From Arachnia rubra (GTDB lineage Bacteria; Actinomycetota; Actinomycetes; Propionibacteriales; Propionibacteriaceae), in NCBI RefSeq assembly GCF_019973735.1, contig NZ_AP024463.1:1612001-1676000 (forward strand): a DNA stretch of 64,000 nucleotides, in the 5' to 3' direction. The position numbers and the translations under genes were made by a program. Shown here in pieces: positions 1 through 64,000 of the stretch; positions within the stretch are counted from its first letter, which is position 1, and each line of letters opens with the position of its first letter. The notes below the pieces were generated by a model, which saw only the letters and a program-made list of their open reading frames with translations, was not told where the DNA came from and ran no database searches.

Positions 1-597
1 CATGATGACGGCGTCTCTCTCAGAGACGTGATGCTACCGGAGATCACCCGCGAGGTGATCCGGCCTGTGCTGGCGGAACACGGATACGACAACGCTGATC
101 CCCGGATCTTCGTCAATCCCTCCGGCAAGTTCGTGGTCGGCGGGCCCATGGGGGATGCAGGGGTCACTGGACGCAAAATCATCGTCGACACCTACGGAGG
201 AATGGCTCGTCACGGAGGCGGCGCCTTCTCCGGCAAGGATCCGTCGAAGGTGGACCGCTCGGCTTCCTACGCCACCCGTTGGGTGGCGAAGAATGTCGTG
301 GCGGCGGGCTTGGCGGACCGCTGCGAGGTGCAGGTCGCCTACGCCATCGGCCGGGCTCACCCCGTGGGCTTCTACCTCGACACCTTCGGGACAGCGAAGG
401 TGCCGGAACAGCAGATAACCGATGCGGTGAACAGCACCTTCGACCTGCGTCCGGCCAGCATCATCGCCGATCTCGATCTGCTGCGCCCCATCTACCGGCA
501 GTTCTCCACACTCGGGCATTTCGGGCGCACCGAACCAGATGCCACCTGGGAAACCACCGGCCGTGCACAGGAGCTGGCGAGGGCAGTCAAGGGCTGA
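1..597 (+). CDS. metK: S-adenosylmethionine synthetase, C-terminal part (5' cut by window edge)
   Basis: This enzyme makes S-adenosylmethionine from ATP and methionine in the cytoplasm. The frame is open from base 1, so only the last 198 residues are present. The fragment shows the family blocks [13 protein letters not shown] and [16 protein letters not shown], the phosphate and metal binding part of the active site, and ends in the usual GHFGR-containing tail. The priA-like gene starts 2 bases after its stop, so the two are probably co-transcribed. Identity rests on near-invariant motifs and is very secure. The N-terminus lies outside the window. Confidence 0.97.
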
Positions 598-599
598 GC

Positions 600-2567
600 A
601 TGAGTTCGGCCACGCTGTTCGACGCCCCGGCCGCCGAACAGGTGGCCAAGGTGGCGGTCGATATCCCGCTGGCACATCTGGATCGTCTCTTCGACTACCG
701 CATTCCTGAGAAGCTGGCTCAGGAAACACGTCCCGGGATCAGGGTGACGGTCCCCTTCGCCGGCCAGGTTGTGGATGGCTGGGTGGTTGCCATCGGGGAG
801 CCGAAAACCAGCGGGAGGCTGGCTGTGCTGCGTTCAGTGACGTCGCCGGAACCGATCCTGACACCGGAGCTTTTCGAGCTGATCCGGGGAGTCGCTGACC
901 ACTATGCCGGAACCTGGTGGGACGTGGCCCGGCTTGCGATCCCGCCGCGTCAGGCCGCTGTAGAGAAGCAGCCCCAGCGTCCATGGCCGTCACCACAGGT
1001 GCCGGAGGAGATGGTTATCTTGCCGGGATTTCCTGGCGGTGCCGAGTTGCTCGGGGCGCTTGAGGATGGGGGGGCGCCGCGTGCTTTCTGGCAGGTTCCC
1101 TGCGTCGCCAGTACCCCGGGGGATCTCGTCGGTGGCGTCATCGAGGCGGTCGCCGCAACTGTGAGGGCAGGGCGTGGCGCACTGGTGCTGTTCCCGACCA
1201 GCCGGGGCATGGAGACAGCGGCCACCCGGTTGGAGCAGTGTCTAGGACAGGGCAGCGTAGCCCGTCTGAATTCGGACCTTAGCCGGGCTGTGCGCTACGA
1301 AAACTACCTTGCCTGCTCGCGCGGGCAGGCAAGGGTGGCCGTCGGAACCCAGTCAGCTGCCTTCGCACCCTTGCGGGACCTGGGGCTGATAGTGGTGGCC
1401 GACGATGGCAACGAGGGCCACTGTTTTGAGCGCTTCCCGCGGCCCAACGCTCGTTCGGTTGCGATGATCCGGGCAGTTCAGGAGGGCTGTGGGCTGTTGT
1501 TCGCCTCCCATGCACGCTCCTGTGAGGCCCAGAGCCTGATCGAGCGCCGCTGGCTGCGGGGGCTTGCCCTGCCGCCACGCGAGATGCGGCTCATCGGCCC
1601 AGTGCTCAAGGCGGTACCTGAAGTCCAGGGACGCAATCCCGGCGGAGGACGGCTCCGGTTGCCCCATCAGGCCTTTGACCATGTGCGGGCAGCTCTCGCA
1701 ACCGGCCCGGTGCTGGTCTCCGTTGCGCGGGCGGGCCACTCCTCGGGCCTTCGCTGCGACCGCTGCCGGGAAAGGGCGATATGCCCTCGCTGTGGTGGCC
1801 CACTGGTGCAGCCCCACCGGGACCGGCTTCAATGCCGGCTGTGCGGGCACACCCCGGTGCGTTTCGAATGCCTGCGCTGTCACTCCAACCGGCTGCGTGC
1901 CCCGATAGCCGGTTCGGACCGGACCGCGGAGGAGCTGGGCAGGGCTTTCCCCGGGACACGGGTGATCAACTCGTCTGCCGAGCGAATCCGCTCCGGGATC
2001 CTATGCGATGGCAGCGCCATAGTCGTTGCCACCCCAGGGGGGGAGCCAGCTGTTCCGGGAGGATACGCGGGAGCCCTGATCCTCGACGTGGAACTGGCTT
2101 TGTCCCGTGCCGATCTGCGGGTTGCGGAGGAGTCGCTGCGCCGGTGGTCTCAGGTGACGAGCCTGGTGCGCCCGGCAGCGGACGGGGGAGGGGTCCTGGT
2201 CATCGGGTCACCCGAGGAGCCTGCGGTGCAGGCGCTGCTCCGGCAAGACCCTGGGGGATTTGCCGCCAGGGAACTCGCCGACCGCGCCGCCGCTGGCCTA
2301 CCGCCGGCGGTCAAAGCGGTTCAGGTCGGAGGGGATCCCAGCGCTGTGGCATCCTTCCTAGACAACGACCCATTCGCCGGGGCCGAGATCCTCGGACCGA
2401 CCCTGGTCCGGGAGGAGCCCGAACCTGAGGCGATGTCGCTGCTGCGCTGCCCTCTGGAGACAGGGCGTGAACTGGCCAGGGCAGTCAAGAGTGCCGCCGC
2501 GATCCGGTCAGCCCGCAAGGAGGGTGGCAGGCTGTTTTTGCAGGTCGACCCGATGACACTTGAATGA
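600..2567 (+). CDS. priA: Primosomal protein N' (PriA-like, helicase motifs degenerate)
   Basis: This is a 655-residue PriA-family protein of the replication-restart primosome. The N-terminal DNA-binding part (AVDIPLAHLDRLFDYRIP, residues about 19-36) and the central zinc region with paired Cys (CDRC, CPRC, CRLC, CLRC) are clear. The ATPase parts are not. No GxGKT Walker A loop is visible, and the place of the DEEH box reads VVADDGNEGH. Loss of these motifs is known for actinobacterial PriA, so this is probably a structural primosome factor rather than an active helicase. The start ATG lies 2 bases after metK. Its stop overlaps an upstream alternative start of fmt. Confidence 0.88.
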   Translation: MSSATLFDAPAAEQVAKVAVDIPLAHLDRLFDYRIPEKLAQETRPGIRVTVPFAGQVVDGWVVAIGEPKTSGRLAVLRSVTSPEPILTPELFELIRGVADHYAGTWWDVARLAIPPRQAAVEKQPQRPWPSPQVPEEMVILPGFPGGAELLGALEDGGAPRAFWQVPCVASTPGDLVGGVIEAVAATVRAGRGALVLFPTSRGMETAATRLEQCLGQGSVARLNSDLSRAVRYENYLACSRGQARVAVGTQSAAFAPLRDLGLIVVADDGNEGHCFERFPRPNARSVAMIRAVQEGCGLLFASHARSCEAQSLIERRWLRGLALPPREMRLIGPVLKAVPEVQGRNPGGGRLRLPHQAFDHVRAALATGPVLVSVARAGHSSGLRCDRCRERAICPRCGGPLVQPHRDRLQCRLCGHTPVRFECLRCHSNRLRAPIAGSDRTAEELGRAFPGTRVINSSAERIRSGILCDGSAIVVATPGGEPAVPGGYAGALILDVELALSRADLRVAEESLRRWSQVTSLVRPAADGGGVLVIGSPEEPAVQALLRQDPGGFAARELADRAAAGLPPAVKAVQVGGDPSAVASFLDNDPFAGAEILGPTLVREEPEPEAMSLLRCPLETGRELARAVKSAAAIRSARKEGGRLFLQVDPMTLE

Positions 2568-2575
2568 GGGACACC

Positions 2576-3490
2576 ATGAAACTGGTATTCGCTGGTACTC
2601 CAGAGGTCGCGCTGCCGAGCCTTGATGCGCTGGCAGCATCGGAACATGAGGTGATTGCAGTTGTCACCCGGCCGGATGCCCCCGCAGGCCGTGGCCGGCG
2701 TCTCACGCCGTCGCCGGTCGCACTCCGGGCAGCAGAACTCGGAATGGAGGTGCTGAAGCCTGCGCACACCCGTGAACCGGACTTCCAGTCCCGGATGACG
2801 TCCCTGGCGCCAGACGTCTGCGCGGTAGTCGCCTACGGTGCCCTGCTTCCCTCACCGGTTCTCGCTATACCGCCACACGGTTGGATCAATCTGCATTTCT
2901 CCCTACTACCCAGATGGCGTGGTGCAGCCCCGGTGCAGCGGGCTGTGATGGCGGGTGATCCGAAGATCGGCACCTCCTGTTTCCGGATCGTCCGGGAGCT
3001 CGACGCCGGTGATCTCTACCGGGTGTCTTCGCGGCCCATGCCGGAGGCGACGGCGGGGGAGCTGCTGATGCTGCTTGCTGAGTCGGGGGCCAGGCAGCTT
3101 GCCGAGACCATCGACGCCATCGCCGCCGGGGAGCAGCCCGTGCCGCAGGAGACGGCGGGTGTGACGCTGGCCCCGAAGATCACGGTGGAGGAGGCGCGGG
3201 TGGATTTCACCCGGCCGGCGGCCGAGGTCCGCAACCACATCCTCGGATGCTCCCCGGATCCGGGGGCTTGGTGCGAGCTGAACGGAAAACGGCTCAAGCT
3301 GTACCGGGCGCGGCTCGCCGATGCCCAGTTCACCCCGGCACCCGGTGAACTGCACGTGACCAAACGCCAGGTCTTCGTCGGAGCGGGTGAGGGTGTTCTC
3401 GAGCTGCTGGAGGTCCAGGCCCCGGGCAAACGGCGAATGGCGGCCATCGACTGGGCCCGTTCCGGTGCCGCATCGGGGAGGCTCGTGTGA
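2576..3490 (+). CDS. fmt: Methionyl-tRNA formyltransferase
   Basis: The enzyme transfers a formyl group from 10-formyl-tetrahydrofolate to Met-tRNAfMet for initiation. It has 304 residues, normal for the family. The N-terminus MKLVFAGTPE is canonical, and the catalytic HFSLLPxxRGAAP block starts at His107. A C-terminal tRNA-binding domain follows. An in-frame ATG at 2564 would overlap the priA stop. I chose 2576 because it matches family N-termini and has GAGGG a few bases upstream. The 3' end overlaps rsmB by 4 bases (GTGA), the usual fmt-rsmB coupling. Confidence 0.96.
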   Translation: MKLVFAGTPEVALPSLDALAASEHEVIAVVTRPDAPAGRGRRLTPSPVALRAAELGMEVLKPAHTREPDFQSRMTSLAPDVCAVVAYGALLPSPVLAIPPHGWINLHFSLLPRWRGAAPVQRAVMAGDPKIGTSCFRIVRELDAGDLYRVSSRPMPEATAGELLMLLAESGARQLAETIDAIAAGEQPVPQETAGVTLAPKITVEEARVDFTRPAAEVRNHILGCSPDPGAWCELNGKRLKLYRARLADAQFTPAPGELHVTKRQVFVGAGEGVLELLEVQAPGKRRMAAIDWARSGAASGRLV

Positions 3491-4821
3491 GTGGGGGCCT
3501 GTCTCCCCGGAGGGTCGCGTTCGATGTGCTGAGACGGGTGAGCGGTGAGGATGCCTACGCGAACCTGGCGCTTGCCAAACGGCTGGCCTCGGCGGATCTG
3601 GAAACCAGGGACGCGGCCTTCGTGACGGAACTCGTGGCCGGTACCTGCCGCCTGCGGGGCACCTATGACGCGATCATCGAGTCCGCCTCGGGACGAGGCC
3701 TGAAAACCATGCAACCTGCGGTGGTGGACCTGCTGCGGCTGCTCGCGCATCAGGCGCTGAGCATGACCGTGCCCGCGCGGGCAGCCGTCGCCGCCACCGT
3801 GGGACTGGCCCGCGACACCGTCGGGCAGCGGGTCACCGGCCTGGTCAACGCCGTCGGGCGCCGGATCGCCGCGCACGACTTCCAGGAATGGGTGGAACTG
3901 CTGAGCGAGGGCCTCGACGAGACAGACAGGCTGGCGATCAGGACCCACCATCCTCGCTGGATTGTGGAGGCCCTCGAACGGGTGCTGCCGGAAAACGAGG
4001 TCTCCTGGGCGTTGGAGGCTGACAACCTGGCACCGAGACCAACCCTCGTGGTACGTCCCGGTCTCGCGGAGGTCAAGGAACTCGCCCCCGCCGTCCCCAC
4101 CGTGCACTCGCCCTTCGGGGCGGTTCTCGACGGGGCTCCGGGCGATCTGGCGGCGGTCAGGGAAGGCCGGGCCGGTGTGCAGGACGAGGGTTCGCAACTG
4201 GTGTGCCTGGCCCTGAACCGAGTCAAGGCCCCGAACGGGCCGTGGCTGGATCTGTGCGCTGGCCCCGGTGGGAAATCCGCTCTCCTGGCGGGACTGGCCA
4301 GACAACGGGGGGAGCACCTCGTCGCCAACGAGGTGGCTGCGCATCGCGCGGAACTCGTCGAACAGGCCCTGGCGGTCTACCCGCCTGGAACGGCGAGCGT
4401 CATCTGCTCCGACGGGCGTGACCCGGAACCGGTCAGGCAGCACGGCCCCTTCGCCAGGATCATGGTGGACGCTCCCTGCAGCGGCCTGGGGGCGCTGCGT
4501 CGCCGCCCCGAGGCCCGGTGGCGCCGCACACCGGCCGACCTGGTAGAACTCGTCTCGCTGCAACGTACTCTGCTGGAAACCGCCACGGGTCTGCTGGCTC
4601 CCGGGGGAGTGGTCGCCTACGTGACCTGCTCACCCCACGCGGACGAGACCGTCGCCATCGTCGAGGCGGCCCTGAGGAGCAACCCACATCTGGAACTTCT
4701 GGATGCAGCAGCCCTGCTTCCCGAGGTGCCCGGCGCCGCTCGGGGCGGGCACGTGCAGCTGTGGCCCCACCGTCACGGAACCGACGCCATGTTCCTGGCT
4801 TTGCTTCGTGACATATCCTGA
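3487..4821 (+). CDS. rsmB: 16S rRNA (cytosine-C5) methyltransferase RsmB
   Basis: This 444-residue SAM-dependent enzyme makes m5C in 16S rRNA (position 967 in E. coli numbering). An N-terminal NusB-like helical domain covers about residues 1-140. The methyltransferase core has the SAM loop LCAGPGGKSALL (about 256-267), the DAPCSGLGALRRRPE motif with Cys331, and the second Cys in VTCSPH (Cys381), the usual catalytic pair of RNA m5C methylases. The GTG start overlaps the fmt stop, so translation is coupled. Confidence 0.95.
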   Translation: MSGGLSPRRVAFDVLRRVSGEDAYANLALAKRLASADLETRDAAFVTELVAGTCRLRGTYDAIIESASGRGLKTMQPAVVDLLRLLAHQALSMTVPARAAVAATVGLARDTVGQRVTGLVNAVGRRIAAHDFQEWVELLSEGLDETDRLAIRTHHPRWIVEALERVLPENEVSWALEADNLAPRPTLVVRPGLAEVKELAPAVPTVHSPFGAVLDGAPGDLAAVREGRAGVQDEGSQLVCLALNRVKAPNGPWLDLCAGPGGKSALLAGLARQRGEHLVANEVAAHRAELVEQALAVYPPGTASVICSDGRDPEPVRQHGPFARIMVDAPCSGLGALRRRPEARWRRTPADLVELVSLQRTLLETATGLLAPGGVVAYVTCSPHADETVAIVEAALRSNPHLELLDAAALLPEVPGAARGGHVQLWPHRHGTDAMFLALLRDIS

Positions 4822-4828
4822 ACATCGC

Positions 4829-4834
4829 TAGGCT
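4829..4834 (+). promoter_or_regulatory. Putative -10 box (TAGGCT) for leaderless rpe
   Basis: TAGGCT lies exactly six bases before the rpe ATG, and there is no ribosome binding site between. This spacing would put the transcript start at or next to the start codon. The same arrangement recurs at many starts in this window (see findings). Confidence 0.5.
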
Positions 4835-4840
4835 TCGGGC

Positions 4841-5494
4841 ATGCGTATCACCCCGAGCATCCTGAACGCCGACTTCGCCAATCTCCGTCACGAGATCGGA
4901 CGGATACCGGGGGCGGACGGGGTGCACGTGGATGTCATGGACAACCATTTCGTGCCGAACCTGACGATCGGGCTTCCCGTGGTCGAATGCCTGCGCAAGG
5001 TGACCGATCAACTCTTGGACATTCACTTGATGATCGAGGACCCGGATCGTTGGGCCCCGGCCTACGCTGAGGCAGGAGCGGAGTCGGTGACCTTCCACGT
5101 CGAGGCGGCCCACGCCCCGATCCGGTTGGCCCGGGAGCTGCGGTCCCGGGGGGCGAGGGCGTCGATGGCTCTCAAACCCGCCACCCCGATCGAGCCCTAC
5201 GCCGAGATGCTCGACGAACTGGACATGGTTCTGCTCATGACCGTCGAACCCGGTTTCGGCGGACAGAAATTCCTTGACCTCGTGCTTCCGAAGATCCGCC
5301 GGACCCGGGAACTGATCGGGGATCGCCCGATCTGGTTGCAGGTCGACGGCGGAGTCTCGGTGGAAACGATCGGGCGCTGCGCCGAGGCGGGTGCCGACAC
5401 CTTCGTGGCCGGCTCCGCGGTCTACAACGCCCCCGATCCGGACGCCATGGTGCGGGAACTACGTGAACTGGCCGGCTCCGCGTGGCGCTGCTGA
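4841..5494 (+). CDS. rpe: Ribulose-phosphate 3-epimerase
   Basis: Interconverts ribulose-5-phosphate and xylulose-5-phosphate in the pentose phosphate pathway. The 217-residue length is standard for this single TIM barrel. Motifs seen include [10 protein letters not shown] near the N-terminus, [22 protein letters not shown] with the catalytic Asp/metal region, and QVDGGVS near the C-terminus. It follows rsmB by 19 bases but appears to have its own -10 box, so it may be expressed both by read-through and as a leaderless transcript. The next gene is convergent and starts its stop codon one base beyond rpe. Confidence 0.97.
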
Positions 5495-5495
5495 A

Positions 5496-6335
5496 TCAGC
5501 CCGCTTCGCCGCCCCGGTTGCGGAGGTAGCGTTCGAACTCCGCGGCGATGGAGTCGCCAGTGGCGCCCTCCACGTCGGAGGCATCGCGGGCCTCCTCCAG
5601 TTGTTCGATGTACTCAGCCACGTCGGGATCCTCCGCGCTCAGCTCATCCACGGCCTGCACCCACTTGCCGGCCTCACTGAGCAGATCACCGGCTCCGAGG
5701 CTGGCGTCCAGGACCTGCTCCATGCGGCTGAGCAGGGCGTGCTGGCCTTTCGGGTTCGGGGGAGTGGCGACGTAGTGGGGAATGGAGACCCACATGGATG
5801 CGCTGGGGAATCCCTCAGCGATCAGCATCTGGTTGACCACGCCCGTGATGCCGGTCGGCCCCTCGTAGGTGAGTTCCTCGATGGCGAGGCTGCCCCTCAG
5901 CTGCGAGTCGTAGGTGTACATGGCGACGGGAAGGGGACGCGAATGCGGGGTGTCGCTGAGCATGGCTCCCAGCAGCAACACCATCGACGGCTCGTAGCGT
6001 TTCAGCCTCTGGACCAGCTCGCGTGAGAAGCTGCGCCACAACTGGTTGGGCTCGGGACCGACCACGATGATCAGATCGCGTTCCGGGAGGCGCACCCGTT
6101 GGAGGGTGATGCGGGGCCATTGGATCCAGGGCCCGTCAGGGGAACGGCGCAAGATCGGACGGGTCACTTGGAAGTCGAAGTAGTGTTCGTCGTCGATGGT
6201 CTCGAGCTCAGACGAGGGGTAGTGCTCCATCAGGTGTAGCAACGCGTCGCTGGCCGCGTTGGCCGCGTCGTTCCAGCCACTGAAGGCGATCACGACGGCC
6301 GGGTTTGTGAGGTCCTCGGGCCGGGGGTGCTGCAT
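5496..6335 (-). CDS. PAC2 family protein
   Basis: A 279-residue protein of the PAC2 family, named after the eukaryotic proteasome assembly chaperone 2 and common in actinobacteria. Visible features are the N-terminal block NPAVVIAFSGWNDAANAASDALLHL, a GPEPNQLW segment and the GITGVVNQML region that are typical of the family. The last third is acidic and Glu/Asp rich. The bacterial function is not established; a link to proteasome or ATP-dependent proteolysis is only suggested. It is convergent with rpe and divergent from the pilus operon. A TAGACT box sits six bases before its ATG. Confidence 0.85.
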   Translation of the reverse strand: MQHPRPEDLTNPAVVIAFSGWNDAANAASDALLHLMEHYPSSELETIDDEHYFDFQVTRPILRRSPDGPWIQWPRITLQRVRLPERDLIIVVGPEPNQLWRSFSRELVQRLKRYEPSMVLLLGAMLSDTPHSRPLPVAMYTYDSQLRGSLAIEELTYEGPTGITGVVNQMLIAEGFPSASMWVSIPHYVATPPNPKGQHALLSRMEQVLDASLGAGDLLSEAGKWVQAVDELSAEDPDVAEYIEQLEEARDASDVEGATGDSIAAEFERYLRNRGGEAG

Positions 6336-6341
6336 CCCTCC

Positions 6342-6347
6342 AGTCTA
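6342..6347 (-). promoter_or_regulatory. Putative -10 box (TAGACT) for the PAC2 gene
   Basis: Read on the minus strand, TAGACT is followed by six bases (GGAGGG) and then the ATG. GGAGGG directly against the start is too close for normal Shine-Dalgarno use, so a leaderless transcript is the simpler reading. Confidence 0.45.
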
Positions 6348-6389
6348 TTGGCCCTGCCGGTGACCTCAAACCGAGCGGGTCGGCAACGA

Positions 6390-6419
6390 TTGACAGGGGT
6401 GTTGACCGGGATTTATGCT
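6390..6419 (+). promoter_or_regulatory. Probable promoter of the pilus operon
   Basis: A perfect -35 box TTGACA (6390-6395) is followed after 18 bases by TATGCT (6414-6419). The predicted start near 6426 gives a leader of about 80 bases before the tip-protein ATG. No clear operator or riboswitch was seen in the leader. Confidence 0.55.
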
Positions 6420-6508
6420 CGCCAAGGAGTTTGGGGGGATCAACTCTGTTGCATGGGGTATTCCGTCCATTTCCGAACAATGTTCGACGCCGAGCCGGAA
6501 AGGCGCCC

Positions 6509-9382
6509 ATGAAATTGCTGAAACGCATCGTGTTCGGCATGCTCGCCACCCTTGTTGCGGCCGTCGGTGGCATTGTTCTCATCCCGCGGCCGGCGCAGGC
6601 CGACTACGCCACAGGCGGCCGGGGTTATTTCGTCAAGTCCGTGGTTTGGGCCGAGTGGGGGAACAAAGGCGACATCATTCCCACCTCAGGGCTCACGAAA
6701 ACTCAGTACACGCAGGTCGGCAGTACGACAATCGCCCTCGAATGCACTTTGTCACAACCGGATTCCGGCAGTGGGTACGGACACGATCAGAAAACCACGC
6801 TGGATGTCTGGACCGCGGGAAGCTGGCGGAAGGACGGTTTGGACGACCTCTACAACCGTGGCGGCACGGGCACCAACAACCGGATGACCAGTGCCATTCA
6901 CACCAAATATTTCAGGACCACGGTCAGTTTCAAGGTTTCCTGCTCGGCTATCGTTTCCGGCCCGGGTTTCCCAGCGGGAGGGCAGCGTGTTCCGGTGGAC
7001 GGAATGGTTGTGGCCGATGCCGAGTCCAGCGATCCGAATCCCGACGAATACATCAAGGTGGAAACCAGCAGCAATGCCCAGTGGCGGGTCCTGGACCGGA
7101 TTCGCGACACCAGTTGCACATCGACGACGCTGGCCCAGCAAAGCACATCGGGAGGATCACGAACCCTGACGCTTCTCCCGGGCGGCGTGACCTGTCCCAA
7201 CACCGGCCCCACCGTCGCCATGGTTGCCAGCAATGTCTCCGAGGCAACCATCACGATGTTCGGTCAGGGACAAGCGGCAGCAGCTGTGGGCGCCGTCATC
7301 AACCTCGACTACGGCGATGCTCCCATCAGCTACGGAGCCGCAGCCGCGCAATACCTGACGGGCTGGAACGGTTCATCACTTTCCGACGGCACCACCGATG
7401 CCTTCAGCACCAGACTGGCATGGCCACCCAGGAACCCCGACGTGATGCTGGGCAGACGCATAGACCCCGAACCGGTCAACCCCGTGAACGGTGACGGCAC
7501 TCAGGACGACAAGAACCCCGCCAGCCCGAATGATGAGGACGCCATATCGGGAACACCGCTCTACCACGTGATACAGGGCGGGGGAACCGCCACCCAGGAG
7601 ATCATCTGCACGGGCCAAGGCCACAACCGCGGCTGGGTGGACTGGAATCGCAACGGGGTCTTCGACGAGGCGGAGGCATCCGACACGGTGCAATGCTCCG
7701 GGGGCAAAGCCACCCTCACCTGGTCCATCCCGGGGGATGCGGTCACCGGGAACAGCTACCTGCGACTGCGTGCTGCCGCCACTGCGGATTCCCTGACGAG
7801 CCCCACGGGATTGACCGTCACCGGGGAGGTCGAGGACCACAAGGTTCAGATCAGCACCTACGAACTCGAGATCTCCAAAACCTCTGACGCCCTGGCCGGG
7901 AAAAAGTTCGCGGGCGACGAGGTGGCCTATACCGTCACCGCGAAGAACCCGAGCAGAACCCCTTTCACCGACACCAGCCCGGCCTACGTCTTCGACGACC
8001 TGAGCGGGGTGGTCGACGACGCCACCGTGATCACGAACTCCCTGCAGGCCACCGTCGGGAGCAGCAGACGCGGTGATGTGGTCTTCGACTCGAACACGAG
8101 CAGGATTGCCTGGCAAGGCACGTTGGCCCCCAACGAGACACTCACCCTGACCTATCGGGTGCGTCTCAAGGTCGGGGGAGACCGTGACCTGCGTAACGTC
8201 GCCTGGGGACAGGCGGGTGTTGCCACCCCTGCGACGAACGTGACCTGCGAGGACCGCACAGCGGAGGGACGTGACAGGGTGACGAACCACCCCTGCGCCG
8301 CCGAACGGTACCAGCTGATGTCGCTGCTGAAGACCTTCCAGAACAGCTACGACCCGGCCCCGAACGCCGCGGACTGGACACTGACCGCTACCGGAAACTT
8401 CGGTGGCGAAACCGGCGACACCGAACGTGTCGTCCCGGGGAACACCGCCGTCACCAACACGAACACCTTTGTGGTGCCAGTAGGGGAGTCCTTCCAGTTC
8501 GAGGAAAAGGCGGCTCCGGAGGTCATGAAGGGGTACGAGTTCCTGAACTCCGGGCTGACCGCCGTGGGCGGGAGTCAGGTGGAGCTCGTCAACAGGGACA
8601 AACCCGCCTCCGCCAAGTGGACCAAGACCGACAGCGAAACCGGCGAGCTGATCGGGGAATCCGAGTGGACACTGAAAGGTCCCACCGCCCCCGGCGGACT
8701 GGTGATCACCGACTGCATCGCCGCCGACCGCAGCCTGTGCACGGGACCGGACAAGGATCCCGGGGCGGGTTCCTTCCTGCTGGAGGAACTGAAATGGGGG
8801 GAGCACACACTGACCGAGGTCGCGCCACCACCCGGGTACGTGCTGTCGAACTTCTCCGAGCAGATCGTCCGGCTCAGCAGCACCGACACCGGCTCCGAAC
8901 CTTTCGAGATCGGCGCGATCCCCAACGATCGCCTGCCGGGATCCATCTCCTGGCGGAAGACGGAATCGGGAACGACGAACCCACTGGCCGGTTCCGTCTG
9001 GAAACTGACGAACGCCTCTAGGGTGACCATCACCGACATCACGGACTGCGTCGCTCCGGGCAGCTGCTCGGGACCCGACAAGGATCCCGCCCCCGGGTCG
9101 TTCCGGGTCGAGAGGTTGCCGTGGGGCACCTGGACACTCACGGAGACCGGTGCGCCGCTGGGCTACCTGCTGACCACACGGGAGGAAACCCTCCAGATCG
9201 GCTCGCAGGCCGTGCACCAGACGGTGAAGGAACCGTTCGAGAACACCCGTGCCCCGGTCCCGGTGCTGCCACTGACCGGAGGCACCCCGAGCGATATCTA
9301 CTACTACTCGGGTGGCGGCCTCCTGGTGGTTGCGGTGGCACTGGTCTTCCTTGGGCGTAATCGGAGAAACAAGCACCCGTGA
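6509..9382 (+). CDS. Sortase-anchored pilus tip protein with GEVED and CnaB-type domains
   Basis: A 957-residue secreted surface protein, probably the tip or shaft-cap adhesin of a sortase-built pilus (FimQ/SpaC-like position). It has a signal peptide (KLLKR, hydrophobic stretch, cleavage near AQA-DYA). A GEVED domain runs from LDYGDAPISYG (about 264) to GEVEDHKV (about 440) and contains DWNRNGVFDEAEA. A DUF11-like domain follows (about 450-560). Two CnaB/SpaA-type repeats follow (about 700-800 and 811-910), each ending in an E-box-like LTExxxPxGY. The sorting signal LPLTG (about 919-923), a membrane helix and a basic tail close the protein. ATG 6509 has GGAAAGG upstream; an in-frame start at 6431 lacks signal-peptide logic. 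What it binds is unknown. Confidence 0.85.
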   Translation: MKLLKRIVFGMLATLVAAVGGIVLIPRPAQADYATGGRGYFVKSVVWAEWGNKGDIIPTSGLTKTQYTQVGSTTIALECTLSQPDSGSGYGHDQKTTLDVWTAGSWRKDGLDDLYNRGGTGTNNRMTSAIHTKYFRTTVSFKVSCSAIVSGPGFPAGGQRVPVDGMVVADAESSDPNPDEYIKVETSSNAQWRVLDRIRDTSCTSTTLAQQSTSGGSRTLTLLPGGVTCPNTGPTVAMVASNVSEATITMFGQGQAAAAVGAVINLDYGDAPISYGAAAAQYLTGWNGSSLSDGTTDAFSTRLAWPPRNPDVMLGRRIDPEPVNPVNGDGTQDDKNPASPNDEDAISGTPLYHVIQGGGTATQEIICTGQGHNRGWVDWNRNGVFDEAEASDTVQCSGGKATLTWSIPGDAVTGNSYLRLRAAATADSLTSPTGLTVTGEVEDHKVQISTYELEISKTSDALAGKKFAGDEVAYTVTAKNPSRTPFTDTSPAYVFDDLSGVVDDATVITNSLQATVGSSRRGDVVFDSNTSRIAWQGTLAPNETLTLTYRVRLKVGGDRDLRNVAWGQAGVATPATNVTCEDRTAEGRDRVTNHPCAAERYQLMSLLKTFQNSYDPAPNAADWTLTATGNFGGETGDTERVVPGNTAVTNTNTFVVPVGESFQFEEKAAPEVMKGYEFLNSGLTAVGGSQVELVNRDKPASAKWTKTDSETGELIGESEWTLKGPTAPGGLVITDCIAADRSLCTGPDKDPGAGSFLLEELKWGEHTLTEVAPPPGYVLSNFSEQIVRLSSTDTGSEPFEIGAIPNDRLPGSISWRKTESGTTNPLAGSVWKLTNASRVTITDITDCVAPGSCSGPDKDPAPGSFRVERLPWGTWTLTETGAPLGYLLTTREETLQIGSQAVHQTVKEPFENTRAPVPVLPLTGGTPSDIYYYSGGGLLVVAVALVFLGRNRRNKHP

Positions 9383-9454
9383 GCCTGCGGCCTCAGCGGG
9401 ATCACAGGCGAAACCGTCGATCGACGTCGGCGGAGAAAAGATGGAGGGAATCAG

Positions 9455-10870
9455 ATGACCACTCGAGAGAGACCTGGCAGACGGCTGCTGGCGCTCGCCG
9501 CTGCCCTGGCCGTCGGCCTGCTGGGGGTTGCGGCTCCGGCACGGGCCGACTCCGCCAACATCGACCCAGCCCGCAGGGCGAACCTGACGCTGCACAAATG
9601 TGTGCAACCCGATACCCCAGGTGAGGCGGCGGACGGCAAGGAGCAGCCTGGCGCCAACTGTACCCCGATCGACGGGGTGGAGTTCACGCTCTACAAGGTC
9701 GACGACATCGACCTGACCACCCCTCAGGGGTGGGAGACCGCGAAAAACCTGACGGCTCCAGAATCCGGCACGATGGTCGGCGGCCATACCTCCAGCCAGA
9801 TCTCTGCAGTCACGACGACCTCTGGGGGAATCGCCGGCTGGCAGGGCCTCGACCTTGGCCTCTACCTGGTAGCCGAGACCAGTACCGGCGCGCCGGATAC
9901 CAAGGTCGTGCTCGGCAGCCGGCCGTTTCTGGTCACCCTGCCCTACTACACCACCGACAACACCTGGAACTATGACGTGCACGTGTATCCGAAAAATTCG
10001 GTCGCAGGCATCGAGAAGACCGTAGACGACACGATCGCCCAGGCGGGGTACGGCGGCAACGACGTGAGATGGACCGTAACCACCGACATCCCGCACAGTG
10101 GCCAGGGGACCGAGATCAACAGCTACGTGATCACCGACAGCTTGCCTGCAGGCCTGACCCTCGACAACACCCAGCTCAGGCTTGCCCTAGACACTGGCGA
10201 GGGGCTCACCGAGGGTTCTGACTACACATGCAGCGGCGCACTGACTTGCAGTTTCCTCGGGGACGGGATAACGAAACTGAGGGCCAATGGTGGCAGGAAG
10301 GTGGTCATGACGCTGATCACTGACGTCTCCGACATCGGCCAGGCGGATCAGGGTGTCTTCACCAACACCGCCACGGTGGAGATCAACGGGACAGCGTCGG
10401 CCGAGAAGACCGCCAGCACCACCTGGGGGCAGCTCACTGTCTATAAGTATGACGGCGCGAATGAAGGTTTCCTGGCGGGAGCAAAGTTCAAGCTCTGCAC
10501 CAGCGAGGATTGCCCTGCGCAGGACGTCGCCCTGGACGAGATGGCCACCGGGGCCGACGGCAAAATCCTCTTCCCTATCGTGCGTCCCGGCACCTATTAC
10601 CTGGTCGAAACCGAGGCGCCGGCTGGATACATCGCAGCCGCTCCCCAGCAGGTCACGGTCACCGCTGGGCTCACGGAAGTCCCGGCAGCAGTCACCAGCA
10701 CCGGTAAGAACTACATCCCCGTCGCCAACACCAAGCAGACTGTCCCACAACTGCCGCTGACGGGCGGTACCGGTCAGGTGGCTCTGGCGGCTGGTGGCAT
10801 CGGCCTGCTAGCGATCGGCGCTGTGGTGATGCTCCTGGGCCGGGCGGCCGCACGCCGCAAGCAGGTCTGA
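9455..10870 (+). CDS. Major pilin subunit, LPXTG-anchored (SpaH/FimP-like)
   Basis: A 471-residue backbone pilin. Features in order are a signal peptide (about 1-31, ending ARADS), the pilin motif VYPKN at about 177-181 whose Lys is used by the sortase for polymerisation, a central isopeptide-type Ig domain, a C-terminal CnaB domain with the E-box VETEAPAGY at about 384-392, the sorting signal LPLTG at 433-437, a membrane helix and a basic tail. This matches the fimbrial isopeptide-forming major pilins of actinobacteria. It sits between the tip protein and its class C sortase, the usual pilus operon order. Confidence 0.92.
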   Translation: MTTRERPGRRLLALAAALAVGLLGVAAPARADSANIDPARRANLTLHKCVQPDTPGEAADGKEQPGANCTPIDGVEFTLYKVDDIDLTTPQGWETAKNLTAPESGTMVGGHTSSQISAVTTTSGGIAGWQGLDLGLYLVAETSTGAPDTKVVLGSRPFLVTLPYYTTDNTWNYDVHVYPKNSVAGIEKTVDDTIAQAGYGGNDVRWTVTTDIPHSGQGTEINSYVITDSLPAGLTLDNTQLRLALDTGEGLTEGSDYTCSGALTCSFLGDGITKLRANGGRKVVMTLITDVSDIGQADQGVFTNTATVEINGTASAEKTASTTWGQLTVYKYDGANEGFLAGAKFKLCTSEDCPAQDVALDEMATGADGKILFPIVRPGTYYLVETEAPAGYIAAAPQQVTVTAGLTEVPAAVTSTGKNYIPVANTKQTVPQLPLTGGTGQVALAAGGIGLLAIGAVVMLLGRAAARRKQV

Positions 10871-10885
10871 CGGGACTGTTTGAGG

Positions 10886-11875
10886 ATGAGGACACATCCC
10901 CGCCGGCGTTCACGGCGCTGGAGGCCCAGCCTCGTCACATGGCTGGCTGCGTTGTGTGCCCTGGCGGGGATCGTGCTTCTCACCTACACTCCGGCAGCCT
11001 CATGGTTCTCTCAGTACCAGCAGTCACAGCTGGTCGATACCTACAACGAATCGCTGCGCAAAAGGGCACAGACCTTCGGGGAGGACCAGGCTGCTCTCAG
11101 TGAGGCCCTGGTAGCGGCCCGTGCCTATAACGACAGACTCAGGTCCGGGGCAGTCGTCGCACCTGACACCAATATCCCCCAGAGCGCCGGAGATGTCTCG
11201 GGCAATGAGTACCACCAGCTGTTGCAGGGCCCTGCCGAGATCATGGCTCGCATCAGGATCCCAAGCATCGACGTGGATCTTCCCGTGTACCACGGCACCT
11301 CCGACCTCACCCTGCTGCGCGGAGCAGGACATCTCCAGGGAACCTCGCTGCCGGTGGGAGGCGAGTCCACCCACTCTGTGATCACCGCTCATCGCGGCCT
11401 TGCCGAGGCCACGATGTTCACCAACCTCGACAAGATGCATGCCGGGGACACATTCACCATAGAGGTGATGGGGGAGGTGCTGGTCTATGTGGTGCGCCAG
11501 ACCCAGGTGGTGGCCCCCGAGGAGCAGGAGGCCTTATACCCGCAGGAGGGGCGCGACCTGGTAACGCTGGTCACCTGTACCCCGCTTGGGATCAACACCC
11601 ACCGCATCCTGGTGACAGCTGAGCGCGTGATACCAACCCCGCAAGAGGAGATAGACAAGGCACTCCAGGACTCCGGGCTGCCGCATTTCCCATGGTGGGC
11701 GGTCTCCTCCGGAGGCGCCGTGGTGTCCGTAACCCTCTGTCTCTGGCGCGCTGGCTGGCGTGATGCCCGGCTCCGTGAGTCCCAGAACCCCGCTAGGCCA
11801 GCTGCCTCTTCAGGAGCCGAGGACCTGCCGGATGCCGCTGGGGACAGCAGCCTCACGGATGAGCTTTGCGGGTGA
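10886..11875 (+). CDS. Class C (pilin-polymerising) sortase
   Basis: A membrane transpeptidase of 329 residues that joins pilin subunits through the LPXTG Thr and the pilin-motif Lys. It has an N-terminal membrane helix (about 15-40), catalytic His169 in ITAHRG, Cys231 in VTCTP, Arg240 in NTHRILV, and a second C-terminal helix (FPWWAVSSGGAVVSV), the two-helix layout of class C. The usual lid motif (Asp-Pro-aromatic) was not found; the region reads VAPDTNIP. A TTG at 10880 is an alternative start adding two residues. It lies 15 bases after the pilin and is certainly in the same operon. Confidence 0.92.
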   Translation: MRTHPRRRSRRWRPSLVTWLAALCALAGIVLLTYTPAASWFSQYQQSQLVDTYNESLRKRAQTFGEDQAALSEALVAARAYNDRLRSGAVVAPDTNIPQSAGDVSGNEYHQLLQGPAEIMARIRIPSIDVDLPVYHGTSDLTLLRGAGHLQGTSLPVGGESTHSVITAHRGLAEATMFTNLDKMHAGDTFTIEVMGEVLVYVVRQTQVVAPEEQEALYPQEGRDLVTLVTCTPLGINTHRILVTAERVIPTPQEEIDKALQDSGLPHFPWWAVSSGGAVVSVTLCLWRAGWRDARLRESQNPARPAASSGAEDLPDAAGDSSLTDELCG

Positions 11876-11881
11876 TGTGGA

Positions 11882-11887
11882 TAGTCT
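11882..11887 (+). promoter_or_regulatory. Putative -10 box (TAGTCT) for leaderless nudC
   Basis: TAGTCT ends six bases before the GTG start of nudC, with no Shine-Dalgarno between. It lies just after the sortase stop, so nudC is probably transcribed separately from the pilus genes. Confidence 0.45.
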
Positions 11888-11893
11888 CGAAGA

Positions 11894-12733
11894 GTGAACC
11901 ACTGGAATGCACCGGCAATCCTGGACCGGCTCGAGGAGGTACGTGGCCGGGCCCGGGAACTCGATGTCCTGGCCCGGGACCTAACTTCTCGGTGCCTACG
12001 GCTTGGCCCGGGACTGGAGTTCCCCGTGGAGGATGGGCATCTTGTGACAGAGCCCTTCGACGGCACCATGCTGCCGGGCGACCTGCTCCTCGGACGCATG
12101 GACGGCACCATCTGGTGGGCGCGCGACGATGGCGTGGGGGGAGCCGATCTGCGTTCCCTCGACCTCTCCCCGGGGCACACGCAGGTCGCGATGATGGCGA
12201 CAGCCCTGTTCGAATGGCACCGGAGCAGGCCGGCCTGCCTCACGTGCGGGGGCGCCACCGCACCTGACCGAGCCGGGACGGCACGCCGGTGCCTAGAATG
12301 TGGCCACCAGCTCTTCCCCCGGACAGATCCTGCCATCATTCTCGCCATCACGGATCCCCAGGACCGTCTGCTCCTGACGCACTCCCGGCACTGGCCCGGC
12401 AACCGTGTCTCCGTGCAGGCCGGGTTCATCGAGGCCGGGGAGTCCGCAGAGCAGGCCTGTCACCGGGAAGTACGCGAGGAGACCGGCCTGTCCATCCGGG
12501 ACCTGCGTTTTGTCGGAACCCAGCCCTGGCCTTTCCCGCGCTCCCTGATGCTGGGATTCGAGGCCAGGAGCGACGGTACAGAGCCCCAGCTGGATGAGGA
12601 GGAACTCGCCTGGGGCTCCTTTCACAGCCGGGACGAGCTGAACCGTGCCCTGGAGAGAAAGGAGGTCACCCTTCCAGGGCACATCTCCCTGGCGCGCCAG
12701 CTGATCGAGGACTGGCGTGGACGCGGCAGGTAG
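11894..12733 (+). CDS. nudC: NADH pyrophosphatase (NAD+ diphosphatase)
   Basis: This Nudix hydrolase splits NAD(H) into NMN(H) and AMP and can remove NAD caps from RNA in other bacteria. Length is 279 residues. A zinc ribbon with Cys115, Cys118, Cys133 and Cys136 precedes the Nudix box GFIEAGESAEQACHREVREE (from about residue 177). The sequence GTQPWPFPRSLM directly after the box contains the SQPWPFPxS-like signature that separates NudC from other Nudix proteins. The GTG start was chosen for its -10 box and N-terminal fit. metH follows after 11 bases. Confidence 0.93.
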   Translation: MNHWNAPAILDRLEEVRGRARELDVLARDLTSRCLRLGPGLEFPVEDGHLVTEPFDGTMLPGDLLLGRMDGTIWWARDDGVGGADLRSLDLSPGHTQVAMMATALFEWHRSRPACLTCGGATAPDRAGTARRCLECGHQLFPRTDPAIILAITDPQDRLLLTHSRHWPGNRVSVQAGFIEAGESAEQACHREVREETGLSIRDLRFVGTQPWPFPRSLMLGFEARSDGTEPQLDEEELAWGSFHSRDELNRALERKEVTLPGHISLARQLIEDWRGRGR

Positions 12734-12736
12734 TAT
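12731..12736 (+). promoter_or_regulatory. Putative -10 box (TAGTAT) for metH
   Basis: TAGTAT starts inside the nudC stop codon and lies eight bases before the metH GTG. No Shine-Dalgarno sequence and no room for a cobalamin or SAM riboswitch are present, so metH may be read from a leaderless transcript as well as from nudC read-through. Confidence 0.4.
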
Positions 12737-12744
12737 GACCCGCC

Positions 12745-15700
12745 GTGACCACTCTTCGTGACCTGCTGAACTCTCGTGTCCTGGTGGCCGACGGGGCCAT
12801 GGGAACCATGCTGCAGGCTCAGGGCGACCTCGACCTTGAACGTGACTTCCAGGGTCTTGAGGGTTGCAACGAGGTCTTGAACGTGACCCGCCCCGACGTC
12901 GTCGCGGCAGTCCACCGCGCCTATCTGGAGGCGGGATCTGACTGCATCGAGACCAATACCTTCGGCACCAACCTGGCTGCGCTGGCCGAGTATGACATCG
13001 TGGACCGCCTGGCGGAGCTGGCTGAGGCCGGGGCCCGGATCGCTCGGGCGGCAGCGGACGAGTTCACCGACAAACCGCGTTTCGTACTCGGGTCGGTGGG
13101 GCCAGGCACGAAGCTGCCGAGCCTGGGGCACGTCACCTTCGCCAGTATCCGCGATGCCTACCAGAGCCAGGTGGAGGCGATGATCGTGGGCGGAGTCAAC
13201 GCCGTGCAGATTGAGACCTGCCAGGATCTCCTCCAAGCCAAGGCCGCTGTGATAGCGGCGAAACGTGCCCGGGAAAAACTCGGGGTGGACCTGCCAATCC
13301 TCGTCAACGTCACCGTCGAGACCACCGGCACCATGCTGCTCGGCTCCGAGATCGGGGCTGCGCGCTCCACGCTTGAGGCGCTGGGCGTTGATGTGATCGG
13401 CCTGAACTGCGCCACGGGACCCGCCGAGATGAGCGAGCACCTGCGGTACCTTTCCCGCCACGCCGGCTGCGGGGTCGGGGCCATGCCCAACGCGGGCCTG
13501 CCGGAGCTGACCCCAGAGGGAGCCGTCTATCCGCTGGGTCCCGAGGCCCTGGCCGAGGCTCTGGCGACTTTCCTGGATGAGTACGGGCTGTGCATGATCG
13601 GTGGTTGCTGTGGCACCACGCCAGCTCACATCCGGCTGCTCTCGGAGCAATTCAGCGGCCGTCCGGTACGGCCCCGTGACGTAACGGTGGAGCGGACCTG
13701 CTCATCGCTGTACGTGGAGGTCCCGTTCCACCAAGACCTCAGTTACCTCAGCATCGGGGAGCGCACCAATGCGAACGGTTCCAAGGCATTCCGTGAGGCG
13801 ATGCTGGCCGGGAACACCGATGACTGTGTCGAGATCGCCAAGGGCCAGGCCCGGGATGGTGCGCACGTGCTGGACCTGTGCGTCGACTATGTCGGCCGGG
13901 ACGGCAGCAGCGACATGCAGGAGCTTGCCGGGCGCCTGTCGACCGCGGTCACGCTGCCGGTGGTCCTGGACTCCACCGAGCCGCAGGTTCTTCAGGCGGG
14001 CCTCGAGAAACTCGCCGGCCGCTGCATCATCAACTCTGTCAACTACGAGGACGGGGATGGTCCCACGTCCCGGTTCGGGAGAGTGATGCCGCTGGTCGCG
14101 GAGCACGGTGCCGCCGTGGTGGCCTTGACTATAGACGAGGAGGGCCAGGCCCGGACCGCCGAGTGGAAACTGCGGGTGGCCTCGCGCCTGATCGATGAGC
14201 TGACCGGCGCCTGGGGGATGGACATCGGCGATATCCTCGTCGACTGCCTGACCTTCCCCATCGCCACTGGGCAGGAGGAGACACGGCGTGACGGCATCGA
14301 GACCATTGAGGCAATCCGGGAACTGAAGCGCCGCTACCCCGGGGTGCGGACCACCCTGGGTGTTTCGAACGTTTCCTTCGGCCTGAACCCGGCGGCCCGC
14401 ATGGTGCTGAACTCCGTGTTCCTGCATGAGTGTGTCGCGGCCGGGCTCGATTCAGCAATCGTTCACTCGGCGAAGATCATCCCGATGGACCGGATTCCCG
14501 AGGAGCAGCGGGAGGTCGCCCTGGACCTGGTCTGGGACCGCCGCCGTGACGGCTACGACCCGCTGACCCGCTTCCTCGAGCTGTTCGAGGGCGTCACAGC
14601 AGCCTCAGTCCGTGCATCCCGGGCTGCTGAGCTGGCTGCCTTACCCTTGGAGGAACGTCTACGACGCCGCATCATCGACGGCGAGGCCAAGGGGCTTGAG
14701 CCTGACCTCGACGAGGCCCTGGCGGGGAAGGCGGCTCTCGACATCATCAACGAGGACTTGCTGGCGGGCATGAAGGTGGTCGGCGAGCTCTTCGGCTCCG
14801 GCCAGATGCAGCTGCCGTTCGTCCTACAGTCCGCCGAGGTGATGAAGGCCGCGGTGGCACACCTGGAACCTCACATCGACAAGGTGGAGGGCGGCAGCGG
14901 CAAGGGCACCCTCGTGCTCGCTACTGTCCGGGGTGATGTCCATGACATCGGTAAGAACCTCGTCGACATCATCGTCAGCAACAATGGTTACACCGTCATC
15001 AACATCGGGATCAAGCAGCCGATCCAAGCCATCATCGACGCCGCTGAGACGAACGGGGCTGACGCCATCGGCATGTCTGGGCTGCTGGTGAAGTCCACGC
15101 TTGTGATGAAGGACAACCTCGCCGAGCTGAACCGTCTGGGGCTGGCGGAGAAATACCCGGTGATGCTGGGGGGAGCCGCCCTGACCCGGGCCTTCGTGGA
15201 GCATGACCTGAACGACATGTTCGAGGGCGAGGTGCGCTACGCCAAGGACGCCTTCGAAGGGCTGGCCCTGATGGATGCAGTCATGGCGGTCAAGCAGGGC
15301 ATCCCGGGGGCGAAACTCCCCGAACCCAAGAAACGCCGCTACAAGAAGACCGAGGTGGCCGAGAGGCGTGAGATCGACACCCGGCGTTCTGAGAATGTGG
15401 AACGCCGCGTTGACGTACCCACGCCACCGTTCTGGGGAACCCGGGTCGTCAAGGGCCTGCCCGTAGCGGACGTCGCACAGTGGCTCGATTATCGCGCCAC
15501 CTTCCTGGGGCGGTGGGGGCTCAAACCCGTCAAAGGCGGTCCCAGCTATGAAGAGCTCGTCGCCACAGAGGGCCTGCCACGCCTTCGAATGTGGCTGGAA
15601 CGCATCACGACGGAGAAACTGGCGAATTTCTCCGCGGTCTACGGTTATTTCCCGGTTCACAGTGAGAACAACACCCTGATCGTCGGTGACCCCGCTGATC

Positions 15701-16218
15701 CGGCCAGGGAGATAACCCGGTTCGACTTCCCCAGACAGCGGCGGGACTCGCGTCTGTGCCTGGCGGATTTCTTCCGCGATGCAGACGAGGTCCGGGAACT
15801 CGGCCCTGATGTACTGGAGATGCAGCTTGTCACGATGGGGTCGGAGGTGGTGCAGGGCACCAAAAGACTGTTCGAGGCCAACCGCTACCGCGAATACCTC
15901 GAATTGCACGGCCTGTCCGTGCAACTGACCGAGGCGCTTGCTGAGTTCTGGCATCACCGGGTACGCACTGAGCTGGGCTTTGCCGCCGAGGAGTCGACCA
16001 CCGAGGAGGCTATCCGCGACCAGGCCTACCGGGGATCTCGCTACTCATTTGGCTACCCGGCCTGTCCCAAGATAGAAGACCGGGCGAAACTCGTCGCGTT
16101 GCTGCGGCCCGAACGTATCGGGGTGGAGCTCTCGGAGGAGCTACAGCTGCACCCGGAGCAGTCAACCGACGCGATGGTGGTGCATCACCCCCAGGCGAAA
16201 TACTTCAATGCCAACTGA
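12745..16218 (+). CDS. metH: Cobalamin-dependent methionine synthase
   Basis: A 1157-residue enzyme that transfers methyl from methyltetrahydrofolate through cobalamin to homocysteine. All four modules are present. The homocysteine domain has zinc ligands Cys222, Cys288 and Cys289. The folate domain (about 335-610) has IGERTNANGSKAF. The B12 cap and binding domains carry DVHDIG (Asp731, His733, Gly736; His733 is the lower cobalt ligand). The activation domain at the C-terminus contains RYSFGYPACP. The gene is intact and slightly shorter than the E. coli enzyme (about 1227). An HAD phosphatase follows after 6 bases. Confidence 0.97.
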   Translation: MTTLRDLLNSRVLVADGAMGTMLQAQGDLDLERDFQGLEGCNEVLNVTRPDVVAAVHRAYLEAGSDCIETNTFGTNLAALAEYDIVDRLAELAEAGARIARAAADEFTDKPRFVLGSVGPGTKLPSLGHVTFASIRDAYQSQVEAMIVGGVNAVQIETCQDLLQAKAAVIAAKRAREKLGVDLPILVNVTVETTGTMLLGSEIGAARSTLEALGVDVIGLNCATGPAEMSEHLRYLSRHAGCGVGAMPNAGLPELTPEGAVYPLGPEALAEALATFLDEYGLCMIGGCCGTTPAHIRLLSEQFSGRPVRPRDVTVERTCSSLYVEVPFHQDLSYLSIGERTNANGSKAFREAMLAGNTDDCVEIAKGQARDGAHVLDLCVDYVGRDGSSDMQELAGRLSTAVTLPVVLDSTEPQVLQAGLEKLAGRCIINSVNYEDGDGPTSRFGRVMPLVAEHGAAVVALTIDEEGQARTAEWKLRVASRLIDELTGAWGMDIGDILVDCLTFPIATGQEETRRDGIETIEAIRELKRRYPGVRTTLGVSNVSFGLNPAARMVLNSVFLHECVAAGLDSAIVHSAKIIPMDRIPEEQREVALDLVWDRRRDGYDPLTRFLELFEGVTAASVRASRAAELAALPLEERLRRRIIDGEAKGLEPDLDEALAGKAALDIINEDLLAGMKVVGELFGSGQMQLPFVLQSAEVMKAAVAHLEPHIDKVEGGSGKGTLVLATVRGDVHDIGKNLVDIIVSNNGYTVINIGIKQPIQAIIDAAETNGADAIGMSGLLVKSTLVMKDNLAELNRLGLAEKYPVMLGGAALTRAFVEHDLNDMFEGEVRYAKDAFEGLALMDAVMAVKQGIPGAKLPEPKKRRYKKTEVAERREIDTRRSENVERRVDVPTPPFWGTRVVKGLPVADVAQWLDYRATFLGRWGLKPVKGGPSYEELVATEGLPRLRMWLERITTEKLANFSAVYGYFPVHSENNTLIVGDPADPAREITRFDFPRQRRDSRLCLADFFRDADEVRELGPDVLEMQLVTMGSEVVQGTKRLFEANRYREYLELHGLSVQLTEALAEFWHHRVRTELGFAAEESTTEEAIRDQAYRGSRYSFGYPACPKIEDRAKLVALLRPERIGVELSEELQLHPEQSTDAMVVHHPQAKYFNAN

Positions 16219-16224
16219 GCAACG

Positions 16225-16890
16225 ATGAGAGAACGACGACTGCGCGCGGTGCTGTGGGATTTTGACGGCACCCTGGTCAACTCAGAACCGATGTGGATCG
16301 AGCATGAGAAACAGCTGCTCGCCCGCTATGGGGTCTCGTGGCCCGAGGAGCAGTTCAAGGACCAGATCGGCGAGCCTGCCGCCACCACCGCACAGCGGAT
16401 CTCGGAATCCTGCCGGGGACTCATTACCGCAGCCCAGGCCTACGAGGAGCTGCACGCGCGTATCTGCGAGCGGTTCGCTTTCGGTGAGATCCCGTTCCTT
16501 CCCGGAGCCCGGGAACTGCTGACCGATATCCGGGCCAACTGGATTCCATGTGGAATGTACACGGCCAGCAACAAACGCATCATGACGGTGGTCGCCACAG
16601 CGATGCCCGAGTTCGAGTGCATTGTCGACGGCGATGACGTCCAGCGTCCCAAGCCGGATCCAGAGGGATATCTTCAGGCGATGCGCAGGATGGGCGTCAC
16701 CGCGGAGGAGGTCATTATCATCGAGGACTCTGTGCCTGGGGCCGATGCTGCCTCCGCCACAGGGGCTGTGGTCCTGGCGGTGCCGCTTCTGGGCAGTCCG
16801 CGGCCGGCCCCGCGAAGAGTGCTTCGTGAGGGCGGGCTGACAGGACTGGATTTCGCGGGGCTGGAGAAGATCTGGAGGGGTCAATGGTGA
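16225..16890 (+). CDS. HAD-superfamily phosphatase (beta-phosphoglucomutase/Gph-like)
   Basis: A 221-residue haloacid dehalogenase-type hydrolase. Motif I is WDFDGTLVNS (nucleophile and acid/base Asp), motif II lies in TASNK, motif III is the Lys in QRPKPDPEGY, and motif IV is IIIEDSVPGADAA. The insert after motif I is the small helical cap of subfamily I. The substrate cannot be told from sequence; sugar phosphates or phosphoglycolate are likely. It lies tightly between metH and trmI and its 3' end overlaps trmI by 7 bases. Confidence 0.85.
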   Translation: MRERRLRAVLWDFDGTLVNSEPMWIEHEKQLLARYGVSWPEEQFKDQIGEPAATTAQRISESCRGLITAAQAYEELHARICERFAFGEIPFLPGARELLTDIRANWIPCGMYTASNKRIMTVVATAMPEFECIVDGDDVQRPKPDPEGYLQAMRRMGVTAEEVIIIEDSVPGADAASATGAVVLAVPLLGSPRPAPRRVLREGGLTGLDFAGLEKIWRGQW

Positions 16891-17783
16891 ATCTGTCGGG
16901 CGTCCGGACGGGCCCGCTTGAGGTGGGGGAGCGGGTGACACTGATCGATCCCAAGGGACGTAGGAAGTCTGTGGTGCTGAGGGAAGGCGCGGTCTGGCAC
17001 ACGACCAAGGGCGCGGTCAGCCACGACGAGCTCATCGGTGGCCCCGAGGGAGTGACGGTGCGCTCTGTGGGTGGCACCGAATACCTGGTGCTGCGTCCCC
17101 TCATGAGTGAGTACATGGTCGGCATGCCACGCGAGGCGGCGGTCATCTATCCCAAGGACGCCGCGCAGATCATCATGTGGGCCGACATCTTCCCCGGCGC
17201 CCGGGTCCTGGAGGCCGGCGTCGGATCCGGAGCCCTTTCACTAGCGCTGCTACGCGTCATCGGTCCCGAAGGCAGGTTGTACTCCTACGAACGCCGGCAG
17301 CAGTTCGCTGACGTCGCCCGCAGGAACGTCGAGAACTTCCTCAGCGGGGAACACCCCGCCTGGGATCTGACGGTGGGTGACCTGGCCGAGGTGATCGCTG
17401 ACGAGCCGGTCGATCGCGCCATCCTGGACATGCTGGCGCCTTGGGAGTGCATCAACACGGTGGGGGAACAACTCATCCCAGGTGGGGTGATCTGTTGCTA
17501 TGTCGCCACCACGACACAGCTCGGCCGGGTGATGGACACCTTCCGTGCTCACGGTGGTTTCACCGAACCCACCGCCACCGAGACAACGGTACGTGACTGG
17601 CACGCCGAGGGTCTTGCCATTCGCCCTGGACACGGGACCTCCGCGCACACCGGTTTCCTGGTTTTCTCGCGGCGCCTGGCCCCTGGGGTCAGCGCTCCGG
17701 TCCGTAAACGACGTCCGGCCCCTGGGGCTTATGGCCCTGACTACCAGGGGCCGAGGCCATTGAACATGCCGGAGTCTCGCTGA
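16884..17783 (+). CDS. trmI: tRNA (adenine-58-N1)-methyltransferase TrmI
   Basis: This class I SAM-dependent enzyme makes m1A58 in the T-loop of tRNAs as a tetramer. Length is 299 residues, with an N-terminal beta domain (about 1-75, including GERVTLIDPKGRRKSVVL) and a methyltransferase core. The SAM loop is VLEAGVGSGALSLALL (about 111-126), followed by YSYERRQQFADVARRNVENF and the catalytic-region LDMLAPWE. ATG 16884 lies only 3 bases after GGAGGGG, while GTG 16887 has better spacing, so the start may be one codon later. The stop overlaps tyrA (TGATG). Confidence 0.93.
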   Translation: MVNLSGVRTGPLEVGERVTLIDPKGRRKSVVLREGAVWHTTKGAVSHDELIGGPEGVTVRSVGGTEYLVLRPLMSEYMVGMPREAAVIYPKDAAQIIMWADIFPGARVLEAGVGSGALSLALLRVIGPEGRLYSYERRQQFADVARRNVENFLSGEHPAWDLTVGDLAEVIADEPVDRAILDMLAPWECINTVGEQLIPGGVICCYVATTTQLGRVMDTFRAHGGFTEPTATETTVRDWHAEGLAIRPGHGTSAHTGFLVFSRRLAPGVSAPVRKRRPAPGAYGPDYQGPRPLNMPESR

Positions 17784-18850
17784 TGAGAGTGAGGATCGTC
17801 GGGGCTGGCCTGGTGGGGTCATCTCTGGGAATGGCACTGGTCCGTGCTGGAGCGGACGTCCTGCTAGAAGACCTGAACCCATCGCATGCCCGAGTGGCGG
17901 CTGGGCTGGGAGCAGGACGGGTTGCTTCAGATGATGAACCTGTGGATATCGTGGTGGTGGCCTCACCGCCAGCCACGATCGCAGAAGCCATCATCCGGAT
18001 GCTGGAACGCCATCCGGAGGCGGTCGTGACGGACGTTGGGTCGGTGAAGTCCTCTGTGATCCAGGCGGTGGTGACCAGCAGCGAGTGTCCTGACCGCTAC
18101 GTGCCGGGTCACCCGATGGCGGGTTCCCAATTCAGCGGCCCCTTGACCGCTTCTCCTGATCTGTTCATGGACCGGACCTGGGTGGTCACTCCGCAGAGTG
18201 GGAATGCCCCCAAGGACGTGGAGTCGGTTCGCGGATTGGCGCGTTCGGTCGGCGCCCGCGTGGTGGAAATGGACGCGGAACTCCACGATGAGGCGGTGGC
18301 ACAGGTCAGTCATGTGCCGCACCTGATGAGTATTCTCACCGCCTCGCATCTGCGCGGCGTGCCGGGGGAGCACCTGGCATTGGCGGGGCAGGGCATCCGG
18401 GACGTGACGCGTATCGCCGGTTCCGACCCAGGCCTGTGGCGGCAGATCATAACGACCAACTCACCAGCCATCCGCAAGGAACTGATCGAGGTGGCGGCCG
18501 ACCTCGACTACTTGATCGGGGTGCTCGACCGTGACGAACCTCTGGAGGCCTTCCTGGCGCTCGGCCAGCATGGTTCCCTGGCGCTCCTCGGCAAGCACGG
18601 GCAAGAGCCGAAGGAGCTGGCGGCAGTGACCGTCGAGATCCCCGACGAGCCGCGCGCACTGACCCGGCTGTTCGCCGATGTCGGGGATTTCGGCTTCAAC
18701 GTCGAGGACTTCGAATTGAATCATGACGCCGTGCGTGAGGTGGGATACCTGTCCATCTCCGTTGAGCGCCCGCAGGCCGAGCAGCTCCGGAATAACCTGG
18801 ATTCCCGCGGCTGGCGGGCTTGGCTGGACAGGAGGGCGTCCGATGGATGA
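17783..18850 (+). CDS. tyrA: Prephenate dehydrogenase with C-terminal ACT domain
   Basis: Converts prephenate to 4-hydroxyphenylpyruvate with NAD(P) in tyrosine synthesis. The 355-residue protein starts with a Rossmann fold (RIVGAGLVGSSLG), then GHPMAGSQFSGP and an all-helical dimer domain with HDEAVAQVSHVPHL, containing the conserved His pair. From about residue 285 an ACT-like domain (AVTVEIPDEPRALTRLFADVGDFGFNVEDF) is visible, suggesting feedback by an aromatic amino acid. It overlaps trmI by one base and cmk by eight. Confidence 0.93.
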   Translation: MRVRIVGAGLVGSSLGMALVRAGADVLLEDLNPSHARVAAGLGAGRVASDDEPVDIVVVASPPATIAEAIIRMLERHPEAVVTDVGSVKSSVIQAVVTSSECPDRYVPGHPMAGSQFSGPLTASPDLFMDRTWVVTPQSGNAPKDVESVRGLARSVGARVVEMDAELHDEAVAQVSHVPHLMSILTASHLRGVPGEHLALAGQGIRDVTRIAGSDPGLWRQIITTNSPAIRKELIEVAADLDYLIGVLDRDEPLEAFLALGQHGSLALLGKHGQEPKELAAVTVEIPDEPRALTRLFADVGDFGFNVEDFELNHDAVREVGYLSISVERPQAEQLRNNLDSRGWRAWLDRRASDG

Positions 18851-19505
18851 ACTGGTGATCGCGATAGATGGACCGAGCGGAGTCGGCAAGTCATCGACGG
18901 CAAGGCGGGTGGCAACAAAGCTTAGGCTTGGTTATCTCGACACGGGCGCGATGTACCGGGCGGTGGCGTATGAGTGTCTTCGGCAGAGGATTTCCCGCGA
19001 CGACGAGAACGGGATCCGAGCGCTTGTGAGGAACGCTGATCTCCGGATCACAACAGATCCCAGCGCACCCAGGGTGAGCATCAACGGCAGGGACGTGACC
19101 CAGGAGATCCGGCAGCCGGAGATCTCCGCGGTGGTTTCGGCGGTTGCTGCGGTCCAGGAGGTGCGCCGGATACTGACCGCCCACATGCGCCAGATCATCA
19201 CGGAGCAGGAACGGCGCATCGTCGTCGAGGGCCGGGACATCACCACCGTGGTTGCTCCAGATGCCGAGGTCCGGGTGCTGCTGACCGCTGACGCCAAGGC
19301 ACGTATCGGCCGCCGCACAGCTGAGCTCGGGGAGCGGGCAGATGAAGCAACGATCACTGACTCCATCATCCGGAGGGATCACGACGACTCCGCCGTCTCC
19401 AACTTCACCGAGGCCGCGTCCGGGGTGGTCGTCATCGACTCCACGCATCTGAGTCTCGACGAGGTCGTCGAGGCCGTCATCGCATTGGTGCCTGCTCATG
19501 GCTGA
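18843..19505 (+). CDS. cmk: Cytidylate kinase
   Basis: Phosphorylates CMP and dCMP with ATP. The 220-residue protein has the P-loop GPSGVGKSS at about 10-18, the CMP-binding LGYLDTGAMYRAVAY, and VVEGRDITTVVAPDAEVRVLLTAD in the C-terminal half, all typical. ATG 18843 is the family-like start (MDELVIAIDG) and overlaps tyrA by 8 bases. The frame is open further upstream inside tyrA but that is not coding. cmk next to der is the usual actinobacterial arrangement; here a small NIF3-like gene lies between. Confidence 0.96.
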   Translation: MDELVIAIDGPSGVGKSSTARRVATKLRLGYLDTGAMYRAVAYECLRQRISRDDENGIRALVRNADLRITTDPSAPRVSINGRDVTQEIRQPEISAVVSAVAAVQEVRRILTAHMRQIITEQERRIVVEGRDITTVVAPDAEVRVLLTADAKARIGRRTAELGERADEATITDSIIRRDHDDSAVSNFTEAASGVVVIDSTHLSLDEVVEAVIALVPAHG

Positions 19506-19827
19506 CCCTCTCGATGTCCTGGTGTTCTACGTTCCCATCCCGCAGACAGAACAGGTGCTGGAGGCCTTGTTCGCCGCCGGGGCGGGACGCATCGGCAACT
19601 ATGACTCCTGTGCTTTCGTGGCGTCTGGAGTGGGTCAGTTCCGTGCTTTGGTAGGGGCCAACCCCACCATCGGAGAGGTGGGTGAGCTTGAACTGGTGGC
19701 GGAGAACCGGGTGGAGCTTACCTTTGCCCGGCCGCTGCAAGGGAAGGTCATTGAGGCATTGAGGAAGGCGCACCCCTACGAGGAGCCCGCGTTCCACGTC
19801 GTGGAGAACGCAGCCCACGATCACTGA
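19498..19827 (+). CDS. Stand-alone NIF3/YqfO insertion-domain protein (CutA1-like fold)
   Basis: A 109-residue protein resembling the CutA1/PII-like domain inserted in YqfO-type NIF3 proteins. Supporting segments are DVLVFYVPIPQTEQVLEALFAAGAGRIGNYDSCAF, the Gly-rich middle FRALVGANPTIGEVG, and AHPYEEPAFHVV near the end. The dinuclear-metal NIF3 domain itself is absent. Function is unknown; PII-like trimers often bind small molecules or metals. It overlaps the cmk stop by 8 bases, so it is co-translated with cmk. Confidence 0.75.
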   Translation: MADPLDVLVFYVPIPQTEQVLEALFAAGAGRIGNYDSCAFVASGVGQFRALVGANPTIGEVGELELVAENRVELTFARPLQGKVIEALRKAHPYEEPAFHVVENAAHDH

Positions 19828-19934
19828 GCTCCAAAGGTCAGCAGGGAACGCGGCCGGGACACCAGATCGCCCTCCAGCCCATGTGAAAAGGCTCAGGTAC
19901 GATGAGGCGCTGACTCGCTGATAGGAGGCACGAC

Positions 19935-21272
19935 ATGAGTGAGGAGTCCACGATCAAGCCAGTGGTGGCGGTGGTGGGCCGGCCCAATGTCGGCAAGTCA
20001 ACACTGGTGAACCGCATCATCGGTCGCAGAGAGGCCGTGGTGCAGGATGTCCCCGGCGTGACGCGTGACCGTGTCTCCTACGACGCGAACTGGAATGGTC
20101 GCGAGTTCGTGCTGGTGGACACCGGTGGCTGGATCTCGGATGCCCGGGGCATGGCGCAGCAGATCGCAGAACAAGCTGAGCTGGCCATCTCGATGGCCGA
20201 CGCTGTGGTGTTCGTGGTCGATGCCACGGTGGGCACCCTCGACGAGGATGATGCGGTGGTCAGAGTGCTGCGACGCTCGGGGAAGCCCGTAATTCTGGCG
20301 GCCAACAAGGTGGACGACCAGCGCCACGAGGCCATGGCCGCGACCATGTGGAACCTCGGCTTAGGGGAACCCTACCCCGTCTCCGCCATGCACGGCCGCG
20401 GGTCCGGCGATCTTCTGGATGCACTGCTGGCCGCTCTCCCGGAGGCACCCCCAGAGCGCTTCGAGGAACTGGGCGGGCCACGGCGGGTGGCGATCGTCGG
20501 AAAACCCAATGTCGGCAAGTCGTCGCTGCTCAACAAACTGGCCCAGCAGCAGCGTGCGGTGGTGTCAGATGTCTCCGGGACCACTGTGGATCCGGTCGAT
20601 GAGATTGTTGAGGTTGGTGGTACAACCTACCGTCTCATCGATACTGCGGGCATCCGTAAGCGGGTCAAGGAGGCATCGGGGCACGAGTTCTATGCCAGCC
20701 TACGCACCCAGAGCGCCATCGAAAGGGCGGAGGTCTGCGTGGTGGTGGTTGACGCCTCGGTGCCGGTCACGGATCAAGACCTACGTATCCTCACGAACGT
20801 GGAGGAGACGGGCCGGGCTCTGGTGATCGCCTTCAACAAGTGGGACCTCACGGACGACGAGCGCCGCCGCTACCTGAACCGTGAGATCGAGCGTGATCTC
20901 GTTGCCTTCCAGTGGGCCCCGGTCGTCAACATCTCGGCGCTGACGGGGCGCAACGTCGACAAACTGAGCAAGGCCATCGAAGCTGCGGCAGAAGGTTGGG
21001 AGACACGCGTCTCCACTGGGAAGCTCAACGCCTTCCTGGGACGCCTGGCCGCTGCTCAGCCGCATCCCGTGCGTGGTGGCAAGCAGCCTCGTATTCTTTT
21101 CGGTACCCAGGCGCAGAACTGTCCGCCGACGTTCGTGCTCTTCACCAGCGGCCAGTTCGACGCTACCTATGTGCGTTTCATCGAGCGTCGGCTCCGTGAG
21201 GAGTTCGGTTTCACCGGCTCACCGGTCCACATCGAGATTCGCTCCAGGGAGAAGCACAAGAACCGATCCTAA
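19935..21272 (+). CDS. der: Ribosome-assembly GTPase Der (EngA)
   Basis: An essential GTPase for 50S subunit maturation. The 445-residue protein contains two G domains: [12 protein letters not shown] (about 15-26) with DTGGW and NKVD, and [12 protein letters not shown] (about 190-201) with DTAGI and NKWD. A C-terminal KH-like domain follows, including [15 protein letters not shown]. The ATG is preceded by AGGAGG at good spacing. A TACGAT box near 19898 could be its own promoter in the 107-base gap after the NIF3-like gene. Confidence 0.97.
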
Positions 21273-21305
21273 ACCGGGTTCCAGCATGTCTTCTCGGGGC
21301 CTGAC

Positions 21306-22149
21306 TCATCCTCGGTGTAGAAGCTCGGTGAGGCTCAGGGGCGGCCTGCCGGTCAGAGACTGGACGCTGTCGGAGACCACATCCAGTTCTCCCAAGGCGA
21401 TCGCGGTGTAGGTGGAGACCCAGGCGTCGACCTCCCAGCCAGGAGCGCCGTAGTGGGCGCGTGAAGCATACGCCTCCTCCAAGCTCTCGTCCTGATAGGT
21501 GACCGGTTTTCCCCATACCTCGCCGATGATGCGGGCGATGTCGTTCAGGGAGAGAGCCTGCGGCCCTGTCATGTCGTAGGCGCATCCCTCATGCGGGGCG
21601 GGGTTGCGCAGGACCGCGGTTGCCGACCGCGCCACGTCTTCCCGGGACACCGCGCCGACCCTACCGTTTCCGGCAGGGCCCCGGATCACGCCGTTCTCGC
21701 CCACCACCTCGGGGAAGAAGTCCAGGTAGAAGGAATCACGGAGAAATGTCCAGACGATGCCCGACTCGCGGATGTGCTGCTCGGTGTACCAGTGATCGCG
21801 GGCCAGGGTGAATGTCGCATCCGGCTTGGCCCCCAGGAAGGAGGTGTAGACGATGTGCTTGACCCCGGCAGCGGCTGCTGCGTCGACGAAAACCTCGTGT
21901 TGCTGTACCCGCTCCGGGCTTTCCCCGGCTGAGACCATGAACAGCACATCGACGCCGGCGAGTGCCTCCCTGGAGGCTGCGGCATCGGAATAGTCCGCCA
22001 CTGCCAGCTGCCCCTCAAGCCGGGGCGCCCGGCTGGGATTGCGTACCAGCAGCCTCAGCCGGGGGGGTGAGATCCTGCAGCTCGGTGGCCACGGCACCCC
22101 CGATTCTTCCCGTTACCCCTGTGACGGCGATCGTTGGCTGGTGCGTCAT
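21306..22149 (-). pseudogene. NmrA/QorB-like NAD(P)-binding oxidoreductase, frameshifted at a C7 run
   Basis: The C-terminal 250 residues read as a NmrA/QorB-like atypical SDR (VLFMVSAGESPERVQQHEVFVDAAAAAGVKHIVYTSFLGAK). The matching N-terminus with the dinucleotide motif (MTHQPTIAVTGVTGRIGGAV) begins at 22149 behind a good AGGAG site, but is in another frame. The two frames meet at seven C on the minus strand (22061-22067). Six C would give one continuous protein of about 280 residues. So this is a recent frameshift, a switchable tract or a sequencing error. Its promoter region is shared with lldD. Confidence 0.75.
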
Positions 22150-22170
22150 TGAAGATCTCCTCTCTCGACT

Positions 22171-22182
22171 ACACGATTGTGT
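22171..22182. promoter_or_regulatory. Short inverted repeat ACAC-GATT-GTGT
   Basis: A perfect 4-base-arm repeat just upstream of the frameshifted oxidoreductase. It could be half of an operator for a local repressor, but it is short and unsupported by a neighbouring regulator. Confidence 0.2.
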
Positions 22183-22282
22183 CAAATGCCTTCAAGAGAC
22201 AAGCGGAACATCGCCCGGTGGCCGGTTGCCCTGGAAAGCCTCGACAAGCGGAGCTGGGGGGCGGTGAGCTTGTCCTCAACCA

Positions 22283-22308
22283 ATTACGGTATATTCGCTT
22301 ACTGTAAT
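22283..22308. promoter_or_regulatory. Candidate operator: inverted repeat ATTACGGTA-N8-TACTGTAAT
   Basis: Nine-base arms match with one mismatch, in an AT-rich island about 72 bases before lldD and 134 bases before the divergent oxidoreductase. Its symmetry and position suit a dimeric regulator of the lactate gene or of both genes. Confidence 0.45.
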
Positions 22309-22379
22309 TTCCGACGGCGACGTCGAACCGGCGTTGTCGCCAGATGACCTAGCAATCAGCCCCGAGGAATGAGGTCTTC

Positions 22380-23645
22380 ATGGTAAAGCGCCAGTTTCCG
22401 AAGCCCAGCGAGATATTCGACCTGCTGCACTTCAAGAAACCAACCCTGAATGCCAAGAAGCGGCGTCTCCAGGACTCCCTGACGATCTGGGATCTGAGGA
22501 AGATCGCCAAGCGTCGCACCCCTAAGGCGGCCTTCGACTACACCGATGGTGCAGCGGAAGGCGAGCTGTCCCTGGCCAGAGCCCGCCACGCCTTCGAGGA
22601 CATCGAGCTACATCCCGACATCCTGCACCCGGCGGAGGATGTCGACACCTCCTGTGAGATCCTCGGTGGGCCGTCGTCCATGCCGTTCGGGATCGCACCC
22701 ACCGGATTCACGCGCCTCATGCAGACCGAGGGTGAGATTGCGGGTGCAAGCGCCGCAGGTGCCGCAGGTATCCCTTTCACCCTCTCCACCCTCGGAACAA
22801 CCTCGATTGAGGAGGTCAAAGCCGCCAATCCACTGGGCCGGAACTGGTTCCAGCTTTACGTGATGCGTCGGAGGGAGATCTCCTACGGCCTGGTGGAGCG
22901 GGCCAAGCAGGCAGGTTTCGACACCCTGATGTTCACCGTCGATACCCCCGTCGCGGGGGCCCGCCTCCGCGACAAACGCAATGGCTTCTCCATCCCGCCA
23001 CAGATCTCCCTCGGCACTGTCATCGACGCCCTACCGCGGCCCTGGTGGTGGTTTGACTTCCTCACGACCCCCAAGCTTGAGTTCGCTTCCCTCAACTCGA
23101 CGGGCGGCACGGTCGGTGAACTCCTCGACGCCGCCATGGACCCCACGATCAGCCACCAAGATCTCGACGTCATCCGCGGCATGTGGGACGGGAAGATCGT
23201 CATCAAGGGTGTGCAGACCGTAACGGACGCAAAACGTCTGGCAGACGCTGGGGTCGATGGCATCCTGCTGTCCAACCATGGCGGCCGCCAGCTCGACCGG
23301 GCTCCCGTCCCATTCCATCTCCTGCCCCACGTGGTCAAGGAGATCGGCAAGTACACCACGGTCATGTTGGACACGGGAATCATGAACGGTGCCGATATCG
23401 TGGCCTCTATTGCGCTGGGCGCGAACTTCACCCTTATTGGGCGCGCCTATCTGTACGGCCTCATGGCTGGCGGGCGCTCGGGTGTCGATCGCACCATCGC
23501 CATCCTCCGCGAGGAACTGGTCCGCACCATGAAATTGCTCGGTGTCTCCAGCTTGGCTGAGCTTGAGCCACGGCACATCACTCAGCTGACCCGCTACGTC
23601 CCGGTGCCCAAGGTAGCCCAGGACATCGCAGAGGCAATCAGCTGA
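22380..23645 (+). CDS. lldD: FMN-dependent L-lactate dehydrogenase
   Basis: A 421-residue alpha-hydroxy-acid dehydrogenase that oxidises L-lactate to pyruvate and passes electrons to the respiratory chain. Features are [19 protein letters not shown] (FMN site), [37 protein letters not shown], the Lys in KIVIKGVQT, and [12 protein letters not shown] containing the catalytic His and Arg. It starts 8 bases after GAGG. Lactate is a preferred substrate of propionibacteria, so this is a central catabolic gene in such an organism. No lactate permease or lldR is adjacent. Confidence 0.93.
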
Positions 23646-23931
23646 CCTCGGGAATCCTGGTTTCTGGACTGGCCTGAGCCCGGCGTAACCATGTGAAGAA
23701 GACTCGCGCATGAGTGTTTTTCATGGCACGCCGGGCCTGGTCGGCATGGTGCCAGGACTGGCCTATTGAGGTTAAGCACAAGCTATGGGTCCTCGAGCTT
23801 TTCACCGTAGGCCCGCGCTTGCCCTGTCCTGTGCAGTCTCACAGCGGTCTCTGTCTCCCGCCTGGCCTGAGTGAGAAGATCCCAGTGCCCCCGGGCGAGG
23901 GCTAAGACGGCGTTGATCAGGCCAAATGGCA
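23646..23931. other. Intergenic region with no gene seen
   Basis: About 290 bases between lldD and brnQ. I saw no tRNA, no strong terminator and no convincing short gene. The 3' end carries the possible brnQ promoter box. Confidence 0.5.
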
Positions 23932-23947
23932 TAGAGTGACGGTCACC

Positions 23948-25408
23948 ATGAGCAGTAAGATGGATCGTCCCTCAAACACCAGCCCCGCCACGGGAATCGT
24001 GACCACAGGTTTGATGCTCTTCGCCCTCTTCTTCGGGGCGGGCAACCTGATATTTCCTCCCCTTCTCGGCGCCACATCAGGACCTTCGCTTCCCATGGTG
24101 ATGCTTGGGTTCCTGACTACCGGTGTGCTGCTTCCCCTGGCCACGATTATTGCGGTTTCCACGTCGGGCGAGGGCATCCTTGGCCTGGCCCGACGGGTCG
24201 GCTCGAGGTTCGGGCTCTTCATGCCCTTGGCGGTGTACCTGTCGATCGGTCCGCTCTACGCTGTGCCGCGGGTGGTGACGGTCGCCTATGAGCTGGCGAC
24301 CCGCCCGGTCCTGGAGCTCCTGGGGATCCCCGACTCACACTGGGCGCTGGCAATACACGTGACGATCTTCCTGGCTGTGTCTATCCTCATCTCGCTGCGT
24401 CCCAGCCGGTTGGCCGACCGGATCGGCCGGTGGCTTACCCCCGCCCTTCTCATCCTGCTGGTGGTTCTGTGCGGAGCCACCCTCCTGATCGTGCAAGGGA
24501 TCGACCGTCCCGCTATAGAGCCCTATGCCAGTGCCCCGTTCACCACCGGTCTCACCCAGGGCTATCTCACCATGGATGTTCTGTCTGCGAGCGTCTTCGG
24601 GATCGTGGTCATTAGCTCTTTGCGCGAGCGTGGGTTCAGTACACCCGGCAGGCTGGTGCGTGGTACGGCCGTTGCGGGTGGAATCGCCGCGGTGCTTCTG
24701 GGCGCGGTGTACATCGGCCTGGCCCTCATAGGGACCCGAACCCCGGGAGCTGTCACCACCGAGACCACGGATGGCACTGAGCTGCTGCGTACAGCTGCGT
24801 CGCTGACGTTGGGCAGGGGAGGTGTGATGGTCTTCGCTGGCATCGTGGTGCTGGCCTGCCTGACCACGGCAGTTGGCCTGCTGGCCTCTTGGGCTGGCTA
24901 TGCCCACACGGCATGGCCAGCCGTCTCCTTCAACCGCCAGCTTGTGGCCGGGACCGTTGTGTCCCTCGTGCTGGCTAACCTGGGGCTGAGCGCAATCCTG
25001 ACGGTCACGGCCCCGCTCACCCTGCTGCTCTACCCACTGGCGATCTGCTTGGTTGTGGTCACGCTTGTCGATGCCGTGGCACCTGGCCATCTGCGATCTG
25101 CTTATCTCTGGCCCGTGACCGTGGCCGGTGCGCTCGGCCTGGTGTCTGCCCTCAACCATGCTGGCTGGACGGCTCCCAGCGACCTGTTGTCGCGCACCGG
25201 CCTGTGGGACAACTCCACGGGATGGATCGTCCCCGCGCTGATCGCGCTGGGCATAGGACTGGTTCTGGATGTGAGAGCCGGTAGATGGTCCGCCCCTGCC
25301 AAGGATCCCCATGACACCGCGCCTGAAGTGCGGCAGGCAAAGACTGTCTCGAGTATCGACCAGGTGCTCGAACGCTACCGGGAAGAAGACAAAGACAGTG
25401 GCACCTGA
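23948..25408 (+). CDS. brnQ: Branched-chain amino acid:cation symporter BrnQ
   Basis: A 486-residue membrane carrier for Leu, Ile and Val driven by Na+ or H+. The signature LMLFALFFGAGNLIFPPLLG lies in the first helix, and about 12 hydrophobic segments follow, with conserved GPLYAVPRV after helix 3. An in-frame GTG at 23936 is a possible alternative start. ATG 23948 was preferred because TAGAGT lies ten bases before it, as at other starts here. It ends just before a strong terminator shared with tRNA-Pro. Confidence 0.92.
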   Translation: MSSKMDRPSNTSPATGIVTTGLMLFALFFGAGNLIFPPLLGATSGPSLPMVMLGFLTTGVLLPLATIIAVSTSGEGILGLARRVGSRFGLFMPLAVYLSIGPLYAVPRVVTVAYELATRPVLELLGIPDSHWALAIHVTIFLAVSILISLRPSRLADRIGRWLTPALLILLVVLCGATLLIVQGIDRPAIEPYASAPFTTGLTQGYLTMDVLSASVFGIVVISSLRERGFSTPGRLVRGTAVAGGIAAVLLGAVYIGLALIGTRTPGAVTTETTDGTELLRTAASLTLGRGGVMVFAGIVVLACLTTAVGLLASWAGYAHTAWPAVSFNRQLVAGTVVSLVLANLGLSAILTVTAPLTLLLYPLAICLVVVTLVDAVAPGHLRSAYLWPVTVAGALGLVSALNHAGWTAPSDLLSRTGLWDNSTGWIVPALIALGIGLVLDVRAGRWSAPAKDPHDTAPEVRQAKTVSSIDQVLERYREEDKDSGT

Positions 25409-25449
25409 CGTGAGCAATCTGATTCGAGCGGGGGCACCCTGGATGTAAC

Positions 25450-25491
25450 AAAAACCTTGGTGATGGACCGTACCCTCTCACCAAGGTTTTT
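25450..25491. terminator. Bidirectional Rho-independent terminator (brnQ / tRNA-Pro)
   Basis: A perfect 14-base inverted repeat, AAAAACCTTGGTGA with TCACCAAGGTTTTT, separated by 14 bases. The A and T ends give a U-tract in both directions, so it can stop brnQ from the left and tRNA-Pro from the right. Confidence 0.9.
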
Positions 25492-25494
25492 ACG

Positions 25495-25568
<74 letters not shown>

Positions 25569-25673
25569 ATGTCGCCTCATGCGACAGCGTCGGTAGCTTA
25601 GCGGGTCAGTGACCGGATACGCGAATCGGGCCCTCAGGCAGGCACGGGATCTCACTTTGACGGGTCTCAGTCG

Positions 25674-25679
25674 TAGGCT
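25674..25679 (+). promoter_or_regulatory. Putative -10 box (TAGGCT) for the L,D-transpeptidase
   Basis: TAGGCT stands seven bases before the ATG at 25687, with no Shine-Dalgarno in between. This supports the shorter start and a leaderless transcript. Confidence 0.45.
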
Positions 25680-25686
25680 TATCACC

Positions 25687-26895
25687 ATGAACGTGCGCCT
25701 CCGCTCTCTATTCATCACCCTGGTGAGCTCGACGCTCCTGCTGTCCGCCTGTTCTCCCGGCAGCACCACCTCTGGTGAGACGTCCCAGAGCTCGACAGCC
25801 GCGGCCACCGGAGCGAATATCCCTGAAGCTGAGCCGTCGCCCACGTCCACGATGAAGGCGGGTGCTCTCAGCATCACGTCCTCGACGGATGCGGCCCTGC
25901 CTGGTGATCCGGTGAAGCTCAGCCTTGAGAATGGGACCATCACTGGTGCCACCGTGACGGGGCCGAACGGTTCGGTCGAGGGAACTTTTGACAAGGATGC
26001 CTGGATCCCTGCCAAGGCGCTCGAACTAAACACCGAATACAAGATCTCCGTGACGGCCAGCGACGGGACAACCAAGGAGGCAAGCTTCCACACCGCTAAT
26101 CCCGGATCTGGCGAGACCGGCTTCCAGATGCTCTACCTATTCGAGGGCATGGGGGTGGGGATGCCCGCATACGTGAAGTTCAACCGCCCCATTCCGAAGG
26201 AATACCGGGCAGCCATCGAGCAGCACGCCAACGTCACCACCACGCCAGAGCAGGAGGGGGCGTGGGGATGGTTGAGCGACACTGAGCTGCTGTACCGCCC
26301 GAAGGAGTATTGGAAACCTGGCACGAAGATCTCCCTCGATCTGAAGTTGACCGGCGTGCAGGCCACCGACAACACCTGGTTCAAGAAGGACGTCACCGGC
26401 AGCTTCTCCATCGGGGATGTCTCGCGTGTCATCAAGGTGGACATCGCGAACTACACCACCACAGTCGTCGAGAACGGGCAGGTGGTCAACACCCTGCCGT
26501 CCACCACCGGGAAGGCGGGATTCACCACACGTTCTGGCACGAAGCTGGTGTTGGAGAAATTCGACAGCCTGAAGATGAACTCCGAGACCATCGCCATCCC
26601 CTCTGGCAGCTCTGAGTCCTACGACCTGAATGTTCGCTATGCCATGAGAGTCACCTGGACGGGCGAGTTCATCCACGCCGCCCCCTGGTCAGTGCAGAAT
26701 CAGGGTAAATCGAACGTTAGCCATGGCTGTGTCGGCCTGAGTACAGACAACGCAGGATGGCTCTTCTCACGTACGAATATCGGCGATGTCGTCGAGTTCA
26801 CCGGATCCGATCGCAAGATGGAACCTGGCGAGGGCATGGGAGTCTGGCTCTACTCCTGGGATGAGTGGAAGGCACTCTCGGCAGTCAGCTCATGA
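25687..26895 (+). CDS. L,D-transpeptidase lipoprotein (LdtMt2-like)
   Basis: A 402-residue exported enzyme that makes 3-3 cross-links in peptidoglycan. It has a lipoprotein signal with lipobox LSAC (Cys22), a Ser/Thr-rich linker, an Ig-like domain (about 55-165), and a YkuD catalytic domain. The catalytic centre is SHGCVGLS with Cys348 and His346, preceded by an upstream His in FIHAAPW. A Trp-rich C-terminal tail (GVWLYSWDEWKAL) resembles that of mycobacterial Ldts. An in-frame start at 25609 would bury the signal peptide and was rejected. Confidence 0.94.
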   Translation: MNVRLRSLFITLVSSTLLLSACSPGSTTSGETSQSSTAAATGANIPEAEPSPTSTMKAGALSITSSTDAALPGDPVKLSLENGTITGATVTGPNGSVEGTFDKDAWIPAKALELNTEYKISVTASDGTTKEASFHTANPGSGETGFQMLYLFEGMGVGMPAYVKFNRPIPKEYRAAIEQHANVTTTPEQEGAWGWLSDTELLYRPKEYWKPGTKISLDLKLTGVQATDNTWFKKDVTGSFSIGDVSRVIKVDIANYTTTVVENGQVVNTLPSTTGKAGFTTRSGTKLVLEKFDSLKMNSETIAIPSGSSESYDLNVRYAMRVTWTGEFIHAAPWSVQNQGKSNVSHGCVGLSTDNAGWLFSRTNIGDVVEFTGSDRKMEPGEGMGVWLYSWDEWKALSAVSS

Positions 26896-26927
26896 GCTTG
26901 GCCGAAGGCGCTGCCAAGGCCGGTTGC

Positions 26928-26933
26928 TAGGAT
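26928..26933 (+). promoter_or_regulatory. Putative -10 box (TAGGAT) for the Mrp operon
   Basis: TAGGAT lies ten bases before the mrpA ATG, so the transcript would have at most a few untranslated bases. No clear -35 partner or ribosome binding site was seen. Confidence 0.35.
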
Positions 26934-26943
26934 AACCACGCTC

Positions 26944-29898
26944 ATGCCTGTGTTGATTTCACTGATCCTGCTCCTGCTGGCTTTCATAGCCACGCCGGTG
27001 TTCACTCGTCTCCTCGGTAGGAACGCCGGCTGGATCCTGGCCGCGTTTTATATCGCCGCTGCTGCTGCCCAGGCCCCAGCGGCCGGAGCAGTGGTGGCGG
27101 GGGAGCGGACAGCGTGGTCCCTGGACTGGCTGCCGGCCCTGGGGATACGGCTGGCATTCGCTGCTGACGGACTAGGGCTTGTCTTCAGTTTCCTGACGTT
27201 GCTCATTGGCGCTGCCGTCTTCATCTACTCAACGCGTTACCTGCCGATCGGCAGGAACCATGCTTTCTATCAGATGATGACCGCGTTCACCCTATCAATG
27301 CAGGCTCTGGTGCTTGCCGACGACCTGGTGGTGCTTTTCATCTGCTGGGAGCTGACCTCGCTAGCCTCCTTCCTGCTGATCGCCTGCGCAGGAAAATCCG
27401 GTGAGGGCGCGTCCATGCGCACCTTGCTCATCACATTCGCCGGTGGCGTCCTGCTGCTGCTTGCGGTGGCCGCCATCTGGTGGCGCACGGGCACCACCTC
27501 CTTGTCGCTGGTCTTCGGCCACGAGGTCTGGGCCTCAGACCCCGGTTTCACGACGCTGATAGCTGTGCTGATCGCACTGGCTGGATTCACGAAGGCTGCC
27601 CAGTTCCCGTTCCACGTGTGGCTGCCGGATGCCATGGCCGCCATCACTCCGGTCAGCGCCTATCTGCATGCTGCGGCAGTGGTCAAGGCAGGCATATTCC
27701 TTCTGCTGCGTTTCAGTCCCGTCTTCCACGACACCCCGGCCTGGAACGGCCTGTTGGTGGCGAGCGGCCTGATAACGACCTGCATAGGCGGTTATTTCGC
27801 CCTCGAGCAGACCGATGTGAAGAGGCTGATGGCCTATTCCACGGTAAGCCAGCTGGGTTTGCTGACCGCGAGCATCGGATTGGGAACAGAAGCTGGCATC
27901 GTAGCGGCGGTGCTTCACACCATCGCGCATGCGCTGTTCAAGTCGGGACTCTTCATGATGGTGGGTGTCGTTGACCACGCCACCGACACTCGTGACCTTC
28001 GCCGTTTTCCTCCCAAGCTGTATCGCCGGATGCCCTTCAGTTTCGCCGTGATGGCGCTGGGGTGCGCCTCGATGGCTGGTATCCCTCCCATGCTGGGGTT
28101 CGTATCGAAGGAGGCGATCTTCGCCGCACTACTCGGAGGGCCTGAGGCCTCGTGGACCGGCTGGGTTGCTTTCCTGGTTGCCACGGTGGGTTCTGTGCTG
28201 ACCTTCGCCTACTGCGCACGAGCCTTGCTCGGAATCTTCTTCGACGGGATGGATGAGGAACGCCCCGTTCACATGCACGATCCTCTCCTGGTGGGAAGCG
28301 CAGCGCTTCCAATCCTGGTTTCAGTACCTCTGGCCGCATGGCTAGCAGGAGTCGCCGGTTCGGTACGGCTGGCGGCTGAGGCCGCCACAGGCCGGCCAGC
28401 CCACATTCATCTGGCCTTGTGGCATGGCCTAGGGCCAGAACTGTATGCGACAGCGGCCATCGTGTTTCTCGGGATCCTGGTGGTGTTGCAGCGTAAGCGC
28501 CTCATCGGGTGGATTCTGCAGCACCGTTTCCCGTTGGATGGTGCGAAAGTGATGTGGCACCTCACGGACTGGACACGACGTTTCGGCTCGCTGCAGGCAC
28601 GTGCTGTTGGCTCAGACACTCCCACCAGGCATGTCATACCGATCCTGGGGGCGCTGGGGGTGCTCGGGGTCTTGGGGAGCTGGGCAGTCAGCGTGGCTGG
28701 GCTACCGGAACAGAGACCTGGACTTACCAAGACAATCGACATCGTTGTGTTCGTCCTGATCACTGCGGCCACCATAGGTGTATGCATCTCCCGGGTGCGG
28801 ATCGCGTCAGTGCTTTCGTTGTCAGCGGTGGGAATCCTGGCGACAGTGCAGATCCTGGCGCTTGGTGCCCCCGATGTGGCCATGACTCAGCTGCTGGTAG
28901 AGAGCCTGAACATCATCGTGATCATGCTGGTGCTGCAGCGTCTCCCCAGTAGGTTCCCGATACGCCGCCGTGGCCGCAACATCCTCACATTCGGTGCTTC
29001 CGCTGTGGTGGGAGCCGGGGTCGCAGGGCTCACCTGGGCGCTGACAGCCCGGCGGGATAAGTCCGACCTGGCTGACTACTTCCTGCAGAACACAAAAGAG
29101 CTGGCCTCGGGCGACAACGTCGTCAATGTCATTCTCGTCGAGTTCCGTGGCTTCGACACCCTGGGCGAGCTGAGCGTTCTGGCAATGACCGCTGTGGCAA
29201 TTCTTGCGCTTCTGTCGACCGTGAAGGACAGGTACATAGACCCCCCAGGACAGGATCCCGACCTGGTGCCTGTAACAGCCCTGGGGATCAACCAGGACCC
29301 GGGGTCACGGGCGCATCGGGCCATCATGGAAGCCTGGCCCAACGCGGTCAGCCTCCAGGTGATGCTGAGGTTCATGGCGCCGTTGCTGATCGCGATATCT
29401 GCGGTGCTGTTCTGGCGGGGGCACAACAGTCCTGGTGGCGGTTTCAATGCCGCATTGGTTGCCGCCGCCCTGGTCGGCCTGGTCTATCTCTCAACCTCCA
29501 AGGACCGGCAGGTGGGACCACCTCGAGTGCCATTGTTCCTGGTCGGTGGGGGAGTGATGCTGGCTGTTGCCACTGGCCTGTTCGACCTGCTCGCCGCAGG
29601 TTCTTTCCTGCAGCCGATCCATTTCCACCTATTTGGAATCCATCTGACGACGTCGATGTTCTTCGACGCTGGGGTCTACCTGGCAGTTCTCGGACTGATG
29701 TTCGTCTCGTTCAACGTTCTCGGTGCCACGCGAGGAACCGCAGCTGGCGGTGAGGGAACCCGGGAGCGTATCGACGAACTGCTTGAGGGCGAGCTGCCGG
29801 GCCCGCTTGAGACCGTGCGGGGAGAACGTCCCCGCCGTCCAGCGATCCGGACCCAGTTCATCACCAAGGGCACTCACCCTGAAGAGGTCAAGAGATGA
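26944..29898 (+). CDS. mrpA: Mrp Na+/H+ antiporter subunit A, fused to MnhB-type domain
   Basis: The large 984-residue subunit of the multisubunit cation/proton antiporter, related to NuoL. The antiporter core has ICWELTSLASFLLI, FPFHVWLPDAMAAITPVSAYLHAAAVVKAG and SQLGLLTASIG. After about residue 590 follow MbhD/E-like helices, and from about 800 an MnhB domain (FMAPLLIAISAVLFWRGHNSPGGGFNAALV). Actinobacterial operons commonly carry this A-B fusion, which explains the lack of a separate mrpB. Its stop overlaps mrpC by 4 bases. Confidence 0.95.
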   Translation: MPVLISLILLLLAFIATPVFTRLLGRNAGWILAAFYIAAAAAQAPAAGAVVAGERTAWSLDWLPALGIRLAFAADGLGLVFSFLTLLIGAAVFIYSTRYLPIGRNHAFYQMMTAFTLSMQALVLADDLVVLFICWELTSLASFLLIACAGKSGEGASMRTLLITFAGGVLLLLAVAAIWWRTGTTSLSLVFGHEVWASDPGFTTLIAVLIALAGFTKAAQFPFHVWLPDAMAAITPVSAYLHAAAVVKAGIFLLLRFSPVFHDTPAWNGLLVASGLITTCIGGYFALEQTDVKRLMAYSTVSQLGLLTASIGLGTEAGIVAAVLHTIAHALFKSGLFMMVGVVDHATDTRDLRRFPPKLYRRMPFSFAVMALGCASMAGIPPMLGFVSKEAIFAALLGGPEASWTGWVAFLVATVGSVLTFAYCARALLGIFFDGMDEERPVHMHDPLLVGSAALPILVSVPLAAWLAGVAGSVRLAAEAATGRPAHIHLALWHGLGPELYATAAIVFLGILVVLQRKRLIGWILQHRFPLDGAKVMWHLTDWTRRFGSLQARAVGSDTPTRHVIPILGALGVLGVLGSWAVSVAGLPEQRPGLTKTIDIVVFVLITAATIGVCISRVRIASVLSLSAVGILATVQILALGAPDVAMTQLLVESLNIIVIMLVLQRLPSRFPIRRRGRNILTFGASAVVGAGVAGLTWALTARRDKSDLADYFLQNTKELASGDNVVNVILVEFRGFDTLGELSVLAMTAVAILALLSTVKDRYIDPPGQDPDLVPVTALGINQDPGSRAHRAIMEAWPNAVSLQVMLRFMAPLLIAISAVLFWRGHNSPGGGFNAALVAAALVGLVYLSTSKDRQVGPPRVPLFLVGGGVMLAVATGLFDLLAAGSFLQPIHFHLFGIHLTTSMFFDAGVYLAVLGLMFVSFNVLGATRGTAAGGEGTRERIDELLEGELPGPLETVRGERPRRPAIRTQFITKGTHPEEVKR

Positions 29899-30227
29899 TC
29901 CTCATAGCCACGATCTTTGTTCTGGTGACGGGCGGGGTATACCTGCTGCTACAGCGGTCCATGGTGCGTGCTGTATTCGGTCTCGGGCTTCTCAGCCACG
30001 CCGTCAATTTCGTCCTCCTTACCACCGGTGTCCCAGGCTGGCGGGTGGAGCCGATCACCGACGGCACGAGCACCGGGACGGTGGCTGATCCGTTACCACA
30101 GGCATTCGTGCTGACCGCGATCGTGATCACGCTCGCAACGAGCATCTTGATGCTTGCCATGGCTGTGATCGGACGCAATGACAACATGCTGCGTCATCCC
30201 GAGACAGGGGAGACCCACCGCGTATGA
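29895..30227 (+). CDS. mrpC: Mrp antiporter subunit C
   Basis: A 110-residue, three-helix NuoK-like subunit of the Mrp complex. The segment GLLSHAVNFVLLTTG and the following DPLPQAFVLTAIVITLATSILMLAM are typical of the family and form part of the proton path. It overlaps mrpA and mrpD by 4 bases each (ATGA), showing tight translational coupling for stoichiometric assembly. Confidence 0.95.
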   Translation: MILIATIFVLVTGGVYLLLQRSMVRAVFGLGLLSHAVNFVLLTTGVPGWRVEPITDGTSTGTVADPLPQAFVLTAIVITLATSILMLAMAVIGRNDNMLRHPETGETHRV

Positions 30228-31738
30228 ACTCCGCCATCCTGCCCTTATTCGTGGCTGTGCCGCTGTTGTTCGCGGGAGGCACTGCTCTGTTGCGTGGCCC
30301 GCTCGTGCAGCGGACCGCCCTGCTGCTGGCGTCGTTTCTGACCCTCGCGGGAGGCGTGGCGCTCTTGGTGTTTCACCAAGGCACACCGGCTTTAGCGCAT
30401 TCCATCGGGTCCTATCTTCCCGGGGTCGGCATCGTTTTCGTCTCTGACTCCCTGAGCGCGCTCTTGCTGGTAGTCGTCGCCTTCCTCACTATGGTTTCAG
30501 GCATCTTCTTGATGCTCACCGGTGAGGATCGCTACCGGTTCGTGGTACCTCTCATCTTGATGCTCAGCACAGGAGTCAATGGGGCTCTTCTAACCGGGGA
30601 CCTGTTCAACATGTTCGTGTGGGTTGAGGTGATGCTCCTGCCGTCATACGCCCTGGTCGCGGTCACAGGTTCCTGGCGGCGTCTGGGGGTCGGCCGCATG
30701 TTCGTAATCGTGAACATCATCACCTCCACCATCCTCGTCATGGGCGTCGGCCTGCTTTACGGCGCATATGGGTCGGTGAACCTGGCTGCTCTGGCCGGGA
30801 CGGGCAGCAACCCCCAAGTCTCACTGGCGACCTCGCTCATTCTTTTCGCGCTGCTCGTCAAGGGGGGCGTGGTGCCTGTCCACGGCTGGCTGCCACGCGC
30901 CTACCCGGCTACCTCGGCGGGAATCATGTCCCTGTTCGCCGGTATCCACACGAAGATCGGCATCTACGCTGCCTACCGTGTCTACACCACCATCTTCGAC
31001 GGTCCCGCGCCATGGCTCCCGGTGCTGACTGTTGTGGTGATCATCACGATCATTGTCGGCTCCTTCTCCACCTTCGGTGAGTCCCGTATCCGCGGCGCGC
31101 TGGCATTCCAGATGGTCGCCGGAGTCGGTCAGATCCTCATCGGTCTGGTGGTCCTGACTGAGTTCTCTCTGGCTGCTGGGCTGTTCTACATGGTCCACCA
31201 CATGATCACCATGGCTGGCCTGGTACTGGCCTCGGGCGCCATCGAGAACACCTATGGCTCCGGACGTTTTGACCGTCTGTCCGGGCTCATGCGCCGCGAT
31301 CCCTGGACAGCGGCTATTTTCGCTTTCGGTTTAGCGTCGCTGGTGGGCCTGCCCCCCACCTCAGGCATCTGGGGGAAGATCGGTCTCATGGGCGCTGCTG
31401 CCCAGGGCCCCAGCCCGGAGAGCTGGTGGCTGATCGGTTCTGTGGCCCTGGCGTCAATAGTCTCGCTGATGGCGTTGCAGCGGCTGTGGCGAGAGGCTTT
31501 CTGGGGTGCCCCCATGAAGCAATACCTGCCGGACGACCCGACCACCACTTCGCGTGGTGTACTCACCCCGATCGCTGATGACGCCAGGGTGTCGTGGCGG
31601 TTGCAGTGGCCAGCATTCATGCTGATCGGGATCTCTGTGCTGTTGTTCATCGTCATCGGATGGGTATGGCCGTTGTTCGAGTCAGCCGCTCATGGACTGA
31701 TTGATGTTTCCGCCTATGTGAAGGCGGTGCTTGGCTGA
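30224..31738 (+). CDS. mrpD: Mrp antiporter subunit D
   Basis: A 504-residue NuoM/N-like antiporter subunit with about 14 membrane helices. Key segments are FVWVEVMLLPSYALVAVTGS (the conserved helix-5 Glu), LLVKGGVVPVHGWLPRAYPATSAGIMSLFAGIHTKIGIYAAYR (ion channel Lys and Pro residues), and MVHHMITMAGLVLASGAIE. Together with subunit A it forms the two antiporter-like channels. It overlaps mrpC (ATGA) and mrpE (TGATG). Confidence 0.95.
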   Translation: MNSAILPLFVAVPLLFAGGTALLRGPLVQRTALLLASFLTLAGGVALLVFHQGTPALAHSIGSYLPGVGIVFVSDSLSALLLVVVAFLTMVSGIFLMLTGEDRYRFVVPLILMLSTGVNGALLTGDLFNMFVWVEVMLLPSYALVAVTGSWRRLGVGRMFVIVNIITSTILVMGVGLLYGAYGSVNLAALAGTGSNPQVSLATSLILFALLVKGGVVPVHGWLPRAYPATSAGIMSLFAGIHTKIGIYAAYRVYTTIFDGPAPWLPVLTVVVIITIIVGSFSTFGESRIRGALAFQMVAGVGQILIGLVVLTEFSLAAGLFYMVHHMITMAGLVLASGAIENTYGSGRFDRLSGLMRRDPWTAAIFAFGLASLVGLPPTSGIWGKIGLMGAAAQGPSPESWWLIGSVALASIVSLMALQRLWREAFWGAPMKQYLPDDPTTTSRGVLTPIADDARVSWRLQWPAFMLIGISVLLFIVIGWVWPLFESAAHGLIDVSAYVKAVLG

Positions 31739-32094
31739 TGCCGGTATTGAGAATGCTGTCATGGTGGTGGTACCTCACCTCCCAGATCGTCATCGGCTCA
31801 TGGCACGTTGCGGTGGCCGCCTGGCGTCCCAGGCCCATGGCCGCTTCCGCCATCGTTGAGTACCCGATGCGTGCCACCACTGATTTCGAGATCGCCATGT
31901 TTGCCTCTGCCATCACGATCACGCCGGGAACTCTCGTGCTCGGAGTCTGCGCCGGTGATGACGTCGAAGGGCCGTCGGTTTTTGTTCATTCGCTTTTCGA
32001 CTCCGACCGCAACTCCATACTCGAGGGCCTGGCAGACCTAGAATGGCACCTGCTTCATGCACTGCGGCGTCACGGCATGCCGAAGGGGGAATGA
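31738..32094 (+). CDS. mrpE: Mrp antiporter subunit E
   Basis: A small 118-residue subunit E. The family segment VEYPMRATTDFEIAMFASAITITPGTLVLGV is clear; the Thr-Pro-Gly-Thr block is the best-known MnhE signature. It is shorter than the roughly 160-residue Bacillus protein because the N-terminal helix pair is reduced, leaving the conserved core. It starts within the mrpD stop and ends within the mrpF start region. Confidence 0.92.
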   Translation: MPVLRMLSWWWYLTSQIVIGSWHVAVAAWRPRPMAASAIVEYPMRATTDFEIAMFASAITITPGTLVLGVCAGDDVEGPSVFVHSLFDSDRNSILEGLADLEWHLLHALRRHGMPKGE

Positions 32095-32354
32095 TGAGCT
32101 TTGCCCTGTGGATCGCGATCGGGTTGCTCGCCATGTCTGTTCTGCTGGGACTGGTGCGCGTCGTGACCGCGCCGGACTCGGCGACACGGGCTGTGGTGGG
32201 GGATCTGGTGTTTTTCTCCTGCATCGGGATTCTCGCCTTGTTCGGAATGCTGCACCGATCCAGTGTCTCGGTGGATGCGGCGTTGCTTGCAGCGATCCTT
32301 GGGATACTTTCCACGATCGCGCTGGCTCGGATCATAACGAGGGGGAGACGTTGA
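32094..32354 (+). CDS. mrpF: Mrp antiporter subunit F
   Basis: An 86-residue, three-helix subunit with the family sequence LVRVVTAPDSATRAVVGDLVFFSCIGILALFGM. Two adjacent ATGs (32091 and 32094) are possible. The second was taken because it repeats the TGATG coupling seen in this operon and has better spacing from GGGGGA. It overlaps mrpG by one base. Confidence 0.93.
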   Translation: MSFALWIAIGLLAMSVLLGLVRVVTAPDSATRAVVGDLVFFSCIGILALFGMLHRSSVSVDAALLAAILGILSTIALARIITRGRR

Positions 32355-32695
32355 TGATGCTGGAGTTCTTGGTTTCTTTGCTGGCTCTGCTGGGTGCCGC
32401 ACTGGTCCTTTCTGTTGCTGTTGCACAGTTCCGGGCGCGCGATGCTGTCTCGCGCATCAACGCCCTTGGACCTGCGACTGCCCTCGGACTGCCATTGATT
32501 CTGGTTGCTGCGGCCCTAGGGTGGACGGCAACCCAGGGGTTCGATCTGATGCTGTGGATCAAGACTGCGGTGGCGGTGATTGCCCTGATGATTGTGAGCT
32601 CAGTAGCCTCGAATGTGTTGGCCCGGGCCACCTGTCGCACCGATGCCAAGCTCGATCCAGAAACTGTCCCAAATGATCTGAAGGGCGAGATATGA
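32354..32695 (+). CDS. mrpG: Mrp antiporter subunit G
   Basis: A 113-residue subunit with three predicted helices and the MnhG-type block RARDAVSRINALGPATALGLPLILVAAAL (family consensus: D...R.HA...T..G). It is the last gene of the antiporter operon. Mrp systems export Na+ and help keep internal pH under alkaline or salt stress and can be driven by the proton gradient. metX begins 25 bases downstream. Confidence 0.93.
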   Translation: MMLEFLVSLLALLGAALVLSVAVAQFRARDAVSRINALGPATALGLPLILVAAALGWTATQGFDLMLWIKTAVAVIALMIVSSVASNVLARATCRTDAKLDPETVPNDLKGEI

Positions 32696-32720
32696 ATCAT
32701 GTAGAGGCTCTCGCCAACTA

Positions 32721-33872
32721 ATGTGTCCCAACCCGTTCTTGAACGTGACCGAGACCCTGAATGCTGTTTCCGCCACCGTGCGGCTCTTCACTTCTGAGGA
32801 TCCGTTGACTCTCGCCAGCGGCGCTGAACTCGCTCCAGTCGATGTTGCTTACGAGACCTATGGATGTCTCAACTCACAGGGGTCGAACGCCATTTTCGTG
32901 TGCCATGCCCTGACGGGCGATGCTCACGCGGCTGGGCTCCGTCCGGGCGATCGTAAACCGGGGTGGTGGGACAATCTCATCGGTCCCGAAAAGGCCGTCG
33001 ACACGGACAGCTGGTTCGTGGTGTGCGCCAACATTCTCGGCGGCTGTCGCGGCACCACCGGTCCATCATCAATCAATCCTGCGACGGGGGAGCCGTACGG
33101 GCTGGATTTCCCGCTGCTTGCGATGTCGGATTTCGTTAAGGTGCACCGTCGCCTTGGCCAGCATCTTGGCATCAGCCGATGGGCTGTCCTCCTGGGAGGT
33201 TCCCTGGGCGGGATGCAGGTTCTTCAATGGACCCTGTCCCACCCAGAGGATTCTGACAACGCGATTATCATTGCCGCCTCCTCCCGGCTCACTGCCCAGA
33301 ACATCGCCTTCTCCGCGGTGGGGCGGCAGGCCATCATGCGGGACTCAGCCTTCCGGGGTGGCCGGTTTCTCAGCGAGGGAACGCTGCCAGCCAAAGGCCT
33401 ATCAGTTGCTCGGATGCTGGCGCACATCACGTATCTCTCTGAAGAGGCCTTCAGCGCAAAGTTCGGACGGTCCGCGCAGTCAGGGAAACTGGATCCTGGT
33501 TTCGGTATCGACTTCGCCGTTGAAAGTTACCTGGAACACCAGGGGGAGGCTTTCCTGGAACGTTTCGATGCGCTCAGCTACCTGTATCTGACCAGGGTGA
33601 TGGATTATTTCGACCCATTCGCCCCAGCCGATGCACTGGACAGACTCGTGGCAGACCCCGTGAAATTCCTCCTGGTGAGCTTCGATAGTGACTGGCGCTT
33701 CGACACCGGGCATTCCCGCCGGATCGTCCAGCATCTGGAAGGAGCGGGACTGCCCACCTCATTCCGTGAGATCCACTCCCCGTGGGGACACGATTCATTC
33801 CTTCTGGATCTGCCGGACTATCACGCTGTGATCAGGGCTTTCCTGGAGCGCGCCGCCAGGCAGGAGAGCTGA
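32721..33872 (+). CDS. metX: Homoserine O-acyltransferase MetX
   Basis: Acylates homoserine (acetyl or succinyl donor) as the first committed step of methionine synthesis. The 383-residue alpha/beta hydrolase has VCHALTGDAHAAG, the nucleophile elbow GGSLGGMQVLQW, DSDWRFD with the acid residue, and the final His in SPWGHDSFLLD. The ATG has no good ribosome site, and in-frame TTG 32739 and GTG 32745 are alternatives, so the N-terminus is uncertain. metW overlaps its stop. Donor choice cannot be told reliably from this reading. Confidence 0.93.
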   Translation: MCPNPFLNVTETLNAVSATVRLFTSEDPLTLASGAELAPVDVAYETYGCLNSQGSNAIFVCHALTGDAHAAGLRPGDRKPGWWDNLIGPEKAVDTDSWFVVCANILGGCRGTTGPSSINPATGEPYGLDFPLLAMSDFVKVHRRLGQHLGISRWAVLLGGSLGGMQVLQWTLSHPEDSDNAIIIAASSRLTAQNIAFSAVGRQAIMRDSAFRGGRFLSEGTLPAKGLSVARMLAHITYLSEEAFSAKFGRSAQSGKLDPGFGIDFAVESYLEHQGEAFLERFDALSYLYLTRVMDYFDPFAPADALDRLVADPVKFLLVSFDSDWRFDTGHSRRIVQHLEGAGLPTSFREIHSPWGHDSFLLDLPDYHAVIRAFLERAARQES

Positions 33873-34465
33873 TGACGCGTGCTGACCTGAGACTGATTGC
33901 CAGCCTCATCCCGGAATGCTCCCGGGTGCTTGACCTCGGCTGTGGGAACGGGGAGCTTCTGCGTCTGCTGGAAGGGCGAGGCTGCCATGGGACCGGCGTG
34001 GAAATCGAGCCAGAGCTTTTTCTGGCTGCGCTGCGTCATGGGGTGAACGTCATCGACCTGGACATCAACAGCCAGCTGGATCAGTTCGCTGATGGGGCCT
34101 ACGACGTTGTGGTCTTGTCCCGCACCCTCCAGAACCTCAGGCAGCCAGCTGAGGTACTGCGGGAAATGACGAGGATAGCCAGTCACGGCATAGTCTCGAT
34201 GCCCAACTTCGTGCATTGGCGTAACCGGCTACGGCTACTGACAGGCCGGATGCCCGTCACCAAGGACCTGCCCTACAGCTGGTACGACAGTCCGAATCTC
34301 CATTTCACATCGCTGAAAGACCTGGCACCGCTGTTCACAGGACTCGGCCTGGAGGTGGAGCGCTGCATCCCCATCGACGACAGTGGCAGGCCACTACGGA
34401 CAGGGGAGTGGGGAGCCAACCTGTTCGCCAGCTCCGCCGTCTACCTCCTCCAGGCGAGGCGGTGA
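33872..34465 (+). CDS. metW: Methionine biosynthesis protein MetW
   Basis: A 197-residue methyltransferase-fold protein found next to metX in many bacteria and reported to support MetX activity. The SAM-type motif VLDLGCGNGELLRLLEGRG is at about 17-35, followed by GVEIEP, VVLSRTLQNLRQPAEVLREM, and FVHWRNRLRLLTGRMPVTKDLPYSWYDSPNLHFTS, a family hallmark. It overlaps metX by one base (TGATG) and lnt by four (GTGA), so all three are read together. Confidence 0.93.
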   Translation: MTRADLRLIASLIPECSRVLDLGCGNGELLRLLEGRGCHGTGVEIEPELFLAALRHGVNVIDLDINSQLDQFADGAYDVVVLSRTLQNLRQPAEVLREMTRIASHGIVSMPNFVHWRNRLRLLTGRMPVTKDLPYSWYDSPNLHFTSLKDLAPLFTGLGLEVERCIPIDDSGRPLRTGEWGANLFASSAVYLLQARR

Positions 34466-36039
34466 CGCACGTGCTGCCGCTGGAACGTCTTCAGGTTCAT
34501 TGGGCGATGATCGTCTTTCTCGCCCTTTTGGCCGGGCTGGGTCTCGCCCTCGGATTCGCTCCATGGGGCCTGTGGCCACTGACCATCCTGGGCGCAGGGC
34601 TCTTCACATGGCTGGTGGCAGGTCGCGGGCCGTGGACGGGATTCGGCATCGGGATGCTCTCCGGCTGCATCCTCTATGGATGCACCATCTGGTGGGTCGG
34701 AGCGCAGGCAGGACCGGTGGTGTGGGTGCTCGTCGTCGTGATGGCTGTCTGGGTGGGGCTTATCGGGATAGCCTCTTCACTCATCACGAGGCTGTCCGGA
34801 TGGTGCCTGCTGGTTCCTCTGGCCTGGAGCGCTGTCGAGTATGGCGCGGAGCGAATTCCATTCGGGGGGTTTCCCTGGCTGAGACTCGGATACACGACAA
34901 TCGACCAGCCCCTGGCCGGGTGGCTGCCCTGGATCGGAGTCTCAGGGGCCACCTGGCTGGTGGCCATGGTGGGCTGTTGCTGTTTGGCCGTGGTTGTCCA
35001 GCGGCGGCGATTGATTCCGCTTCTTGCCACTGTCAGCGCTTTTATCATCGGTGGTGGGTCGCTCTTGGTACCAGTGGACGGAGGTGGCCAGAGGATTGCG
35101 GTTGGCATGGTGCAGGGCAATGCCCAGCTGGGGCTGAGCAGCGGCTACATCGCGGCCACCGGAGCGGCTCCTCATCATCTAAGCGAGACCATCTTCCTGC
35201 TGGCCGATGCGCGTGCCCACGGCCAGCAGCTGGATCTGATCGTCTGGGCAGAGAACTCCACCGACACCGACCCGATGCTCAACCCGACCACGAAGGCACA
35301 GGTGAGCGCTGCCGCTGAACTGGCCCAGGTGCCGATCGACCTGGGAGCGGTCACCGCGGGTCCTGAACCCAGAACCCGGCGCACCACCACACTGGTGTGG
35401 GTCCCGGGACAGGGACCAACGGATCATTACCACAAGCGAAATCTCGCCCCCTTCGGCGAGTTTGTGCCGTACCGGGATGTCCTGGAGCCAATGTTCCCAG
35501 ATGTGAAGCGGGCAGGTTACCAGTCGATACCGGGCACCGAGCCAGGAGTCGTGACCGTCCCAACCGTCACCGACCCCGGCCTGAAGGTGGGGACCGTCAT
35601 CTGCTACGAGCTGGCCTATGACCAGACTGTCTACGACACCGTCGCCCATGGAGCCCAGATCCAGGTGGCGCAGAGCACCACCCACAACTTCTCAGGCACC
35701 ACCGAGCCGCTGCAGCAGATGAATATCAACCGGGTTCGCGCAGCAGAACTCAGGCGGGAGTTTATCGCCAGTACCCTCAACGGATATTCGGGCTTCATTG
35801 ATGCCAGAGGACGGCTCTACGAGCCCACCCGGGAATACACGGCTGCGCACCGTATCTACATTGTCCCAGAGCGGGACAACATCACACCTGCGGTTTACCT
35901 GGCGCCATTGCTGGGCCTTGCTCAGCTTCTGGGTTGTCTGGCAGCAGGAGGAATCAGTTTTTACGTGGGCCGCCGCGCCCGCTTGACCGGTAGTCTTGAT
36001 CGGAGGCACATTGTCAGCAAAGAGCAGGAGACGCAATGA
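34462..36039 (+). CDS. lnt: Apolipoprotein N-acyltransferase
   Basis: Adds the third acyl chain to the N-terminal Cys of lipoproteins in the membrane. The 525-residue protein has about six N-terminal helices, then a nitrilase domain with the catalytic triad Glu (WAENSTDTDP), Lys (YHKRNLAPFGEFVPYRD) and Cys (VICYELAY), and a final membrane helix. The GTG start overlaps the metW stop. In M. tuberculosis the equivalent domain is fused to the mannosyltransferase that follows here as a separate, overlapping gene. Confidence 0.94.
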   Translation: MTHVLPLERLQVHWAMIVFLALLAGLGLALGFAPWGLWPLTILGAGLFTWLVAGRGPWTGFGIGMLSGCILYGCTIWWVGAQAGPVVWVLVVVMAVWVGLIGIASSLITRLSGWCLLVPLAWSAVEYGAERIPFGGFPWLRLGYTTIDQPLAGWLPWIGVSGATWLVAMVGCCCLAVVVQRRRLIPLLATVSAFIIGGGSLLVPVDGGGQRIAVGMVQGNAQLGLSSGYIAATGAAPHHLSETIFLLADARAHGQQLDLIVWAENSTDTDPMLNPTTKAQVSAAAELAQVPIDLGAVTAGPEPRTRRTTTLVWVPGQGPTDHYHKRNLAPFGEFVPYRDVLEPMFPDVKRAGYQSIPGTEPGVVTVPTVTDPGLKVGTVICYELAYDQTVYDTVAHGAQIQVAQSTTHNFSGTTEPLQQMNINRVRAAELRREFIASTLNGYSGFIDARGRLYEPTREYTAAHRIYIVPERDNITPAVYLAPLLGLAQLLGCLAAGGISFYVGRRARLTGSLDRRHIVSKEQETQ

Positions 36040-36797
36040 CCGAAGCCCCGCGCACTGGTGAGGTGCTTGTCATCATTCCGACTTTTAACGAGGCCCAGAA
36101 CATTGAGAGCATCGTCTCCCGGCTGCGGCACAGTGTTCCACATGCTCACGTACTCGTTGTTGATGACAACTCCCCAGATGGCACCGGCAAACTTGCGGAT
36201 GCGATGGCTGACAGGGACGAACATGTGCATGTCCTGCACAGACAGGGCAAGGAGGGGCTGGGAGCGGCGTATCTGGCGGGTTTTCGCTGGGGGCTCGAAC
36301 GGGGATATGGCATCTTGGTCGAGCACGATGCCGACGGATCCCATCAGCCTGAGCAGTTACCCAGCCTGCTGGCTGCCCTGGAGCATGCTGACATGGTGAA
36401 GGGCTCCCGGTGGGTCAAGGGCGGTTCGGTTGTGAACTGGCCATGGCGGCGTGAGTTCCTCTCCCGTGGTGGCTCGCTCTACATCAGGCTCCTGCTGGGA
36501 ATGCCTTACCGCGATATCACAGGTGGTTTCAATGCCTTCCGGGCTGATGTCCTGGCAAAGATCATCGACCTGCCCATTGACCGTCGCGGCTATGGGATCC
36601 AGCGCGACCTGACCTGGCATGCCCATCAGGCAGGGTTCCGCATCACGGAAGTCCCTATTGAATTCGTGGAACGTGAGTTCGGAGATTCAAAGATGGGCGG
36701 AAGCGTAGTCAAGGAAGCCATCATTTCCACCACCAAAATGGGTGTTCAGCACCGGTGGCAACAGCTCAAGAAATTCTTCGGGAGGCGCCATGGCTAA
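36036..36797 (+). CDS. ppm1: Polyprenol-phosphate mannosyltransferase (Ppm1/Dpm-like)
   Basis: A 253-residue GT2 enzyme that makes polyprenyl-phosphate-mannose for lipoglycan and protein mannosylation. The nucleotide-sugar site VLVVDDNSPDGTG and the metal motif in LVEHDADGSHQP are clear, as are RGYGIQRDLTWHA and VPIEFVEREFGDSKM. No membrane helices are present, as in the catalytic domain of Ppm1. It overlaps lnt by 4 bases, matching the lnt-ppm1 pairing of actinobacteria. Confidence 0.92.
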   Translation: MTEAPRTGEVLVIIPTFNEAQNIESIVSRLRHSVPHAHVLVVDDNSPDGTGKLADAMADRDEHVHVLHRQGKEGLGAAYLAGFRWGLERGYGILVEHDADGSHQPEQLPSLLAALEHADMVKGSRWVKGGSVVNWPWRREFLSRGGSLYIRLLLGMPYRDITGGFNAFRADVLAKIIDLPIDRRGYGIQRDLTWHAHQAGFRITEVPIEFVEREFGDSKMGGSVVKEAIISTTKMGVQHRWQQLKKFFGRRHG

Positions 36798-37287
36798 CGG
36801 ACGTATCCGATTCCGTGGAACCCTTGGACTACTCTTGGTCCTGGTCCCATTCCTGGTGTATCTCGCAGCTGAAGTCAGTGTGATGCTCATGGTGATCGAT
36901 ACTTTGGGCTGGTGGACGGTGCCCGTCCTGATACTCACCACCTTGTTTGGATGTTGGATGCTTCAGCGGGAAGGCCGCCGCACTTGGAGCGCGCTCATTG
37001 AGTCCCTCAGCAGGGGAGCGCTGCCGCCCGGGCGCACTGCGGATGCGGTGCTGGTGATGATAGGCGGCTTCCTGCTCATCATGCCGGGCTTCGTCTCTGA
37101 CGTCATCGGTCTGATGCTTCTGATCCCACCGAGCCGCCGCCTGATCCGGAGCACACTGGGAAAGCTATTCGGGAGGGCCATTGGGGATTCATCCGAGCGA
37201 CCCATCGTCATTGAGGGCGAGGTGGTCCAGGATTCTCCGGCATCACCAGAGACCATGATCCCAGAGATCAGCCCGCCGAGCCCCTGA
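36790..37287 (+). CDS. fxsA: FxsA family membrane protein
   Basis: A 165-residue cytoplasmic membrane protein. The FxsA core shows LVPFLVYLAAEVSVMLMVIDTLGWWTVPVLILTT, LQREGRR, and ADAVLVMIGGFLLIMPGFVSDVIGLMLLIPPSRRLIR. In E. coli FxsA relieves phage T7 exclusion by F plasmid, but its normal role is unknown. ATG 36790 has GGGAGGC upstream and overlaps ppm1. Its 3' end overlaps convergent rbpA by 20 bases. Confidence 0.9.
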   Translation: MANGRIRFRGTLGLLLVLVPFLVYLAAEVSVMLMVIDTLGWWTVPVLILTTLFGCWMLQREGRRTWSALIESLSRGALPPGRTADAVLVMIGGFLLIMPGFVSDVIGLMLLIPPSRRLIRSTLGKLFGRAIGDSSERPIVIEGEVVQDSPASPETMIPEISPPSP

Positions 37288-37603
37288 GCTTGTCCAGCTG
37301 TTCAGCTAGGATATCCTCCAGCTCGGGGATGCTGCGCCGCTCGCGTAACATGTCCCAGTGGGTACGCGGAGGCTTCGTCTCCTTGGCCTCCCCGGTGGCA
37401 CCATCAGAGCGTTTGGCAAGCTGGCCGCATTTCTTGCATTCCCACTCGAAAGGCAGCTCTGCCTCGATGGCAAAGGTAACCTCGAAGTGGTGGCCATTAG
37501 GACAGTCAAAACCCACCTGGCTGCGTTCAGCAAACTCGATGCCCTGTTCATCCTCGAAACTTTTAGCGCCTAGCCCGACGCCACGTAGTGCCCGATCTGC
37601 CAT
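37268..37603 (-). CDS. rbpA: RNA polymerase-binding protein RbpA
   Basis: An actinobacteria-specific factor that binds the principal sigma factor and RNA polymerase and helps open-complex formation. The 111-residue protein has the N-terminal tail with basic and acidic residues, the zinc-fold core FDCPNGHHFEVTFAIEAELPFEWECKKCG (with Cys-x-x-Cys), and the C-terminal sigma-interaction domain KPPRTHWDMLRERRSIPELEDILAEQLDKLR. GGGAGG precedes the start. Together with fxsA and ppm1 it keeps the actinobacterial neighbourhood. Confidence 0.97.
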   Translation of the reverse strand: MADRALRGVGLGAKSFEDEQGIEFAERSQVGFDCPNGHHFEVTFAIEAELPFEWECKKCGQLAKRSDGATGEAKETKPPRTHWDMLRERRSIPELEDILAEQLDKLRGSAG

Positions 37604-37645
37604 GTTTCTACCTCCCTACCTGGAGTTGAACGTCTCGAATACGTT

Positions 37646-38428
37646 TCAGGTTCCCAGGCTACTGGTCCACATGCCGTGGGCCTGCAGCACTTCGCGTAGA
37701 AGATCCGGACGGTCTGTGACTATGCCGTCCACTCCCCAATCAATGAGTGTGTGCATCTCGTCCCCCACGTCGATGGTCCAGACATGGACCCTGTAGCCAG
37801 CGCGGTGGATGGCTTTGATCCGCGATTTGGTCAGCAACCTGATCTTCAGGCCCGCGACCTCGTAAGAGACAGGGACCTGGAACACGCCCGGCCCTCCAGG
37901 ACGGCAGGTCCGGATGTATCCCAGCGTCATCGCCGCCACCCCATATGGTCCCACGGCCGTGGTGACTCCGGGCATCAGCCTCCGGAACCTGTTGATCCGT
38001 CTCTGTGAGAAGGAACCCACACATACCCGCTGTTCAGCTTTGAAACGCCGGATCGTCTCGGCCAGGGGCCTCACAGCGCCCGGCGCCTTGATGTCGAAAT
38101 TAAAACGCACCCCAGGGAGCGCCTCAAACAACTCCTCGACCGTCGGGATCGGCTCTCGTTCTCCCACACGGACCTCACGCACAGCTGCGAGTGGCAGCCG
38201 CGCGATGTGCCCCTCGACATCGGTCACCCGGGCCAGATCGGGATCGTGGAAGGCCACCAGATGCCCATCGGCGGTGGCATGAACATCGGTTTCCACGTAC
38301 TCATACCCCAGAGCGACCGCATTCCGGAAAGCCGCCAGGGTGTTCTCAATCCCAAGGTTGGCCGTGAGCAGGGCACCACCGCGATGAGCCATCGCGACGA
38401 ACTCCGGCTCCAGGAAACCTGCACACAT
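37646..38428 (-). CDS. Glycerophosphodiester phosphodiesterase
   Basis: A 260-residue cytoplasmic GDPD that hydrolyses glycerophosphodiesters to glycerol-3-phosphate and an alcohol. Catalytic and metal residues lie in AMAHRGG (His-Arg), IENTLAAF (Glu), YVETDVHATADGHLVAFHDPDL (Glu-Asp, His). No signal peptide is visible. ATG 38428 was chosen because a CATAAT box lies seven bases upstream; ATG 38437 is possible. It is divergent from pdxY. Confidence 0.92.
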   Translation of the reverse strand: MCAGFLEPEFVAMAHRGGALLTANLGIENTLAAFRNAVALGYEYVETDVHATADGHLVAFHDPDLARVTDVEGHIARLPLAAVREVRVGEREPIPTVEELFEALPGVRFNFDIKAPGAVRPLAETIRRFKAEQRVCVGSFSQRRINRFRRLMPGVTTAVGPYGVAAMTLGYIRTCRPGGPGVFQVPVSYEVAGLKIRLLTKSRIKAIHRAGYRVHVWTIDVGDEMHTLIDWGVDGIVTDRPDLLREVLQAHGMWTSSLGT

Positions 38429-38435
38429 GGAAACC

Positions 38436-38441
38436 ATTATG
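38436..38441 (-). promoter_or_regulatory. Putative -10 box (CATAAT) for the GDPD gene
   Basis: CATAAT on the minus strand lies seven bases from the chosen ATG, in the 59-base divergent gap with pdxY. Confidence 0.4.
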
Positions 38442-38487
38442 CCTAGTGCAGAGGCGCCTGTGGTGCGGAAGTGAGAGACTGAGCTAT

Positions 38488-39342
38488 ATGCACAACGTCC
38501 TATCGATTCAATCTGCGGTTGCCTACGGCCATGCGGGCAACTCCTCTGCCACTTTCCCACTGCAGCGAGCCGGCGTCAACGTGTACCCCGTTTACACCGT
38601 CACCTTCTCCAACCACACCGGGTACGGTAGCTGGCGTGGCCCCATGATCGCGGCATCCGACGTAGCCGATGTGATCACGGGAATCGACGAGCGAGGCGCA
38701 CTCGCCACCGTGGATGCAGTACTGGCCGGTTACCTCGGCTCTGCCGACGTAGGTCAGGTTGTTCTGGACGCGGCGGCCCTGGTGAAATCACGTAACCCGG
38801 AGGCGCTCTTCCTCGCGGATCCTGTGATGGGTGATGTCGGAAGGGGATTCTTTGCCCGGCCGGGCATCCCTGAGTTCTTCCGTGACCACGTCGTCCCCGC
38901 AGCCGACATCATGACCCCGAACCTGTTTGAGCTGCACTACCTGGTGGGACATGAGACGACAACCCTCGCCGAGGTCGCCGATGCAGCCAGGGAGCTGCGC
39001 GATCGCGGTCCTGGCATTGTGGTCGTCACCTCGGTCGTAGCCTCCGACGCGCAGGACGACCTGCTCCGGATGCTGGCAGTTGATGCCGACCAGGCCTGGC
39101 TGGTGGAGACCCCGATGCTGGATCGTCATTTCGTCGGTTCGGGCGATCTGACTGCCGCGACCTTTCTCGCGCATTTGCTGCGCACCGGTGACCTTGGGAA
39201 GACCCTTGGGGCAACCGCGTCCGTGGTGTACTCAATCCTGGAACAGACCGCGATCAGCGGTGAGGCCGAACTGCAACTCGTTGCCGCCCAGGAGCAGATC
39301 GTGAATCCGGTGAACGAGTTCACGGCTCATCGCCTCAGCTGA
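38488..39342 (+). CDS. pdxY: Pyridoxal kinase (PdxY type)
   Basis: Phosphorylates pyridoxal to pyridoxal 5'-phosphate in the salvage pathway. The 284-residue ribokinase-fold protein has SIQSAVAYGHAGNSSATFPLQ at the N-terminus, FLADPVMGDVG, DIMTPNLFELHYLVG, and VGSGDLTAATFLAHLL with the catalytic Asp of the anion hole. The ATG was chosen to match family N-termini (MHNVLSIQS). PLP supply fits the nearby YggS-type PLP homeostasis gene, though the two are not in one operon. Confidence 0.93.
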   Translation: MHNVLSIQSAVAYGHAGNSSATFPLQRAGVNVYPVYTVTFSNHTGYGSWRGPMIAASDVADVITGIDERGALATVDAVLAGYLGSADVGQVVLDAAALVKSRNPEALFLADPVMGDVGRGFFARPGIPEFFRDHVVPAADIMTPNLFELHYLVGHETTTLAEVADAARELRDRGPGIVVVTSVVASDAQDDLLRMLAVDADQAWLVETPMLDRHFVGSGDLTAATFLAHLLRTGDLGKTLGATASVVYSILEQTAISGEAELQLVAAQEQIVNPVNEFTAHRLS

Positions 39343-39363
39343 TCACTGACCTCCCATTCTCAA

Positions 39364-40899
39364 TCAGCTCGGCGCGTCGCCCCAGAAAGTATTGATCTGC
39401 GCACCGAGCTGGTTGAACCGTCGTGGCAGATCCTCGTATCCCCGGTTGATCACATACACGTCCCGCAGGATGGTGGTGCCGCGGGCAGCCAGGGCCGCTA
39501 GGAACAAGCACACCGAGGGACGGAGCGCCGGCGGGCACTCGATATCGCGGCCACGCCATCTGGTCGGCCCGATGATCATCAGCTTGTGGGCGTCCATGAC
39601 GGTGACGTTGGCGCCCAGGTCACTGAGCTTCTTCAGGTGCACTGCGCGGTTGTCGTAGACCCAGTCGTAGATGATCGACTGACCTTCAGCCGTTGCACAG
39701 ATCAGCGCGAAGAAGGGGAGGTTGTCGATATTCAGTCCTGGGAACGGCATGGGATGGATCTTGTCCAGGGGAGCCACCAGCTCGGATGGTTTCACGGTGA
39801 CATCCACCAGCCGGGTGTGGCCGTTTCCCGATGGGTATTCATTGCTGAGCGCCATCCGCTGTCCCATTTCCTCAAGGACAGCGAACTCCACCTCCAGGAA
39901 TTCGATGGGACAGCGTTTCACGGTCAGCTCTGACTGGGTGACGATCCCAGCGGTGATGAGGCTCATCGCCTCGATCGGGTCCTCCGAGATGTGGTATTCG
40001 ACGTCTTTGCGGATTTCCCTGACCCCATGGATACGCAGGGTGGTGGTGCCGATGCCTTCCACCTCGACGCCCAGCTCACGGAGGAAAAAGCACAGGTCCT
40101 GCACCATGTAGTTTCCCGAGGCATTGCGGATGACCGTCAGGCCGGGAGTCCGGGCAGCTGCCATGATCGCATTCTCGGTGACGGTATCACCACGCTCTAC
40201 CAGAGTGATGTGGTGCTCGGGTGCTCCGTCACGATGCACGGTGGCGTGATACTGGCTGTCGTGCGCCTCCACAGACAAGCCAAGACGCTTCAGCGCTGAC
40301 ATGTGCGGGTGCACTGTGCGGGCCCCGAGATCGCAGCCGCCAGCATACGGGAGTTCAAATGAGTCAAACTCATGCATCAGGGGGCCCAGGAACATCAGAA
40401 TGGAACGTGTGCGACGCGCAGCACGCTGGTCGATGGTCTCCGGGGTGAGCTTCTTGGGACGAATCAATTCAAGGTCCTGACCGCCGTTGGTGGGTGTGAC
40501 GGTCACGCCGATGGACTGGAGGACATCACAGATACGGTCCACCTCCTCGATACTGGCGATCCCGCGCAGCACCGTGCGTCCATGGTTGAGCATTGAGGCA
40601 CAGAGCAGCGCCACAGCAGCATTCTTGGAGGAGCGCACCTCAATCTCGCCCTCAAGCTTCGTTGGCCCGGTGATCTCGAAATTCACGGTGCCTTCGGTCG
40701 CGGCGAGGATCAACGGCATCTCAAGCGCCGCCGCCAGTCTCTCGATCATGTTGAGAGACACGTTTTGCTGACCCATCTCGATCCGGTGGACGGCGGATTG
40801 GGAGGAGTTGATCTCGTCAGCCAGGCGCTGTTGCGACCACTGACGGGCCTTGCGGGCCTCTCTGATCATGATACCGAGGGATTGGCTGGTGGCGGTCAT
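39364..40899 (-). CDS. murA: MurA-type enolpyruvyl transferase with N-terminal HTH (XRE) domain
   Basis: A 511-residue fusion. Residues about 8-68 form an XRE/Cro-type helix-turn-helix (MIREARKARQWSQQRLADEINSSQSAVHRIE). Residues about 73-505 form an EPSP-synthase fold of the MurA family, which adds enolpyruvate to UDP-GlcNAc in peptidoglycan synthesis. Active-site residues appear conserved: Lys92 (SSKNAA), Cys189 (AGGCDLGAR, the fosfomycin-target Cys), an Asp in NIDNLP and an Arg in LRPSVC. So it may be both enzyme and DNA binder. Whether a second, plain murA exists lies outside the window. It is divergent from lpd. Confidence 0.85.
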   Translation of the reverse strand: MTATSQSLGIMIREARKARQWSQQRLADEINSSQSAVHRIEMGQQNVSLNMIERLAAALEMPLILAATEGTVNFEITGPTKLEGEIEVRSSKNAAVALLCASMLNHGRTVLRGIASIEEVDRICDVLQSIGVTVTPTNGGQDLELIRPKKLTPETIDQRAARRTRSILMFLGPLMHEFDSFELPYAGGCDLGARTVHPHMSALKRLGLSVEAHDSQYHATVHRDGAPEHHITLVERGDTVTENAIMAAARTPGLTVIRNASGNYMVQDLCFFLRELGVEVEGIGTTTLRIHGVREIRKDVEYHISEDPIEAMSLITAGIVTQSELTVKRCPIEFLEVEFAVLEEMGQRMALSNEYPSGNGHTRLVDVTVKPSELVAPLDKIHPMPFPGLNIDNLPFFALICATAEGQSIIYDWVYDNRAVHLKKLSDLGANVTVMDAHKLMIIGPTRWRGRDIECPPALRPSVCLFLAALAARGTTILRDVYVINRGYEDLPRRFNQLGAQINTFWGDAPS

Positions 40900-40905
40900 G
40901 GCTTC

Positions 40906-40911
40906 ATCCTA
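40906..40911 (-). promoter_or_regulatory. Putative -10 box (TAGGAT) for the HTH-murA gene
   Basis: TAGGAT lies six bases before the ATG on the minus strand. AGGA inside it could also act as a ribosome site at about eight bases spacing, so leaderless and leadered readings are both possible. Confidence 0.4.
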
Positions 40912-40916
40912 ACTCA

Positions 40917-40927
40917 TATCTGAGATA
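40917..40927. promoter_or_regulatory. Palindrome TATCT-G-AGATA in the murA/lpd divergent region
   Basis: A perfect 5-1-5 palindrome directly upstream of the murA -10 box. CTAAC and GTTAG flank it at 40909-40913 and 40940-40944. It is a natural candidate operator for the XRE domain of the divergently encoded MurA fusion. Confidence 0.4.
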
Positions 40928-40971
40928 ATCATTGTGTAGGTTAGATGAGGCCCAGAACGATGCGGGAGCAC

Positions 40972-40977
40972 TAGAGT
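40972..40977 (+). promoter_or_regulatory. Putative -10 box (TAGAGT) for lpd
   Basis: TAGAGT lies seven bases before the lpd ATG at 40985. GGAG between them is very close to the start, so a leaderless transcript is plausible. Confidence 0.35.
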
Positions 40978-40984
40978 GGAGCAC

Positions 40985-42385
40985 ATGACCCACGAATACG
41001 ACGTTTGCGTGCTCGGCGCCGGTCCTGGCGGCTATGTCGCCGCCATCCGTGCCGCCCAGCTCGGCTTGAAGACCTGCATCATCGAGAAACGCTACTGGGG
41101 TGGCGTGTGCCTGAATGTCGGTTGTATCCCGACGAAGTCTCTGCTACGCAACGCCGAACTGGCCCACATCGTCACCCACGAGGCTTCCAGCTTCGGCATC
41201 CAGGGTGACATCACCGTCGACTACAGCAAGGCTTTCTCGCGAAGCCGCCAGGTCTCGGAGCGGATGACCAAGGGTATTCACTTCCTGATGAAGAAGAACA
41301 AGATCAAGGAGATCAGCGGCTGGGGAGCCTTCGTCGATGCCCACACCATCGACGTGGCGGATGACAACGGAGCCACCACTCGGGTCACCTTCGACAACGT
41401 CATCATCGCGACCGGTTCCACCACCAAGATGCTCCCCGGCACCAGCGTCTCGGCCAATGTCGTCACCTATGAGGAGCAGATACTGGCCGACCAGATTCCA
41501 GGCTCCATCATCATCGGCGGTTCCGGGGCCATCGGCACTGAGTTCGCCTATGTGCTGCGCAGCTATGGCGTGGACGTCACCATCGTCGAGTTCTTTGACC
41601 ACATGGTCCCCAACGAGGACGCCGAGATCTCGGCCGAACTGACCAAGGCCTACAAGAAGCTGGGGATCAAGATCCTGACGGCCACCAAGGTGGAATCCAT
41701 CGAGGACACGGGCAACGGTGTGCGCGTCACCGTGAGTCCAGCCAATGGCGGCGACGCTCAGGTCCTGGAGGCCGATCGTTTCCTGTCGGCGGTCGGATTC
41801 GCGCCGCGCACCGAGGGCTATGGTTTGGAGAACACCGGAGTTGCGCTGACGGAACGCGGGGCCATCGCCATCGACGAGAACATGCGCACCAACGTTCCAG
41901 GGATCTACGCCATCGGCGATTGCACGGCAAAGATGATGCTCGCCCACGTGGCGGAAGCCCAGGGCATGGTGGCCGCCGAGACCATAGCTGGAGCCGAGAC
42001 CCATCCTGTCAATTACGACATGATCCCGCGGGCCACCTACTGCCAGCCCCAGATCGCCTCCTTTGGTTATACGGAGCAGCAGGCCAAGGACAAGGGGTAT
42101 GAGGTCAAGGTGGCGAAGTTCCCCTTCGCGGCCAACGGCAAGGCCTGGGGCCTGGGGGAGGGAGTCGGGTTCGTCAAACTCGTCGCCGACGCCCGGTACA
42201 ACGAACTGCTGGGCGCCCACATGATCGGGCCTGACGTCACAGAGCTGCTTCCAGAGTTGGTTCTCGCCCAGAACTACGACCTGACAGCCGACGAGATCGC
42301 AAGAGCTGTGCATGCGCATCCGACACTGTCTGAGGCGATCAAGGAGGCCGCCCATGGGATCGGTGGTCACATGATCAACTTCTGA
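40985..42385 (+). CDS. lpdA: Dihydrolipoyl dehydrogenase
   Basis: The E3 flavoprotein of 2-oxoacid dehydrogenase complexes and the glycine cleavage system. The 466-residue protein has the FAD motif [13 protein letters not shown], the redox disulfide CLNVGC (Cys42 and Cys47), the NAD motif [36 protein letters not shown], and the C-terminal His-Glu pair in [16 protein letters not shown] 40985 was preferred to GTG 40976 by similarity to actinobacterial Lpd N-termini. No E1 or E2 gene is nearby. Confidence 0.96.
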
Positions 42386-42410
42386 TCGCGCATGTCTGAG
42401 AACGGGGCGG

Positions 42411-42424
42411 TACCCTGGGGGGTA
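42411..42424. promoter_or_regulatory. Candidate CsoR-type operator TACCC-TGGG-GGGTA
   Basis: Five-base arms with G/C tracts flanked by TA resemble operators of the CsoR/RcnR/FrmR (DUF156) family, which recognise GC tracts inside AT-edged repeats. It overlaps the -10 box of the gene pair encoding a DUF156 protein, so autorepression is the simplest model. Confidence 0.55.
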
Positions 42425-42428
42425 TAAT
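42423..42428 (+). promoter_or_regulatory. -10 box TATAAT of the microprotein-CsoR operon
   Basis: A perfect TATAAT lies 35 bases before the microprotein ATG and overlaps the candidate operator. The -35 region (about 42400) is poor, which is common for regulated promoters. Confidence 0.6.
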
Positions 42429-42463
42429 TCCAGTCCTGGCCCACCAGAGATTGGAGACCCTCA

Positions 42464-42598
42464 ATGTGCCGTCCCGTTACCTGCGCCACCTGCCACAAGA
42501 TCACTTGGGCGGGATGCGGCCAGCACATTGAGGAGGTCTTCCGAGACGTTCCAGCCGGGCAGCGCTGCACCTGCCCCAGGAAGGACGCAGCACGGTGA
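42464..42598 (+). CDS. Cys-rich 44-residue microprotein
   Basis: A short gene with ATG 42464, preceded by GGAG at seven bases. The protein has six Cys in 44 residues (Cys2, Cys7, Cys10, Cys18, Cys35, Cys37), two His, a TWAGCGQHIEEV segment and a basic end. I recall similar short proteins with MCRPVTCxTC and WAGCGQH in other actinobacteria, but no function. Its stop overlaps the start of the DUF156 regulator (TGATG, or GTGA if GTG is used). Coupling, Cys pattern and a good Shine-Dalgarno argue it is real. A metal- or thiol-binding partner of the regulator is an inference. Confidence 0.7.
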   Translation: MCRPVTCATCHKITWAGCGQHIEEVFRDVPAGQRCTCPRKDAAR

Positions 42599-42861
42599 TG
42601 CGGTTCGACCCGGAGCTGCTGAAACCCTCGGTGCTTCGCCTGAAACGGGCCAGCGGTCAGCTCAACGCGGTGATCCGGATGCTTGAGAGCGGCCGCGAAT
42701 ACGAAGAGGTGATCACTCAGATTGCCGCGGTCTCCAAGGCGATTGACCGCGCAGGTTATTCGATCATCGCACAGGGGATGCGCACCTGCCTGGCCGATGA
42801 CCCGACCGGGGAATCCATCGACACCGGCAAGCTGGAGAGATTGTTCCTGACGCTGTCTTGA
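42598..42861 (+). CDS. CsoR/FrmR-family (DUF156) transcriptional regulator, atypical metal site
   Basis: An 87-residue all-helical repressor of the DUF156 family. LKRASGQLNAVIRMLESGREYEEVITQIAAVSKAIDRAGYSIIAQGMRTCL fits the fold. In copper-sensing CsoR the ligands are Cys, His, Cys; by my alignment the first Cys is replaced (REYEEV) and the His is replaced (AQGMRTC), leaving a single Cys near residue 63. So it probably does not sense Cu(I) in the usual way. GTG 42595 is an alternative start. It is coupled to the Cys-rich microprotein upstream and ends at the stop of the convergent acetyltransferase. Confidence 0.85.
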   Translation: MRFDPELLKPSVLRLKRASGQLNAVIRMLESGREYEEVITQIAAVSKAIDRAGYSIIAQGMRTCLADDPTGESIDTGKLERLFLTLS

Positions 42862-44139
42862 TCAGAAGTGGGTCAAATTGGCTGGCCCGATGGCTGTCGC
42901 GAACAGCTGGGAGAACCCCGCTATCGCATCCTGATCACCCTCAATGGTGCCGGACTGAGCTAGCTGAACGGCCGTTGCATCACCAAGCCAGAGACGTGCC
43001 AGCGCATCCACTCCGAGCTCGACGGTGGGGGAGAGCGCAGTATATCTCGCGGCTCCACGGCCGCCGTCCACGGTTATATGCCAGGTCCCATCGCAGAAAC
43101 CCAAGGGGTCTTTCACCCGGACCACTGCCTCACCGTCTGATTCAAAGCCACGCTCGACAGTGGCCTTCTCCATGTCGAGGATCCGTAGCCACACACCATC
43201 ATGCGTTAACTTCTTCGTGACGGCCCAGGAATCGACGAGCGACTCGGGAAGCGGATCGTCCGGGGAAGCGCTGTTATAGGTGAGCCTCTCCACTATGTCG
43301 AAGCTCGCCAGGCCCCGCCATAGCGCTCGGTCGATCTCCGGGCTGGGGGAGCACACCGCGGTGACCTCGGTGGGAGAGGGGGCCTCCTCCCAGCCCTTGT
43401 GAGAGAATCCTGCGAAACCATCCGGCTGTCCGCTCTCATCGAAGTGCACCAGGTACCGCAGCTTGCGTGAGGGGCCCTGCTCGGCGCTGCTCCAGCTGCC
43501 ATCCGCGTTGGCCCGATGCATCTCCAATGGGCTGAAGGCGCCACGATGAGCCCGCTGATGGGAATTCGAAATGTGTTCGAATATATCCTTGATGAATGGG
43601 GGATCGACGAGCTCCAGGGAGCCCGCGGCAACGGTCGCATCTGGCCGGATGGCGAACCGCCGGATGTCTATCTCCCAGTCGACGATGCGGCTGGCCACCC
43701 CGAAGCCGAAGCGGCCGTAGATCGTTGCCTCGCTGGCCGTCAGCGCCGCCAGGGCCAGCCCGTCCTGCCGGGCCTGCTGCAGATGGTGCTGCATCATGGC
43801 GCGCAGCAAGCCCTTGCGCCGGTGGGTGGGCCGGACTGCGACGACATTCACACACATGGCCTGCACGATGCCAGCACCCGCATTGAGACCGATCGGTGCC
43901 CAGGTGAAACCCGCGACCGGCTGACGTCCCGCGAGGCCAGGGCCTTCTGTGGTGACCATGCCCAAGACCGCGTTGTCCGCACGCCGGTGCTTGCGGAACG
44001 CGGCCAGCGCCTCTGTGGATCCGCGCGCATCAAGAAAGGCGTTGGCGAACAGATCGAGGTAGGAGGCCCACCGTGGGTCATCATCTGGGGTGTCGAGTGG
44101 AAGGGTTTCAAGCTGGTAAGGCGCTATCACCCTGTTCAC
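42862..44139 (-). CDS. eis: Eis-like GNAT N-acetyltransferase
   Basis: A 425-residue protein of the Eis family (enhanced intracellular survival), which acetylates aminoglycosides and protein or polyamine amines in mycobacteria. The first GNAT domain has the acetyl-CoA loop VRPTHRRKGLLRAMM and the catalytic-type Tyr in EATIYGRFGFG. A second GNAT-like and an SCP2-like domain follow. The protein ends in Phe, whose free carboxylate takes part in catalysis in M. tuberculosis Eis. GTG 44139 or GTG 44130 can be the start; the frame is open further upstream but that part lacks family sequence. Its natural substrate is unknown. Confidence 0.88.
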   Translation of the reverse strand: MNRVIAPYQLETLPLDTPDDDPRWASYLDLFANAFLDARGSTEALAAFRKHRRADNAVLGMVTTEGPGLAGRQPVAGFTWAPIGLNAGAGIVQAMCVNVVAVRPTHRRKGLLRAMMQHHLQQARQDGLALAALTASEATIYGRFGFGVASRIVDWEIDIRRFAIRPDATVAAGSLELVDPPFIKDIFEHISNSHQRAHRGAFSPLEMHRANADGSWSSAEQGPSRKLRYLVHFDESGQPDGFAGFSHKGWEEAPSPTEVTAVCSPSPEIDRALWRGLASFDIVERLTYNSASPDDPLPESLVDSWAVTKKLTHDGVWLRILDMEKATVERGFESDGEAVVRVKDPLGFCDGTWHITVDGGRGAARYTALSPTVELGVDALARLWLGDATAVQLAQSGTIEGDQDAIAGFSQLFATAIGPANLTHF

Positions 44140-44233
44140 CCTACCCAACAGATAAGTCCGATAATAAGCATTATGTAATTTATGGCGGATCTGCTCGGAA
44201 GAGCTCTCTTGGCTGAGGTTGTGTGGTTGTGTG

Positions 44234-44968
44234 CTATTGGTTCGTATTTGACTTGATCCCCGGCCAATAGGCATTCGGATCGAGGCGGTTCCCGAAGATC
44301 GCCTGACCGACGCGAACACAGGTTGCTCCGTGCTCGATGGCCAGTTCGAAATCACCGGACATGCCCATCGACAACTCATCCCACCTCTGGCCTGTGGCGT
44401 CCCTCAGCTCCTGCTGGACTTGACGCATCACCGTGAAGCACTGGGCTATCCTGCTGGTGTCATCGGTGAACAGCGCCAAGGTCATCAGCCCCCGGACCTC
44501 CAAGGCATCGAAGGGCTTGAGCTGGCGGGCAAAATCCACCACTTTCTGAGGTGGCAGCCCGAACTTCTGGTCCTCATCAGAGCTGTTCACCTGGATCAGT
44601 ACTTCGAGGCGGCGGCCTTCCTGCTGCAAGCGCTTGTCCAGCTCTGATGCGACTTTCAGCGAATCAAGCGCCTGGAACTCTGACGCAAAACGAGCCACAT
44701 ATTTGGCTTTGTTGGATTGCAGATGCCCGATCACTGCCCATTCGATGTCGGTAATTTCACGGAGGGCCTCCCATTTGTTCTGAGCCTCCTGCACCTTGTT
44801 TTCCCCGAACCTGCGGTATCCGGCGGCGTGCGCCTCAACGACAGATTCCGGGGGCTTGGTCTTTGAGACGGGAAGCAGCCGGATCTCGCTGCTGTCGCGT
44901 CCCGCCCTCGCGGCTGCTGCCGCGATCCGCTGTTCGATCTCTTGCAGGTTGGCGGCGATGCTGGTCAC
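44234..44968 (-). CDS. YggS/PROSC family PLP-binding protein
   Basis: A 244-residue, cytoplasmic PLP homeostasis protein with an alanine-racemase-type barrel. The cofactor Lys lies in IRLLPVSKTKPPE, and FGENKVQEAQNKWEAL, VIGHLQSNKAKYVARF, LIQVNSSDEDQKFGL, and SMGMSGDFELAIEHGATCVRVGQAIFG are diagnostic. It has no known catalytic activity. The GTG start has TAGACT six bases upstream. It is divergent from the amidohydrolase. Confidence 0.94.
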   Translation of the reverse strand: MTSIAANLQEIEQRIAAAAARAGRDSSEIRLLPVSKTKPPESVVEAHAAGYRRFGENKVQEAQNKWEALREITDIEWAVIGHLQSNKAKYVARFASEFQALDSLKVASELDKRLQQEGRRLEVLIQVNSSDEDQKFGLPPQKVVDFARQLKPFDALEVRGLMTLALFTDDTSRIAQCFTVMRQVQQELRDATGQRWDELSMGMSGDFELAIEHGATCVRVGQAIFGNRLDPNAYWPGIKSNTNQ

Positions 44969-44974
44969 CCTCTC

Positions 44975-44980
44975 AGTCTA
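44975..44980 (-). promoter_or_regulatory. Putative -10 box (TAGACT) for the yggS-type gene
   Basis: TAGACT ends six bases before the GTG on the minus strand, the same box and spacing as at the PAC2 gene. Confidence 0.45.
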
Positions 44981-45005
44981 TGGCCGCCAACCTGGCTGGA
45001 TGCTC

Positions 45006-46427
45006 ATGGCAGAATTCCGGCTTGTGGAGAGCTTTCGTATTACCCGAGCCCGTCCTGTGCCGGGCCTGGGAACCGGGCCATACAGCGAACCCTTGGACAT
45101 CACCGTGGTCGGCGGGGTGATAACCGCCATAGAGCCGACCGCAGGCGTCGGGGACGGCGACTTCGACGCCGATGGCGCGAACCTGATGCCCGGGCTGTGG
45201 GACAACCACGTCCATTTCTCGCTGGCATCGCTGATAGGCCAGTGCACGCGGCTCTCCCACAAGGCGGCGCAAGCGGAGATCCTTGCGGCGGTGGAGGATC
45301 ATCTACGACACCGGCCGCCACGACTGATCGGTTATGGTTTCCGGTCAGCAACCTGGCCCGCTCCCCCGGCAGCGGCCGACCTCGACGCTATCACCGCCGC
45401 CATCCCGGTCGCGTTGATCTCCCGTGATCTTCACAGCGTCTGGTGCAACACCCCGGCTCTCGAACAGGCAGGGGCCTCAGGGCACCCGACAGGCTTTCTC
45501 GTGGAGGAAGAGGCCTTCTCAGCGATCCGCATTCTCATGTCCCGGTACCTCGATCTAGTCGAACACGCCGTACAGGCAACCGAGCAGGAAGCGGCGTCAC
45601 GAGGGATCGTCGGTATTGTCGACTACTCATCAGACTGGGCAGTCGAAGCCTGGCAGCGGCGTGCGGCATCCCGGTCTCTGGGCTTGCGGGTAGAGGCCGC
45701 CACCTATCCCGACAAACTCGACGACCTGATCGCCATGAGCGTCAAGACCGGTGATCAACTGGCTGAGAACTTGAAGGTTGGCCCTCTCAAGATCATCGCT
45801 GACGGTTCGATGGGCAGCCGGACTGCGCATTGCATCATGCCCTACCCCAACCCTCTACCGGGCTACCCGAATGGGATGCCCAAGTACACGCGGCCAGAGT
45901 TGACCGCTGTGCTGCGGCGTGCCCGTGAGGCTGGGCTCAAGGCCGCGGTTCATGCCATCGGAGACGCCGCCTGTCATGATGCTCTGGACGCTTTTGAAAT
46001 CTCACGGGCCCGGGGTTCCATCGAGCACGTGCAGTGCGTGGCCCCAGTCGATCTTCCCCGCTTCGCCCAGTTGAAGCTGACCGCGAGTATCCAGCCTGCG
46101 CATCAGCTAGAGGATGCCGGTGTCGTCGACCGGGTCTGGCCTGATGCCAAAGGACGTGCCTACCCGATGCTGGACCTGTTACGGGCCAGGGCAAGGGTTG
46201 TTTTCGGTTCTGATGCACCGGTTGCACCGCTTGATCCCTGGAAGGCTATCGAAGCTGCCTGTCACCGCCCCTACCGGCCAGATCAGGCACTCACTCCCCT
46301 GGCTGGTCTGCGCGCCAGCAGCCGGACCTCGCTGAGTATCGGGCAACCCGCAGACATGGTGCTCACCGCCGGTCCTGGGATGGTGCTGCTCACTATGCTT
46401 GGCGGCCGCGTCACGTTCTGCCGCTGA
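45006..46427 (+). CDS. Amidohydrolase family 3 protein (YtcJ-like)
   Basis: A 473-residue metal-dependent amidohydrolase. Metal ligands are seen in LWDNHVHFSL (His-x-His), in the carboxylated-Lys region near LKIIADGSMGSRTAH, in KAAVHAIGDAACHDAL, ARGSIEHVQCV, and in VVFGSDAPVAPLDPW (Asp). This fits the YtcJ/AepA group (amidohydrolase_3), whose natural substrates are mostly unknown. ATG 45000 is an alternative start two codons upstream. No transport or partner gene points to a substrate. Confidence 0.85.
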   Translation: MAEFRLVESFRITRARPVPGLGTGPYSEPLDITVVGGVITAIEPTAGVGDGDFDADGANLMPGLWDNHVHFSLASLIGQCTRLSHKAAQAEILAAVEDHLRHRPPRLIGYGFRSATWPAPPAAADLDAITAAIPVALISRDLHSVWCNTPALEQAGASGHPTGFLVEEEAFSAIRILMSRYLDLVEHAVQATEQEAASRGIVGIVDYSSDWAVEAWQRRAASRSLGLRVEAATYPDKLDDLIAMSVKTGDQLAENLKVGPLKIIADGSMGSRTAHCIMPYPNPLPGYPNGMPKYTRPELTAVLRRAREAGLKAAVHAIGDAACHDALDAFEISRARGSIEHVQCVAPVDLPRFAQLKLTASIQPAHQLEDAGVVDRVWPDAKGRAYPMLDLLRARARVVFGSDAPVAPLDPWKAIEAACHRPYRPDQALTPLAGLRASSRTSLSIGQPADMVLTAGPGMVLLTMLGGRVTFCR

Positions 46428-47048
46428 TCATTGGAAAGGAGCCGGGTCTCCCGCGCCAATACGCACGACCTCCGGTTCTTCTCCGCTGAGATCCACGACG
46501 GTCGTGGGGGTCAGGCCGCAGTCACCGGAGTCCAGGATGGCATCCACCTCGTGATCGAGCAGCTCTTTGATGGTCCAGCCGTCCGCGAGTGGCTCGGGAT
46601 GATCTGGCAACAGCAGCGTTGAGCTCACCAGGGGTGAGCCGAGAGCATCGAGCAGGGCGAGGGTGGTCCGGTGCTTCGGGATCCGCACCCCGATCGTTCG
46701 TTTCTTCGGGTGCTGCATCATCTTAGGTACCTCGCGGGTGGCCTTCAGGATGAAGGTGTAGGGCCCGGGAGTGGCGGCTTTGACGGCCCGGAAGACCCAA
46801 TTGTCCATCTCGACGAAAGCGCCGAGCTGGGCGAACTCCGAGACCACCAGGGTGAAGTGATGCTTGTCCCCCAGATGCCGGATGCGCCTGATGCGCTCTA
46901 TGCCGGAGCTATTGCCCAGAGCGCAGCCCAGCGCATAACAGGAATCAGTCGGGTAGGCGATCAGGCCGTCATCTCCAAGGATCTGGACCATCTGGTTGAG
47001 AGTGCGGGGCTGCGGATTTTCAGGATGGACGTCATAGTACTGAGCCAC
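46428..47048 (-). CDS. YciO-type Sua5/YrdC family protein
   Basis: A 206-residue protein of the YrdC/Sua5 superfamily, most like E. coli YciO: VAQYYDVHPENPQPRTLNQMVQILGDDGLIAYPTDSCYALGC, the KxR-like RIRRIRHLGDKHHFTLV, and PGPYTFILKATREVPKMM. True Sua5/YrdC makes threonylcarbamoyl-AMP for tRNA t6A; YciO is a paralog whose role is less clear. GTG 47048 was chosen because residues from there match the family; upstream in-frame sequence does not. Confidence 0.87.
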   Translation of the reverse strand: MAQYYDVHPENPQPRTLNQMVQILGDDGLIAYPTDSCYALGCALGNSSGIERIRRIRHLGDKHHFTLVVSEFAQLGAFVEMDNWVFRAVKAATPGPYTFILKATREVPKMMQHPKKRTIGVRIPKHRTTLALLDALGSPLVSSTLLLPDHPEPLADGWTIKELLDHEVDAILDSGDCGLTPTTVVDLSGEEPEVVRIGAGDPAPFQ

Positions 47049-47266
47049 GCGTTCACCATAGCTCTCTTCAGCTCCCGGAACTCCATGTGAGGACCTCGCC
47101 AGGAGATCTCGCAGATGAGGACCGGCGATGTGGCATGTGCTCGATGGGCCATCCTGGCGGTGGCCCTCCAAGTACGGCAGCTGCAGTGTCATTCCACTGA
47201 ACTCCTGCCCGCCGTCTGAAAGCCGTTTATGGTCACGCCTGGCAGAACCTTTTTGCCTACAAAGCC

Positions 47267-47632
47267 CTATCTGGTTCTCTCAACCGGCACCATGGCTTCC
47301 TGGCGCACCGTGACATCTACCAAGGGCAGCACGCGGATGGCTGCGCCCCGCACGACGGCGTTGGAGAAACCCGTGGTTCTGGAAACGGCGATAGTGACAT
47401 TGCCGATACCCGAGTTTGAAACCGCTCGCTCCCCCGCTGCCTGCCCATCAGCCTCGGAAGCTCCCAGAGCAGCTGCGGCGCGAGCTGAGTCCTGCGCGGC
47501 GGCCATGGCTGTCGACTCGGCCCATAACAGCAAGGCCCACTGCAGTGTCGCCAGCAAGACCAGAACCGCAAGCGGCAGTAGAAGGGCGACCTGAACACTC
47601 CCGGTCAAGCCTCTCTGATCGTTTCTAACCAT
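47267..47632 (-). CDS. TadE/TadF-like minor pseudopilin (second of pair)
   Basis: A 121-residue protein with a short basic N-terminus (MVRNDQRGLTG), a Gly-x5-type processing context and one hydrophobic helix (SVQVALLLPLAVLVLLATLQWALLLWAES), followed by a small extracellular Ala-rich domain. This is the TadE/TadG-like pattern of tight-adherence pilus systems. It overlaps the upstream TadE-like gene by 8 bases. No tad ATPase, membrane protein or prepilin peptidase is nearby. Confidence 0.7.
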   Translation of the reverse strand: MVRNDQRGLTGSVQVALLLPLAVLVLLATLQWALLLWAESTAMAAAQDSARAAAALGASEADGQAAGERAVSNSGIGNVTIAVSRTTGFSNAVVRGAAIRVLPLVDVTVRQEAMVPVERTR

Positions 47633-48056
47633 CCCGGCCTCGGTAGGTGTCGACTGGGGATACTCCCTCCCCCACCAGGGAGCGGTGAGCCGGGAAACCC
47701 GGCAATGACACTGGAAAATTTGCCTGGCAGACGATCCTCACCGTCACCGAAGCCACTGTCCCAGGGGGCGAAGCCAAACCCCTGGCATCCACAGCTACCT
47801 GGGTGTCGGTACAGGTGATGTGAGAGCTGCCGAGTTCGGCTACTGCTGCGTTCCGGGCAGCCAGTTCTGCGGAGGCCTGTGAGCTCTCGAGTGAGGCCAC
47901 GCGTGCTGCCCGGGTAGCGGCAGCCGTGACCGCCTGTTGGGCTAGAGCCTGTCCCGCCATCACGATCACCAGGCCGACGAACAGCATTGCAACAGGCAAC
48001 ACTAGAGCTGCCTCCACTGCCACGGAGCTTCCTCGCTCCGATGCTCTGGGAATCAT
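47625..48056 (-). CDS. TadE-like minor pseudopilin (first of pair)
   Basis: A 143-residue protein with the TadE signature ERGSSVAVEAALVLPVAMLFVGLVIVMAGQALAQ: a Gly before the helix and a Glu five residues after it (position +5), then one hydrophobic segment. A Cys pair in the extracellular part (ITCTDT and VRIVCQAN) may form a disulfide. ATG 48056 is supported by AAGGG at six bases; ATG 48062 is possible. It is divergent from the phosphofructokinase gene. Confidence 0.78.
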   Translation of the reverse strand: MIPRASERGSSVAVEAALVLPVAMLFVGLVIVMAGQALAQQAVTAAATRAARVASLESSQASAELAARNAAVAELGSSHITCTDTQVAVDARGLASPPGTVASVTVRIVCQANFPVSLPGFPAHRSLVGEGVSPVDTYRGRDG

Positions 48057-48148
48057 ATGCATCCCTTCAGACCACTTGAACCATCCTGCCACCAGAACGG
48101 GTTGGGCGGCTAGGCTAGGTTCCAGAATCGATCCTGAAAGGAATGTTC

Positions 48149-49369
48149 ATGGTCAAGAAGGTAGCCATTCTCACAGCCGGTGGTTTTGCGCCGTGCCTCT
48201 CCTCAGCTATCGGCGGTCTCATCCAGCGCTACACCGAGGTGGCTCCCGGGGTGGAGATCATCGCCTACAAGCATGGCTACCAGGGTCTTCTACAGGGTGA
48301 CTACTTCGTCATCGACGAGACTGTACGTGCCAAGGCACATCTGCTGCACCTGTTCGGCGGCTCTCCGATCGGCAATTCGCGGGTCAAGCTCACCAACATC
48401 AAGGATCTCGTGAAACGAGGCCTGGTGGCTGAGGGTGCTGACCCGTTGAAGGTGGCTGCCGATCGTCTTGTCGCAGACGGCGTGGATGTTCTCCATACGA
48501 TCGGCGGTGACGACACCAACACCACAGCTGCAGATCTGGCGGCCTTCCTTGCGGACAATGACTACCCGCTGACTGTGGTGGGGCTTCCCAAGACCATTGA
48601 CAACGACGTGATCCCGATCCGTCAGTCACTGGGCGCTTGGACGGCGGCGGAGCAGGGAGCGATTTTTGCCAAGAACATCGTGGCAGAGCACAACTCGGGC
48701 TCCCGGATGCTGATCGTCCATGAGGTAATGGGACGCCACTGCGGCTGGCTGACAGCCGCCACCGCATCCGAGTACCGTAAGTGGCTGGACAGCCAGGAAT
48801 GGGTTCCCGAGATCGGGTTGTCGAAACAGGCCTGGGACATCCACGCCGTCTATGTCCCCGAGGCCGTCATCGACATCACAGCCGAGGCGGAACGCCTGAA
48901 TAAGGTGATGGACGAGGTGGGTAACGTCACCATCTTCTTGTCTGAGGGGGCTGGCCTGGAAGCTATCGTCGCTGAGATGGAGGCAGCTGGTGAAGAAGTG
49001 CCGCGCGACCCGTTCGGTCACGTGAAACTCGACAAGGTGAATCCCGGGAAATGGTTCGGGGACAAGTTCGCCGAGAAGCTGGGCGCCGAGAAGGTCATGA
49101 TCCAGAAGTCGGGCTACTTCTCCCGCTCCGCGGCCGCCAACGATGCCGATCTGGCCCTCATCAAGCAGTGCACAGATCTGGCGGTCGATTGTGCACTCGC
49201 CGGCCGTCCAGGGGTTATCGGACAGGACGAGGAGAACAGCGATGAACTGACCGCAATCGCGTTCGACCGCATCAAGGGCGGCAAGCCCTTCGACATCACC
49301 TTGCCCTGGTTCACTGACATGCTGGGAGTCATTGGCCAGCCTGCCCCAGTAGCCTCGGCACCTCACTGA
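48149..49369 (+). CDS. pfp: Pyrophosphate-dependent 6-phosphofructokinase
   Basis: A 406-residue enzyme that reversibly phosphorylates fructose-6-phosphate with pyrophosphate. GGDDTNTT (Gly119-Asp122) has Asp where ATP enzymes have Gly, the known marker for PPi use, and PKTIDND (147-153) carries the catalytic Asp and the PPi-type Lys. The sequence is recognisably close to the Propionibacterium freudenreichii enzyme. AAGGA six bases before ATG 48149 favours it over ATG 48143. It allows glycolysis and gluconeogenesis with one enzyme. Confidence 0.95.
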   Translation: MVKKVAILTAGGFAPCLSSAIGGLIQRYTEVAPGVEIIAYKHGYQGLLQGDYFVIDETVRAKAHLLHLFGGSPIGNSRVKLTNIKDLVKRGLVAEGADPLKVAADRLVADGVDVLHTIGGDDTNTTAADLAAFLADNDYPLTVVGLPKTIDNDVIPIRQSLGAWTAAEQGAIFAKNIVAEHNSGSRMLIVHEVMGRHCGWLTAATASEYRKWLDSQEWVPEIGLSKQAWDIHAVYVPEAVIDITAEAERLNKVMDEVGNVTIFLSEGAGLEAIVAEMEAAGEEVPRDPFGHVKLDKVNPGKWFGDKFAEKLGAEKVMIQKSGYFSRSAAANDADLALIKQCTDLAVDCALAGRPGVIGQDEENSDELTAIAFDRIKGGKPFDITLPWFTDMLGVIGQPAPVASAPH

Positions 49370-49937
49370 TCAGTGGCGGCGCCTTTGCGTCAGCAGAGTG
49401 GCCACCGCAGCACCGATGCCAAGACCGGTGGCCGCTCCCATGACGTAACCAACCCTCAACCCAGGCCGGATTCCCTGCGCCGCAACATCGACTGGCATGA
49501 GGATCTCTGGGTCGGGTAGCTCCCTGGGCGGGCATTCCTCCCGGTCCTCAGAACCGGTGGTGTCGTTCTCATGACCATCAGCGCTGCGTTCTCCAGCCCA
49601 GGCTGAGCAGAGAAGCACAATCATCGCCAGCAGGTTGAAAAAGCACCATGCCCACAATCATGGGACCGAAAACCACGGCGGCTAGGTTAACCGTGAAAAA
49701 CCCAATCAGCAGCCCTGCCAGTTGCTGCAGCGTAGTGACCATTGCACCTCCCAGGGAGGCCGCCAGCCAGTGTCTGGGCTGAACTGGGGTCCCCAGGGGT
49801 GTCCAGAAGAGAAAAGCAAAAAGCGACCAGCACAGCAGTAGGATGAGGATCAGGCGAATCAGCCAGGTGATGGCGGCGGCATGCTGTGGGCCATGGCGGT
49901 TGCTGTATCGTTTCGCAGCCGCGGTGAACTGCGCCAT
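49370..49937 (-). pseudogene. Remnant of a YihY/BrkB (YhjD-like) membrane protein
   Basis: Two frames together resemble the C-terminal half of YihY/BrkB proteins. The first (from 49937) has LFWTPLGTPVQPRHWLAASLGGAMVTTLQQLAGLLIGFF and VFGPMIVGMVLF. The second continues NLLAMIVLLCSAWAGE and an acidic tail. They meet at a T5 run near 49637-49641 on the minus strand; one T fewer would join them. The N-terminal half is absent, since the MerR gene ends just upstream. So this is a truncated and frameshifted relic. Two small independent membrane proteins remain a less likely reading. Confidence 0.65.
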
Positions 49938-49956
49938 GGCAAAATGGAGAAGTCTG

Positions 49957-50517
49957 TCACCCGGTCCGGGTCTTTCTGCGGGATTCGAGTTCGTTTTCAG
50001 GATGTGGGGATGCTTGCGTCACACGTTCACTGGGCAGTTCACCCAGAGTCCCCTCGATCTCCTGCCAGACGCTCGACACAGAGATCAGGAACATGCCCTG
50101 CCCGCCCTTGGTGAGATCGAAGAGCTCGTTGGCGGAGGTGCACTCATAGACGCTGAATCCGTCACTGACCAGTGTCAACTCAGTCAGGTCATCCACCCCA
50201 CGTGCCCGCAGGTGTTCTATCGCGACCCGGATCTGCTGGAGCGAGATCCCGACGTCGAGGAAACGCTTCACCACCCGCAGCAGGAGGATGTCACGGAAGG
50301 AATAGAGACGCTGCGACCCCGAGCCGGATGCCCCACGGATCTCGGGCACGACTAAACCAGTCCGGGCCCAGTAGTCGAGCTGCCGGTAAGTGATCCCAGC
50401 AACCTTGTGGGCGACCGGGCCACGGAAGCCAAGGTCCTTCGACACAGGCGCGAAGTCACCGTCGAACAGTGTGTCCTGCAACGGCGCCTCGTTTGTCGGC
50501 CTGGTTCCCTCAGCCAC
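49957..50517 (-). CDS. MerR-family regulator (Rv1830-like)
   Basis: A 186-residue HTH_17/MerR-type regulator: VAHKVAGITYRQLDYWARTGLVVPEIRGASGSGSQRLYSFRDILLLRVVKRFLDVGISLQQIRVAIEHLRARG. The C-terminal domain (LTLVSDGFSVYECTSANELFDLTKGGQGMFLISV) has no metal-site Cys cluster, so the signal is not obvious. It matches the position of Rv1830 in the M. tuberculosis gene order. The start is a GTG. A long inverted repeat lies upstream at 50543-50577. Confidence 0.88.
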   Translation of the reverse strand: MAEGTRPTNEAPLQDTLFDGDFAPVSKDLGFRGPVAHKVAGITYRQLDYWARTGLVVPEIRGASGSGSQRLYSFRDILLLRVVKRFLDVGISLQQIRVAIEHLRARGVDDLTELTLVSDGFSVYECTSANELFDLTKGGQGMFLISVSSVWQEIEGTLGELPSERVTQASPHPENELESRRKTRTG

Positions 50518-50542
50518 TATGGTCAGCCCCTAATCCTCCCTG

Positions 50543-50577
50543 CCTACGGTCTCGGCATAACTGACGCTAACCGTAGG
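50543..50577. promoter_or_regulatory. Inverted repeat CCTACGGT-N19-ACCGTAGG upstream of the MerR gene
   Basis: Perfect 8-base arms separated by 19 bases, beginning 26 bases upstream of the MerR GTG. MerR proteins often bind such repeats across a spacer of this size, so autoregulation is likely. Confidence 0.5.
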
Positions 50578-50626
50578 ACGCCTCGGGTGTGGACGACACG
50601 CCCGCCCGGTACCGCTGTCGATTCTA

Positions 50627-50644
50627 AACCCTCCAGCGAGGGTT
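50627..50644 (-). terminator. Hairpin AACCCTC-GCTG-GAGGGTT after the DUF151 gene
   Basis: A perfect 7-base stem with a 4-base loop about 55 bases past the DUF151 stop on the minus strand, followed by TTTAGAAT. It is probably a weak terminator separating the FHA-MerR-DUF151 unit from the downstream MerR gene. Confidence 0.5.
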
Positions 50645-50698
50645 CATAGTTGGCTCCCCACCTCTAGAGAGCCACACCTGAAGGCCCCGGCGGCGGGA

Positions 50699-51151
50699 CT
50701 AGAAATCCTCAGGATGGACCTGGTCCAGGAACTCCCTAAACCTCTCAACCTCATCGGCCTGGGCGACCTCCGCGGAGATGCCGGCTTCATCGAGCAGCTC
50801 AGCTGGGCAGTGAACTTTCCAGCCTCTCCTGACAGCCACAGCGACGACGTCGCTGGGCCTGGCATCGAATGCCACATCGCTCACCGCGATCTCGGCGAGG
50901 AAAACCCCGTCCTCCATCGACTTGATGGTCAGCCGCGGTTGCGAATCCCCAGCCAGCTTGGTGAGGACTTCCGCGAGCAGGTCCTGAGTGAGTGGCCTGG
51001 CAAACTGGTCCTCATCCAGTGCGACCGCTATGGCGGCAGCGTCAACTGCGGAGATCCAGATCGGCAGCATCCGGTCCCCATCGCTTTCACGCAGCAGCAG
51101 AACCGGACCTTCATCACCGACCTGGACTCCAACCACCCACAGCTCAACCAT
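50699..51151 (-). CDS. Bifunctional nuclease family protein (DUF151, Rv1829-like)
   Basis: A 150-residue protein of the bifunctional nuclease family. VELWVVGVQVGDEGPVLLLRESDGDRMLPIWISAVDAAAIAVAL and the signature VAFDARPSDVVAVAVR are diagnostic. Plant and Thermotoga relatives have nuclease activity or structure, but the actinobacterial role is unknown. A TAGGCT box six bases before the ATG suggests its own leaderless transcript, although it lies only 20 bases behind the upstream MerR gene. Confidence 0.9.
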   Translation of the reverse strand: MVELWVVGVQVGDEGPVLLLRESDGDRMLPIWISAVDAAAIAVALDEDQFARPLTQDLLAEVLTKLAGDSQPRLTIKSMEDGVFLAEIAVSDVAFDARPSDVVAVAVRRGWKVHCPAELLDEAGISAEVAQADEVERFREFLDQVHPEDF

Positions 51152-51157
51152 GTCCTC

Positions 51158-51163
51158 AGCCTA
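51158..51163 (-). promoter_or_regulatory. Putative -10 box (TAGGCT) for the DUF151 gene
   Basis: TAGGCT on the minus strand ends six bases before the ATG at 51151. Confidence 0.45.
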
Positions 51164-51171
51164 CGCTGGCC

Positions 51172-51864
51172 TCAGCCGAACAGCTGTGAAAACATCATGC
51201 CGCTATGCGCATTGACCACCAGTCTGTACACCTCCCGGAGAACCTCCTTGGGAACTCCCTGCCGCCCCTGATACTGGCTGATGGCCTGCTCGACGAGTGC
51301 TGCCTCCAGGGATGCCGACTGTTGGAGTACGCGCATCTGACGGGGCTCGACACCGTAGTCCCCGAGGCGTTTAGCGGCCACTGCGAGAGCCAGCATCTCC
51401 CGGCCGTATCTCTGGGTGCCTCTCCTGTGTGAGATCACCTTCAAACGTTCTAGTTCAATCAGGGCGGCCTCCCCCAGACCGGACTCTGATAGCAGCTCCC
51501 GGCGGGTGAACAGCTGACGCTGGTTACCCGATGACTGCCTGCGCTGTTCTGGGACCTCTGGAGCAGGTGCGGAGGGTGGTGCAGGTACTTCCACGTTCTC
51601 GGAGGGCAGTTCTCCCCGGTCCATGGCTGCGAGTTCCTCACGGATGACTTTGAGCGGTAGATATCTGTCGCGCTGAGCACGTAGCACGAACAACAGCCGC
51701 TCAACATCAGAAGGATAGAAGCGCCGGTAACCGGAAGGATGGTCCCGCTCTGGGGAAATCAGTCCTTCGTTCTCCAAGTACCTCACCTTGGATACTGAGA
51801 TGTCCGGAAACTCACCCCGGATTGATTCCAGGACCTGACCGATCGTGCGCGGCGCGACCGGCAT
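51172..51864 (-). CDS. MerR-family regulator (FtsR / Rv1828-like)
   Basis: A 230-residue regulator with an N-terminal winged HTH (TIGQVLESIRGEFPDISVSKVRYLENEGLISPERDHPSGYRRFYPSDVERLLFVL), a Pro/Ala-rich linker (about 90-115), and a C-terminal helical domain. This is the architecture of Rv1828 and of Corynebacterium FtsR, reported to act on ftsZ. ATG 51864 overlaps the FHA gene stop (TGATG), so the two are translationally coupled, as in other actinobacteria. Confidence 0.88.
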   Translation of the reverse strand: MPVAPRTIGQVLESIRGEFPDISVSKVRYLENEGLISPERDHPSGYRRFYPSDVERLLFVLRAQRDRYLPLKVIREELAAMDRGELPSENVEVPAPPSAPAPEVPEQRRQSSGNQRQLFTRRELLSESGLGEAALIELERLKVISHRRGTQRYGREMLALAVAAKRLGDYGVEPRQMRVLQQSASLEAALVEQAISQYQGRQGVPKEVLREVYRLVVNAHSGMMFSQLFG

Positions 51865-52277
51865 CAACTCCGCCCGGCCTCGCTCAACAGAATCGTGGCC
51901 CGGTACTTGCCGATCTGGATCTCGTCGCCGTGATGCACCTGGGCGCGACCGTCAATGAGGACCCGGTTGATGTACGTGCCGTTGAGGCTCCCCAGATCCT
52001 CCAGCATCAACTCGCCGCCGACCCGCACCAGCTTCGCATGGTGGCGCGAGACAGTCACATCGTCGAGGAAGACATCGGATTCGGGATGCCGTCCCAGAGT
52101 GGTCACATCGGAGTCGATCAAGAATTGGGATTCCTTAACTCCGCCGCGGGTGACGATCATCAGCGCGTTTCCAGGAGCCAGGTCAGCCGCATTGGCGGCG
52201 ACGCTCGCTCCAATGGCGGACAGATGCTCGTCCGTGAGAGCCGCGAGAACGCTGGTGGTGTCGTTCCTCGAATCCAT
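51864..52277 (-). CDS. garA: FHA-domain metabolic regulator (GarA/OdhI-like)
   Basis: A 137-residue protein. The N-terminal tail has DTTSVLAAL, matching the phospho-Thr switch of GarA/OdhI. The FHA domain follows: SDVTTLGRHPESDVFLDDVTVSRHHAKLVRVGGELMLEDLGSLNGTYINR, with the Arg, Ser-Arg-His and Asn of phosphopeptide binding. In relatives, unphosphorylated protein inhibits 2-oxoglutarate dehydrogenase and controls glutamate metabolism, under PknB/PknG. ATG 52277 follows AGGGGGA at good spacing. Confidence 0.92.
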   Translation of the reverse strand: MDSRNDTTSVLAALTDEHLSAIGASVAANAADLAPGNALMIVTRGGVKESQFLIDSDVTTLGRHPESDVFLDDVTVSRHHAKLVRVGGELMLEDLGSLNGTYINRVLIDGRAQVHHGDEIQIGKYRATILLSEAGRS

Positions 52278-52394
52278 GAGATCCCCCTGGCGGTGGTTCC
52301 TGACCCCCGTCATCGGTGGCCCCCTTTCCATACTGATCGCCATCCAAGCTGTCCCAAGCCTATCGAGGGACGGTGGATTGACAAGCCTGCCATG

Positions 52395-53156
52395 CTATTT
52401 CGGTTTGGCGAATTCTGGCGCGCCTGGAGAGACCACAGAATCCACGGAAATCTTGCTCATCTGCTTGATCTCCACACTCCCCTGCACACGGCTGCCCTCG
52501 ACCTCGCTCACGAGGCCGCCCCTGAACCTAGCACCAGCCTCAAGGGTCGCTGGGTCACCGATGGCCTCGATGACGATGGGCATCGTCAGCACAGCGCCAT
52601 CTACCATGACGCGACCCTGCGAGTCGCGGTCGATCCAGGTTCCTGCCACCACGCGTACGGAGTCATTGAACTCGACCACCTCGGCACCCGCATCGCGTAG
52701 CTCCTCCAGCGCATCCAGCAGCAGCTCGGGGGTGACCGCCCCCTGGGGATCCTGGATCGTTATATGGATTCCAGGACCAGAGGCGGGCACAGTCCCCGAG
52801 ATGATCTGCAGCTGTTCGGTCCGGTGCCTTGCCTCATCATCAGCGGCTTTCGCACCAGCTGCCCCCGACTCAAGCTGATCGCGAGTGGTGGTGAGCTCCC
52901 TGACCTCGGTTTCGAGGCGTCGTGTCTCAGCGGACAGGTTGTCGAGCAACTGGATCAAGTCCGTGCGGCGCAGGTTGGAATAGTCAGGTTGTGATGCCTG
53001 CGAACGCAGAGTCCAGACCACGAGCAGTGCCGCGAGGCAAAGAACTGCGCCGACGAGCAACTGCCCGCGTCCGGGCTTGAGGAAAGCGCGCCAAGCCCGC
53101 CGGAGATCTACGTGGCCGATCTGCTCGGCGGCTCGTTTCGGGGTCTGCTCAGGCAT
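52395..53156 (-). CDS. DUF881 family membrane-anchored coiled-coil protein (Rv1825-like)
   Basis: A 253-residue protein with a cytoplasmic N-terminus, one membrane helix (LLVGAVLCLAALLVVWTL, about 37-54), a coiled coil (SAETRRLETEVRELTTTRDQLESG), and the DUF881 domain (TVPASGPGIHITIQDPQGAVTPELLLDALEELRDAGAEVVEFNDSVRV). Function is unknown; the gene set is conserved near cell-division and envelope genes. It overlaps the small basic protein gene by 8 bases. Confidence 0.9.
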   Translation of the reverse strand: MPEQTPKRAAEQIGHVDLRRAWRAFLKPGRGQLLVGAVLCLAALLVVWTLRSQASQPDYSNLRRTDLIQLLDNLSAETRRLETEVRELTTTRDQLESGAAGAKAADDEARHRTEQLQIISGTVPASGPGIHITIQDPQGAVTPELLLDALEELRDAGAEVVEFNDSVRVVAGTWIDRDSQGRVMVDGAVLTMPIVIEAIGDPATLEAGARFRGGLVSEVEGSRVQGSVEIKQMSKISVDSVVSPGAPEFAKPK

Positions 53157-53481
53157 GGAGCACCGCCCTACGGATTGCGGCCGCATTGTTGAAGATCCGG
53201 ATTCCGAGCACAACAACCACCCCCGTTGAGAGCTGGGATCCGACGCCGATCTGGTCTCCGACAAAGACAATCAGTCCTGCGATGAGGACATTTGAAAGAA
53301 ACGAGACGACGAAAACCCGATCGGAGAAGACTCCCTCCAGCCAGGATCGTGTCCCACCCAGGATGGCATCCAGCGCCGCGACGATCGCGATGGGCAGATA
53401 AGGCTGGAGGAATACCGGCAAAGTTGGTTCAACCAGCAGCCCGATCACGACGCCGACTGCAAGACCGGCCAGCGCAAGCAT
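53149..53481 (-). CDS. Small basic protein (Sbp, DUF1290)
   Basis: A 110-residue membrane protein with three hydrophobic segments: ALAGLAVGVVIGLLVEPTLP, YLPIAIVAALDAILGGTRSWLEGVFSDRVFVVSFLSNVLIAGLIVFVGD, and TGVVVVLGIRIFNNAAAIRRAVL. It is the conserved DUF1290/Sbp protein always found between two DUF881 genes in actinobacteria and near ftsZ in Firmicutes. Function is unknown. It overlaps the downstream DUF881 gene. Confidence 0.93.
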   Translation of the reverse strand: MLALAGLAVGVVIGLLVEPTLPVFLQPYLPIAIVAALDAILGGTRSWLEGVFSDRVFVVSFLSNVLIAGLIVFVGDQIGVGSQLSTGVVVVLGIRIFNNAAAIRRAVLHA

Positions 53482-53492
53482 GCTCTTCTCCT

Positions 53493-54254
53493 TCAGCTCT
53501 CGGCATATCGCAAACTGATAGCAGGATCGGCAGGAAGTTGCAGATCGTCACCGGGTTGCTTCAGCTCATAGCTAATCCCATAGTTGTCGTGAAGATGCTG
53601 CCACCAAGCAGCCGCCGGCGTCTGGGCGAAACGAGTTTGCATACGCGTAGGATCTCCGATCGCGTCCACAGAATAGGGCGGGTTCAGGGAGACATAGTCC
53701 ACTGTGATAGCGGAACCCGCCGACCGGATTGGTGTGAGTGTCGTAATGCGCTGTCCGTTGATTGCCATAGCCTCTGCTCCGGACTGCCACAAACCATTCA
53801 CCAGACGTGTCAGGTCGGAGTCGTAGATCACCCCCCGGCCGTTGACGGCTTTCTCGGCATCATTGACCTGTATCTGGATTCCGGGCCCGCTGACGGCAAC
53901 AGCTCCCGTGACAGTCTCGAGTCTCTGCAATTCAGCTCTGAGGCTTGGATCTGCTACAGACTCCTGCCGGAGACGTCCATTCTCCGAGCCGAGCTCCCCC
54001 ACCCTTGCCGTGAGCTCATCACGACGCTGTCGTTCTGCCGCGATCCGCGACAAGAGGTCGTTTCGCTCATCCGCCACCTCATTACGGGAACGTGTGGTGG
54101 AAGCCATGGCAACCGACAACAACGCGGCCACCAGGAACAGAGCCAAGAACCTGGCCCGGGAGTTTCGTCGCGGGGCTACCGTGGTGAGGTATTCAGGATC
54201 CATAGCCTCCGAGGCGATATCGCTCAGCAGGCTCATACTTGAGTCAGGACGCAC
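53493..54254 (-). CDS. DUF881 family membrane-anchored coiled-coil protein (Rv1823-like)
   Basis: A 253-residue paralog of the other DUF881 protein. One membrane helix (FLALFLVAALLSVAMAST) is followed by a coiled coil (RNEVADERNDLLSRIAAERQRRDELTARVGELG) and the DUF881 fold (VTGAVAVSGPGIQIQVNDAEKA, LVNGLWQSGAEAMAINGQRIT). GTG 54254 was chosen because AGAGG lies eight bases upstream; GTG 54263 is an alternative. It overlaps pgsA. The pair of DUF881 proteins flanking Sbp may form one envelope complex. Confidence 0.9.
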   Translation of the reverse strand: MRPDSSMSLLSDIASEAMDPEYLTTVAPRRNSRARFLALFLVAALLSVAMASTTRSRNEVADERNDLLSRIAAERQRRDELTARVGELGSENGRLRQESVADPSLRAELQRLETVTGAVAVSGPGIQIQVNDAEKAVNGRGVIYDSDLTRLVNGLWQSGAEAMAINGQRITTLTPIRSAGSAITVDYVSLNPPYSVDAIGDPTRMQTRFAQTPAAAWWQHLHDNYGISYELKQPGDDLQLPADPAISLRYAES

Positions 54255-54846
54255 CGTGATCACCTCTTTCGCAGGCGAGCCTCACCGTGCCCGTCAGGTA
54301 GAGAATGCCCGCCACCCAGTATGCGAGTGCCCCCAGGCAGGCAAGGGGCCATCCGATCCATTCGGCGATTGACACCCCCAACGATCTGGGGGAACCGATC
54401 AGTATCAATGGGAAAGCCAGCAGCAGCATCAGCGTTCCGGCCTTTCCAGCCATGTTGACTGGAAGTGCCAGCAGGCCACTTCGGCGCAGCGAAGGCAGCA
54501 GACATATGAGCAGAAGATCACGGGCAGCGAGAATGCCCAAGAACCACCATGGCACCAAATCCCGGAACGCCATTGCCACCACTGCGGTGAGAATGTAAAG
54601 ACGGTCAGCGACTGGATCAAGTCTGGATCCAAGCAGCGAAGTCTGGTGAAGGGCTCGTGCCAAGAAACCGTCAAGCCAATCCGTAGCTCCCGAAACAGCC
54701 AGCAGAATCACAGCAGCAAGATTCTGGCCAGTGAGAATCAGCCACCCGAACACCGGAATGGCCAACAGGCGCAGGAAGGAAAGCACATTCGGCAATGTCA
54801 CCAGCCGGTCTGTGTCCCAGGCAGGGGCAGGCTCGACTGTCTTCAC
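54244..54846 (-). CDS. pgsA: CDP-alcohol phosphatidyltransferase (PgsA2-like)
   Basis: A 200-residue membrane enzyme that joins CDP-diacylglycerol to an alcohol phosphate, most likely glycerol-3-phosphate. The family signature is complete in DWLDGFLARALHQTSLLGSRLDPVAD (D-x2-DG-x2-AR-x8-G-x3-D-x3-D). About six helices are present. The sequence and place beside DUF881 are closest to M. tuberculosis PgsA2 (Rv1822). The GTG start has TAGGCT seven bases upstream, in the 13-base gap behind the HIT gene. Confidence 0.9.
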   Translation of the reverse strand: MKTVEPAPAWDTDRLVTLPNVLSFLRLLAIPVFGWLILTGQNLAAVILLAVSGATDWLDGFLARALHQTSLLGSRLDPVADRLYILTAVVAMAFRDLVPWWFLGILAARDLLLICLLPSLRRSGLLALPVNMAGKAGTLMLLLAFPLILIGSPRSLGVSIAEWIGWPLACLGALAYWVAGILYLTGTVRLACERGDHGAS

Positions 54847-54853
54847 GCCAGCC

Positions 54854-54859
54854 AGCCTA
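54854..54859 (-). promoter_or_regulatory. Putative -10 box (TAGGCT) for pgsA
   Basis: TAGGCT on the minus strand lies seven bases before the pgsA GTG and ends at the HIT gene stop, so this block may be split into two transcripts here. Confidence 0.4.
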
Positions 54860-55393
54860 CTAGGTCGTAGTCAGCCATGCTTCTGCCAGCTGCTGACGCG
54901 CGTCGCCCAGCAGCTGGGGCAGGGCACGGGTACGGCCAATCACCGGCATGAAGTTCATGTCACCCGCCCACCGGGGCACCACATGCTGGTGTAGATGTGC
55001 AGCGATCCCGGCTCCGGCCACAGCACCTTGATTCATACCGATGTTGAAGCCGTCAGGATGGGAAACCTGTGTCAGGACACTGATGGCACGCTGGGTGAAA
55101 TCTGCCATCTCCCGAGTTTCTTCAGCCGTAGCATCGACGTATCCGCTGACATGCCGGTAGGGGCAGACCAGCAGGTGCCCTGGGGAGTAGGGAAAAAGAT
55201 TCATCACGACGAAGGCATGCTCGCCGCGAGCCACGATTAGCCCGTCATCATCACCTCTCGCGGGAGCCAGACAGAACGGGCAACCAGTCTCGTCCTCTGG
55301 CTTGTCCCCCTCTATGTAGACCATCCGGTGCGGGGTCCACAGCCGCTGGAAGGCATCGGGAACGCCGCATAGACGTGAAGAGGGCTCTGTCAT
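54860..55393 (-). CDS. HIT-family nucleotide phosphorylase/hydrolase (Rv2613c-like)
   Basis: A 177-residue histidine-triad protein. The triad is [10 protein letters not shown], and [45 protein letters not shown] gives the nucleotide-binding half plus a CxxC zinc pair. The mycobacterial homolog next to thrS has been described as an Ap4A phosphorylase. Ap4A is produced by aminoacyl-tRNA synthetases, which fits the 4-base overlap with thrS. The substrate here is inferred from that context. Confidence 0.88.
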
Positions 55394-57408
55394 TCCGCAC
55401 CCGGATCAGTGTTGACGCGGGAAGTGATGTGGGACCGGATTCGCTCCACCGCCTGTGCCACAGGCACCCCGTTGAGCTGTGAGCCATCCCGGAAACGGAA
55501 ACTGACGGCTCCCGCATCACGATCCTCACCGCCCGCGATGAGGATGAATGGCACCTTCGATTTCGAGGCATTTCGGATCTTCTTGCCGAACCGGTCATCC
55601 GAGAAATCCAGATCAACTCGGATCCCGTGGGCTCTCAGCTGTCTGGCAACCTCCGACAGGTACTCGTTGAACTCCTCGGCAACAGGAACGCCAAGGACCT
55701 GGACCGGTGCCAACCAGGCAGGGAAGGCGCCGGCATAGTGCTCGGTGAGCACCCCGAAGAATCGTTCGATGGAGCCGAAGAGCGCGCGGTGGATCATGAC
55801 CGGTCGCTGGCGGGTACCGTCAGCCGCCTGGTATTCCAGTGCGAAACGTTCCGGCAGGTTGAAATCGAGCTGGATAGTGGACATCTGCCAGGTGCGCCCG
55901 ATGGCGTCCTTGGTCTGGACGGAGATCTTCGGACCATAGAAGGCAGCCCCTCCAGGATCTGGCACAAGTTCCAGACCGGATGCCTTCGCAACCTCAGCCA
56001 GGACCTCGGTTGCCTCCTCCCAGGCCTGATCATCGCCCACGAACTTCTCGGGGTTCTTGGTCGACAGCTCAAGGTAGAAATCGTTCAGGCCGTAGTCCTT
56101 GAGCAGGTCCAGGACGAAGGTGAGCAGGTTGGTCAGCTCACCGCGCATCTGTTCGCGGGTGCAGTAAATGTGGGCATCGTCCTGGGTAAAGCCCCGGGCC
56201 CGGGTCAGGCCATGTACCACGCCGGATTTCTCATTGCGGTACACGGTACCGAATTCGAACAGTCTCAGCGGCAGCTCCCGGTAGGAGCGGCCCCGTGACC
56301 GGAAGATCAGGTTGTGCATGGGGCAGTTCATGGGCTTCAGGTAGTAATCCTGACCCTGCTTGCGGACATTGCCCTCTGCGTCACGCTCCTCATCCATCTG
56401 CATGGGCGGGTACATGCCGTCGGCATACCAGTCAAGATGCCCGGAGGTCTCGAACAGCGAAGCCTTCGTCAGGTGAGGGGTGTAGGCGAACTGGTAGCCT
56501 TCAGCGACGTGGCGGCGCCGGGAATAGTCCTCCATCTCCATCCGCACCACTGCGCCGTTGGGGTGGAACACCGCCAGGCCTGAACCGATCTCGTCCGGGA
56601 ATGAGAATAGATCTAGCTCTGTGCCGAGTTTGCGGTGGTCGCGTTTGGCCGCCTCGGCCATGCGGGTCTGGTAGGCCTTCAGATCCTCCTTGCTGGCCCA
56701 CGCAGTGCCATACACACGCTGCAGTCCGGTGTTGCGCTGGTCACCACGCCAATAGGCTGCACTGGACTTGGTGAGTGCGAAGGCCTGAAGGTAGCCCGTG
56801 TGCGGCACGTGAGGCCCGCGGCACAGATCACGCCAGGCAACGGAGCCGTCGCGGCGGACGTTGTCATAGATGGTGAGCTGTCCCTCCCCCACCTCGACGG
56901 ACGATCCGTCAGCCGACGAGCCGCCCCCTTTGTCCGCGATCAACTCGAGTTTGAAGGGCTCATTAGCCAGTTCACTTCGCGCCTCCTCATCACCGACCTC
57001 CCGTCTCACGAAACGCTGCTTCTCGCGGACGATCTGCCCCATCTGTTTCTCCACCGCTTTGAGGTCCTCCGGCGTGAGCGGGGCGGTCGCGAAGTCGTAG
57101 TAGAAACCATCGGTGATCGGCGGCCCGATACCAAGTTTCGCCTCAGCGAACAGATGCTGCAGTGCTTGCGCGGTCATGTGAGCAGTGGAGTGACGAATGA
57201 TGCTCAGCCCCTCATCGCTGCTTGCCAGGACCGGGGTGACCTCGTCGCCGTCGCTGAGCTCACGCTGCAGGTCCAGGATCTCCCCGTTGACGCGCATGGC
57301 AACCACGGCACGATCGCCGCCGAACAGATCGAGCCCGGTAGTGGTGGTCGTCATCAGTTCCACGCTCTCGCGGGAGCCGGCACGGATAACGACGATAGAC
57401 GCAGACAC
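55390..57408 (-). CDS. thrS: Threonyl-tRNA synthetase
   Basis: A 672-residue class II synthetase. It has an N-terminal TGS domain (about 1-65), the editing domain with HSTAHM, and the catalytic core: motif 2 around [35 protein letters not shown]. Zinc ligands are Cys in MNCPMHN, His in DDAHIYC and His in [10 protein letters not shown]. The anticodon domain ([20 protein letters not shown]) closes the protein. GTG 57408 follows AAGGAAGGG. The frame stays open upstream but carries no family sequence. No T-box was found in the leader. Confidence 0.95.
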
Positions 57409-57554
57409 GGAGGCCCTTCCTTTCCGTAGGTGACGCGCCAATTCTGCCACCAGCCACGCTAGGGGGTGAAAGGCTTGCCGCAGGCCGTGGACGGCACTGT
57501 GTAGGCCACCGGCTGACGACTGGCAGAGAGGAATCTCCTGCGGAAAACGCCGCT

Positions 57555-57585
57555 TCAGGAACCGGACAGCCCCAGCGTCCGGTCG
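57555..57585 (-). terminator. Hairpin after the small GNAT gene, ahead of thrS
   Basis: ACCGGAC-N9-GTCCGGT forms a 7-base stem just past the GNAT stop on the minus strand. There is no T-run after it, so it may be a weak or Rho-assisted terminator or part of the thrS leader. Confidence 0.35.
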
Positions 57586-57590
57586 GAGGG

Positions 57591-57875
57591 TCACCGTTCC
57601 AGCAGATGCGCGAACTCAGGTTTCTCAGCTATCCGCCTGGCGACATAGGGGCAGGTGGGCCGTACCTTCTTGCCCGCGGCTGCAATATCAGCCAGCGCGA
57701 AATCAACCACTTTCCCCGCAAGTCCCTGTCCCCGGAACTCCGGCTTGGTCACGGTGTGCGGTAGCTCGGTGGACGGGCCTCGCTGCAGGTATTCAGCAAA
57801 CGCAGCCAGCCGGTCACCCAGAAACAGCTCATAGCGGTGCTCGGTTTCATTTTTCACCAAGGCTGGCTCGTTCAT
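57591..57875 (-). CDS. Small GNAT-like acetyltransferase (YjdJ/NATD1 type)
   Basis: A 94-residue, minimal GNAT-fold protein: [75 protein letters not shown]. The acetyl-CoA loop is [11 protein letters not shown]. Relatives (YjdJ, human NATD1) have no settled substrate. GGAGG six bases before ATG 57875 fixes the start. Its 5' leader contains the terminator of the tRNA cluster. Confidence 0.9.
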
Positions 57876-57890
57876 GGATACCTCCAATGC

Positions 57891-57916
57891 AAAACAACCG
57901 AGCCCATGGGCTCGGT
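57891..57916 (-). terminator. Terminator of the Gly-Cys-Val tRNA cluster
   Basis: A perfect repeat ACCGAGCCC-AT-GGGCTCGGT (57897-57916) is followed on the minus strand by a T-rich tract (TGTTTT). It lies 14 bases past tRNA-Val. Confidence 0.8.
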
Positions 57917-57930
57917 ATTTCCGGTGAATT

Positions 57931-58005
57931 TGGTGGGCGATGCCAGGTTTGAACTGGCGACCTCTTCCGTGTCAAGGAAGCGCGCTACCACTGCGCCAAC
58001 CGCCC
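57931..58005 (-). tRNA. tRNA-Val (anticodon GAC)
   Basis: A cloverleaf of 72 bases plus an encoded CCA. Acceptor GGGCGGT/ATCGCCC, anticodon stem CTTCC/GGAAG with loop TTGACAC, T arm GCCAGTTCAAACCTGGC. It is the last gene of the three-tRNA unit and the only one here with CCA encoded. Confidence 0.97.
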
Positions 58006-58006
58006 G

Positions 58007-58077
58007 AGGTGGAGACGGGATTCGAACCCGTGTACACGGATTTGCAGTCCGTTGCCTCGCCTCTCGGCCACTCCACC
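58007..58077 (-). tRNA. tRNA-Cys (anticodon GCA)
   Basis: A 71-base cloverleaf with acceptor GGTGGAG/CTCCACC, discriminator U (a Cys identity element), anticodon stem ACGGA/TCCGT with loop CTGCAAA, and T arm ACGGGTTCGAATCCCGT. It lies one base from tRNA-Val. Confidence 0.97.
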
Positions 58078-58096
58078 GGGTGGAGTATTGTCTCCG

Positions 58097-58169
58097 AGCG
58101 GACGACGAGATTCGAACTCGCGACCCTCACCTTGGCAAGGTGATGCTCTACCAACTGAGCCACGTCCGC
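58097..58169 (-). tRNA. tRNA-Gly (anticodon GCC)
   Basis: A 73-base cloverleaf with acceptor GCGGACG/CGTCCGC, anticodon stem TCACC/GGTGA with loop TTGCCAA, and T arm GCGAGTTCGAATCTCGT. It is the first gene of the Gly-Cys-Val unit common in actinobacteria. Confidence 0.97.
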
Positions 58170-58294
58170 ATGCACTTTCCCATAGCTCCCCTCCCGGGTT
58201 GCTGCGTTCGGCGCGTAGAGAACATTAGCGCAGGCTTTCCCGGCTACGCAAATCCCGCTTGTCAGGCAGAGTCCAGGGACCGCCTGGCGCCCCG

Positions 58295-58313
58295 GACCGG
58301 GAAAAGCCCGGTC
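58295..58313 (-). terminator. Hairpin at the end of the aldehyde dehydrogenase gene
   Basis: GACCGGG-CTTTT-CCCGGTC is a perfect 7-base stem that begins inside the stop codon. No T-run follows, so it may act as an mRNA 3' end stabiliser or a weak terminator ahead of the tRNA cluster. Confidence 0.5.
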
Positions 58314-59784
58314 AGATGGGGATGCCAACGTAGATTGTCTCCAGATACTCGGCGATACCCTCTGAACCGCCTTCTCGCCCAAGCCCGGAATGCTTGACTC
58401 CCCCGAAGGGCGCTGCCGGGTTCGAGATGGCAGCAGAGTTGATTCCCACCATGCCGGCCTCAAGCCGCTCAGACATGCGCAGCGCGCGATCGATATTTGC
58501 GGTGTGAACGTAGGCAGCCAGCCCCACAGGGGAAGCGTTCGCCCAGCTGAGCACTTGCTCCTCGGAGTCAAAGGGGACCACCGGGGCGACCGGACCGAAC
58601 AATTCCTCACACACCACAGGCTCACCGGGGTCGGGGACAGTCAGGACGGTTGGCCGATAGAAGTAGCCAGGCCCTGCGATCTCCTCGCCGCCCACCAGCA
58701 CCTGGGAGCCATGCATCTGGGCGCTTGACACCAGGCCTCGGAGACGATGCAGCTGCTCAGAGGTGATGATGGGCCCGATATCGGTTGCGGGGTCGAGACC
58801 ATCCCCGACCACAAGCCCTCTGAATTCTGTGGCGAGCCTCGTGGCGAACTCATCAGCCAGCTCATGTGCGACGTAGAACCTGTTGGCTGCGTTGCAGGCC
58901 TCCCCCATATTCCGGAGTTTGGCGGATTTCGCAGCTGCCACGGCGCGTTCCAGGTCGGCGTCATCGAAGACGATGAATGGGGCGCAACCCCCAAGTTCCA
59001 TCGAGACTCGCAGCACATTTGCCGCGGCCTCACGCAAAAGGGCCTTCCCCACAGCCGTCGATCCTGTGAAAGAAAGCTTCCGGAGCCGCGGGTCATGAAG
59101 CAGGGGTCCCGTCAATGCTGCCGAGGAAGAGGTAGCCACGACGTTGACCACGCCGTCGGGGATGCCCGCCCGCCGACAGGCCTCAGCGAAGGCAAGGGCC
59201 GTCAGAGGGGTCAGTTTCGAAGGTTTCAGGATACCGGTGCATCCTGCTGCCAGCGCCGGGCCGAGCTTGCGGGTTGCCATCGCCAGGGGGAAGTTCCACG
59301 GGGTGACCGCCAGCACGGGACCGACGGGGCGCGGCATGGTGATGATACGCAAGGTGCCTTCCGGGGTCGTGGAATAGCGGCCGTTGAGACGCACGGCCTC
59401 TTCGGAGAACCAGCGGAGGAATTCGGCCCCGTAAAAGACTTCACCACGTGCCTCGACCAGGGGTTTCCCCATCTCCAGGGTCATCAGGACCGCAAGCTCT
59501 TCCGCGCGCTCCATAACGATCTCGAATAGGTTCCTCAGCAGCTCTGCACGCTCCCTCGGAGCAGTATGTGCCCAGCTCTCCTGCGCTGAGACAGCTGCAT
59601 CCAGCGCTGCCATGCCATCCTCCGCACTCGCGTCACTTACCTGGGCGATTGCCTGTCCTGTGGCGGGGTTCAGGACCTCGAAATCTGACTGAGTCTCGCG
59701 CCAGGACCCCCCTACGAAAACCCCAGTAGGGGCAATGGCGAGCGCGCGGGCCACCAATGAATTTTCTGCAGAAACAGCCTCCAT
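58312..59784 (-). CDS. gabD: NAD(P)-dependent succinate-semialdehyde dehydrogenase-type aldehyde dehydrogenase
   Basis: A 490-residue ALDH. The cofactor site VTPWNFPLAMATRKLGPALAAGCTGILKPS, the general base Glu in SMELGGCAPFIVFDDAD, and the nucleophile Cys in NMGEACNAANRFYVA are present. The Ala-Cys-x-Ala-Ala-Asn-Arg context and overall length fit the SSADH group, which oxidises succinate semialdehyde to succinate. No GABA transaminase is adjacent, so the exact substrate is inferred. GGAGG precedes the ATG. Confidence 0.88.
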   Translation of the reverse strand: MEAVSAENSLVARALAIAPTGVFVGGSWRETQSDFEVLNPATGQAIAQVSDASAEDGMAALDAAVSAQESWAHTAPRERAELLRNLFEIVMERAEELAVLMTLEMGKPLVEARGEVFYGAEFLRWFSEEAVRLNGRYSTTPEGTLRIITMPRPVGPVLAVTPWNFPLAMATRKLGPALAAGCTGILKPSKLTPLTALAFAEACRRAGIPDGVVNVVATSSSAALTGPLLHDPRLRKLSFTGSTAVGKALLREAAANVLRVSMELGGCAPFIVFDDADLERAVAAAKSAKLRNMGEACNAANRFYVAHELADEFATRLATEFRGLVVGDGLDPATDIGPIITSEQLHRLRGLVSSAQMHGSQVLVGGEEIAGPGYFYRPTVLTVPDPGEPVVCEELFGPVAPVVPFDSEEQVLSWANASPVGLAAYVHTANIDRALRMSERLEAGMVGINSAAISNPAAPFGGVKHSGLGREGGSEGIAEYLETIYVGIPI

Positions 59785-59827
59785 GGCCAGACCTCCGGTA
59801 GTCGGGGAACATCTCTACACTAGAGGA

Positions 59828-59857
59828 TTGGCGCCGCCTTGGTAGGTGCGGTAAAGT
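59828..59857 (+). promoter_or_regulatory. Probable promoter of tRNA-Val (CAC)
   Basis: TTGGCG (59828-59833) and TAAAGT (59852-59857) are 18 bases apart. The predicted start near 59864 lies just ahead of the mature tRNA. Confidence 0.5.
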
Positions 59858-59869
59858 TGCACACTGCAC

Positions 59870-59941
59870 GGGCGATTGGCGCAGTGGTAGCGCGCTTCGT
59901 TCACACCGAAGAGGTCGGCGGTTCGAAACCGCCATCGCCCA
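59870..59941 (+). tRNA. tRNA-Val (anticodon CAC)
   Basis: A 72-base cloverleaf with acceptor GGGCGAT/ATCGCCC, anticodon stem CTTCG/CGAAG with loop TTCACAC, and T arm GGCGGTTCGAAACCGCC. CCA is not encoded. It shares its D-arm half almost exactly with the opposite-strand tRNA-Val at 57931. Confidence 0.97.
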
Positions 59942-59986
59942 CCGATGCTCCTCATTAAAGCCATCCAGCCGCAAGGAGGAGAAACA

Positions 59987-60751
59987 ATGTCGGCACCGGG
60001 CATAGTGCTTGTCGCACGCGGTGACGACGACCCAGCGGTGCGGGCTTCCTTTGACGTCGTGATAGGTCACCTGACGAGCCTCCGCCCTGACTTGAAGGTG
60101 GGTCTCGGCCTCCTGAACAGCAACACCCCGACCGTTCATGAGGCTGTCACATCCCTAGCAGCCACCGGGATCGAGGAGATCGCCATGGTCCCGATGGATC
60201 TCGTGTCGGCCACAGACCACTCCCCCGTGCTGGGCCATGCCCGTGACGAGGTTGAGGCCGCGCACCCTGGGCTCAGCATCGTCATCGCGAGGCCTATCGG
60301 CCCGGATATCGATTTGCTGAATGTCCTGGACGCGAAGCTCCGCGATGCCCTACATCGTGCGAATGCAGTGGAAGTGGATGCTTTGGTCTTGGCCTGCCCT
60401 GATGGTGGAGATATGCGCGGCAGCTCTCTGCTCGCACGCCGCGCCAGGCAGTGGGGGGCACACCACAGGCTTCCCGTGCAGCTGGCCCAGAACGACATCA
60501 CCGGCCGTGCGACTGCGATCGCCATCAATGCCCTGCGTTCCCAAGGGCGCCGTAACATTGCCGTCGGATCGCTGTTTCTGACGTCAGGGCCAGTTTTCCG
60601 TGTCCACCAGCAGACCGCGATCAGGGCAGGCGCCTTGGCTGTGACCTCCCCGATAACAGAAGATCCGAGAGTGACCGAGCTGATCCTGGCGCGCTACGCA
60701 TTCGCGGCCATGCGGCTGCTGGACATCGACCCTCACGAGGATGGAACATGA
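59987..60751 (+). CDS. CbiX/sirohydrochlorin chelatase-like protein
   Basis: A 254-residue protein that looks like two tandem CbiX/SirB-type halves: IVLVARGDDDPAVRASFDVVIGHL and, after about residue 130, VDALVLACPDGGDMRGSSLLARRA. In true chelatases the first motif is GHGSRD with a metal-binding His; here it reads ARGDDD, and the second also lacks His. A His remains in SATDHSPVLGHA. It may therefore be a non-chelatase or use other ligands. AGGAGG eight bases upstream fixes ATG 59987. It overlaps msrB by 4 bases. Confidence 0.75.
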   Translation: MSAPGIVLVARGDDDPAVRASFDVVIGHLTSLRPDLKVGLGLLNSNTPTVHEAVTSLAATGIEEIAMVPMDLVSATDHSPVLGHARDEVEAAHPGLSIVIARPIGPDIDLLNVLDAKLRDALHRANAVEVDALVLACPDGGDMRGSSLLARRARQWGAHHRLPVQLAQNDITGRATAIAINALRSQGRRNIAVGSLFLTSGPVFRVHQQTAIRAGALAVTSPITEDPRVTELILARYAFAAMRLLDIDPHEDGT

Positions 60752-61188
60752 CGGAGTACTTCCCACTCGACCTGCCCGATCAGGAATGGCGGAAGCGACT
60801 GGACGATCTCGAATACCACGTGTTGCGGGAATCCGGAACAGAACCTCCCTTCACTGGCGAATACACCGATACCACCTCCACTGGTGTCTATGAATGCCGG
60901 GCCTGCGGAACCGAGCTGTTCCGTAGCGAGGCGAAATTTGCCTCTCATTGTGGCTGGCCAAGTTTCTTCGAGCCACTTGCTGGGGACCGCGTCATCTACC
61001 TGGAAGACCGCTCTATCCCCGGCCGCCCCAGAGTCGAGGTCCGGTGCAGGGCCTGCAATTCCCACTTGGGGCATGTCTTCCACGGCGAGGGATACGACAC
61101 GCCCACAGATGACCGGTATTGCATAAACTCAGTCTGCTTGCGACTTGTACCGGCGCGCCATCAAACCAGCTCGGGCGAAGACACATAG
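60748..61188 (+). CDS. msrB: Peptide-methionine (R)-S-oxide reductase
   Basis: Repairs R-methionine sulfoxide in proteins. The 146-residue protein has zinc pairs CRACG and CRACNSH, the block FRSEAKFASHCGWPSFFEPL, HLGHVFHGEGY, and the catalytic Cys125 in RYCINSVCL. A Cys in place of the usual small residue after INSV may serve as an extra thiol. The start overlaps the CbiX-like gene (ATGA). Confidence 0.95.
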   Translation: MTEYFPLDLPDQEWRKRLDDLEYHVLRESGTEPPFTGEYTDTTSTGVYECRACGTELFRSEAKFASHCGWPSFFEPLAGDRVIYLEDRSIPGRPRVEVRCRACNSHLGHVFHGEGYDTPTDDRYCINSVCLRLVPARHQTSSGEDT

Positions 61189-61191
61189 GCT
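61186..61191 (+). promoter_or_regulatory. Putative -10 box (TAGGCT) for the DUF3000 gene
   Basis: TAGGCT overlaps the msrB stop and lies seven bases before GTG 61199, again without a ribosome binding site. Confidence 0.4.
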
Positions 61192-61198
61192 CACTTCT

Positions 61199-61771
61199 GT
61201 GACTCTCGCTTCTCCCAGCATGGCCGACCCTGAGTTCCAGCATGCACTGGAAGAATTCGCCACCATGCAGTGGCGTTCTGGGATCAAAGCCGAGGAGATT
61301 GGCTCTCCCCAACGGATCGCCCCGTTCTCGATAGCCATGGCGCTGGACTTCGTCGAGGATGACGAGGAGCTGGGCACCGGTCGCCTGATACTACTTCACG
61401 ATCCCTCGGGAAACGAGAACTGGGAGGGTCGTTTTCGGCTGGTCTCCTATGTGAGAGCTGAGGTTGACCAGGAGATGGTGACCGATCCACTGCTGCCTGA
61501 GGCGGCGTGGTCCTGGCTGACCGAGGCGCTGGCCAAATACCATGCGGCCCACCGAGCCCTGGCTGGAACGGTGACCGCTTCCTATGGGCATGGTTTCGGA
61601 GAGCTGCGGACACGCCAGGCCGAGGTCGAGGTCCGGGCCTCCTGGAGCCCGGTCCTGGATGCGAACCACAGGATCACCGTCCACCTCAGTGCCTGGCAGG
61701 ATCTGCTTGGACATATATCTGGGCGCCCTCCACTACCTCGTGGGGTGGTGCAGTTCCCGGGGCGTGCATGA
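61199..61771 (+). CDS. DUF3000 family protein (Rv2680-like)
   Basis: A 190-residue protein of unknown function, conserved in actinobacteria next to ribonuclease D. Segments include FATMQWRSGIKAEEIGSPQRIAPFSIAMAL and a C-terminal beta-rich part with ASYGHGFGELRTRQAEVEVRASWSP. No signal peptide or membrane helix is visible. GTG 61199 was chosen because of the -10 box; ATG 61220 is possible. It overlaps rnd by 4 bases (ATGA). Confidence 0.82.
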   Translation: MTLASPSMADPEFQHALEEFATMQWRSGIKAEEIGSPQRIAPFSIAMALDFVEDDEELGTGRLILLHDPSGNENWEGRFRLVSYVRAEVDQEMVTDPLLPEAAWSWLTEALAKYHAAHRALAGTVTASYGHGFGELRTRQAEVEVRASWSPVLDANHRITVHLSAWQDLLGHISGRPPLPRGVVQFPGRA

Positions 61772-62985
61772 GCGATTTCGTCGAGCAGTCACGAGAACCC
61801 CTACGGCCTGTGGTGGAGACCTCTGGGCATTTCGACGAGTGTCTCTCCGCTCTCTCCACAGCAACCGGTCCCGTCGCATTCGACGCGGAACGTGCCCACG
61901 GGCACCGGTACTGGCCGAAAGCTTATCTGTTCCAGATCCGCAGGCAAGGCGCCGGGACCTGGCTGATTGATCCCATTGCCCTGGAGCAGGCTCCAGCGAG
62001 GCTCAGCGATCTCGTCAGCGCCTGCTCGGACGCCCCATGGGTCATTCACGCGGCCTCACAGGACCTGCCGTGCATGACCGAAGTGGGTGTGCGGCCGCCG
62101 TATCTCTTCGACACCGAACTGTCTGCCCGGCTACTTGGAGAGCCATCGGTCGGACTCGCTGCCCTGCTGGAGGCCAAACTCGGTATCCGGTTGCGCAAAG
62201 CTCATTCGGCAGCTAACTGGGCCACCCGCCCGCTGCCTACTTCCTGGCTGATCTACGCGGCCTTGGATGTCGACTACCTGCTTGAACTGGCTGATGTCCT
62301 GAACACGGAGCTGACCGCCAGCGGGCGTCTTTCCTGGGCCCGGGAGGAATTCGCATACACGCTGGACCTGTTCACCACCCCCTCTGCTCCCCGGAAGGAG
62401 CCGTGGCGACGCCTTTCAGGGCTGCAGGGGTTGAGACATCCGGTACAGCTTGCCGTAGCCCGGGCGCTCTGGCAGGAACGAGAGGCTATCGCCCAGCAGA
62501 AGGACCGTCCCCCCTCCCGGATACTACCTGACGCCGCGATAGTGGGTATTGCATCGAAAGCAGACAAGGAGAGTCCTCTACCAGACGCACCGACGTTGGC
62601 CGGCGTTCCTGGATTCCGCTCCAGGAACGCCGGAAGATACCGGGCGCACTGGAGTCGGGCCCTGGAGTCAGTCTCTAGGATGTCCCCGGATGATTACCCG
62701 CAGCGCCGCCCGGAGGCGACTGGGATACCGCAGCCACGTTCCTGGGAACGTAGCCATCCGGATCGCTGGGTCTTCTGGAAGAAGGCCCGCGCCGCTGTGG
62801 ACGCATTGGCTGGCGAACTTGGCATCCAGCCGAGCCTCGTGATCTCCTCCGCCACTTTGTCCACCTGTATCTACGAATGGGAGGAAGGACAGGACTTCCG
62901 GGAGGCTCTCGCCGGGTTAGGGGTGCGGGACTGGCAGGTGGAGTTCCTGGTGCCGCTGTTGAACAAGTGCCTTCAAGACGGCTGA
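61768..62985 (+). CDS. rnd: Ribonuclease D (3'-5' exoribonuclease with HRDC domain)
   Basis: A 405-residue DEDDy exonuclease for tRNA and stable RNA 3' processing. The catalytic acids are in VAFDAERAHG (Asp-x-Glu), HAASQDLPCM (Asp), and YAALDVDYLLEL (Tyr and Asp). HRDC helices follow from about residue 210 (PWRRLSGLQGLRHPVQLAVARALWQEREAIAQ). The DUF3000-rnd-dxs order is the same as Rv2680-Rv2681-Rv2682c. Its end overlaps convergent dxs by 13 bases. Confidence 0.93.
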   Translation: MSDFVEQSREPLRPVVETSGHFDECLSALSTATGPVAFDAERAHGHRYWPKAYLFQIRRQGAGTWLIDPIALEQAPARLSDLVSACSDAPWVIHAASQDLPCMTEVGVRPPYLFDTELSARLLGEPSVGLAALLEAKLGIRLRKAHSAANWATRPLPTSWLIYAALDVDYLLELADVLNTELTASGRLSWAREEFAYTLDLFTTPSAPRKEPWRRLSGLQGLRHPVQLAVARALWQEREAIAQQKDRPPSRILPDAAIVGIASKADKESPLPDAPTLAGVPGFRSRNAGRYRAHWSRALESVSRMSPDDYPQRRPEATGIPQPRSWERSHPDRWVFWKKARAAVDALAGELGIQPSLVISSATLSTCIYEWEEGQDFREALAGLGVRDWQVEFLVPLLNKCLQDG

Positions 62986-64000
62986 GCCGCAGGCAAATCC
63001 TGGGCACGTACCACCATCTCAAGCACACTACGCGCAATGTCGCTGGAGGTCAGGCGTAGCTCGGCCAGTATCTCGTCGCGGGTGCCCTGGCTCAGGAATC
63101 GCTGCTCGATACCGAAGGCCAGCATCCTTACGCCAGGTGCATGATCAGCCAGCTTAGCTCTCAGTCGTTCTCCTAGCCCTCCGGCCATAAGACCATCCTC
63201 AATACTGACCACCAGGTCATACCTGGACGCCAGGCGAAGCAGCTCGGGGCTGAGAGGAAGGCACCAGATCGGGTCCGCGACACAACAGGCGACCCCCTCC
63301 GCCGCAAGTTTCTCAGCCACCTCAAGCCCTAAGCCCGCGAACTGACCGTAGCCTATGATCAGCAGCCGCGCACCGGCATCAATGCGCAGCAAATCCACCT
63401 GGTCTCGTCCCAGGCCCCGGGTCGCTATGGCTGGTATCTCGTCTGGGAGTCGTTCCTTGGAGTAACGCAACACCGTTGGAGCGTCCTGGACTGTCACTGC
63501 TCGCTCCAGTGCGGCAACCAGCCGCGGCTGATCCCGCGGAGCTGAGATCTCGATGCCGGGAACCAGGCCAAACAACGAGAGATCCCACATGCCGTTGTGG
63601 CTTGGCCCATCTGTCCCAGTGATCCCAGCCCGGTCCAGCGCGAAGGTAACCCCTTCGCCGTGCAGGGCCACGTCCATCAGAACCTGATCGAAGGCCCGGT
63701 TTAAAAAGGTGGCGTACACCGCGACCACGGGGTGTAAACCCGTTCTGGCCAGGCCAGACGCGGAGGCCACTGCGTGCTGCTCTGCGATCCCGACGTCGAA
63801 GACCCGGTCGGGGAAAGCCGCCGCGAACCGGCCGAGCCCCGTGGGATACAGCATGGCAGCTGTGATGGCCACGACATCCGGCCTGCGTTCCCCGATCCGC
63901 ACCATGGCCTCGCTGAAGGCATCAGTCCAAGTTGCCTGAACGGCATCGCTGAGCGGTTGGCCAGTCACCTCATCAATCTTCCCGATGGCGTGGAATTGAT
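62973..64000 (-). CDS. dxs: 1-deoxy-D-xylulose-5-phosphate synthase, C-terminal part (5' cut by window edge)
   Basis: The first enzyme of the MEP isoprenoid pathway, using thiamine diphosphate to join pyruvate and glyceraldehyde-3-phosphate. The frame runs through the window edge; 341 of about 640 residues are present. Visible are AIGKIDEVTGQPL, the transketolase middle domain with FPDRVFDVGIAEQHAVASASGLA (catalytic Glu), and YATFLNRAFDQVLMDVALH. The C-terminal domain has YDLVVSIEDGLMAGGLG. The ThDP-binding N-terminal domain lies outside. Confidence 0.96.
   Translation of the reverse strand, partial: QFHAIGKIDEVTGQPLSDAVQATWTDAFSEAMVRIGERRPDVVAITAAMLYPTGLGRFAAAFPDRVFDVGIAEQHAVASASGLARTGLHPVVAVYATFLNRAFDQVLMDVALHGEGVTFALDRAGITGTDGPSHNGMWDLSLFGLVPGIEISAPRDQPRLVAALERAVTVQDAPTVLRYSKERLPDEIPAIATRGLGRDQVDLLRIDAGARLLIIGYGQFAGLGLEVAEKLAAEGVACCVADPIWCLPLSPELLRLASRYDLVVSIEDGLMAGGLGERLRAKLADHAPGVRMLAFGIEQRFLSQGTRDEILAELRLTSSDIARSVLEMVVRAQDLPAAQPS

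Follow-up and report, generated by a model that had tools for sequence, protein, structure and literature searches.

Genes and features at the locus

The window, as we call the whole 64-kb stretch of Arachnia rubra DNA analyzed here, carries on its forward strand a short unit in which an operator-like site precedes a cysteine-rich microprotein gene and a gene for a DUF156 repressor:

42410..42425, + strand: operator GTACC-CTGGGG-GGTAT (GTACCCTGGGGGGTAT) of the CstR/ScCsoR type, by sequence match
42423..42428, + strand: TATAAT, a -10-like hexamer overlapping the operator, by sequence
42464..42598, + strand: 44-residue Cys-rich microprotein with candidate metal or sulfur ligands C2, C7, C10, C18, H21, C35, and C37
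42595..42598, + strand: stop/start overlap of the microprotein and repressor genes (GTGA/TGATG), by sequence
42595..42861, + strand: DUF156 repressor of CstR-like descent with the triad Tyr36-Gly61-Cys65 (numbered from the GTG start), by PF02583 profile and triad survey
42700..42702, + strand: TAC (Tyr) codon where the other linked copies examined have Cys, by alignment with relatives

The six cysteines of the microprotein lie at residues 2, 7, 10, 18, 35, and 37. The DUF156 open reading frame begins either at GTG 42595, giving a 4-nt GTGA overlap with the microprotein gene, or at ATG 42598 (TGATG), and ends at 42861; its product belongs to PF02583, which it matches with an E value of 6.9e-19 and 68.5 bits (cut-off, 22.8). 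Upstream of the operator lies lpd, encoding dihydrolipoyl dehydrogenase, which ends at 42385, and directly after the DUF156 gene a convergent gene for a GNAT/Eis-like acetyltransferase ends at 42862. The initial annotation had described the operator over a perfect TATAAT, the six-Cys protein, the overlapping repressor start, the end of lpd just before the unit, and the convergent gene after it, and each of these descriptions is confirmed. The congeners we looked at also have lpd just upstream of the pair. We rejected lpd as a member of the operon because the operator and the -10-like hexamer come after it.

The pattern RTACC-N6-GGTAY has a single match in the window, which is GTACCCTGGGGGGTAT (0.04 expected), and the right half of this site runs into the TATAAT. 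A promoter scan returned no σ70 pair at the hexamer, that is, no recognizable -35. A small RNA or riboswitch gained no support, as an Rfam scan of 42300 to 43000 gave no match. From the position of the operator, the unit is predicted to be autoregulated.

Conservation and predicted fold of the microprotein

The reading frame of the microprotein is genuine, as judged from dN/dS and from its invariant residues. Family members are mostly about 40 to 60 residues long. C2, C7, C10, C18, and H21 are present in 100/100 distinct microprotein sequences, although 80 of the 100 loci came from a scan whose pattern included residues K12 to G19, and with them C18, so that the invariance of these residues is in part a product of the search; C2, C7, C10, H21, and C35 lay outside the pattern. 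C35 is absent once among the 100 sequences, from a truncated microprotein (L138). Among five congeners, microprotein dN/dS was 0.06 to 0.17 in 8 of 10 pairs, with the 2 pairs of saturated dS excluded, and dN/dS indicated purifying selection on both the microprotein and the DUF156 frame. The reading frame and cysteine positions are thus kept in relatives, the first of two checks suggested when the locus was initially described.

Toward the C terminus, Cys37 and a Gly-His or Gly-Gln-His (His38) are mutually exclusive in 104/105 copies, with L138 again the exception. Because replacing one another in this manner is how metal ligands behave, we propose that the microprotein probably contains a metal site. 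AlphaFold2, supplied with 64 sequences, predicted with middling confidence (mean pLDDT, 75.5) a strand at residues 3 to 6, a second strand at 13 to 16, and a helix at 19 to 27, a fold that would place the CxxC between the two strands and Cys18 and His21 at the start of the helix.

A known small-protein or zinc-finger identity gained no support from Pfam, NCBIfam, PDB sequences, or Foldseek. The window microprotein matched no Pfam or NCBIfam model up to an E value of 1, no Pfam family matched more than 2 of 64 microprotein members (best E value, 0.01), and the PDB sequence search reached a best E value of 0.065. Foldseek found no significant fold match to the model in the PDB (best E value, 3.7); ten weak hits, several of them titled zinc fingers, all fell short of significance. 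The open-licence literature yielded no description of the microprotein, and an account outside open-licence papers is possible. Within these sources, the microprotein has no assigned function, as had been stated.

Distribution of the microprotein

The microprotein was found in 44/60 relatives and in 32/246 evenly drawn actinomycetotal genomes, and a collection scan with a single short motif confirmed at least 567 relatives, with 80 loci kept. Outside Actinomycetota, the 80 kept loci include one Acidobacteria-labelled metagenome-assembled genome (L120), which is possibly misbinned. By tblastn, 77 of 72,556 plasmid records contained the microprotein. Most of the 40 plasmid matches listed have no annotated gene at the microprotein, the plasmid gene tables being incomplete; one such copy (L246, 5001 to 5111) lies beside an annotated rhodanese and a "metal-sensitive" regulator. 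Records from Microbacterium (a plasmid), Thermocrispum, Cellulosimicrobium, and Microlunatus (L135, L136, L140, and L142) carry identical microprotein and CstR sequences, reflecting either recent transfer or contamination. Two microprotein genes lie within about 4 kb of each other in L119, L128, L137, L211, and L110, and each of those in L128 has an operator.

Linkage to DUF156 repressors and the repressor triad

A DUF156 gene lies within 5 kb of the microprotein in 36/44 microprotein-carrying relatives (36/63 when counted by copies) and within 0.7 kb in 17, compared with about 0.25 of 44 expected by chance on a rough estimate, so that the suggested adjacency check also bore out the pairing. 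Loci that were ranked by their similarity to the window-like alignment (L063 to L142) or picked by hand (L143 to L162, many for closeness of the pair) enter most of the linkage counts, and some loci reach contig ends before 6 kb, making absences there soft. In the only even sample among the linkage loci, drawn across the phylum (L209 to L241), a DUF156 (CstR) gene lies within about 6 kb in 15 of 33 regions, three of which come from one genome (G097). At the level of whole genomes, PF02583 genes accompany the microprotein without excess (25/32, compared with 195/246 overall), and 7 of the 32 microprotein-carrying genomes of the phylum sample lack a PF02583 gene. The lack of a genome-level excess counts against a strict partnership of the two proteins.

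The linked DUF156 proteins are of a distinct kind. A Cys-X-Cys triad (X being Gly, Ala, Ser, or Asn) is present in 70/71 distinct linked sequences, the sole exception being the window copy with Tyr-Gly-Cys, and the copper-type His is absent from the triad in all 71; an earlier survey that counted rows gave Cys-X-Cys in 61/62. All 31 other DUF156 proteins examined, namely the second copy in the A. rubra genome itself and the top 30 PF02583 hits from the search of relatives, have the copper-type Cys-His-Cys.

The window repressor has neither the two-Cys, no-His triad of CstR nor the Cys-His-Cys of copper CsoR. It also departs from FrmR, whose hallmarks are given as Pro2 and Cys35 in the available part of PMC5016687, since its N terminus reads Met-Met-Arg or Met-Arg and a Tyr occupies the Cys position. 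As expected of CstR, an ATACC-N6-GGTAT-like site appears to lie at its own promoter, and none of the sulfur-transfer, oxidation, or export genes expected of a CstR operon lie in its operon. That this regulator is short of metal ligands, as had been noted, is explained by its CstR-like Cys/Cys descent and the further loss of one Cys rather than by a new type of ligand set.

Operators and sulfur genes beside the microprotein in relatives

In relatives, the operator recurs with the pair. RTACC-N6-GGTAY is present in 51/58 linked loci, compared with 1.2 for shuffled sequences and 2 for the reversed pattern, and, within the phylum sample, in 13/15 such loci, where shuffles give 0.25. In most of nine upstream stretches compared, its right half enters a TATA-like stretch. 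The operator also occurs where the repressor gene does not: it lies within 250 bp upstream of 24/39 microproteins whose flanks, as far as examined, contain no CstR. Of the 18 unlinked loci of the phylum sample, however, only 6 contain it at any position.

Frequent neighbors of the microprotein are genes for a coenzyme A-disulfide-reductase (CoADR)/rhodanese, a metallo-beta-lactamase (MBL)/rhodanese, and TauE. Identified on one representative each, these families are a CoADR-like flavoprotein with a rhodanese domain, which scores below the NCBIfam cut-off for a true CoA-disulfide reductase, an MBL-fold protein with a rhodanese domain, and a TauE exporter. "CoADR" labels just upstream of window-clade microproteins are cross-hits to lpd. 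A survey of 134 microprotein places used a stricter threshold. Of these places, 76 lie within 6 kb of CstR, 60 follow an exact operator by no more than 250 bp, and 68 (among them 57 of the 76 CstR-linked places) lie within 3 kb of a gene for CoADR-rhodanese, MBL-rhodanese, or TauE. At least one of these three marks is present at 105 places, and none at 29, of which 17 come from the phylum sample. The operator is the only mark at 18 places.

Because the operator stands before microproteins that have no CstR nearby, some of them without sulfur genes as well, the microprotein itself looks like a regulon gene, one that would serve the response as an effector and not as a subunit of the sensor. The 29 markless places, together with the scarcity of the operator at unlinked loci of the phylum sample and the 7 genomes of that sample that lack a PF02583 gene, make it likely that part of the microprotein family lies outside this regulon and has a second role there. 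Divergent microproteins from other classes of the phylum (L221, L227 to L230, L232 to L235, L237, and L238) lack all three marks at the distances used above (6 kb for CstR, 3 kb for a listed sulfur gene, and 250 bp upstream for the operator) and are possible representatives of such a role.

In the A. rubra genome as a whole, RTACC-N6-GGTAY is not enriched (8 sites, compared with 16 for the reversed pattern), and none of the seven sites other than that of the window precedes a sulfur gene, as judged by eye from a list of longest open reading frames. We therefore rejected a genome-wide regulon in this organism and took only the window site as real. With a count half that of the control, the motif alone proves nothing in this genome; its place does.

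Many microproteins end in a tail resembling FFxRLFGR. By a loose pattern that was chosen after inspection of the sequences and that misses evident tails, such as those of L154 and L156, the tail occurs in 84/112 copies whose locus contains CstR, a listed sulfur gene, or an operator at any position, compared with 8/22 others. In five genomes of the window clade, the tail is missing and no enzyme gene adjoins the pair. The tail may serve in docking and may have disappeared from the window clade along with the enzymes, and the microprotein could be an adaptor that docks or assembles rhodanese-type enzymes through it. Two relatives fit poorly, as G010 and G035 retain the tail without a CoADR-rhodanese gene in the pair, and so do the microproteins at the 18 operator-only places, 16 of which are tailed and stand with no CstR within 6 kb and no listed enzyme within 3 kb. 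We consider an adaptor role rather unlikely.

The operon in the window's sublineage

In the window genome (G000) and in G002, G004, G005, and G018, the order is an lpd-like gene, the operator region, the microprotein gene, and the repressor gene, with the same overlap. The exact operator pattern is present in G000 and G004; in the others, the operator is degraded (G002), has its spacer lengthened to seven bases (G005), or differs in its first base (G018). G010 and G035 share the gene order and encode a longer microprotein, and G024 retains a CoADR-rhodanese gene between the microprotein and repressor genes. Judged by gene order, the operon in this sublineage is reduced to the microprotein and the repressor. 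The view that the unit is self-contained therefore holds for the sublineage of the window and fails elsewhere, where sulfur genes often adjoin the pair or the microprotein stands without a nearby repressor. The rhodanese-fused enzymes were not found at another place either: the A. rubra genome has one 125-codon rhodanese open reading frame, a CoADR-rhodanese fusion was not found in it, and the MBL-rhodanese query produced only two weak partial hits. The draft genome G018 gave no rhodanese hit.

The Tyr at position 36 of the window repressor replaces a residue whose function is known from a homolog. ScCsoR (sco0620) of Streptomyces coelicolor is a sulfane-sulfur sensor that binds ATACCn6GGTAT, and its C37S and C66S mutants bind DNA and are not released by polysulfide, so that both cysteines are needed (PMC7533328, in the part available). 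By analogy with the C37S protein, polysulfide is predicted to be unable to release the Tyr36 repressor of the window in the known way. Tyr36 comes from one genome and may alternatively be a sequencing error or a strain-level change.

A Tyr at the sensing position, a genome in which rhodanese-fused enzymes were not found, and a degraded operator in congener G002 are what would be seen if the window pair were a decaying remnant, on its way out after losing both its enzymes and its sensing Cys. Its sequences speak against this: between G000 and G004, dN/dS is 0.12 for the repressor and 0.17 for the microprotein, and the frames, the overlap, and the operator are intact. Given the value of 0.12, the window repressor is by this measure not visibly decaying, and we think a remnant unlikely.

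The same reduced pair might instead be read as a two-part sensor, as the initial annotation had suggested, with the microprotein binding the repressor and supplying its missing thiol or metal for joint sensing. Such an arrangement would suit a repressor that is down to one Cys of the pair, with both genes under purifying selection, and the stop/start overlap, which has an equivalent in six congener pairs. However, two more distant adjacent pairs that we compared have no overlap, the order and distance of the microprotein and CstR genes vary among linked loci, and all 70 other distinct linked repressor sequences come with a Cys pair of their own. Microproteins that lie apart from CstR, behind an operator without a repressor, or in genomes without a PF02583 gene oppose an obligatory two-part sensor, and we regard joint sensing as quite unlikely.

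Relation to known systems and proposed function

We know of no microprotein that accompanies the CstR of Staphylococcus aureus, and the window copy differs from that protein in retaining one Cys only. Like the relatives of the window repressor, S. aureus CstR is a two-Cys DUF156 repressor that responds to sulfane sulfur (PMC7533328, as far as the accessible text goes). The closest counterpart is the S. coelicolor circuit of four genes, encoding the CsoR-like factor, PDO, a rhodanese, and a sulfite transporter. In the accessible text of PMC7533328, this circuit resembles the relatives of the window in its two-Cys DUF156 protein, its ATACCn6GGTAT operator, its autoregulation, and the PDO, rhodanese, and TauE genes that also lie beside many of these relatives; that text names no microprotein in the circuit, and the window lacks both such enzymes alongside and an equivalent of Cys37. 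TTHA1953 of Thermus thermophilus is a CsoR-family repressor that controls sulfur oxidation and that its authors place nearest to CstR, although its operator (TACNNTACNNNNGTANNGTA) and regulon differ from the type seen in the window (PMC10318464, in the part available). Copper CsoR and RicR have PF02583 in common with the window repressor but carry the Cys-His-Cys triad, as does the additional DUF156 copy encoded in the A. rubra genome.

These comparisons bear on the signal, for which persulfide, aldehydes, and metals had all been suggested. An operon in which a copper, nickel, zinc, or aldehyde sensor is joined by a metallothionein-like partner would accord with the Cys/His swap, which suggests a metal site in the microprotein, and with a public record that names the linked repressor a "metal-sensitive transcriptional regulator," but we judge it very improbable given that the copper-type His is absent from all 71 distinct linked sequences, that sulfur genes are the frequent neighbors, and that the window repressor lacks the XYZ-motif Cys used by CsoR, RcnR, and InrS for metal and by FrmR for formaldehyde (PMC5016687, in its available part). 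Persulfide is the best-supported signal.

We therefore favor, as probable though well short of secure, the reading that the locus is a stripped-down actinobacterial operon for the response to sulfane sulfur (persulfide or polysulfide) with the microprotein as one of the regulon genes. A CstR-like DUF156 repressor would bind an ATACC-N6-GGTAT-type operator over the -10 region and repress its own operon, and sulfane sulfur would modify the repressor cysteines and cause its release, as described for the S. coelicolor homolog. The microprotein would then be made under sulfane-sulfur stress. Its probable metal site would comprise two Cys at the hairpin, a Cys and a His at the start of the helix, and a Cys plus a Cys or His after the helix, and we consider it most likely that its thiolates accept sulfane sulfur or buffer metal set free by such stress. 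In other species, the microprotein may pass sulfur on to rhodanese enzymes whose genes lie next to its own. In the window genome, where rhodanese-fused enzymes were not found and the sensing Cys is a Tyr, the operon is predicted to be held off or to answer another cue, since the known release mechanism should not work with Tyr at that position.

A bolder version of this reading, which we think has only a small chance of being right, is that the microprotein is the first of a new class of sulfane-sulfur handlers, a metal-thiolate mini-domain that would be the smallest sufficient effector of the actinobacterial persulfide response, and that in the window genome it has taken over sensing from a repressor deprived of its sensory Cys, as half of a two-gene split sensor. 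Persulfide-response operons have so far been described through their enzymes, and a conserved microprotein that lies within them, or by itself behind their operator, in many actinobacteria could lead quickly, and in ways open to experiment, to a new sulfur-handling protein. The window copy also provides a natural experiment on whether a repressor of the CstR-like type can function once its sensory cysteine is gone.

Elsewhere in the window, the reverse strand (39364 to 40899) encodes a 511-residue protein in which an N-terminal XRE-type helix-turn-helix is fused to a MurA-like UDP-GlcNAc enolpyruvyl transferase (PF13560/PF01381 and PF00275).
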